Part shown: one piece after another, positions 1-22,650 of the stretch
Position numbering within the stretch: the stretch's first letter is position 1
How the letters are laid out: every line of letters begins with the position of its first letter
Virus record (IMG/VR): IMGVR_UViG_3300022902_000084
Coordinates: 1 to 22,650 of that record
Direction: 5' to 3' (one strand)
Source of the DNA: a virus
DNA length: 22,650 nt
Made by a program: the position numbers and the translations under genes
Notes under the pieces: generated by a model
Database searches by the model: none
What the model saw: only the letters and a program-made list of their open reading frames with translations
What the model was told of the DNA's origin: nothing

Positions 1-11
1 ACGACTAGCCC

Positions 12-1574
12 ATGCACATCGATCGCATGTACACCACCCGCGGGCAGCTCGTCACGCCCAACCCCGTGCAGTGGTGGATTCTCGAGGCGTTCAGATCCTC
101 GCGCGTGTTCGACATCCTCGTCAGCGGTGGCCTAGGCGGTGGCAAGACGGCGGTAGGCGCGCAGGCACTCGTCGAGACGGCAGCGCAAAACGCCAACATC
201 ACCGACGGTGCGCCGCTCAGGTACGGCATCGTCTCGCCGAGTTTCAGCCAGCTCAACCGCGTGACGCTGGAGGCGTTCAGGGGAGTGTGGAACGCCATGA
301 ACGATCAGAAGGGTTCGTCACCGCAGGCTTTCTCCGCATGCGACAGCGTGATCCGGTGGGACAAAAAAGAGTGCATCATCTACACGAAGCTCGGCGCGGA
401 GTTCGTGTACGGCACAGGCGACAACGCAGCCCGCGCGCTTGAGGGAAGCGAGTTGACCGCGGCGTGGGTCGACGAACCGGCGCTGTGCAAGGAAGAGACG
501 CAGGCGCGCATCCGCGAGCGCTTCCGCCAAAACGTGTTCGGGCCGACGGGCGCCACGATTCAGGGCATCATATCCACCGGCACGCCTCGCCCGGGATGGT
601 CCCTCGCGTGGCTGCACAAGACGTTCGGCAACCTCGACGACTACACCCCCAACGGGCTGCGCAAGTGCCGCGTAGCGCTGCCTACGCGCTTGAATCTGCC
701 CAACCTGCGGCCGGGGTACCTCGACGAACTCCGCAGCATGTACAGCCCGCGCATGATGGAGGCGATGCTCGAGGGCAAGTTCGTCGTGCTCACAGGCGCC
801 GTCTATCCCGATTGGGGCGAGGGCAGCGCCGTAGACTACATCCACGATCCCAAGCGCGAAGTCATCATCGGGCTAGATCCCGGCTACCGCCGTGCGGCGT
901 GGATCTGCACGCAGCCGACGCACGCGTACCAAGCCGGGCTCCCGCTGATCGGGACCGAGGGCTGGACGATCTTTGACGAGATCATCACAGCCGACACCGA
1001 CACCGAGCGGCAGACGCTGCAGTTACTCCAAAAGCCGTGGATGAAGGGCCGTACCACCATCACGATCGCCCACGATCCCGCAGGCGTGGCGAAGCAAAGC
1101 GCCGTGGGCAAGTCGGACATGGACATCATCAAAGACACGTGCCGCAAGGCGGGCGTCAACGTCGTGTTTAGTTGCTCCCGCAAGCCCGAAGACCACGCGA
1201 TCCAGGCGAGGTGCGAGCGCCTACGCGCGCTGATCAAGTCGGCTGACGGCGTGCAGAAGATGACGATCGCGAGGCCGATGCAACGCAGGCAGTACACGCC
1301 GGGCGAGGATGGGCGCAAGTCGGTGGGGATCTACGAATCGCTGCTTGAGCAGCCGTTCAAGGACGGCAAGGACATCCCAGACGACTCGACGGTGTGGAAG
1401 CCGTGGACGCACTCGGGAGACGCGCTGGGCTACCTCGCGGTGTTCGTGGCGCCGATCTTCGCGCACGACGATCAGGGGTGGAAGGACGCGGCTGAGGAAG
1501 GGTATGAGGAGCGGGCGTTGGGTGGTGAGATGGGCGACTTCGGTGGGGATGGGTTCGGGGTGGCTGACTTCTAG
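12..1574 (+). CDS. terL: Terminase large subunit (packaging ATPase and nuclease)
   Basis: This 520-residue protein is the phage DNA packaging motor: it hydrolyses ATP to push DNA through the portal and cuts the genome at the ends of packaging. The N-terminal ATPase half shows a Walker A motif, GGLGGGKT (residues 39-46), a Walker B motif AAWVDE ending at E155, and an STGTP coupling motif near 188-192. The C-terminal RNase H-like nuclease half shows the expected acidic residues D289 (GLDPG), D355 (AHDPAG) and D470 (SGDALGY). The length is normal for the family and no key residue is missing. The ATG at 12 is used because it gives the full N-terminus; a TAG at 6-8 could end an upstream gene such as a small terminase, outside the window. 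The tail after residue 485 is glycine- and acid-rich and probably disordered. Confidence 0.95.
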   Translation: MHIDRMYTTRGQLVTPNPVQWWILEAFRSSRVFDILVSGGLGGGKTAVGAQALVETAAQNANITDGAPLRYGIVSPSFSQLNRVTLEAFRGVWNAMNDQKGSSPQAFSACDSVIRWDKKECIIYTKLGAEFVYGTGDNAARALEGSELTAAWVDEPALCKEETQARIRERFRQNVFGPTGATIQGIISTGTPRPGWSLAWLHKTFGNLDDYTPNGLRKCRVALPTRLNLPNLRPGYLDELRSMYSPRMMEAMLEGKFVVLTGAVYPDWGEGSAVDYIHDPKREVIIGLDPGYRRAAWICTQPTHAYQAGLPLIGTEGWTIFDEIITADTDTERQTLQLLQKPWMKGRTTITIAHDPAGVAKQSAVGKSDMDIIKDTCRKAGVNVVFSCSRKPEDHAIQARCERLRALIKSADGVQKMTIARPMQRRQYTPGEDGRKSVGIYESLLEQPFKDGKDIPDDSTVWKPWTHSGDALGYLAVFVAPIFAHDDQGWKDAAEEGYEERALGGEMGDFGGDGFGVADF

Positions 1575-1603
1575 TTGACGCGCCGATCCTCGTGCCCCAT
1601 ACT
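1575..1603 (+). promoter_or_regulatory. Candidate sigma70-type promoter
   Basis: Directly after the terminase stop codon there is TTGACG (1575-1580, 5 of 6 to the -35 consensus), a 17-base spacer, then CATACT (1598-1603, 4 of 6 to the -10 consensus). Transcription would begin near 1610, at the left arm of the inverted repeat at 1611-1675. It would drive the ParB-like gene. Seen by eye only; a match of this quality can occur by chance. Confidence 0.45.
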
Positions 1604-1610
1604 TCCCCCC

Positions 1611-1675
1611 GTGAGTCCCGAAACAACCCCACATTCGATTTCGTCGCCCGTCGCTTCGGCGCCTTCGGGACTCAC
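1611..1675 (+). repeat. 12-bp perfect inverted repeat, possible leader stem-loop or operator
   Basis: GTGAGTCCCGAA at 1611-1622 is the exact reverse complement of TTCGGGACTCAC at 1664-1675, with 41 bases between. Inside lies a small CGC-TTCG-GCG hairpin (1652-1661) with a UUCG loop. The left arm starts where transcription from the candidate promoter would begin, so in RNA this would be a 5' stem-loop about 27 bases before the ribosome binding site at 1703-1707. It could also be a protein-binding site in DNA. There is no T-run after it, so it does not look like a standard terminator. Confidence 0.6.
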
Positions 1676-1711
1676 ACGTCGGAGCGGCGGCGGCGATTTG
1701 TGGGAGGCATC

Positions 1712-2578
1712 GTGCCATCTTCCGTAAAGTACAGAGAAGCTGCAGCGTCCATCGAGGTGGTTACGCCCGATCAAGCGTCGGGCATGCTCAGGAGAAACAC
1801 AGGGAACCGTCCGCTGAATGAGGCGCGGGCAATGGCGCTAGCGCAAGCCATCATGCGCGGCGAGTGGGTGTTCAACGCGCAGAGCGTAGCGGTAGGTACG
1901 GATGGGCGACTTCTCGACGGACAGCACCGCCTGCGGGCGATCGAGATCAGCGGCATCGGCGTGCCGCTGCTGGTATGCAGGGGGCTCCCCCTGCTGGCGA
2001 TGCGAACAATCGACATCGGCGCGAAGCGCACGAACGGCAACATGCTGCGGGTGCTGCGCGGGATGAAGAGCGCGAATCAGGTGGCAACGGCGGTCGGGCA
2101 CCTGTACAGGCTCCTGATCGGGCCATCGGCGCTCACGAGGTACCAGATCCCAACGCCAACCGAAGTCGACAGCCTCATCGACGAGTATCCTGACGTCATC
2201 GCCGGGGTGGAGGTGTACAGAACCGCAGCGTTCCGCAGGCTCACGAAGAGGACAGGCGCGTTCGCAGCCCTCTACGCTCTTACGATGCCGACGCTCCCGG
2301 GCGAAACGGCGGAGTTCGCATCGCAACTCGTGAAGGGCGTTGATGTCGCGTCCCCCGTCGCGCACCTGCGGAACTTCGCGCTGGACATCAGGTTGAAAGA
2401 GAGCAGCAAGATGGGCACCTATCGGCGCGTGCCGAACAAGCAATTCATCGGGTGCATGATCAAGGCGTGGAACACGTTCGCGCAGGGGAACGAGATGAAG
2501 CGCCTCTTCATGACGAAGAGGGAGAAGTTTCCCGCCATCGTCGGCGGCCCGGGGTGGACTGCGCCCAACGGGGACTAG
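1712..2578 (+). CDS. ParB-like domain phage protein
   Basis: A 288-residue protein with a ParB/Srx-like N-terminal domain: the sequence around residues 67-76 reads LLDGQHRLRA, matching the GxHRxxA signature, preceded by a GEW motif (50-52) and followed by IDIGAKRT (100-107), a combination common in phage proteins of this kind. Its role is unknown; relatives are assigned to DNA binding or weak nuclease activity on fold alone. The GTG at 1712 is chosen because GGAGG (1703-1707) lies four bases before it. The frame is open back to a GTG at 1592, but that extension runs through the promoter and inverted repeat, has no ribosome site and reads like non-coding sequence. The gene lies between terminase and portal and ends on a CTAG shared with the reverse-strand gene. 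Residues 120-288 are mainly helical in appearance and not recognised. Confidence 0.75.
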   Translation: MPSSVKYREAAASIEVVTPDQASGMLRRNTGNRPLNEARAMALAQAIMRGEWVFNAQSVAVGTDGRLLDGQHRLRAIEISGIGVPLLVCRGLPLLAMRTIDIGAKRTNGNMLRVLRGMKSANQVATAVGHLYRLLIGPSALTRYQIPTPTEVDSLIDEYPDVIAGVEVYRTAAFRRLTKRTGAFAALYALTMPTLPGETAEFASQLVKGVDVASPVAHLRNFALDIRLKESSKMGTYRRVPNKQFIGCMIKAWNTFAQGNEMKRLFMTKREKFPAIVGGPGWTAPNGD

Positions 2579-2805
2579 TCCATATCCGCCATCGGGGCGA
2601 CTATCCCGATCGTGATCACCCCTCGCTCGCCTACCCCCGAATCCTCGTCGAAAAGATCAAGCAACGCGCGCGCGATTGCGCGGCGGCAGAAGACAGGCGT
2701 TGCCTCGTTGGCTAAGATTGCATCGACAGATCTGATGTAGGCTGCGAAGTCTGCCAGGGAAGGGAACGGATCTTCATCCACTACCAACCCCGCCCACAGG
2801 CGCAC
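2575..2805 (-). CDS. Small hypothetical protein, second gene of reverse-strand pair
   Basis: A short reverse-strand frame of unknown function, about 76 residues from the GTG at 2805, which has a GGAG seven bases upstream on its strand. Other possible starts are GTG at 2781 (8-base overlap with the preceding gene) and ATG at 2850. The protein has one likely amphipathic helix (FPSLADFAAYIRSVDAILA) then a second segment with CRRAIARALLDLF, and ends MADMD. No family is recognised. It overlaps the end of the ribbon-helix-helix gene, so the two are probably co-translated, and its stop codon shares CTAG with the convergent ParB-like gene. The pairing resembles the gene order of many toxin-antitoxin or repressor-partner pairs, but nothing in the sequence proves that. 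It might also be a chance open frame. Confidence 0.5.
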   Translation of the reverse strand: MRLWAGLVVDEDPFPSLADFAAYIRSVDAILANEATPVFCRRAIARALLDLFDEDSGVGERGVITIGIVAPMADMD

Positions 2806-2986
2806 CGCTGCACTCCACCTCAAGCGCCCGCAAGCCCCGCTCCATCGCAAGCCGCAGCACCTTCGTTCGGCTCGACTTCGCCCACCTGTTCATCTCGTGA
2901 TAGCGGGCCACTGACGACACCATCGCGCTCGCCCTTGCCACGTGTTCACGCTGGATCTTGATCGGCATCGTGTCGTCGAATTCCAT
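2774..2986 (-). CDS. Probable ribbon-helix-helix DNA-binding protein
   Basis: A 70-residue protein with the build of a ribbon-helix-helix (Arc/MetJ-like) regulator: a short beta segment around MPIKIQ (7-12), a first helix (about 14-30), a turn near KSSR, and a second helix with VLRLAMERGLRALE (43-56), which is very typical of this fold. Such proteins dimerise and bind short repeated operators, often repressing their own promoter. The ATG at 2986 is chosen because its strand carries GGAGGG five bases upstream (plus-strand 2992-2997); an in-frame ATG at 3037 would put the operator-like repeats inside the coding region. It is transcribed against all surrounding virion genes and overlaps a second small gene at its 3' end. 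A candidate promoter and operator cluster lie just upstream. The DNA-binding role is inferred from sequence pattern only. Confidence 0.65.
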   Translation of the reverse strand: MEFDDTMPIKIQREHVARASAMVSSVARYHEMNRWAKSSRTKVLRLAMERGLRALEVECSGAPVGGVGSG

Positions 2987-3007
2987 GGGCGCCCTCCAAA
3001 AAACCAA

Positions 3008-3060
3008 GCGGTAACCGCCCGCGGTTATTCCGCGCACCCATCATAGCACGCGGGTAACGC
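3008..3060. promoter_or_regulatory. Cluster of operator-like palindromes
   Basis: Related short palindromes lie between the reverse-strand regulator gene and the portal gene: GCGGTAACCGC (3008-3018), GCGGTTATTCCGC (3021-3033) and GCGGGTAACGC (3050-3060). The first two overlap a perfect 7+7 inverted repeat with a 2-base spacer, TAACCGC-CC-GCGGTTA (3012-3027). The spacing and half-site repetition are what a ribbon-helix-helix dimer usually binds. The sites flank and lie inside the candidate promoter on the minus strand, so autorepression is a reasonable guess. Confidence 0.5.
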
Positions 3061-3069
3061 TATCCCCAA
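3040..3069 (-). promoter_or_regulatory. Candidate promoter for the reverse-strand pair
   Basis: On the minus strand TATGAT (plus 3045-3040, 5 of 6 to the -10 consensus) is preceded by an 18-base spacer and TTGGGG (3069-3064, a weak -35). Transcription would start near 3033 and run through the operator-like repeats to the ribosome binding site at 2997-2992. The -35 overlaps the portal start codon, so this promoter could interfere with portal expression. Confidence 0.4.
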
Positions 3070-5582
3070 TGGCAGCCGCCACCGTCACCCGCCACGTTCA
3101 CACGAGGCGAGCATCCTCACCACCCGCGCGCAAGCGGCAGCGCCCCTCCATGCGGATCTATGAAGACGGCGACGCGTTCGCCGAGTTGGAGCGCAGGGAG
3201 TCCAACGGCCAGCCCATCGGGTGGAGCGGCACGGAACTCGCGGGCGGATACTTCACCGGCGTCGATCCCAACGCCGAGATCGACAACGACGCATGGCTCG
3301 GCGACACGTCTGCACCCGGCTTCGGCGAGCAGATGGCCAAGGAAGACGGCGAGGTAGGCGCGTCCGTTGACGAGTGGATGGAGGCGGTCCAGAACGCCCC
3401 GTGGACGGTGCAGCCGGGAGACGCCGACGACCCGCAGCAGCACATGATGGCCGAGTTCATCCGCCGCATGCTGTTTGAGGTGAGCGAGACGAGTTGGGAG
3501 ACGAATAGCCGTCACCTAGCGCGCTCCGTGCTGTGGGGCTGCTCACCGTCTGAGATCGTTACCGGGTACGTCAGCGACGACGAGACGCCGGTGTATGAGC
3601 AGGTCAAAGAGCCGGGCCGCATGGCGAAGTGGACGCCTACCGGGCAGTTCGATCGCGGTCACTACGTGCTCACGGACCTCGCCCCGCGGTCGCCAGCATC
3701 CATCGAGCGGTGGTTGCAGGACAAGGAAACGGGCCGATTCGCAGGCATCGAGCAGATCGGCCGCATGGACGACACCACGGGGCTAGGTACAGGGAACATC
3801 GAGATCCCCGCCGATCGCCTCGTGCTGGTGACGTACGGCGGTGACTCCGGCAACTGGCAAGGCGTGAGCCGCTACCGCCCCGCATACATCCTGTGGAAGG
3901 CCCGCAAGGTGCTTCTGCGGATGCACGTGATCGCCGCTGAGAGATTCGGCGTAGGCGTCCCGAACGCCAAGGTAGTAGCCAAGCCCGGCGAGGTGGATGA
4001 CAAGACGCTGCGCGACAACTGGGCCAGCGTCAAGCGCATGGTGGCCCGCTATCGCGGCGGCTCGCAGGCATGGATCGCCACGCCCTACGGGATCGACGTC
4101 GACATCATGGACACGGCGCTTCCCGCCGCAGACGCGATCCTCAAGCTGTATCAGGCGCTGAGCACCGAGATCCACATCATCGGGCAGACGCAGCATCTGG
4201 TGCAGGGTACGCAGTCCGGCAGCGGTGGCCTCGGCACGCAGGGCCTTCGCGATGGCCAGTCCAGCGACTTCCGCAACACGATCAATCCGCTACTCGACAG
4301 CATCGCCCGCGAGACAAACCGCCGACTCGTCAAGCCGCTGATCGATCTCAACTGGGAAGGCGTACGCACGTACCCGTTTCTCCAGGTGGGTGACGCCGCA
4401 CAGCAGAGCGTCAAGGAACAGCTCGAGGCTTACGAGATCGGCGTGCGCTCGCGTGCGCTGACGCCGCAGCCCGAAGACGAAGACTTTTTCCGGCAAGAGT
4501 CTGGGTTGCCCGTTCGTGTCGAAGTTGAGGCCGAAGAGGAGCCGGACGAAGATCCCGACGACGACACCACCGACGAGCCCGAACAGCTCGCCGAGTGCGC
4601 ATGCGGCTGCGGTGGCGTGGACATGTTCGCCGACATGCCCTTTGAGGCCGAGCAGGGTCGAGGCGCCGAGCGCGTGCGGCAACTCGCCGAGTCGAAATTC
4701 GACGACCGATCGAGTCGCGTGGCCCGTGAAGACGCCATCACCAGGATCTCGGTGGACACGCACAACACGATCCGCCGTCGCGTGCTCGAGCCGTATCTAG
4801 AGAAGATCGCGCCCGCGCTCGCGAGCGGTGACGCCGCTGCCATCGCAAGGACGCCGCTACCAGGCAAGCCCGCCCTCGTTCGCACGCTGCGCGACGGGTA
4901 CCAGGACGTGCGGCAGTTGGGAAAGGCGGAAGTCAAGCGCGAGACGAAGCGGATGAGCAAAGATCCCGACTTCGCCGCCGACATCGCCGAGGCAATGGCC
5001 GAGTGGGCGCAGGACAACCCGTCGCTCTTCGCCGACAACCCCAGCGGGCAAGCCAACTCGGTCGACGACATCGTGCGCAAGGCGGGCGAGATCGTAAAGA
5101 AGATCGGCCTGATCGCCACGACCACCGCGTCCATGCTGTTCGGCCAAGTCGACGCCACGATCAACAGCTATCTGCAGCAGGTGCCCGTCAACGAGTGGGT
5201 GCCGTCCGCGATCATGGAGCGGGTGCAGTCCGTCATCACGCCGCGCACCATCGCAAGCGACGCAGTGATCCAGGACTCCAACAGCGTCTACAGCGTCGGC
5301 AGAGCCGAACAGGGGCGCATCGAGGGTGCTGGGACTGTCGTCTATACCGTGAACCCTGAGATCGGCATCAGCGGCCCTCACGTCGTGTGCGTCGAGTGCG
5401 AGGCGACGGCAGCGAGCGCGGCGAATCCGGCCGAGGTGGGAACGCCTCAAGAGGAACAGCTCATGGCGCCGAATCCGCTGTGTTTGTCCACGCTTAGCGG
5501 CGTGAACAACTGCTGGTGCACGCTGATCTATCTCTCCACAACGAGCACGGCGGACGCGGCCGATGCGGCGGGGCTGGCATGA
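3069..5582 (+). CDS. Portal protein fused to MuF-like head morphogenesis domain
   Basis: An 837-residue protein joining two usually separate head proteins. Residues about 60-480 match the Mu gp29-like (DUF935) portal: VDEWMEAVQNAPWTVQP near 100-116, then the portal core, ending with LTPQPEDEDFFRQESGLP (464-481). The portal forms the ring through which DNA enters and to which the tail attaches. An acidic linker (486-507) and a CACGCG cluster (510-515) follow. Residues about 530-825 resemble the SPP1 gp7/Mu gpF family, ending with CVEC (774-777), C805 and NCWCTLIY (814-821), the usual cysteine-rich MuF end. That domain normally sits inside the procapsid near the portal. The ATG at 3069 has no clear ribosome site; the ATG at 3150 (residue 28) is an alternative and the basic first 27 residues may be dispensable. 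The stop overlaps the next start by four bases (ATGA). Confidence 0.88.
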   Translation: MAAATVTRHVHTRRASSPPARKRQRPSMRIYEDGDAFAELERRESNGQPIGWSGTELAGGYFTGVDPNAEIDNDAWLGDTSAPGFGEQMAKEDGEVGASVDEWMEAVQNAPWTVQPGDADDPQQHMMAEFIRRMLFEVSETSWETNSRHLARSVLWGCSPSEIVTGYVSDDETPVYEQVKEPGRMAKWTPTGQFDRGHYVLTDLAPRSPASIERWLQDKETGRFAGIEQIGRMDDTTGLGTGNIEIPADRLVLVTYGGDSGNWQGVSRYRPAYILWKARKVLLRMHVIAAERFGVGVPNAKVVAKPGEVDDKTLRDNWASVKRMVARYRGGSQAWIATPYGIDVDIMDTALPAADAILKLYQALSTEIHIIGQTQHLVQGTQSGSGGLGTQGLRDGQSSDFRNTINPLLDSIARETNRRLVKPLIDLNWEGVRTYPFLQVGDAAQQSVKEQLEAYEIGVRSRALTPQPEDEDFFRQESGLPVRVEVEAEEEPDEDPDDDTTDEPEQLAECACGCGGVDMFADMPFEAEQGRGAERVRQLAESKFDDRSSRVAREDAITRISVDTHNTIRRRVLEPYLEKIAPALASGDAAAIARTPLPGKPALVRTLRDGYQDVRQLGKAEVKRETKRMSKDPDFAADIAEAMAEWAQDNPSLFADNPSGQANSVDDIVRKAGEIVKKIGLIATTTASMLFGQVDATINSYLQQVPVNEWVPSAIMERVQSVITPRTIASDAVIQDSNSVYSVGRAEQGRIEGAGTVVYTVNPEIGISGPHVVCVECEATAASAANPAEVGTPQEEQLMAPNPLCLSTLSGVNNCWCTLIYLSTTSTADAADAAGLA

Positions 5583-6805
5583 CAGACACGACCACAGGGC
5601 CTTTTAGGATCGTTGCTCTCGCGCAACTCGGCGAAGGCGAAGACGCCAACACGCGCTGGCACACGATTCTGACGGTAGGCACGAAGCACGGGCGCCCGAT
5701 GGCTGGACCGTCCAAGGTCACCATCACGAAGGCGGATCTCGATGCGCTGGCAGCTGGCCGTGAGTCGTGCGATCTGCCGATCGATGTAAATCACGCTTTC
5801 GGCGCTGGCGACAACTCCGAAGAGAACACCGCCGCCCGCGGGTGGATCAAGGCGATCAAGCGCGTAGGCAAGGAATTGCGCGCGCTCGTCGAATGGACCG
5901 ACGAAGGCGCGGAGTTGATTCGCTCAAAGAAGTTCCGGTTTTTCAGCATCGAGTTGGGGACGAAATTCGATCAGGACAACGGAGACGCAGTAGGCCAGCG
6001 CGTCACAGGCGGCACGCTCGTCAATCACCCATTCTGGGATTTGCCTGCGCTCGCGCTCAGTGAGGGCGCCGCGCAGTTCATCGAAACCGAACAGGCCAGC
6101 ACTGACGCTGCGGAATCTACCGCGGAATCGGATGCCCCGGCCGCAAATGTGGAGGATTCGCAGATGACGGATCTCAAGTTGCTGTCCGAGGCATCGGGGC
6201 TGGACCTGACCGCGGACAACGCCAACAAGCTGCTCGCCGAACTGCGGGCCACGGCCGACAAGGTCGACGGTCTGGAGACCGAGCGCGACACGCTGAAGGC
6301 GGACAAGGAAACCCTCGCGGGTGAGATCGTGACGCTCAAGGCCACCAACGCCGAGAGCACCGCCGACGCGCAGAAGTACGCCGAGCGCATCGGCAAGATC
6401 GAGGCCGAGCTGGACGGCGAGCGCGAGCAGCGCGTGTTCGACCACGACCTCAAGCGCAACGCCGTGAGCAAGGCCGAAGCGGGCACCGCCGACGAACCCG
6501 GCATCGCGCGCAAGATCTACCGCACCGACGCGACCCTGTACTCCGAGGGCTACGGCGCTCGCGCGGACAACCACGTCACGGGCAACACCACCGGCCACGA
6601 CCGCAAGCCGGACAAGCCCGCCAAGGACAACACCAACGCCATCACCGAGCAGTCCGCTGCCGAGGTGTTCCTGTGCGAGAAGGCCGACGCCTACGCCGAG
6701 GAGCACGATGGCGTCAACTTCACCGCAGCGCTCGCCAAGTCGGTCGAAGCGCTCGGTACCGAGGGCATGCGCCTTCGCAACCTGATGTACGGGAAGGGGG
6801 CCTGA
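5579..6805 (+). CDS. Mu I-like prohead protease with C-terminal scaffold
   Basis: A 408-residue protein in the position and form of Mu gpI, the capsid maturation protease. The N-terminal 165 residues carry the family pattern: LPIDVNHAF with H72, AARGWIKAI (85-93), KKFRFFSIELG with S123, and GTLVNHPFWDLPAL (145-158). H72 and S123 are the best candidates for catalytic residues. After an Ala/Glu/Ser linker (168-194) comes a coiled-coil, highly charged region (about 205-285) typical of head scaffolds, rich in Glu, Lys and Asp. The start ATG overlaps the portal stop as ATGA, so translation is probably coupled. An internal in-frame start at 6164 with its own ribosome site would produce the scaffold alone. 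In related phages the scaffold is cleaved and lost as the capsid matures. Confidence 0.85.
   Translation: MTDTTTGPFRIVALAQLGEGEDANTRWHTILTVGTKHGRPMAGPSKVTITKADLDALAAGRESCDLPIDVNHAFGAGDNSEENTAARGWIKAIKRVGKELRALVEWTDEGAELIRSKKFRFFSIELGTKFDQDNGDAVGQRVTGGTLVNHPFWDLPALALSEGAAQFIETEQASTDAAESTAESDAPAANVEDSQMTDLKLLSEASGLDLTADNANKLLAELRATADKVDGLETERDTLKADKETLAGEIVTLKATNAESTADAQKYAERIGKIEAELDGEREQRVFDHDLKRNAVSKAEAGTADEPGIARKIYRTDATLYSEGYGARADNHVTGNTTGHDRKPDKPAKDNTNAITEQSAAEVFLCEKADAYAEEHDGVNFTAALAKSVEALGTEGMRLRNLMYGKGA
6164..6805 (+). CDS. Nested scaffold protein (internal start within the protease gene)
   Basis: An in-frame ATG at 6164 (residue 196 of the protease) is preceded by a strong GGAGG at 6151-6155 with an 8-base spacer, which is unexpected inside a coding region. 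It would yield a 213-residue protein starting MTDLKLLSEASG, comprising the coiled-coil region and the C-terminus but no protease. This is the arrangement of Mu I/Z and lambda C/Nu3, where the separate scaffold guides capsid assembly in excess over the protease. The start is inferred from the ribosome site and the family precedent. Confidence 0.65.
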   Translation: MTDLKLLSEASGLDLTADNANKLLAELRATADKVDGLETERDTLKADKETLAGEIVTLKATNAESTADAQKYAERIGKIEAELDGEREQRVFDHDLKRNAVSKAEAGTADEPGIARKIYRTDATLYSEGYGARADNHVTGNTTGHDRKPDKPAKDNTNAITEQSAAEVFLCEKADAYAEEHDGVNFTAALAKSVEALGTEGMRLRNLMYGKGA

Positions 6806-6806
6806 T

Positions 6807-7193
6807 ATGGCTCTGCGCGCAAGCCCGCGAGGGATGAGCGACACCACCATCGTTGACTGGATCTCCTCGCTCAACAACCTGTCGGGGCAGGAGTACCGGG
6901 TCGCGATGTACTCCGGTACCGGACTCATCATCGCCTCCACGACCGATGCGCCCGCGGGCATCATCAAGAACGGCGGCACCGACAGCGCCGTTCAGGTCAC
7001 GCTGCACGTCGGCGGCTACTCCGAGGGCGAGGCCGGTGGCGCGTTCTCCTTCGGCGAGATGCTGATCCCTGACTCGCAGGGCCGCCTCGTCGCTTCCATT
7101 TCCGCCGCCGAGCCGAAGGCCGCCATGGCTCTCGCCGACGCAAGCGCCGCCGGGCAGGTCATCCCGCTCAAGGTGCTCGGAGGGGCAATCTGA
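6807..7193 (+). CDS. Putative head decoration (capsid cement) protein
   Basis: A 128-residue protein between the scaffold and the major capsid gene, the normal place for a decoration protein. The middle resembles small beta-barrel capsid cement proteins: a segment near GTGLIIASTTDAPAGII (38-54) followed by VQVTLHVGGY, which fits the pattern 'value, then the future value is no longer new, then G' found in these proteins. Such proteins bind the outer capsid surface and stabilise it after expansion. The start at 6807 follows a GGAAGGGGG run; the stop overlaps the major capsid start by one base (TGATG), so the two are probably translated together at high level. Identification rests on position and general pattern, so it remains tentative. 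Confidence 0.6.
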   Translation: MALRASPRGMSDTTIVDWISSLNNLSGQEYRVAMYSGTGLIIASTTDAPAGIIKNGGTDSAVQVTLHVGGYSEGEAGGAFSFGEMLIPDSQGRLVASISAAEPKAAMALADASAAGQVIPLKVLGGAI

Positions 7194-8155
7194 TGCCTGC
7201 TGGAACCTCGACTGTCTCCCCCCTGCTGACTCGACTGGTTCGCCAGCTCGGCGTCAACAACTCGTTCATCTTCGACAAGGTGCCGGGCGTGCCCTTCACC
7301 TCGCGAGATGGCTCCTACGTGCAGCTCGACGAGGGCACGTTCACCGGCGACAACAACGCCCCCGACTCCGAGATGGGCCGACGCCAGATCGGTGGCAAGT
7401 ACCGCAGCTTCGACTTCGGAACCACCGAGACCACGTTCCAGATGGAGGAGTTCTACGCGTACAAGAAGTACGATTGGGGCGAGAAGCAGAACGCGGACGG
7501 GCCGATGCTCGACACCGCCGGCCGTGCCGCCGTCCACTCGCGCCACAACATCGCGCGGGAGCTGGGCTGCCACGACCTCTTCTTCACCACGGGCAACTGG
7601 ACCAACGCGGCCACCGCCGCGGGCGACAGGTTCAACAACGTGAACTCGAACCCGCCCAACGTCGTACGCGCGCAGTGGGAGGCCACCGAGGTCTCGGCTG
7701 CCAACGGCGGCGGACGTCGCGTGATGATCATCCCGCCCGTCGCGATGAACCACCTCAAGGCGCACCCGGTCTACACCGACGTCAACGCGCGAGGCGAGAT
7801 CACCAGCTTCGGTACCCACGAGCAGATCGCCAAGTCCTTCGACGTCATGCCGGAAGACCTGTGGGTGCCCCGTGCCGTGCGCTCCACGCAGACCAAGACC
7901 CGCGCGATGACCGCCACCGAGGCGCGCATCTGGAGCGAGGCGCAGGTGTGGATGGGCTACCTGCCGACGACCATCTCCGAGGGCGAGCTGACGGCAGCGG
8001 CGTACCTCTACATGGGCAGCGACATGCCGGAAGTCCGGCGTGGCGAGGTCGACAACGGCGACGAGCGGTACGACTGGATGCGCGAAGTGTCCGTGGGTGC
8101 CTACATCGCCGTCGAGACCGGCGGTGCGCGTCTGCTCACCACCGTCTACGCGTAG
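7193..8155 (+). CDS. Major capsid protein
   Basis: A 320-residue protein that should form the capsid shell. It lies directly after protease/scaffold and decoration genes, and its length fits an HK97-fold capsid protein. Recognisable family-like sequence is DWGEKQNADGPMLDT (94-108) followed by a helix RAAVHSRHNIARELGCHDLFF (111-131) and GNW, a pattern common in capsid proteins where this stretch forms the long spine helix and nearby P-domain. No obvious N-terminal delta-domain coiled coil is present, which agrees with a separate scaffold. No cleavage site is evident. The gene is read by a coupled one-base overlap with the previous stop, and GGAGG-like sequence lies in the end of that gene. The identification is by context plus pattern, not by a full alignment. 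Confidence 0.85.
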   Translation: MPAGTSTVSPLLTRLVRQLGVNNSFIFDKVPGVPFTSRDGSYVQLDEGTFTGDNNAPDSEMGRRQIGGKYRSFDFGTTETTFQMEEFYAYKKYDWGEKQNADGPMLDTAGRAAVHSRHNIARELGCHDLFFTTGNWTNAATAAGDRFNNVNSNPPNVVRAQWEATEVSAANGGGRRVMIIPPVAMNHLKAHPVYTDVNARGEITSFGTHEQIAKSFDVMPEDLWVPRAVRSTQTKTRAMTATEARIWSEAQVWMGYLPTTISEGELTAAAYLYMGSDMPEVRRGEVDNGDERYDWMREVSVGAYIAVETGGARLLTTVYA

Positions 8156-8169
8156 GAAGGAGGCCCCCA

Positions 8170-9774
8170 ATGGGTCGTAACAGAGTACTTCCTCACAGCC
8201 CGATTCTCCTGGGTGACGCACAGGTGCAGAGCGCCTCGACGTTCACGGTGGAGCGGGGGCGGTGGTACATCGGGTCGGCTGCTGTCACGGCCTCGGCCGC
8301 ACAGCTCAACGGCGTCGAGTCGGAGCGCGTGGCCCACGCAAGCGCCAACATCTCGGTCGGCCGCCTCGTGTACATCTCCGGCGTCACCAGCGACGTCCCG
8401 GCCGTCACCCTCGCGGGTGCGTCTGCTCCGGCCCATGCGGCGCAGTACATGGTCACCTCGGCGATCACGTCGGGGAGCATCGGCCGGATCGACAACGTCG
8501 GCCGGATCTCCGGGCTCTCCACCGCGGATCTCGGTGCGGCTGACGGCAACGTCTACCTCGGCAGTGCAGCGACGGGCCTCATGGCGTCGAGCACGTCGGG
8601 GCCGCTGCTGATCACGCAGCGTGTCGCGCAAGTCGTCACCCGCGACTCGGGTACAGGCGGCGTACTGGAGATCATGATCGGCCCGGCTCAGCGCCTCGGT
8701 CGTGACGCGATCCAGCTGTCGGCGATCCAGTCCAATTCGATCGCCGCCGGGCATGTCGTTCAGCGTCACGTCGGCGACTCCGCCATCTCCGCGGCTCACG
8801 TGCAGATGTCGGCCCTGTCCGGCCTGCAGATCAAGGCGTCGGGCGTCGTGTCTTCGCGACTCGCCGTTGACGCGGTGGGCCAGCGCCACATCGGCAACAG
8901 CCAGATCAGCGGGGCACACCTGCAGGTCTCGGCGGTGGCTGCAGCGGCGATCCAGTCCAACGCGGTCACGCAGCCGAAGATCGGCGACAGCGCCATCAGC
9001 GCCGCACACGTGCAGATGTCGAGCCTCAGCGGTCTCCAGATCGCTGCGTCCGGTGTCGTCTCGTCTCGCATCGGGATCGACGCCATCGGGCAGAGGCACA
9101 TCAGCGACTCGGCGATCAGCGCCGCACATGTCCAGATGTCCAGCCTTTCCGGGCTGCAGATCGTGGCATCCGGCGTCGTCTCCTCGCGGATCGGCCTCGG
9201 CGCCATCGTCGAGCGGCACATCGCGTCCAACGTGATCTCCGCAAATAAGATGGTCATCACCGCCGACGAGACGATCGTCGGAAACGCGACAGGATCGGGG
9301 CTCTCCCGTGACTGCCTGCCCAAGGTGCTCGCCGAGTCGTTCACCGCGGCCGACTTCTCCGCAGCGGCGAACGCCGATACGGTGGGTTTCGCTGTGTCGA
9401 TCCCCGATCAGGCGGTCGTCCAGGGCGCGTGGTTCGATCTGACTACCCTGTGGGGCAACGGCGCCACGGGCTCCAGTCTGTCGAACGTGCACGTTGACTT
9501 CGGCCTGTCCGGCGCGGTGACCATCGATACCGATGGCTTCTGCAACGGCTACCCGATCTTCAGCGGTGTCGACGCAGTCGGTACGAAGAACCCGATGAGC
9601 TACCCGGTGCCGCAGGTGCTGTTCAGCGGTGGCCCGGTCTACGTCACCAGCAACGCTCAGTTGCCGATCATCACGATCAGCGCGACCGGCGTGAACATGT
9701 CGAACGTCAGCAACGGCGGTCTTCGTGCGTACGTGATGTACATCGAACAGCCGGTGGGCTCCGCCATCACCTGA
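8170..9774 (+). CDS. Probable head fibre with 10-residue repeats
   Basis: A 534-residue protein in three parts. Residues 1-180 are beta-rich and resemble a capsid-binding domain. Residues 181-370 consist of 19 consecutive decads of the form [IVLM]xxx[AGSHQ][IVL]xxx[HRKQ], for example VGDSAISAAH, VQMSSLSGLQ and IAASGVVSSR; every four make a 40-residue super-repeat, one of which has lost a decad. Similar decads (IADGAVTTAK type) occur in phi29-like head fibres, which form supercoiled trimeric helix-turn-helix rods. Residues 380-534 form a beta-sandwich domain like those at the tips of such fibres. The start ATG at 8170 follows AGGAAGGAGG (8154-8163). The open frame extends further upstream to 7474 inside the capsid gene, but that part is out-of-frame shadow. 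Position right after the capsid gene supports a head, not tail, fibre. Confidence 0.7.
   Translation: MGRNRVLPHSPILLGDAQVQSASTFTVERGRWYIGSAAVTASAAQLNGVESERVAHASANISVGRLVYISGVTSDVPAVTLAGASAPAHAAQYMVTSAITSGSIGRIDNVGRISGLSTADLGAADGNVYLGSAATGLMASSTSGPLLITQRVAQVVTRDSGTGGVLEIMIGPAQRLGRDAIQLSAIQSNSIAAGHVVQRHVGDSAISAAHVQMSALSGLQIKASGVVSSRLAVDAVGQRHIGNSQISGAHLQVSAVAAAAIQSNAVTQPKIGDSAISAAHVQMSSLSGLQIAASGVVSSRIGIDAIGQRHISDSAISAAHVQMSSLSGLQIVASGVVSSRIGLGAIVERHIASNVISANKMVITADETIVGNATGSGLSRDCLPKVLAESFTAADFSAAANADTVGFAVSIPDQAVVQGAWFDLTTLWGNGATGSSLSNVHVDFGLSGAVTIDTDGFCNGYPIFSGVDAVGTKNPMSYPVPQVLFSGGPVYVTSNAQLPIITISATGVNMSNVSNGGLRAYVMYIEQPVGSAIT
8710..9279 (+). repeat. Coding repeat array: 19 decads in the head fibre
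   Basis: Each unit is 30 bases (10 residues), grouped in fours (120 bases). The third group lacks one unit, so the GDSAISAAH-type units lie 40, 30, 40 and 40 residues apart. The repeats are conserved in protein but have many synonymous differences, so they are old and not recent slippage products. Confidence 0.85.
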
Positions 9775-9783
9775 TCTTCCTGA

Positions 9784-9813
9784 GAGGTGCCGAGGCTGAG
9801 ATCTCGGCGCCTC
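9784..9813 (+). other. Intergenic GC-rich hairpin
   Basis: GAGGTGCCGAG (9784-9794) pairs with CTCGGCGCCTC (9803-9813) around an 8-base loop, an 11-bp stem with one G-U pair. It lies in the 67-base gap after the head fibre gene. No U-run follows, so it is not a standard terminator; it could slow transcription, stabilise the upstream message or be a processing site. Confidence 0.5.
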
Positions 9814-9841
9814 AACTGGACGATCAGCAGGAGGGTCGACG

Positions 9842-10615
9842 ATGACCACGCTTTCAAATCCGCTCTTCACCGGGGCTGCAACGCTCGGCGGCGTGAGCGG
9901 GACCGACTACTACGATCGGATCAGGGTGGGCACCGGCTCGCCGGGATACGCAGGCGCCGCGGGCACGCTGTACGTCGGTGGGATCGCCGAGTTCGACGCG
10001 GTGGTGTACTTCAATGAAGACATCAGCATGGCGGGCAACCGTCGCCTCGTGATGGCGGACGGCTCCACGACCGCGTGGATCATGGGTACGGGCTCACTCG
10101 CAGCGCCCAAGCGCTATCTCACCTTCGACACCAGCGACGAACAGGTCGAGATCGGCACAAAGCTCGAATACGAGGTCGCGAGCGGCATCTACAACAAAGC
10201 CCTCGCGGGGCTTGACATCACGGCGACACGTCAGGGCGAGTGGTTCGCCTACACCCTCGGCAGCGCCACAGGCATCGGCGGCCCGCTCTCAGCGCCCAAC
10301 CCGTACAGCGGGACCGAGGGCGTGCTGCTCGACTGCTACATCAAGATCACGGGCGCGGCGTCGGGCAACGAGTCCCACGTCAACGTGGGTATCACCAGCG
10401 GCGCGAGCAACGTGGCGAACATCATGAAGGACGTACCTGTCACGGCAACCGGCACCCTGTTCCGCGGACCGACTGCGACGAGCGGCGGCAGCGGTGTCAG
10501 CGGGCGGCCTGTCGTGTGGGGCACCACCAACGTTCTACTCGTCACGGGCAAGGGCGGTACGGCGGTGTCGTCGTTCGCAGCCACCCTCTACGCACACGTC
10601 AAGCAGACGGATTAG
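9842..10615 (+). CDS. Beta-rich fibre-like structural protein
   Basis: A 257-residue protein of unknown exact role. The segment GTLYVGGIAEFDAVVYF (residues 41-57) followed by short hydrophobic repeats is like the LYVxGxxEVDG strands of trimeric phage fibres, and the C-terminal 120 residues are Gly/Ser/Thr-rich with alternating strands, suggesting a jelly-roll type tip. It begins with ATG at 9842 after AGGAGGG (9830-9836) and lies between the head fibre gene and the neck genes, so it may decorate the head or neck. It might instead be a tail component displaced in the map. No membrane or catalytic motif is visible. Confidence 0.55.
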   Translation: MTTLSNPLFTGAATLGGVSGTDYYDRIRVGTGSPGYAGAAGTLYVGGIAEFDAVVYFNEDISMAGNRRLVMADGSTTAWIMGTGSLAAPKRYLTFDTSDEQVEIGTKLEYEVASGIYNKALAGLDITATRQGEWFAYTLGSATGIGGPLSAPNPYSGTEGVLLDCYIKITGAASGNESHVNVGITSGASNVANIMKDVPVTATGTLFRGPTATSGGSGVSGRPVVWGTTNVLLVTGKGGTAVSSFAATLYAHVKQTD

Positions 10616-10623
10616 GAGAGGCC

Positions 10624-11097
10624 ATGTACGTCCGGGCGATTGTCTCACAGGTGAGCGGCGGCGGATGGGGCGACCCGATCCGCGTGGCCGTTCCGAGCAC
10701 ACGGCGAGGTACGATCGAAGGCTTCGGCGTCAAGGCGTCGACTTCGGCACAGTCGCAGGTGACGTTCCAGTTGGGTTACGCCACGTTCGGCGCGTCCGCT
10801 GCGTCTGCCGCGATGGTGTGGCCATTCAACGGGATCACCGAGGTCCCGCCAGCCGCGAACGACTGGAACGTGTCTGGCCTCGCAGGCGGTAGCGCGGCCA
10901 CATTCCAGCACGTAGAGACGTGGACCGACGACCCGATGCGCTACGACTACTCGATCAGCGCAGCGGCGCCGTTCATCTACTCCGGGGCTGCGCTCATGTC
11001 CGGCGCTTCGGCAGCTGGCCTCGGTGTCGCGGTGATCGGCAACGTCGCAGGCAACGCCGTCGACCTCACCTTCTACTTCGACATCGGACCCAACTAG
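10624..11097 (+). CDS. Beta-rich structural protein of unknown role
   Basis: A 157-residue protein, starting at the ATG at 10624, which follows GGAGAGG; the TAGGAG overlaps the previous stop. The frame is open further upstream (to 10240) but only as shadow of the previous gene. The sequence alternates short hydrophobic strands with Gly/Ser/Ala turns, with a VAVPSTRRGTIEGFGVKA strand-turn segment (24-41) and no Cys. No family is recognised. It lies between a fibre-like gene and the neck genes, so it is probably another virion surface protein, but this is context only. Confidence 0.5.
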   Translation: MYVRAIVSQVSGGGWGDPIRVAVPSTRRGTIEGFGVKASTSAQSQVTFQLGYATFGASAASAAMVWPFNGITEVPPAANDWNVSGLAGGSAATFQHVETWTDDPMRYDYSISAAAPFIYSGAALMSGASAAGLGVAVIGNVAGNAVDLTFYFDIGPN

Positions 11098-11595
11098 ATG
11101 CCGTGGAACTCCACCCTCGTCAGCGCCCTGCGGTTCATCGACGTGAAGCCCACGTCGAGCCTCTCCGCGGGTAGCGCCACGATCTCGAGCCCGATTCGCA
11201 CGGGTGACATGTCGGCGATTTGGATGGAGCGGTTCTACTACGTGTACGGCGAGTTGGCGGCGTGCGGCATGAGCGTTGGAGTGGCGACGGCTACCCCGGG
11301 CAGGTATCTCATGGCGGGCCTCGAGGCGCGGTTCACGTCTGCCGATTGGGTGATCCACGCCGACGCCACAGCAGGCCGTGAGGTCGCGCCACAGGGGCGG
11401 CACCTGCTATCCGCAGCCTCGGCCATGCTCACCCGCTACTGCGACAACCCCGCGGCGATCTCCGCGCTGTCAGGCGGTGTGTTCGATACATCCTTCCGCC
11501 TCGTGACAGACGGCTACTTCCAAGACGACCCCTCGGATCTCACCGACATCGACGCGCAAAATGACGTGGTGTTCACGCGGGAGATCGAGCAGTGA
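11098..11595 (+). CDS. Putative head-tail connector (neck) protein
   Basis: A 165-residue protein whose ATG immediately follows the preceding TAG, so it is probably translated by re-initiation. It lies just before the gpG-like tail completion gene, the place of neck or head completion proteins. The protein has mixed helical and beta character, with a helix around LLSAASAMLTRYCDN (102-116) and an acidic end. The family is not recognised by sequence, so the call rests on gene order. Its stop overlaps the next start by four bases (GTGA). Confidence 0.5.
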   Translation: MPWNSTLVSALRFIDVKPTSSLSAGSATISSPIRTGDMSAIWMERFYYVYGELAACGMSVGVATATPGRYLMAGLEARFTSADWVIHADATAGREVAPQGRHLLSAASAMLTRYCDNPAAISALSGGVFDTSFRLVTDGYFQDDPSDLTDIDAQNDVVFTREIEQ

Positions 11596-12260
11596 CCGAC
11601 GGACTCACCATCTCGATCAAGGGCCCGGATACCGCTGAATTCACCACGCGGATCGCCACGAACCTTGGCAAGCTCCCGACGCAGTGGCTGCCGCGTATGT
11701 GGTGGTGGTTCGTGCAATTCTTCGGCCAAGTGCCGACGAAAAAGCAGTTTCAGAAAGAGGGCGGCTACCTCGGCGGCACGCAGTGGGCGCAGATCGATCC
11801 AGGATACCGCGCGTGGAAGGTGGAGAAGTACGGCCCTCCCGCCGACTGGATCGGCCGTCGGTCGCGCGACATGATGGGCGTATTCACCGACATCCACGGC
11901 AGCGCTACCGGGATCTTCGAGGTGAGCGGCGGCGGCAGCGTGTGCACGTTCGGCGGCGAGGTGTTCGCGCAGTCCACGGGCTCCACGCGTGCGGGCTCGT
12001 TCAGCCTGCAAGACTACGCGCAGTTTTTCGACGAGCAGCGGGCGATCTACGGCGACCCAGGATCATGGCCCGCGGAGTTGGAATTCCAGATCAACAAGAT
12101 GATGAACATGGTCTACATGCTCACGATGCGCGGCGCGGTGGGCTCATCGAGGGAAGGCACGATCCGAGCAGACGGCGAGATCAGCCCGACGACGTGGCTT
12201 GACAACTTCCCCCGCGGGCAGATCGACAGCTACATCGACGGCATGGTGCGTGACATATAA
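11592..12260 (+). CDS. Tail completion protein, Mu gpG (virion morphogenesis)-like
   Basis: A 222-residue protein with the hallmark layout of the phage virion morphogenesis (gpG/tail completion) family: an N-terminal helix with Trp-rich segment (31-44), then GGYLGGTQWAQIDPGYRAWKVEKYG (57-81), which fits the 'GG..W..L...Y...K..' motif, then IGRRSRDMMGVF (87-98), matching the 'tG.L..s' region. Such proteins finish the tail end or neck so that the tail can join the head. The GTG start at 11592 overlaps the previous stop as GTGA. The stop overlaps the next ATG by one base (TAATG). Residues after 130 are less typical. Confidence 0.65.
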   Translation: MTDGLTISIKGPDTAEFTTRIATNLGKLPTQWLPRMWWWFVQFFGQVPTKKQFQKEGGYLGGTQWAQIDPGYRAWKVEKYGPPADWIGRRSRDMMGVFTDIHGSATGIFEVSGGGSVCTFGGEVFAQSTGSTRAGSFSLQDYAQFFDEQRAIYGDPGSWPAELEFQINKMMNMVYMLTMRGAVGSSREGTIRADGEISPTTWLDNFPRGQIDSYIDGMVRDI

Positions 12261-12799
12261 TGGCCGTCTCACCACGATTCAGCGAGGCTGTAGCCAACGA
12301 CGTCGAGGCCATGTTCGACGATGACACCATCGGCCTCGGCGCACGCTGCACCAACGTCAACACCCGCACGGCGGACAAATACACGCTGCCGACGAAGTGG
12401 ACCAGCGACTTCACGCAGCAAACAACCTCGCACCTGCGCCCGCCGTTTTTCGAGACGTACACCAGCGGGATTCGCGCTGACGAAGTGATCACCGTCGGGA
12501 CCAACGAATTCGAGATCGATTGCATCGTCAAGTGCTGGCTACCCGATCGTGAGACGCGCGCCAACTGGACCGCTGGCGCGAAGCTCTATCGCCGCCTGGA
12601 GTGGGCGATCATGGAGCTGATGATCGAGCGCCGATCGTGGGACGGGCGCACGCTGAACGCCGCCGCCCGCATCCTCAACGTGTTGAATATTCGTGTCGAG
12701 CCGATGATCCGGTGGGACACGAGATCGAACCAAATGGGAGGCGTCGGGGCGCAGGTGTCGTTCACCGTGACCATCGCCGAGGAAGACGTCTACCTTTAG
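12260..12799 (+). CDS. Putative tail terminator protein
   Basis: A 179-residue protein between the tail completion gene and the tail tube gene, the usual place of the tail terminator, which caps the finished tube. The C-terminal third ends in VEPMIRWDTRSNQMGGVGAQVSFTVTIAEED, a strand pair with alternating pattern common in such proteins, and a long helix (AGAKLYRRLEWAIMELMIERR) covers residues about 104-124. No family is assigned with confidence, so the function is inferred from order. The ATG at 12260 overlaps the previous stop and has no strong ribosome site, which fits coupled translation. Confidence 0.55.
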   Translation: MAVSPRFSEAVANDVEAMFDDDTIGLGARCTNVNTRTADKYTLPTKWTSDFTQQTTSHLRPPFFETYTSGIRADEVITVGTNEFEIDCIVKCWLPDRETRANWTAGAKLYRRLEWAIMELMIERRSWDGRTLNAAARILNVLNIRVEPMIRWDTRSNQMGGVGAQVSFTVTIAEEDVYL

Positions 12800-12812
12800 G
12801 AGGGCAAGATCC

Positions 12813-14246
12813 ATGCCAACTGACCGACAACAGCACATGAACTTGGCGGGCGCATGCCGCCTGCAGACCGCATACAAGACGGGCCGCACGAACCTGCTGT
12901 CCAACGTCATGTACAGCCCGATCACGCTCAACATCCGCGGGATCGTGAACGAGGAGCCGCACCCGGATCACACGGGTCAGATGGTGTGGAAGGGCAGCAC
13001 GAATCATCAGGGCGAGTGCGAGTGGGATACCACGTTCGCCGTCGAGCCCGTGAGTGCGTCTGTGGCGCCCACGTGGCTCCCACTGCTGCAGCAGGGCATG
13101 TTCGGCAGCGCGGCGCCCTACAGCGGTGGCACGTACGTCTCCGCGTCGATCAAGACGGTTCTCTCGTGCACGGTCAAGGCCACGTCAGCGCTCAGCGTCG
13201 GCAAGATGATCCTGATCGAGACGTCGGCCGGTTCGTCGCAGTACAACGCGCGGCAGATCATCGAGTTGTCCGCGACCGCACCGACGAGCGAAGGCCGTGT
13301 GGTGTTTTGGCCCGCCCTGTCCGCAGCCCCTGAGACGTCCGCGCGGATCATGCCATGCCGGACGCTCGTGATGGACGACACCAGCAGCGATACCGCAGCG
13401 TCCCTGCAATCGTGGCTCACGTCGATCAGCCGTCGCGGCGAGGGCGCAGTCACCAACAACATCACGCTCAACTGGGGCGGCCGCACGCACCCGATGCTCA
13501 ACCTCACCGGATGGGCTCGCTCCTATGCCCAGTGCGCGCCCACGTCCCTCGCCTCGGCGATCGGAACCAAGGTCGCAACCGTGATCGCCGTCGAGGACAC
13601 GGATCGCGTCGAAGAGGGCTTCGTCATGGAGCTGCGATCCGGTACCACGACCCTCGAGATGATCCGCCTCGACACGCGCAACGACGACGGAACCTTCGTG
13701 GTCGAAGCTGGATCGCGCGGCATGAACGGCACCTCGGCATCGACTCAGGCGGCCGGGCTCAGCATGCGGCCATACAAGCCGTCTGTCAGCGCCGTAGGAA
13801 GCCCTGTGCCTGCGCCTTACTGCTGCGTCACGGTCGGGCTGGCCTCGGCCACGGTGGAGAAGCTCGAGGGCACTGACGGAACGTTCACGCTCGCCGACGG
13901 CTGCGTGCCGGATCAGCAGGAATTCTGTGATGAGTGGCTCGTGCCTTCGTACGGCAAGAGCGACGGCGACGCGCGACCGGAGATCCAGGTCACATCCAAG
14001 CTGGACGAACGGCAACTCGACAGCTACCGCGCGAATCAGGACGGGCGCGAACGCGGCGTGGTCGTGCAGTGCGGGAAGTACATCAACAACGGGCGCGGGA
14101 TCTTCGGCGTGATGATGCCGAACAGCGTCCGCAAAATGCAGGAGTCCACCGCCGGTGATGGCAAGGGCTCCGTGGTGGCAACGCTCAAGTGGGAGGGCCG
14201 CGGTGTTCGCAATGGCGCGAAGGCAGTGGTCCTCTTCATCTCGTAA
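12813..14246 (+). CDS. Major tail (tube) protein with two inserted domains
   Basis: A 477-residue protein placed directly before the tail chaperone pair, so most likely the tail tube subunit. It is longer than typical tube proteins. Two internal segments, residues about 112-180 and 250-320, share a pattern (a start like KTVxxxTVKATxxLSVGKMILIE or TKVATVIAVEDTDRVEEGFVMEL, an Ile/Leu strand, then an ending near GTxAxxxxAG), so they look like two related beta domains inserted into the tube fold. The core would then be residues about 1-110, 180-250 and 340-477, the last ending VVATLKWEGRGVRNGAKAVVLF. The ATG at 12813 follows TAGGAGGG, where the preceding stop overlaps the ribosome site. Confidence 0.7.
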   Translation: MPTDRQQHMNLAGACRLQTAYKTGRTNLLSNVMYSPITLNIRGIVNEEPHPDHTGQMVWKGSTNHQGECEWDTTFAVEPVSASVAPTWLPLLQQGMFGSAAPYSGGTYVSASIKTVLSCTVKATSALSVGKMILIETSAGSSQYNARQIIELSATAPTSEGRVVFWPALSAAPETSARIMPCRTLVMDDTSSDTAASLQSWLTSISRRGEGAVTNNITLNWGGRTHPMLNLTGWARSYAQCAPTSLASAIGTKVATVIAVEDTDRVEEGFVMELRSGTTTLEMIRLDTRNDDGTFVVEAGSRGMNGTSASTQAAGLSMRPYKPSVSAVGSPVPAPYCCVTVGLASATVEKLEGTDGTFTLADGCVPDQQEFCDEWLVPSYGKSDGDARPEIQVTSKLDERQLDSYRANQDGRERGVVVQCGKYINNGRGIFGVMMPNSVRKMQESTAGDGKGSVVATLKWEGRGVRNGAKAVVLFIS

Positions 14247-14266
14247 CGACAGACAAGGAGGGGTTC

Positions 14267-14596
14267 GTGGCTGTCAAATTTACGGTGCTCGTACCGTACC
14301 GATCGAAGATCGACAAGCGAGTTTGGTACAGGTACGAAGGGCTCACGGACGGCGAGCGCAAGGAACACCTTGAATTCGTGCGCCGTGACACATCCACCGA
14401 GGAGAACGAGCAGCACGCGCGCGACATGATCGCCAAGGTGCGCGAGATATGGTTCGAGGGCGAACTCAGCGCGAGCGAACCTGACGACATCGTGGATACG
14501 CTGATCGAGGGATCGGGCGGCGTGCTAGGACAGGAGGTAGTGATCGCGCTGTTGACGGGCTCCAGCGTGCAGGATGACGAAGCCCCTTTCTTGTAA
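14267..14596 (+). CDS. Tail assembly chaperone, short form
   Basis: A 109-residue acidic protein (from GTG 14267, after AAGGAGGGG, with a 3-5 base spacer) between tail tube and tape measure, the standard position of the lambda gpG-like tail chaperone. These proteins bind the tape measure while the tube forms. It has a basic, Lys/Arg-rich N-terminal third, a charged helix (GLTDGERKEHLEF) and an acidic end DDEAPFL. Two codons before the stop lies CCCTTTC, a -1 slippery sequence, after which the ribosome would read on into the next frame, producing a 241-residue longer form. The frame is also open upstream to 14189, which is shadow of the previous gene. Confidence 0.8.
   Translation: MAVKFTVLVPYRSKIDKRVWYRYEGLTDGERKEHLEFVRRDTSTEENEQHARDMIAKVREIWFEGELSASEPDDIVDTLIEGSGGVLGQEVVIALLTGSSVQDDEAPFL
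14584..14590 (+). promoter_or_regulatory. -1 ribosomal frameshift (slippery) site CCCTTTC
   Basis: In the zero frame the sequence reads GCC CCT TTC TTG TAA, so C-CCT-TTC fits the X-XXY-YYZ heptamer: both tRNAs can re-pair as CCC and TTT after slipping back one base. The -1 frame opens only nine bases before this site (after TGA at 14575-14577) and then stays open to 14991, which is what selection for a frameshift would produce. A 6-bp stem, CCTTGC with GCAAGG (14600-14605 and 14631-14636), begins nine bases after the site but is weak. Confidence 0.75.
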
Positions 14597-14601
14597 GCGC
14601 C

Positions 14602-14991
14602 TTGCACTGGGCTCTCGTGATGGGGGCACGGCAAGGGGAGGACGGCGAGCAATGGCTAGCGGCGGAGCGAGATCACTTCGAGACGTGCCGAGACTGCGGT
14701 TCGCTGTACGAGTCCCCGCTCGCGTGCTCGGCGCTCGGCATCAACGCCCTTGTGCATCAAATCGAGGACTGGGTGCCCGACGCCGCCCCGTCGTGGGTAT
14801 GGCCAGCGATCTCCACGTTCCTCGACATGCGCCGGTTCTCCACGCTCCCCCGCGCAGGCGGCACGCTGGATCAAGACGCGCGGTTGATGGACGCCTTCCG
14901 CATCCTGGACTCTGCCATGGGCGACATGACGAAGGCGGAGCAGATGCTACGGGACGCGCAGAGCAACAGCGGGTGGAAGGCGCGTAAGTAG
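14602..14991 (+). CDS. Tail assembly chaperone, frameshift extension (T part)
   Basis: This -1 frame carries the second half of the tail chaperone. It has no good start: the first possible one is TTG 14602 without a ribosome site, so it is probably made only by frameshifting at 14584-14590, which gives residues from LVSALHWALV onward (codon at 14590), 133 residues added to 108. It contains a CRDC...C cluster (CRDCGSLYESPLAC), a possible small metal-binding knuckle, then WVPDAAPSWVWPAISTF and helical sequence to the C-terminus. This matches the position and partner role of lambda gpT, which recruits the tape measure. The tape measure gene starts at the next base after its stop, so translation is coupled. 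Confidence 0.8.
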   Translation: MHWALVMGARQGEDGEQWLAAERDHFETCRDCGSLYESPLACSALGINALVHQIEDWVPDAAPSWVWPAISTFLDMRRFSTLPRAGGTLDQDARLMDAFRILDSAMGDMTKAEQMLRDAQSNSGWKARK

Positions 14992-17121
14992 ATGGCTGTC
15001 AAATTCACCATCACGGCGGACGGCAAGAAAGCGGAAGCCGCGCTGCGCAAGGTCGCCAAGGAAGTCGACGGGCTCGGCAAGGTCACGAAGACCACGGGAA
15101 AGGAGACGGAGAAGTTAGGCAAAAAGACGACCACCGCCACGAAGGGGATGAGCACAGGGTGGTTGAAGGTCGGCGCCGCGATGGCCGGGATCACCATCAT
15201 CGGTCACCGGCTGGTTAGGTTCTTCGGCAACGCGGCCGAGGCAGCGGGCGAACAGCAGGCGGCAACCGAACGCCTACGGCAGTCACTCGCCAACGTGGGC
15301 GAATCGTGGGACGTACACGGTGAGCGGCTGCAAGAGGCAGCGACGGATCTACAAAAGCTGACGGGCGCGGCAGACGAGCAGACACTAGCGTCCATGGCGC
15401 TCGGCGTCTCGCTCGGCGTCCCCGTTGAAAAGCTCGGCGACTACTCCATGGCCCTCGCCAATGCCGAGGCCGCAGGGCTTCCGATGGAGACGCTGCAGCG
15501 CGGGTTGTCGGCGTCGTTCGAGGGCAGCGCAACAGCGCTCGGCCGCTACCTCCCCGCGGTGCGTAGCTTGACCGAGGAGCAGTTGCGGGCGGGCGGTGCG
15601 CTGGACTTGATCAACGAGCGATTCGGGGACCTCGCCAAGTCGCAGTCGACCACGTGGTTAGGCGCAGTGAACCGGCTCAAGGGAGCGTGGGGCGATCTCG
15701 TCGATGAGGGGTTCGGCCGCATCATCACCGACTCCCCTGTCGTGCGGGCCACGATGATCGAACTCGCCTTAGAAATGCTCGACCTCGCCAACGACACGAC
15801 CGACGCAACCGAGGCGATGAGCGGGGCTGTGGGCGAGTTCGCCAAGGGCGCGATCGACGTGCTTGAGGCGCTGGTTAAGTCGTTCAACTTCGTCTCCCGC
15901 GGGTGGGTGGCTCTGCAAAACACCATCGTCGCCCACGAAAAGGCGTCGAACGAGGTGCGGCGTGCGCAGCTTGAAGACGCCCTCTCGATGAACAAGGGCT
16001 TTCTTGCCGCGAAGCAGGAGGAGTTGGAGCAGACCGACCGCACGACGGCGCGTTATCAAAAGCTACTTGAGCAGATGGGGCCGTACCACGACACGATCAA
16101 CCTGCTCACCGGGCAGATCGCCGAGTTGACCGACGAGATCACCGACGAGAGCAGGGAACTCGCCACGCTGCAGGGCGATTTTTCCGCGCTACAGGGAACG
16201 CTCGACAACACCACAGACCGATTCATAGGCATCCGCGAACGCATCGCAGCAACCGCAGCCGCCATCGGCCAGCGCGGACAGCCCGGCACGCTCGCAGGCA
16301 ATCTCGGCGGCGTCAACGACGAACTAGACGAACTCGGCGCAGAGCGTGGGCAGAAGACGGGGCTAGGCAAGGGGCCGACAAGCGGCAAGTTGGGAGACGC
16401 GTTCGCAGCGGTAGCCCCCGAAGCCGACACCGGCCTCGGCGACTTCGAGTCCGGCTTCACCGCCACCGCCGACTCCGTAACCACCGACATCAACCGCATG
16501 GGCGAGGCGTTCGGCACGTTCATCGGCCAACTCGCCACCGCCGACGACAAGCAAGCCGCGCTGAAGTCGGGCGCCAAGTCCATGGCGATCGCAGCGGTGC
16601 AGGCGATCGGGCAAGTGCTCACCGCGCAGCTCAGCGCCACGGCGGCATCGTCAGCGGCGAACATCACGGCAAGCGCAGCGCAGACGGCAGCGGCTACCCC
16701 GGCCGCCATCGTCACGAGCATCGGCGACCGTGGCGCGAACGTCGGGATCGCTGCTGCTGCCCTCGCAGCCGGAGTCGCGGGAATGACCGCTATCATCGGC
16801 GCAATCGGCGACCGCGGAATCGACGCCATCCCAGGCGGCGGGCGCATGACCGTGAACAAGCGCGGCGATGAGTTGCTGCTCGACCCCGTCGGAACAACGA
16901 AATTCCACGCCAACATGGACGCGATGGACAACCTGATCCGCAACGCGGGCGGCGGCGTGCTCGCTGGCATGCGAGGCGGCACGCAACAGCAGGCCGTACA
17001 GACGAACGTTACCGTGAACATGGACGGACGCACCATCGCCGAGATCGTGGATGTACAGATGGCACAACTCGCGCGATTCGGCCGCAGTGAATTCAGCCAA
17101 GCCGCGCTGGTGACGCCATGA
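14992..17121 (+). CDS. Tail tape measure protein
   Basis: A 709-residue protein, the longest of the tail genes after hub and portal, following the chaperone pair. The N-terminus is Lys/Thr/Ala-rich and helical (1-55), followed by a hydrophobic segment GWLKVGAAMAGITII (56-70), long helical regions rich in Ala, Glu and Gln (about 80-420), a Gly-rich section, and a second strongly hydrophobic stretch ANVGIAAAALAAGVAGMTAIIGAIG (about 581-605). This is the typical profile: coiled extended core, membrane-interacting segments, and a C-terminal end. The protein fixes tail length and may help DNA enter the host; by the usual 0.15 nm per residue the tail would be about 0.1 micrometre. No peptidase or lysozyme motif is seen. 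The stop overlaps the next start as ATGA. Confidence 0.9.
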   Translation: MAVKFTITADGKKAEAALRKVAKEVDGLGKVTKTTGKETEKLGKKTTTATKGMSTGWLKVGAAMAGITIIGHRLVRFFGNAAEAAGEQQAATERLRQSLANVGESWDVHGERLQEAATDLQKLTGAADEQTLASMALGVSLGVPVEKLGDYSMALANAEAAGLPMETLQRGLSASFEGSATALGRYLPAVRSLTEEQLRAGGALDLINERFGDLAKSQSTTWLGAVNRLKGAWGDLVDEGFGRIITDSPVVRATMIELALEMLDLANDTTDATEAMSGAVGEFAKGAIDVLEALVKSFNFVSRGWVALQNTIVAHEKASNEVRRAQLEDALSMNKGFLAAKQEELEQTDRTTARYQKLLEQMGPYHDTINLLTGQIAELTDEITDESRELATLQGDFSALQGTLDNTTDRFIGIRERIAATAAAIGQRGQPGTLAGNLGGVNDELDELGAERGQKTGLGKGPTSGKLGDAFAAVAPEADTGLGDFESGFTATADSVTTDINRMGEAFGTFIGQLATADDKQAALKSGAKSMAIAAVQAIGQVLTAQLSATAASSAANITASAAQTAAATPAAIVTSIGDRGANVGIAAAALAAGVAGMTAIIGAIGDRGIDAIPGGGRMTVNKRGDELLLDPVGTTKFHANMDAMDNLIRNAGGGVLAGMRGGTQQQAVQTNVTVNMDGRTIAEIVDVQMAQLARFGRSEFSQAALVTP

Positions 17122-18287
17122 CATCGCCGTTGCAGATCTACTTGTTCGAGGACACGCTGACGCCCACGACGCTCGCGGATAGCGGCGAGGCAACGGGGGA
17201 CGCCAACCCCGCGAACCACCACCCCGGCAAGATGCTGCAGGTGGGGGAGTCGTTTCAGATCTACGACGCGGGGGCGCTGCAGAACAACAACCTGCGGGTC
17301 GACGACGGTGGCGGCGCTGTAACGCTCGTGCTGACGGCGGGCGGGTACACGGCGGACGGGCTAGCCTTCCACGTCCAGACGCTGCTGAGGACCGAGGACA
17401 TCCGGTTCAACTGCGCGTATAGCACCACCACGCGGAAGTTCACGATCCACACGGCGGGGACGTTCAACTTCACGCTGACGTGGCTCTTCAACACGGCATC
17501 GCAGCAGCTCGCGACCACGATGGGGTGGGCGCAGGCGAACGTCGGGCCAGTCGCCACCACGACAGCCGACAACGCCGAATACACCCACAACTACAACTGG
17601 GCCGTGTGGGATCTCTCCACCTCGCAGACGGTCGAGCGCGTCATGGTCTACGCCACGAACCTTGCGTCCAGCGAGACGATCCAGATCTACGGCGATGATG
17701 TCAACTGGGGTGGGCTGCCGAGCGAGTGGGAAGCCCACGCCACGATCAAGGGGGCCGCTCAGACGGCCACACGCTCGCGTTCGAACGACATCTATACATG
17801 GGGCCCGTTCGGGGTGGCGGTGCGCTTCATCGCCGTCTTCGCAAACCGCGGGGCGAACGCCAATCAGTTGACTCAAGAGCCGTTCAAGCTGGGCTGCCTC
17901 GGCATCTGGGAAGAGCCGAGCTTCGACGGCGCGACGTACGGCCGCACGATCCGCAGTCAGTACGAGACGCGGCGGGTATTCCACGACACCGTGAGCGAGT
18001 CGCATGCGGGCGGCAACTGGGAGATCGGCACCGTGCGCGGGAGGCGCGAGACGGTGTTCGGCTTCGGCGGCTGGACCGAGACGGCGTACTTCGCCCTCGA
18101 TACGTTCTTCGATAAGCACCGCGTCAAGCCGTGCCTGTGGATCGCCGATCCCGACAACATCACGACGGACTCCATGCTGTTCGCGGCTGTCCCGCCCGAC
18201 GCTGGGTTCGGCTCCAGTGCCAAGGGCCCCAACCACGTGCGCGACGGTACGCTGACGCTGCGCGGCATCCGTATGCAGCCGGAGTAG
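17118..18287 (+). CDS. Putative distal tail (Dit-like) protein
   Basis: A 389-residue protein directly after the tape measure gene, the normal place of the distal tail protein that links tube to tip. It is beta-rich throughout, with many aromatic residues, and ends in LTLRGIRM. A jelly-roll-like middle region (about 150-270) includes YNWAVWDLSTSQTVERVMVY, a galactose-binding-like strand pattern seen in several tail-tip proteins. No family is recognised strongly. The ATG overlaps the tape measure stop by four bases; GGAG (18281-18284) just before its stop serves the next gene. Confidence 0.6.
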   Translation: MTSPLQIYLFEDTLTPTTLADSGEATGDANPANHHPGKMLQVGESFQIYDAGALQNNNLRVDDGGGAVTLVLTAGGYTADGLAFHVQTLLRTEDIRFNCAYSTTTRKFTIHTAGTFNFTLTWLFNTASQQLATTMGWAQANVGPVATTTADNAEYTHNYNWAVWDLSTSQTVERVMVYATNLASSETIQIYGDDVNWGGLPSEWEAHATIKGAAQTATRSRSNDIYTWGPFGVAVRFIAVFANRGANANQLTQEPFKLGCLGIWEEPSFDGATYGRTIRSQYETRRVFHDTVSESHAGGNWEIGTVRGRRETVFGFGGWTETAYFALDTFFDKHRVKPCLWIADPDNITTDSMLFAAVPPDAGFGSSAKGPNHVRDGTLTLRGIRMQPE

Positions 18288-18290
18288 CCC

Positions 18291-20393
18291 GTGGCTTTCT
18301 CCGCGCTCGCCGATAAGGCCATCACGAACGTCGGCGTGTTCGTGTCCGTGGACGTGCTCGACACGAGCACGGGCACCACGACAACCCTGTACTTCTCCGA
18401 CGGGCAGCGGCCTGCGGCTGATTGGGTAGGCGATGGCACCGTGCGCGAGTGGGATGGCAAGATTCGGGGCTGGGAGATCGTCAAGCCGAATCAGAAACTA
18501 GGCACGGCGCGGCACGCACACGCGACGATGCGGCTTTCTTTGTGGGTGTCAGGATACGACGACGACCTGTGGGATTACCTCACCCCGGATCACCAATGGG
18601 AGCGAATCGACGAGGGTGTAAACGCGTGGCTCGTCGACTTGGATCAGTCTCCAGGCAGCGGATCGCGTAGGCAGTTTATCGGCATGGTTGGAAGCGAGCC
18701 CGACAACATCATGCCCGATTCCGCGTTCACTGTGGATGGCGTTGGCGGATGGTATAACACGCGCGTTCCTACCCGCCGGTTGGCCACGCCGGATGGCGGG
18801 TGGACCGAATACGGCGAAGCCCGGAACCGCGCCTATGCGTCGATAAGTGGGGCTGTCACAGCGGCGCAGACGCACATCAACCTGTCGAGCGTTGGCGGCT
18901 TTGGAAACGTGACAGCAGGCGACGTGATGGTGTTGATGGACGGCACGGGCGCATCGGGCCCCCCCATCCCCCGTGAAGCATGCTACCTGTCGGGGATCAA
19001 TACAGACGGCGCTAACGCGTCATCCGTGGACGTGCGGCGGGGCTACGGGTTCACGTCAGCGACAAGCCATATCGACCGGCAGACAGCATGGTTCAGCAAG
19101 AACGGGATCTCCGATCCCTATACCAAAGCGTCGGCATACGAACAGCAACTCGGCTTCGTGTTCGGGTATATGTCGGCATATCGCGGCATCGTGATGCCCA
19201 TGGTTCCTTACACGCTGCAAGACGACCATTACCTGTTCTATTGGACACGAGGATCGGGCGGCACTGCGTCCCGGTCGTGGTTGTTTCAGCATGACGAATT
19301 CTGGCGCAACATCGGCGCGGAGAACAGCAGCTTCAACGACTACGGCGACTCGTACAAATTCGACAGCGCGATCCTTGGCACCGGTGACGAAAATTGCGAG
19401 CCTCACTGGCAACTCGCCGGGACTTACTTCAGGACGTCGGGCCAATCAGCCACGTCGGGGCACGGCCCCCACACCGGCAGCGGGTGGAACAGCGAGGCGT
19501 GGGACGTTTACGCCCGTGTGCCTGGGATCAAGAACCCCAACAACGGCATCTATTCAGCCGCACCCGGCATCGCGCGCTACCTCGCCACCAATTCGCGGTG
19601 GGCGTGTGGGATCACGAGCGCCTTCCACGTCTCGGCGATGTCGAATTGGAACGCGGGCGGATGGTTCGACGAGTTCGCGGGGCTAACGTACCCGTTCCGC
19701 ATCGCAGGCAACGTGCCAGCGTTCGACAACACCGAGGAACCGCCGAAGCTCGCAGACGTGATCGCCGAACTATGCGACATCACCAACTCGGATCTCTTCT
19801 ATCGCGGAGGCCAGTGGTATCCGAAGCGCCGCACGGTCGCCGCGACTTCGACGGCAACGATCACACGGTCGGACGTGATCGGGCACATCGAGATGAGCCG
19901 CGGATCTCGGCATAAGGATTACATCAACGAACTAGTAGCCGAGACGGCGCAAAGCGTTCTTTCCGAACCTGGAACTAAGGCGACGGACGTCCCGGCCCCC
20001 GTGCCATATAAGTCGGTGCTCCAGGACGACGACGAGATCAACAACCTCGGCGGATACATCGACGGCAAGGTGTCGTTGACGATCTCGCGGAAGTGGTGGC
20101 GCTTTGACCTGTCGGCCGACTGGAAGATCAGCAACACGAAACGGCAACAACGTCACCTGCAGTGGTGGCGTGCTGCGCATGCAAAGCAACTCGATCACAG
20201 GGCGCAAGCGCAGGTGTGGACCGTCACGAAACTACCAGCCCGATACCTGTGGCTCGAACAGGGCGACACCATCGAATTTGACGACGTGCCGGGAATAACT
20301 ACACGCAAGGGACAGATCCGGGACATCCGGATCACGGGTGGCCAGGATCAGCCGGTTACGCTCAAGGTGAGATCATGGCACATCAACTTCTAG
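18291..20393 (+). CDS. Putative tail hub / tail-associated protein
   Basis: A 700-residue protein following the distal tail gene. Two features suit a central tail-tip hub: LADVIAELCDITNSDLFYRGGQWYP (487-511), the helix-strand pattern seen in hub domains of phage tails, and a C-terminal strand GDTIEFDDVPGITTRKGQIRDIRI (658-681) followed by VTLKVRSWHI, which is also typical. Residues 184-267 hold a small domain (TAAQTHINLSS, GDVMVLMDG, RRGYGFTSATSH) similar to the two inserts of the tail tube protein. The GTG start at 18291 is supported by GGAG (18281-18284) with a six-base spacer. No enzymatic motif such as a lysozyme or peptidase is visible, so a structural or receptor-contact role is most likely. 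Confidence 0.65.
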   Translation: MAFSALADKAITNVGVFVSVDVLDTSTGTTTTLYFSDGQRPAADWVGDGTVREWDGKIRGWEIVKPNQKLGTARHAHATMRLSLWVSGYDDDLWDYLTPDHQWERIDEGVNAWLVDLDQSPGSGSRRQFIGMVGSEPDNIMPDSAFTVDGVGGWYNTRVPTRRLATPDGGWTEYGEARNRAYASISGAVTAAQTHINLSSVGGFGNVTAGDVMVLMDGTGASGPPIPREACYLSGINTDGANASSVDVRRGYGFTSATSHIDRQTAWFSKNGISDPYTKASAYEQQLGFVFGYMSAYRGIVMPMVPYTLQDDHYLFYWTRGSGGTASRSWLFQHDEFWRNIGAENSSFNDYGDSYKFDSAILGTGDENCEPHWQLAGTYFRTSGQSATSGHGPHTGSGWNSEAWDVYARVPGIKNPNNGIYSAAPGIARYLATNSRWACGITSAFHVSAMSNWNAGGWFDEFAGLTYPFRIAGNVPAFDNTEEPPKLADVIAELCDITNSDLFYRGGQWYPKRRTVAATSTATITRSDVIGHIEMSRGSRHKDYINELVAETAQSVLSEPGTKATDVPAPVPYKSVLQDDDEINNLGGYIDGKVSLTISRKWWRFDLSADWKISNTKRQQRHLQWWRAAHAKQLDHRAQAQVWTVTKLPARYLWLEQGDTIEFDDVPGITTRKGQIRDIRITGGQDQPVTLKVRSWHINF

Positions 20394-20403
20394 GGCGGCA
20401 GCG

Positions 20404-21207
20404 ATGACGAACCTCAAGAATGTAGACGCGAATCTACTCACGCCGAGCGGTGTGCCCTACGGCGTCAAGCACGTGGGAAACAAACCGCGCGTCAACGCGA
20501 TGCCGTACATGTGGGACATCGCCGAGGGCAACATCGCGAACCACTGGATCGCGCGGACGTTCGGCCACAACAGCAACGTCGGCACGTCGCTTGAGACGGT
20601 CGCGCACGCAGGCGGGCTGCTGAACAGGCTAGCAGCGGCCCAAGCGGTGATCGTCAGCTGCGAGAGTGCCGCGGACTCTGCGGGATCGGCGGGCGCTCAG
20701 TCGATCATGCTGTCGTACCTCAACGCGAGCTACAGCCCGAAGACCACCGAGGTACCGACGGCGGGCGGCAGTTACGTGATCACGACGGCCACGGATATCT
20801 TCCGGATCAACGGAGCGCGTGTGTCAGCGGTCGGCGCGGACAGGCAGAACGCTGGCGAGATCACGATCGCATCGGCGGCGGGTGGCAACATCATCGGCAC
20901 GATCGCAGAGGGCGAGGGCGTGGATCACACGGCGGCGTGGACGGTTCCCGCCGGGACCACCCTCTACATCACCGCGTTCACTGGCAGCGAGGACAGCAGC
21001 AAGGGCACCGAAATCTCTTTCTACATGCGGACGGAAACCGGCCCGTGGCTCTCGCAGCTCGAGGGCAATCTGATCGACACGTTCGTGTGGTTCAACCCGT
21101 CGGCGCCATTCGTGATCCCAGCGAAAACCGAAATCGAGATCCGTGCGAAATCCAACCTCGGCGGCGCAGACGTCACAGCCGGTTTCGAAGGATGGTTCGA
21201 GGAGTAA
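20404..21207 (+). CDS. Virion structural protein of a type common in marine phages
   Basis: A 267-residue protein. DIAEGNIANHWIARTFGHNSNV (39-60) followed by AGGLLNR, a segment SCESAADSAGSAGAQSIMLSYLN, and a long beta-rich region with AAWTVPAGTTLYITAF together follow a layout I know from abundant phage proteins annotated only as virion structural or hypothetical. The fold is probably a beta-sandwich with a short N-terminal attachment segment. It lies directly after the hub, so it is likely a tail-tip or fibre-base protein. The ATG at 20404 follows AGGGCGG. The match is from memory of sequence pattern, without a search. Confidence 0.55.
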   Translation: MTNLKNVDANLLTPSGVPYGVKHVGNKPRVNAMPYMWDIAEGNIANHWIARTFGHNSNVGTSLETVAHAGGLLNRLAAAQAVIVSCESAADSAGSAGAQSIMLSYLNASYSPKTTEVPTAGGSYVITTATDIFRINGARVSAVGADRQNAGEITIASAAGGNIIGTIAEGEGVDHTAAWTVPAGTTLYITAFTGSEDSSKGTEISFYMRTETGPWLSQLEGNLIDTFVWFNPSAPFVIPAKTEIEIRAKSNLGGADVTAGFEGWFEE

Positions 21208-21210
21208 GTC

Positions 21211-22044
21211 ATGGCTAACGGTCCTTGGGGTTTCAAGCGTACGGGCGGACGGTTCGATCTGCAGATGGGCCCGCGCATCACCGAAGCGTCAGCGGGCGAT
21301 AGCGCCACGTGGGCGCAGTTGCTGAGCACAGCATCGTCGGTCGCCTTCGCCACGTCAGCAGCGCACGCTGGTAGCGCGACGTTCGCGGATTCGGCGGCAT
21401 ACGCTGCTAGCGCCGGATACGCGGCAAGCGCTGGGCACGCTGGATCGGCAACTTTCGCGGATTCGGCGGCGTCAGCGGGCTACGCGGTGTCGGCCTCTTA
21501 CGCTGAGTCGGCTGCCTATGCTGCTTCTGCCGCCTATGCCGCGAGCGCTGGATACGCTGCGAGTGCTGCCTACGCTGCTAGCGCCGGATACGCGGCAAGC
21601 GCAGGCCATGCCAACAGCGCCACCGCTGCGACGTCGGCGGCAAAGGCGAACACCGCCAGCGCCATCGACGACGGGGTGGCGAGTGCGACGGGCGCGGAGA
21701 TCGTGTCGGCTGTCGACTTGATCAACAGCCACGTGCACGCGCGGTTGCGGATGCGGTCGCTTGGCCCGCTCGCGGTGAATGTCAAGGCTCCCACGTCGGC
21801 GCAGTGGCTGATCTTCAACCCAGCGAGCAATCTGCAGGTGAGTTTCCCTGCTGCGAGTTCGGTGCCGGGTACCGAGTGGGACATCACAACGATCGGCGTG
21901 TCCGAACTGTCGTGCATCGCCGGAAGCGGCGACTTCATCGGCGTCGCCGGTGCCGGATCGTTCGTGTCGTCGGTGGTGCTCTCGTCGCCGCTTGAGACGG
22001 TCACAATTCGGGCGTTCGGCTCCAACGCCCTGATCGTGGTTTAG
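21211..22044 (+). CDS. Fibre-like protein with hexapeptide repeats
   Basis: A 277-residue protein starting at ATG 21211 after GGAG (21201-21204). Residues about 43-146 are built from 6-residue units of the form xYAxSA (AYAASA, GYAASA, GHAGSA, TFADSA), with a three-residue slip ASA near 87-89 that changes phase by half a repeat. Such Ala/Ser/Tyr periodic segments are common in phage tail fibres, where they form a thin trimeric rod. The C-terminal domain (about 223-277, WDITTIGV...GSNALIVV) is nearly half identical to the next small protein. It lies after tip proteins, so it probably contributes to adsorption. The part between (150-220) is a linker with INSHVHARLR. Confidence 0.65.
   Translation: MANGPWGFKRTGGRFDLQMGPRITEASAGDSATWAQLLSTASSVAFATSAAHAGSATFADSAAYAASAGYAASAGHAGSATFADSAASAGYAVSASYAESAAYAASAAYAASAGYAASAAYAASAGYAASAGHANSATAATSAAKANTASAIDDGVASATGAEIVSAVDLINSHVHARLRMRSLGPLAVNVKAPTSAQWLIFNPASNLQVSFPAASSVPGTEWDITTIGVSELSCIAGSGDFIGVAGAGSFVSSVVLSSPLETVTIRAFGSNALIVV
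21337..21648 (+). repeat. Coding hexapeptide (18-base) repeats
   Basis: Tandem 18-base units encode xYAxSA. Codons vary between units, although a 32-base segment (21400-21431) recurs exactly at 21571-21602, 171 bases apart, which equals nine and a half units and reflects the inserted half-unit. This suggests an internal duplication more recent than the rest. Confidence 0.85.
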
Positions 22045-22053
22045 GAGGATGAG

Positions 22054-22332
22054 ATGACGAACGTCAGAAGCACACAGCCCGACACGTTCACACGCGATTT
22101 CGAGGCGATCCGCGGTACGTGGGATTTTCTCACGTCCGGTGACTCCGATACGGTGGCTGGGTACCAATACGACGTGACGAACATCGGCGTGTCCATGCTC
22201 TCGTGCTTGGCGGGGGCTGGCGACGAGATCCTCGTCGCTGGCAAGGGCTGGGCATCGGCAACCGTGCTCTCGGCGCAGGGCACGTCGTACACGCTGCGCT
22301 CCATGGGCAGCAACGCATGGATCAGGACGTAG
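22054..22332 (+). CDS. Small protein related to the C-terminal domain of the preceding fibre
   Basis: A 92-residue protein that contains YDVTNIGVSMLSCLAGAGD and ends GSNAWI, aligning over residues 39-92 with the C-terminal 55 residues of the previous protein: IGVSxLSC, AGxGD, VAG and GSNA occur in the same order with about half the residues identical. It therefore looks like a separate copy of that domain, perhaps one half of a split or a free tip subunit. Its first 35 residues differ. The ATG at 22054 follows TAGGAGGAT, in which the previous stop codon overlaps the ribosome site. Function is unknown, but a tail-tip role is probable. Confidence 0.65.
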   Translation: MTNVRSTQPDTFTRDFEAIRGTWDFLTSGDSDTVAGYQYDVTNIGVSMLSCLAGAGDEILVAGKGWASATVLSAQGTSYTLRSMGSNAWIRT

Positions 22333-22341
22333 GAGGATCGC

Positions 22342-22650
22342 ATGACATCGCTCAAGCAGTACCCCCTCACCGACATCCGGTGGACGATGGACATGATCGG
22401 GTCCACTCACGACTTCACGGGTGGCGCGGCTGACCCCGTAACGGGCATGACCGTGACCGCCGTCGCCGGGACGCTCGCCGAGTGGACCACGCTGCAGCGC
22501 AGCAACGCCGGTATTCAGGCCACGCTCAACAACGCCACCGGCCACCAAGTCAAGGCGCGGATCACGCTCGACCTCCCGGCCTCGATCCCCCTGGCGATCA
22601 TGGACGGGTACACCATCTACTTCGAGAGCACCGCCACCACGCTATCGACC
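22342..22650 (+). CDS. Structural protein, 3' end outside window
   Basis: The first 103 residues of a gene that continues past the window, starting at ATG 22342 after AGGAGGAT at 22331-22338. It begins MTSLKQYPLTDIRWTMDMIGS, then a beta-rich region with alternating Thr/Ala residues and no stop in frame. It does not resemble the two preceding proteins. Given the gene order it is probably another tail-tip or fibre component, but no family is recognised. Confidence 0.55.
   Translation, partial: MTSLKQYPLTDIRWTMDMIGSTHDFTGGAADPVTGMTVTAVAGTLAEWTTLQRSNAGIQATLNNATGHQVKARITLDLPASIPLAIMDGYTIYFESTATTLST

Follow-up and report, generated by a model that had tools for sequence, protein, structure and literature searches.

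In phage P22, the immunity I region, or "ant moron", carries the small ribbon-helix-helix (RHH) repressors Arc and Mnt, with promoters of their own, inside the late operon; Arc controls the operon that encodes it, and the moron is thought to affect how many late transcripts get as far as the tailspike gene downstream (PMC2629481). Another P22 moron of the late region, pid, is oriented in reverse and targets a host operon (PMC3573128). RHH antitoxins, RelB among them, act as repressors of the operons that encode them (PMC2812701).

The window, by which we mean the whole 22.65-kb stretch of DNA analysed, is an IMG/VR phage record encoding a terminase, a ParB-like protein, a Mu-type portal, a protease-like protein, a capsid protein and tail proteins, all rightward. 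Between the ParB-like and portal genes lie two small leftward genes, here called P1 and P2. The unit resembles the ant moron in its small (here probable) RHH repressor, its own promoter and its insertion in a late operon. It differs in several respects: it is placed between the terminase and ParB-like genes and the portal gene, an antirepressor or second repressor is not recognised, sequence matching links P1 to none of the RHH families, and P1 is constant in two lineages while its neighbours vary. Like pid, P1 is small, of unrecognised family and directed against the surrounding late genes; unlike pid, whose target is the host dgo operon and which is missing from related phages or replaced there (PMC3573128), P1 is kept together with its control DNA. 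With RHH antitoxins it shares the first place in a two-gene operon and likely autorepression, whereas its partner P2 is dispensable (it is absent from the distant relative L014 described below) and shows no toxin features. The general idea is already known from phage P22.

Layout of the locus

From the stop of the ParB-like gene at 2578 to the portal start at 3069 there are 490 bases with zero rightward genes and the two leftward ones. The features of the locus, in window coordinates, are the following.

1592..2578, plus strand: ParB-like gene (phrog_5931, E 1.3e-53), the convergent neighbour
2575..2781, minus strand: P2, an acidic protein of 68 aa, GTG at 2781 and TAG at 2575 (open reading frame, codon score)
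2774..2986, minus strand: P1, an RHH-like protein of 70 aa, ATG at 2986 and TGA at 2774 (open reading frame, L014 homologue, codon score, profile comparison)
2992..2997, minus strand: Shine-Dalgarno sequence GGAGGG of P1, about 6 nt upstream of the ATG (sequence)
3004..3016, no strand: conserved core CCAAGCGGTARCC, a zero-mismatch site found once per phage record
3008..3018, no strand: palindrome GCGGTAACCGC, a candidate operator that lies in the block conserved with L014
3012..3027, no strand: palindrome TAACCGC-CC-GCGGTTA, candidate operator
about 3019-3033, no strand: palindrome CGCGGTTATTCCGCG, 15 nt (sequence)
3040..3048, minus strand: predicted extended -10 element TGCTATGAT of P1, with TATGAT at 3045-3040; the top sigma-70-like site in the 39-kb phage sequence
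3050..3060, no strand: imperfect repeat GCGGGTAACGC of the GCGGTAACCGC box, between the -10 and the portal start, with related L014 sequence aligned
3064..3069, minus strand: weak -35-like hexamer TTGGGG (3/6 matches, spacing 18), which includes base 3069, the first of the portal ATG
3069..5582, plus strand: Mu-type portal gene (PF06074, E 2e-33), the divergent neighbour of P1

Both open reading frames of the overlapping minus-strand pair reported in an earlier sequence-only reading are thus present, and the GGAGGG ribosome site of P1 stands where that reading had seen it. The GTG of P2 lies within the stop region of P1 (GTGGATGA), so that the start of P2 overlaps the stop of P1. At the other end, P2 and the ParB-like gene meet tail to tail, the two stops having a CTAG in common. 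The claim that all other genes run from left to right is valid inside the window; the near-identical contig L022, which extends 16 kb further upstream, has leftward genes as well. At the portal ATG (3069) an evident Shine-Dalgarno sequence is not found upstream, in contrast to several other genes of the window, and inspection by eye reveals no evident rightward promoter for the portal.

Two alternative gene calls were discarded. A 91-aa version of P2 (2850-2575 in the list of open reading frames) overlaps P1 by 77 nt and was rejected because the 23 residues that it adds at the N terminus come from the DNA of P1 in another frame. A longer P1, starting from a GTG at 3037, has a lower codon score, and its upstream frame is without a counterpart in L014.

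Some of the surrounding genes can be described further. Upstream of the terminase, at L022 13625-15142 (about -2680 to -1163 in window numbering), a 506-aa MptE-like protein (PF01973, E 2.8e-33) is encoded; it is 56% identical to the product of the gene at the matching place in L014 and forms an unexpected conserved neighbour of the packaging genes. At L022 5121-6356, minus strand, lies a gene whose 412-aa product contains cysteine pairs and the motif SGGKDS and by eye looks like a PP-loop amidotransferase; it has no Pfam match at E 0.5. The open reading frame translations of fibre-like genes at window positions 8500-9250 and 21300-21650 contain the protein repeats SAISAAHVQMSSLSGLQI and AASAGYAASAGHA.

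Codon usage was modelled on twelve genes of the window; by this model the P1 frame scores 0.178 bits per codon and the P2 frame 0.204, both weak for true genes. Wrong-frame stretches score as high in 2.6% (P1) and 1.9% (P2) of cases, and true-frame stretches score as low in 4-7%. We regard codon usage as suggestive of coding for P1 and P2, and not as decisive. The segment 2575-3069 is identical in all copies of the window from IMG/VR and from a Poribacteria metagenome-assembled genome (MAG); the copies differ nowhere in it, and near-identical relatives therefore provide no selection signal.

P1 in a distant phage lineage

The decisive coding evidence for P1 is comparative and comes from L014, a 59-kb contig of a distinct lineage found by a terminase search. 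Its proteins share 56% (terminase), 53% (portal) and 56% (capsid) identity with those of the window phage. Between its terminase and portal genes, at 8287-8060 on the minus strand, L014 encodes a 75-aa protein with 40% identity to P1; AGGAGG precedes its ATG, and the two proteins have the tail PVGGVG in common. The longest DNA match shared by the two genes is 9 nt, and they are too diverged to align as DNA, so the protein is what was kept. Differences at the three codon positions number 33, 31 and 36, too saturated to reveal purifying selection by themselves. The sequence-only reading had proposed comparison with related phages and had named in advance a frame not conserved there as grounds for dropping its proposal; the P1 frame is conserved in L014, in the same place and orientation. 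Judged by this comparison, P1 is a real gene, because a distant relative keeps both the gene and its control DNA at the same position.

The neighbours of P1 are less constant. P2 and the ParB-like gene are both absent at this place in L014, and their slot holds a rightward lipoprotein-like open reading frame that likewise ends in the shared CTAG. L044, a more distant portal relative in the Poribacteria MAG, has no reverse P1-like gene; P1 is present in both closer lineages. P2 has no relatives beyond near-identical copies, and for P1 none were found in cultured phages and plasmids. Scans of IMG/VR for P1 gained just one further lineage, so the comparison rests on two lineages; 85 genomes of the phylum of the MAG contain no further P1 outside that MAG. 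The MAG, assigned to Candidatus Poribacteria, includes a near-identical 22-kb contig, the portal relative and a third P1 relative. The binning of that contig hints at Candidatus Poribacteria as the host, a hint only, given that contigs can be misbinned.

The absence of P2 from L014 bears directly on the suggestion that the pair is an antitoxin-toxin-like unit, with P1 the RHH antitoxin and autorepressor and P2 a toxin made from the same message. The regulator-then-partner order, the overlapping genes and the palindromes, which resemble those of autoregulation, would all suit such a unit, as would the precedent of RelB. However, L014 keeps P1 and its control DNA without P2, which speaks against the two being obligate partners in a toxin-antitoxin pair, the two-gene operon not being conserved. 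P2 is also strongly acidic (pI 4.1, charge -8.5) and without PADLOC, Pfam or PDB match, and P1 is likewise without a PADLOC or Pfam family. We consider this explanation improbable, and the suggestion of the sequence-only reading was not borne out.

The same comparison can be read in terms of a moron directed at the host or at superinfecting phages, in which P1, with or without P2, would be expressed in the resident state from a host-type promoter, would regulate host genes or exclude other phages, and would have no role in the late genes of the phage itself. A promoter of its own, the opposite direction and the variable neighbours (ParB-like gene and P2 in one lineage, the lipoprotein-like gene in the other) fit this description, and pid supplies a precedent. 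The preservation of P1 and its DNA beside the portal in both lineages is, however, a constancy above that of typical morons. No integrase or resolvase is found in the available, incomplete contigs, so that prophage residence is unproven. As for the elements expected of a moron, the predicted promoter of P1 is the top-ranked sigma-70-like site in both phages, while no terminator-like minus-strand site is found downstream of P2, bearing in mind that host terminator types may differ. A purely host-directed role is conceivable, if rather unlikely.

The predicted promoter and the operator-like palindromes

To place the promoter in a larger context, the window was joined to 16.3 kb of upstream sequence from the near-identical contig, giving a 39-kb phage sequence. 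The TATGAT proposed earlier as the -10 of P1 is found at 3045-3040 and forms part of the extended -10 element. The P1 promoter is the window's only match to TGnTATRAT, and the upstream 16 kb contain one more, which precedes a leftward HNH endonuclease gene. The two sites share the 12-mer GTGCTATGATGG, which occurs 2 times in the 39 kb, each time upstream of a leftward gene. The endonuclease gene, at L022 4580-4071 on the minus strand, is of the NUMOD4-HNH type and carries the 12-base promoter element of P1.

In scans with a plain E. coli-like sigma-70 matrix, which may not match the consensus of the host, the P1 promoter ranks 1 among 77,846 positions of the 39-kb phage, and the promoter of the P1 homologue ranks 1 among 118,612 positions of the 59-kb L014 genome. 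Four scoring variants of this E. coli-like matrix that use both hexamers give ranks of 1-7 out of 77,846 in the former and always 1 out of 118,612 in the latter; scoring the -10 only gives ranks 2-4 and 3-11, respectively. The L014 promoter, TTGGCA-17-TATTAT, is also the sole site there from an independent consensus scan. The window promoter falls below the threshold of that scan because its -35 is poor. The position of the -10 differs between L014 and the window phage. The sequence-only reading had placed a -35 over the portal start codon; the overlap exists and amounts to one base, whereas the quality of the hexamer is low, and an extended -10 gives a better reading of the P1 promoter than that -35 does.

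Upstream of P1, the repeated palindromes of the earlier reading are real and exceed chance: against dinucleotide shuffles, the inverted-repeat statistic has p = 0.012 and the longest arm p = 0.043. The intergenic DNA of L014 contains the conserved core and is without clear palindromes. Alignment of the P1-portal intergenic DNA of the window with that of L014 scores 31, and the maximum among 300 dinucleotide shuffles is 24 (0/300 reach the observed score). The alignment includes a 28-nt block of 79% identity (E 0.003) ending in TACCGCTTGG, a sequence with one occurrence in each phage genome (the 39-kb phage and L014); the conserved core CCAAGCGGTARCC is its longer form. Between the window and L014, this intergenic DNA is better conserved than the codons of P1 itself.

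Since each genome has a single copy of the operator core, regulation by P1 is probably local, which counts against P1 being the main repressor of lysogeny, with several sites of action in the phage genome. The strong match to a host-type promoter and a small, basic, probably DNA-binding product would be compatible with an immunity repressor. A Cro/C1-type HTH protein is nevertheless encoded elsewhere (L022 9017-9625), and no integrase is found in the available contigs; we judge such a function very improbable. The repeats might instead act in RNA, as a leader attenuator with overlapping hairpins and a T run before the ribosome site of P1. A terminator-like hit is indeed present at 3021-3005, minus strand, and two mutually exclusive leader hairpins can be drawn. 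The leader folds no better than its shuffles (z -0.88), on which ground an attenuator was rejected; terminator-like sites are expected by chance at 0.6 per region, L014 has neither T run nor hairpins, and an Rfam match is absent. We give attenuation almost no credence.

The fold of P1 and its proposed working

P1 is basic (pI 9.6). The sequence-only reading had assigned it to the RHH proteins and suggested a profile search of the 70 residues; searches of Pfam, PHROGs and NCBIfam at E up to 1 or 0.5 yield no RHH family for P1, its L014 homologue or the P1-like protein of contig L025. L025 belongs to the same Poribacteria MAG and was found with a profile built from the two phage copies alone. 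Its protein, encoded at 4428-4646, is detected by that profile with E 9e-6 and by pairwise comparison with P1 with E 1e-10, the likeness being 27% identity over 63 residues. It differs from P1 in its transposon-like context and in being without the PVGGVG tail. Beside it, L025 (1-4874) has a DDE transposase-like gene and two ATPase-like genes, identities judged by eye.

A profile of P1, the L014 homologue and L025, compared with ten RHH_1 proteins, scores 17.2, collinear with the strand-helix-helix order; the controls do not exceed 8.2 (200 column shuffles) and 8.3 (96 chunks of real phage proteins). The comparison owes most of its signal to L025, which alone scores 20.3, and P1 alone (6.6) is not distinguished from the controls. 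The AlphaFold model of P1 is weak (pLDDT 65.6), with a short strand at 11-12 and helices at 13-27 and 40-60, and a Foldseek search with it returned no match. The assignment thus keeps the profile comparison in its favour, and lacks a Pfam family, a Foldseek match and a confident model. An RHH fold for P1 is likely on the strength of the profile comparison.

With moderate confidence, we propose that P1 is an autoregulated, moron-like DNA-binding regulator in the manner of P22 arc and mnt, possibly tuning the portal. Computation supports the gene, its conservation, the conserved intergenic DNA, the strong promoter match and the single operator core per phage; the RHH fold, the binding as a dimer, the autorepression, the effect on the portal and the timing of expression are what we infer. 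P1 would be a small DNA-binding protein transcribed leftward from its own sigma-70-like promoter inside the rightward late operon. From the position of the palindromes and from precedent, P1 dimers would bind the palindromes around the P1 promoter, repress transcription of P1 and so limit its synthesis. Bound P1, or the leftward transcription it limits, may also tune the late transcription crossing into the portal and head genes, and P2, where present, would be a coupled accessory protein. The control DNA of P1 abuts the portal start, and P1 may for that reason also tune transcription into the portal and head genes. One base of the portal start lies within the -35 region and the start has no evident Shine-Dalgarno sequence, so bound P1 or leftward transcription could alter transcription into the portal; the layout makes an effect of P1 on the portal plausible.

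A bolder version would make P1 a fixed checkpoint separating the packaging genes from the head genes, and the representative of a previously undescribed family of small regulators in uncultured phages; its early expression from a host promoter would hold back transcription of portal and capsid through the single shared operator until self-repression intervenes or P2 removes it. We mention this as speculative and unlikely.

If the proposed autoregulation is correct, P1 would be another self-controlled repressor inside a late operon, an arrangement known mainly from P22, now directly before the portal gene. Each particle requires few portal copies, and a local brake would therefore be a testable way of setting the portal-to-capsid ratio. 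The locus also shows how conserved position and conserved control DNA can establish a gene that has diverged too far to be recognised by family databases.

Follow-up and report, generated by a model that had tools for sequence, protein, structure and literature searches.

A probable capsid fibre with an unusually histidine-rich decad-repeat stalk in a virus from IMG/VR

Trimeric phage fibres and spikes can hold metal on their symmetry axis. In R-pyocin, T4 and P2 proteins of this kind an axial iron is held by HxH motifs (PMC6116203), and in the receptor-binding protein of phage phi11 an axial iron is bound through a His-X7-His arrangement in the trimeric stem (PMC4901313). For phi29, the stalk of the head fibre gp8.5 is described as a regular helix-turn-helix supercoil whose two-helix unit measures 19.5 Å (PMC6116203). 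Against this background we analysed a repeat-bearing gene in IMG/VR virus record IMGVR_UViG_3300022902_000084, of which positions 1 to 22,650 constitute the stretch studied here (22,650 nucleotides, hereafter the window). An initial annotation had read the repeats as phi29-type head-fibre decads, with histidines that would stack near the axis of a trimeric rod in sets of three, there to bind metal ions or respond to pH.

We consider it likely that the gene encodes a trimeric virion fibre, situated most probably on the capsid, which combines an anchor, a decad-repeat rod and a tip, and in which position 10 of each decad acts as a polar slot (Table 1). The unique N-terminal domain would anchor the fibre, presumably by binding the capsid, residues 181-360 would build up a slender rod of three strands from short helix-plus-turn units, and the C-terminal domain would serve as a tip meeting the host or its surroundings. 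Within the rod, Ile, Val or Leu at positions 1 and 6, together with mostly small residues at position 5, would pack between chains, while position 10 would end each short helix, either exposed or engaged in side contacts between chains, phages filling it mostly with Lys but also with Glu, Gln, Ala, Asp, Asn, His or Arg. The terminal domains are set apart from the array by their lack of relatives: neither residues 1-180 nor residues 351-534 (the array end and the C-terminal domain) match anything in the phage collection at E<=1. A weak hit of the N-terminal domain in locus L263 (E 0.005) was discarded as spurious, as it overlaps, on the opposite strand, a frame that by eye resembles a real phage gene. 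Modelling of the full-length protein by AlphaFold2 without an alignment was unusable (mean pLDDT 33.8). As a separate observation, an antisense open frame of 574 codons (8146-9870, minus strand) spans the whole fibre gene and is likely a by-product of GC-rich codon use.

Table 1. Positions of the fibre gene, its domains, its His-ending decads and the two preceding head genes in the window.
Feature	Positions	Strand	Remarks
Short head protein without array	6831..7193	+	PF09956 Phage_cement_2, E 2e-4, just under cut-off; phrog_673 'head scaffolding protein', E 2e-7
Major capsid protein	7193..8155	+	gene before the fibre; phrog_1005 major head protein, E 6e-20
Fibre gene, 534 aa	8170..9774	+	ATG at 8170, stop at 9772-9774; AAGGAGG directly upstream
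N-terminal domain, aa 1-180	8170..8709	+	putative capsid/base anchor
Decad array, aa 181-370	8710..9279	+	18 clear decads and one degenerate
IAAGHVVQRH	8740..8769	+	His decad, QRH type
VGDSAISAAH	8770..8799	+	His decad, AAH type
LAVDAVGQRH	8860..8889	+	His decad, QRH type
IGNSQISGAH	8890..8919	+	His decad, AAH type
IGDSAISAAH	8980..9009	+	His decad, AAH type
IGIDAIGQRH	9070..9099	+	His decad, QRH type
ISDSAISAAH	9100..9129	+	His decad, AAH type
IGLGAIVERH	9190..9219	+	His decad, QRH type
C-terminal domain, aa 371-534	9280..9771	+	putative tip domain

The fibre protein is identical in two IMG/VR contigs, L001 and L002, and in L387, and viral-contig searches for close relatives of the fibre or of the capsid protein returned the same two contigs only; the major capsid protein as query found nothing in phages. 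L387 is a 22.3 kb contig of a metagenome-assembled genome (MAG) named Candidatus Poribacteria, with a fibre region 100% identical to ours and zero differences from the window over the 9,602 bases fetched. Judging from this identity it may be a virus contig misbinned into that MAG, which is the only, tentative lead to a host. Between the window and L001, 13 of 14 differences fall within about 130 bases (12065-12191, in the gene at 11592-12260), a clustering that suggests local recombination or selection.

The array comprises 190 residues in frame from residue 181, so that the nineteen decads originally described are present in length, although the last of them, MVITADETIV, is degenerate. Of the 38 slots that positions 1 and 6 provide, 37 hold I, L, V or M, a value reached by none of 20,000 shuffles, and the array shares this ten-residue period with aliphatic positions 1 and 6 with the decad-array fibre repeats of phages. 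The last letters of the decads read, in order, S, H,H,Q,R, H,H,A,K, H,Q,R, H,H,Q,R, H,K,V (His 8, Arg 3, Gln 3, Lys 2, and one each of Ser, Ala and Val), and exactly eight decads end in His, as had been counted, at residues 200, 210, 240, 250, 280, 310, 320 and 350. When we group the decads by similarity, four types named QRH, AAH, Q and R follow one another in that order, with a period of 40 residues; in the same grouping decad 261, IQSNAVTQPK, is of the QRH type yet ends in Lys. The proposed H,H,Q,R super-pattern is thereby found as a 40-residue super-repeat, in an order that H,H,A,K and H,Q,R blocks make imperfect. One decad is indeed missing, but by similarity it is the R-type decad of the second super-repeat, after decad 251, and its earlier placement in the third depends on where counting begins.

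In three compared pairs of copies, DNA identity is 70-78% and protein identity 72-85%, and between copies pS (0.49) exceeds pN (0.34), with a ratio of 0.71 that, being pooled over related pairs, is to be read as mildly below 1. Because silent sites have diverged while protein identity stays this high, the 40-residue copies are old, and the protein appears to have been maintained by selection. The super-repeat would then have arisen by an old duplication of a four-decad block holding two His decads, and would have been kept afterwards by selection on the protein.

That these are fibre-type decads is borne out by a profile built from independent arrays, without this protein, which scores the fibre at 82 bits, against at most 4.2 bits for shuffled window arrays (19 listed of 20); the same profile gives 221 bits for a Christensenellales phage tail protein and 185 bits for the fibre of locus L266, to which we return below. 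On sequence grounds, the array belongs with the phage fibre and tail-protein repeats of the form IxDGAITxxK, among which it is unusually rich in His. A tblastn search found relatives in 27 phage records, 14 of them under tail-type names, one as 'virion structural protein' and 12 as hypothetical, 'predicted' or unannotated. Among PDB entries the array profile matches 9eg4_H ('orf16', E 1e-8) and a cyanophage P-SCSP1u fibre protein (E 2.5e-4), and, weakly, 7z4b (0.06) and 3qdh (0.34). Entry 9eg4 holds seven chains of orf16 with decads at 94-134, a copy number that would suit a T=7 capsid with trimers at threefold sites; a literature search for this entry did not find its paper. Matches to the pentapeptide-repeat entries 4yc5 and 4yei (E 0.04-0.07) and to IcmE/DotG repeats (E 5e-7 and 4e-9) were set aside as reflecting a shared five- or ten-residue rhythm only. 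The phi29-type label does not survive these comparisons: kinship with gp8.5 was rejected by the decad profile, which gives gp8.5 -1.1 bits, within the shuffle range, and by hhalign, at a probability of 0.02 per cent, and the head-fibre Pfam model PF11133 has no match to the fibre at E<=1, gp8.5 itself scoring 6.9e-137.

The head-fibre role suggested earlier does agree with gene order. The genes run terminase, Mu-like portal, Mu-like protease, cement- or scaffold-like protein, capsid protein and fibre, so that the fibre gene lies in the head cluster and adjoins the capsid gene, where a capsid fibre or decoration protein might be encoded; the phi29 head-fibre gene likewise directly follows its capsid gene. 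Genes at 9842-12799, without an informative family match in Pfam or PHROG, leave the downstream limit of the head cluster loosely defined. Among PHROGs, the fibre is matched best by a 'head and packaging' family (E 3e-12), over the array and the start of the tip, and next by a tail-fibre family (E 6e-9). That several tail-fibre PHROGs match, that 14 of the 15 functionally named tblastn relatives of the array bear tail-type names, and that the L266 array, too, has a 'tail fiber' PHROG as its best match (E 3.5e-60) would all suit a tail fibre or baseplate stalk encoded within the head cluster. We regard this as rather unlikely, given a gene that stands directly behind the capsid gene and far from those at 14992, with weak tape-measure similarity, and 18291, tail-tip-like just under the cut-off; the fibre is probably located on the capsid.

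To place the His endings in the context of the family, we sampled loci with a search pattern that leaves position 10 free, and found arrays in 48 of 120 loci (87 arrays, 865 decads, among the matches listed). The array finder accepted a decad if positions 1 and 6 were hydrophobic, position 5 came from a limited set and position 10 was neither Gly nor Pro; the first count took arrays of five or more decads with the signature in at least half of them, and a second count of the same loci, which allowed Tyr at position 1 and asked for the signature in 60% of four or more decads, comprised 820 decads in 53 loci. Among the matches listed, position 10 is Lys in 62.1% of decads, which upholds the description of Lys as the usual last residue, and Glu in 6.7%, Gln in 6.2% and His in 2.8% (24 of 865), Asp or Glu together accounting for about a tenth. 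Position 10 is the most hydrophilic slot of the decad, with a mean hydropathy of -3.16 in relatives, where it is charged in 79%, and -3.13 here. For relatives, the finder's rules on positions 1, 6 and 10 themselves produce part of the difference between core and polar slots, and the direct evidence for hydrophobic positions 1 and 6 is therefore the array's own 37 of 38 slots.

The array's histidines are concentrated at this polar slot: eight of nine stand at position 10 and the ninth, residue 195, at position 5. His makes up 4.7% of the array as against 1.5% across the window's 19 other coding sequences (P of at least 9 in 190, 0.002), and ends 8 of 19 decads as against 24 of 865 in other arrays among the matches listed, with a nominal P of 2e-8. 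Counted as decad types, His ends two of four (P 0.004), and since the His decads are copies of one another the independent evidence for an excess is much weaker than the nominal figure.

An AlphaFold2 monomer model of 12 decads, from 29 rows, is of moderate confidence (best model with mean pLDDT 74.9 and pTM 0.44, the other four with mean pLDDT from 73.0 down to 53.7) and shows 11 of the 12 decads with a three-residue helix over positions 8-10, so that short helices are predicted to end at the polar slot. Compared with models of other viral fibres, the array model gives 76 matches at E<=10, five of them at E<=0.001, with TM scores up to 0.73; compared with the PDB (Foldseek at E<=10; VIA-align), it gives no fold match.

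These data bear on the suggestion that the position-10 histidines stack in threes near the axis as a metal site or pH switch. The concentration of His at one position, here and in the family sample (24 of 26 array histidines at position 10, among the matches listed), would suit such stacking, and axial iron has precedents in trimeric phage fibres and spikes. Against it, the slot in question is the most polar of the decad and, with Lys in the majority of decads and an acidic residue in roughly one in ten, unlikely to lie beside its two symmetry mates on the axis; positions 1 and 6 are the hydrophobic ones; the HxH motif of the T4 gp37, P2 and R-pyocin type is absent from the whole fibre protein; and neighbouring histidines ten residues apart would make up distinct three-His sets and not one octahedral site of six. 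We therefore judge an axial stack very improbable, and keep the metal reading in this weakened form because His-X7-His of phi11 illustrates that axial sites need not be HxH. The evidence points instead to a stalk that carries its array histidines on its polar face, not in a core that binds metal. Elsewhere, in the 20 genes checked, HxH occurs once in the portal gene (3093) and once in the gene at 18291 (18513). Towards the tail end of the window, the gene at 21211-22044 combines a six-residue YAASAG-type repeat with an HVH motif at 21730, and may be a better candidate than the decads for an axial metal site like those of T4 and R-pyocin.

If position 10 tolerates many polar residues, the His share could reflect drift alone, in a GC-rich, Lys-poor genome and with a duplication of a block that held two His decads by chance. 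Lys is indeed scarce in the 19 other proteins of the window (3.2%, with Arg at 5.9%) and falls to 46% of position 10 where a locus has at least 60% GC (4 loci, 76 decads, among the matches listed). A GC-rich sample had arrays in 17 of 120 loci, also among the matches listed, two of which are this virus (L221 and L222) and are included in that sample's frequencies. The derivation of all eight His from two decad types points the same way. What such drift does not account for is that GC pressure alone should favour Arg over His, that two Lys among 19 endings is low even relative to the GC-rich share among the matches listed (P 0.001), and that His is kept in four of five copies of each of the QRH and AAH types while their silent sites have diverged. 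Drift alone is in our view a genuine possibility, though one we would not bet on; the best account of the His share is that His was substituted into a permissive polar slot while the genome was poor in Lys, was spread by duplication and was then kept.

Retention raises the question of whether His-ending decads are found elsewhere, relatives without any His preference having been named as grounds for doubting a special role. Among 61 arrays of six or more decads with position 10 free, the maximum His share is 0.27, and none reaches 8 of 18 (among the matches listed); the outcome is nevertheless mixed, as whole groups of viral arrays turned out to be rich in paired His. One array of the GC-rich sample, in L206, has ten His decads out of 20, in K,K,H,H blocks of which one is a decad short. 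A search with an E-H..A-H pattern, and hence chosen for the motif, gave at least 120 stretches, 118 of them new loci and two already sampled (one of these being L040); the 118 loci, 112 of them array-bearing, contained 120 HH arrays among the matches listed; of 113 successive His pairs in the HH arrays, 30 are spaced by 30 residues and 27 by 40, again among the matches listed.

L206 and L266 are the same record, IMGVR_UViG_3300035698_015017, whose fibre has 20 decads arranged as K,K,H,H blocks together with a HGLGRTPALVMVLP-type C-terminus. Its fibre gene sits between protease and gpT-like capsid genes, and residues 1-128 match phrog_1731 (head and packaging, E 3e-28), which makes the protein a candidate capsid fibre. 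A search with this fibre found at least 600 stretches, 581 of them confirmed relatives among the matches listed, from which we retained 80 loci; over the 1,756 decads that make up the longest array of each of 79 of these (L388, the query's own contig, being omitted), His takes 41% of position 10, and the His share is 8 of 18 or more in 26 of the 79, several loci being near-copies. His decads are thus a recurring variant of decad stalks and not unique to our fibre.

Recurrence of this kind would be expected if the His pairs were a functional surface feature, giving weak metal or polyanion binding or a pH-dependent charge on the outside of the rod. In the sample with position 10 free, an acidic residue at position 7, seen in 29% of His decads and in 7% of those ending in Lys (28 and 435 distinct decad pairs, among the matches listed), fits that idea, but both HH samples were chosen for the motif and contain near-copies, and the fibre's own eight His decads lack an acidic position 7. 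In the samples not selected for the motif (position 10 free, and GC-rich, excluding L206 and this virus's copies), no adjacent HH occurs among 28 His decads, where 0.7 would be expected, among the matches listed and with a finder that split arrays at Tyr in position 1, a residue that follows many SEH decads. A functional surface feature is accordingly improbable in our estimation, and a surface role of the array histidines in a response to pH or metal is something that the array may, but need not, have. A broader conjecture makes paired His decads a functional submodule that recurs across many viral fibres, of which at least two, ours and that of L266, are candidate capsid fibres. There they would set a pH- or metal-dependent surface charge or stiffness and would add a third class of His site to HxH and His-X7-His, but this too is a long shot. 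Should the pairs prove functional, they would offer a simple handle on how a stalk responds to pH or metals. A search of the literature returned no paper using the repeat terms among the matches listed, which is weak evidence that paired-His decad stalks are absent from print; in environmental viruses they are frequent, and they can be fused to a head-protein domain.

Set beside the described systems, our preferred reading, a capsid fibre with a polar slot at position 10, replaces a tempting analogy with phi29 and axial metal sites by a place in a very common class of fibre repeats. The likeness to phi29 gp8.5 (PF11133) lies in gene order after the capsid gene and in the plan of anchor and stalk, whereas neither the array nor the whole protein matches it in sequence. 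With the Rod and Shaft of the R-pyocin fibre the array shares, by predicted local structure only, a very short helix and a turn per repeat in what would likewise be a trimeric rod (PMC6116203); it differs in that the R-pyocin linkers vary in length and that the buried iron there uses HxH (PMC6116203), a motif this fibre lacks. The paired-His SEH/TAH arrays of environmental viruses, cyanophages and pelagiphages (L018, L016, L206/L266) resemble it in their two adjacent His-ending decads, but have position 7 taken by Asp and position 9, just before the His, by Glu or Ala, partly forced by the search pattern, whereas our fibre lacks that Asp. Closest are the IxDGAITxxK arrays of tail fibres and host-specificity-J-like tail-tip proteins, with the same ten-residue period, aliphatic positions 1 and 6, small position 5 and polar position 10; there Lys is the usual ending (62% among the matches listed), whereas here His, Gln and Arg take its place, in a gene that adjoins the capsid gene.
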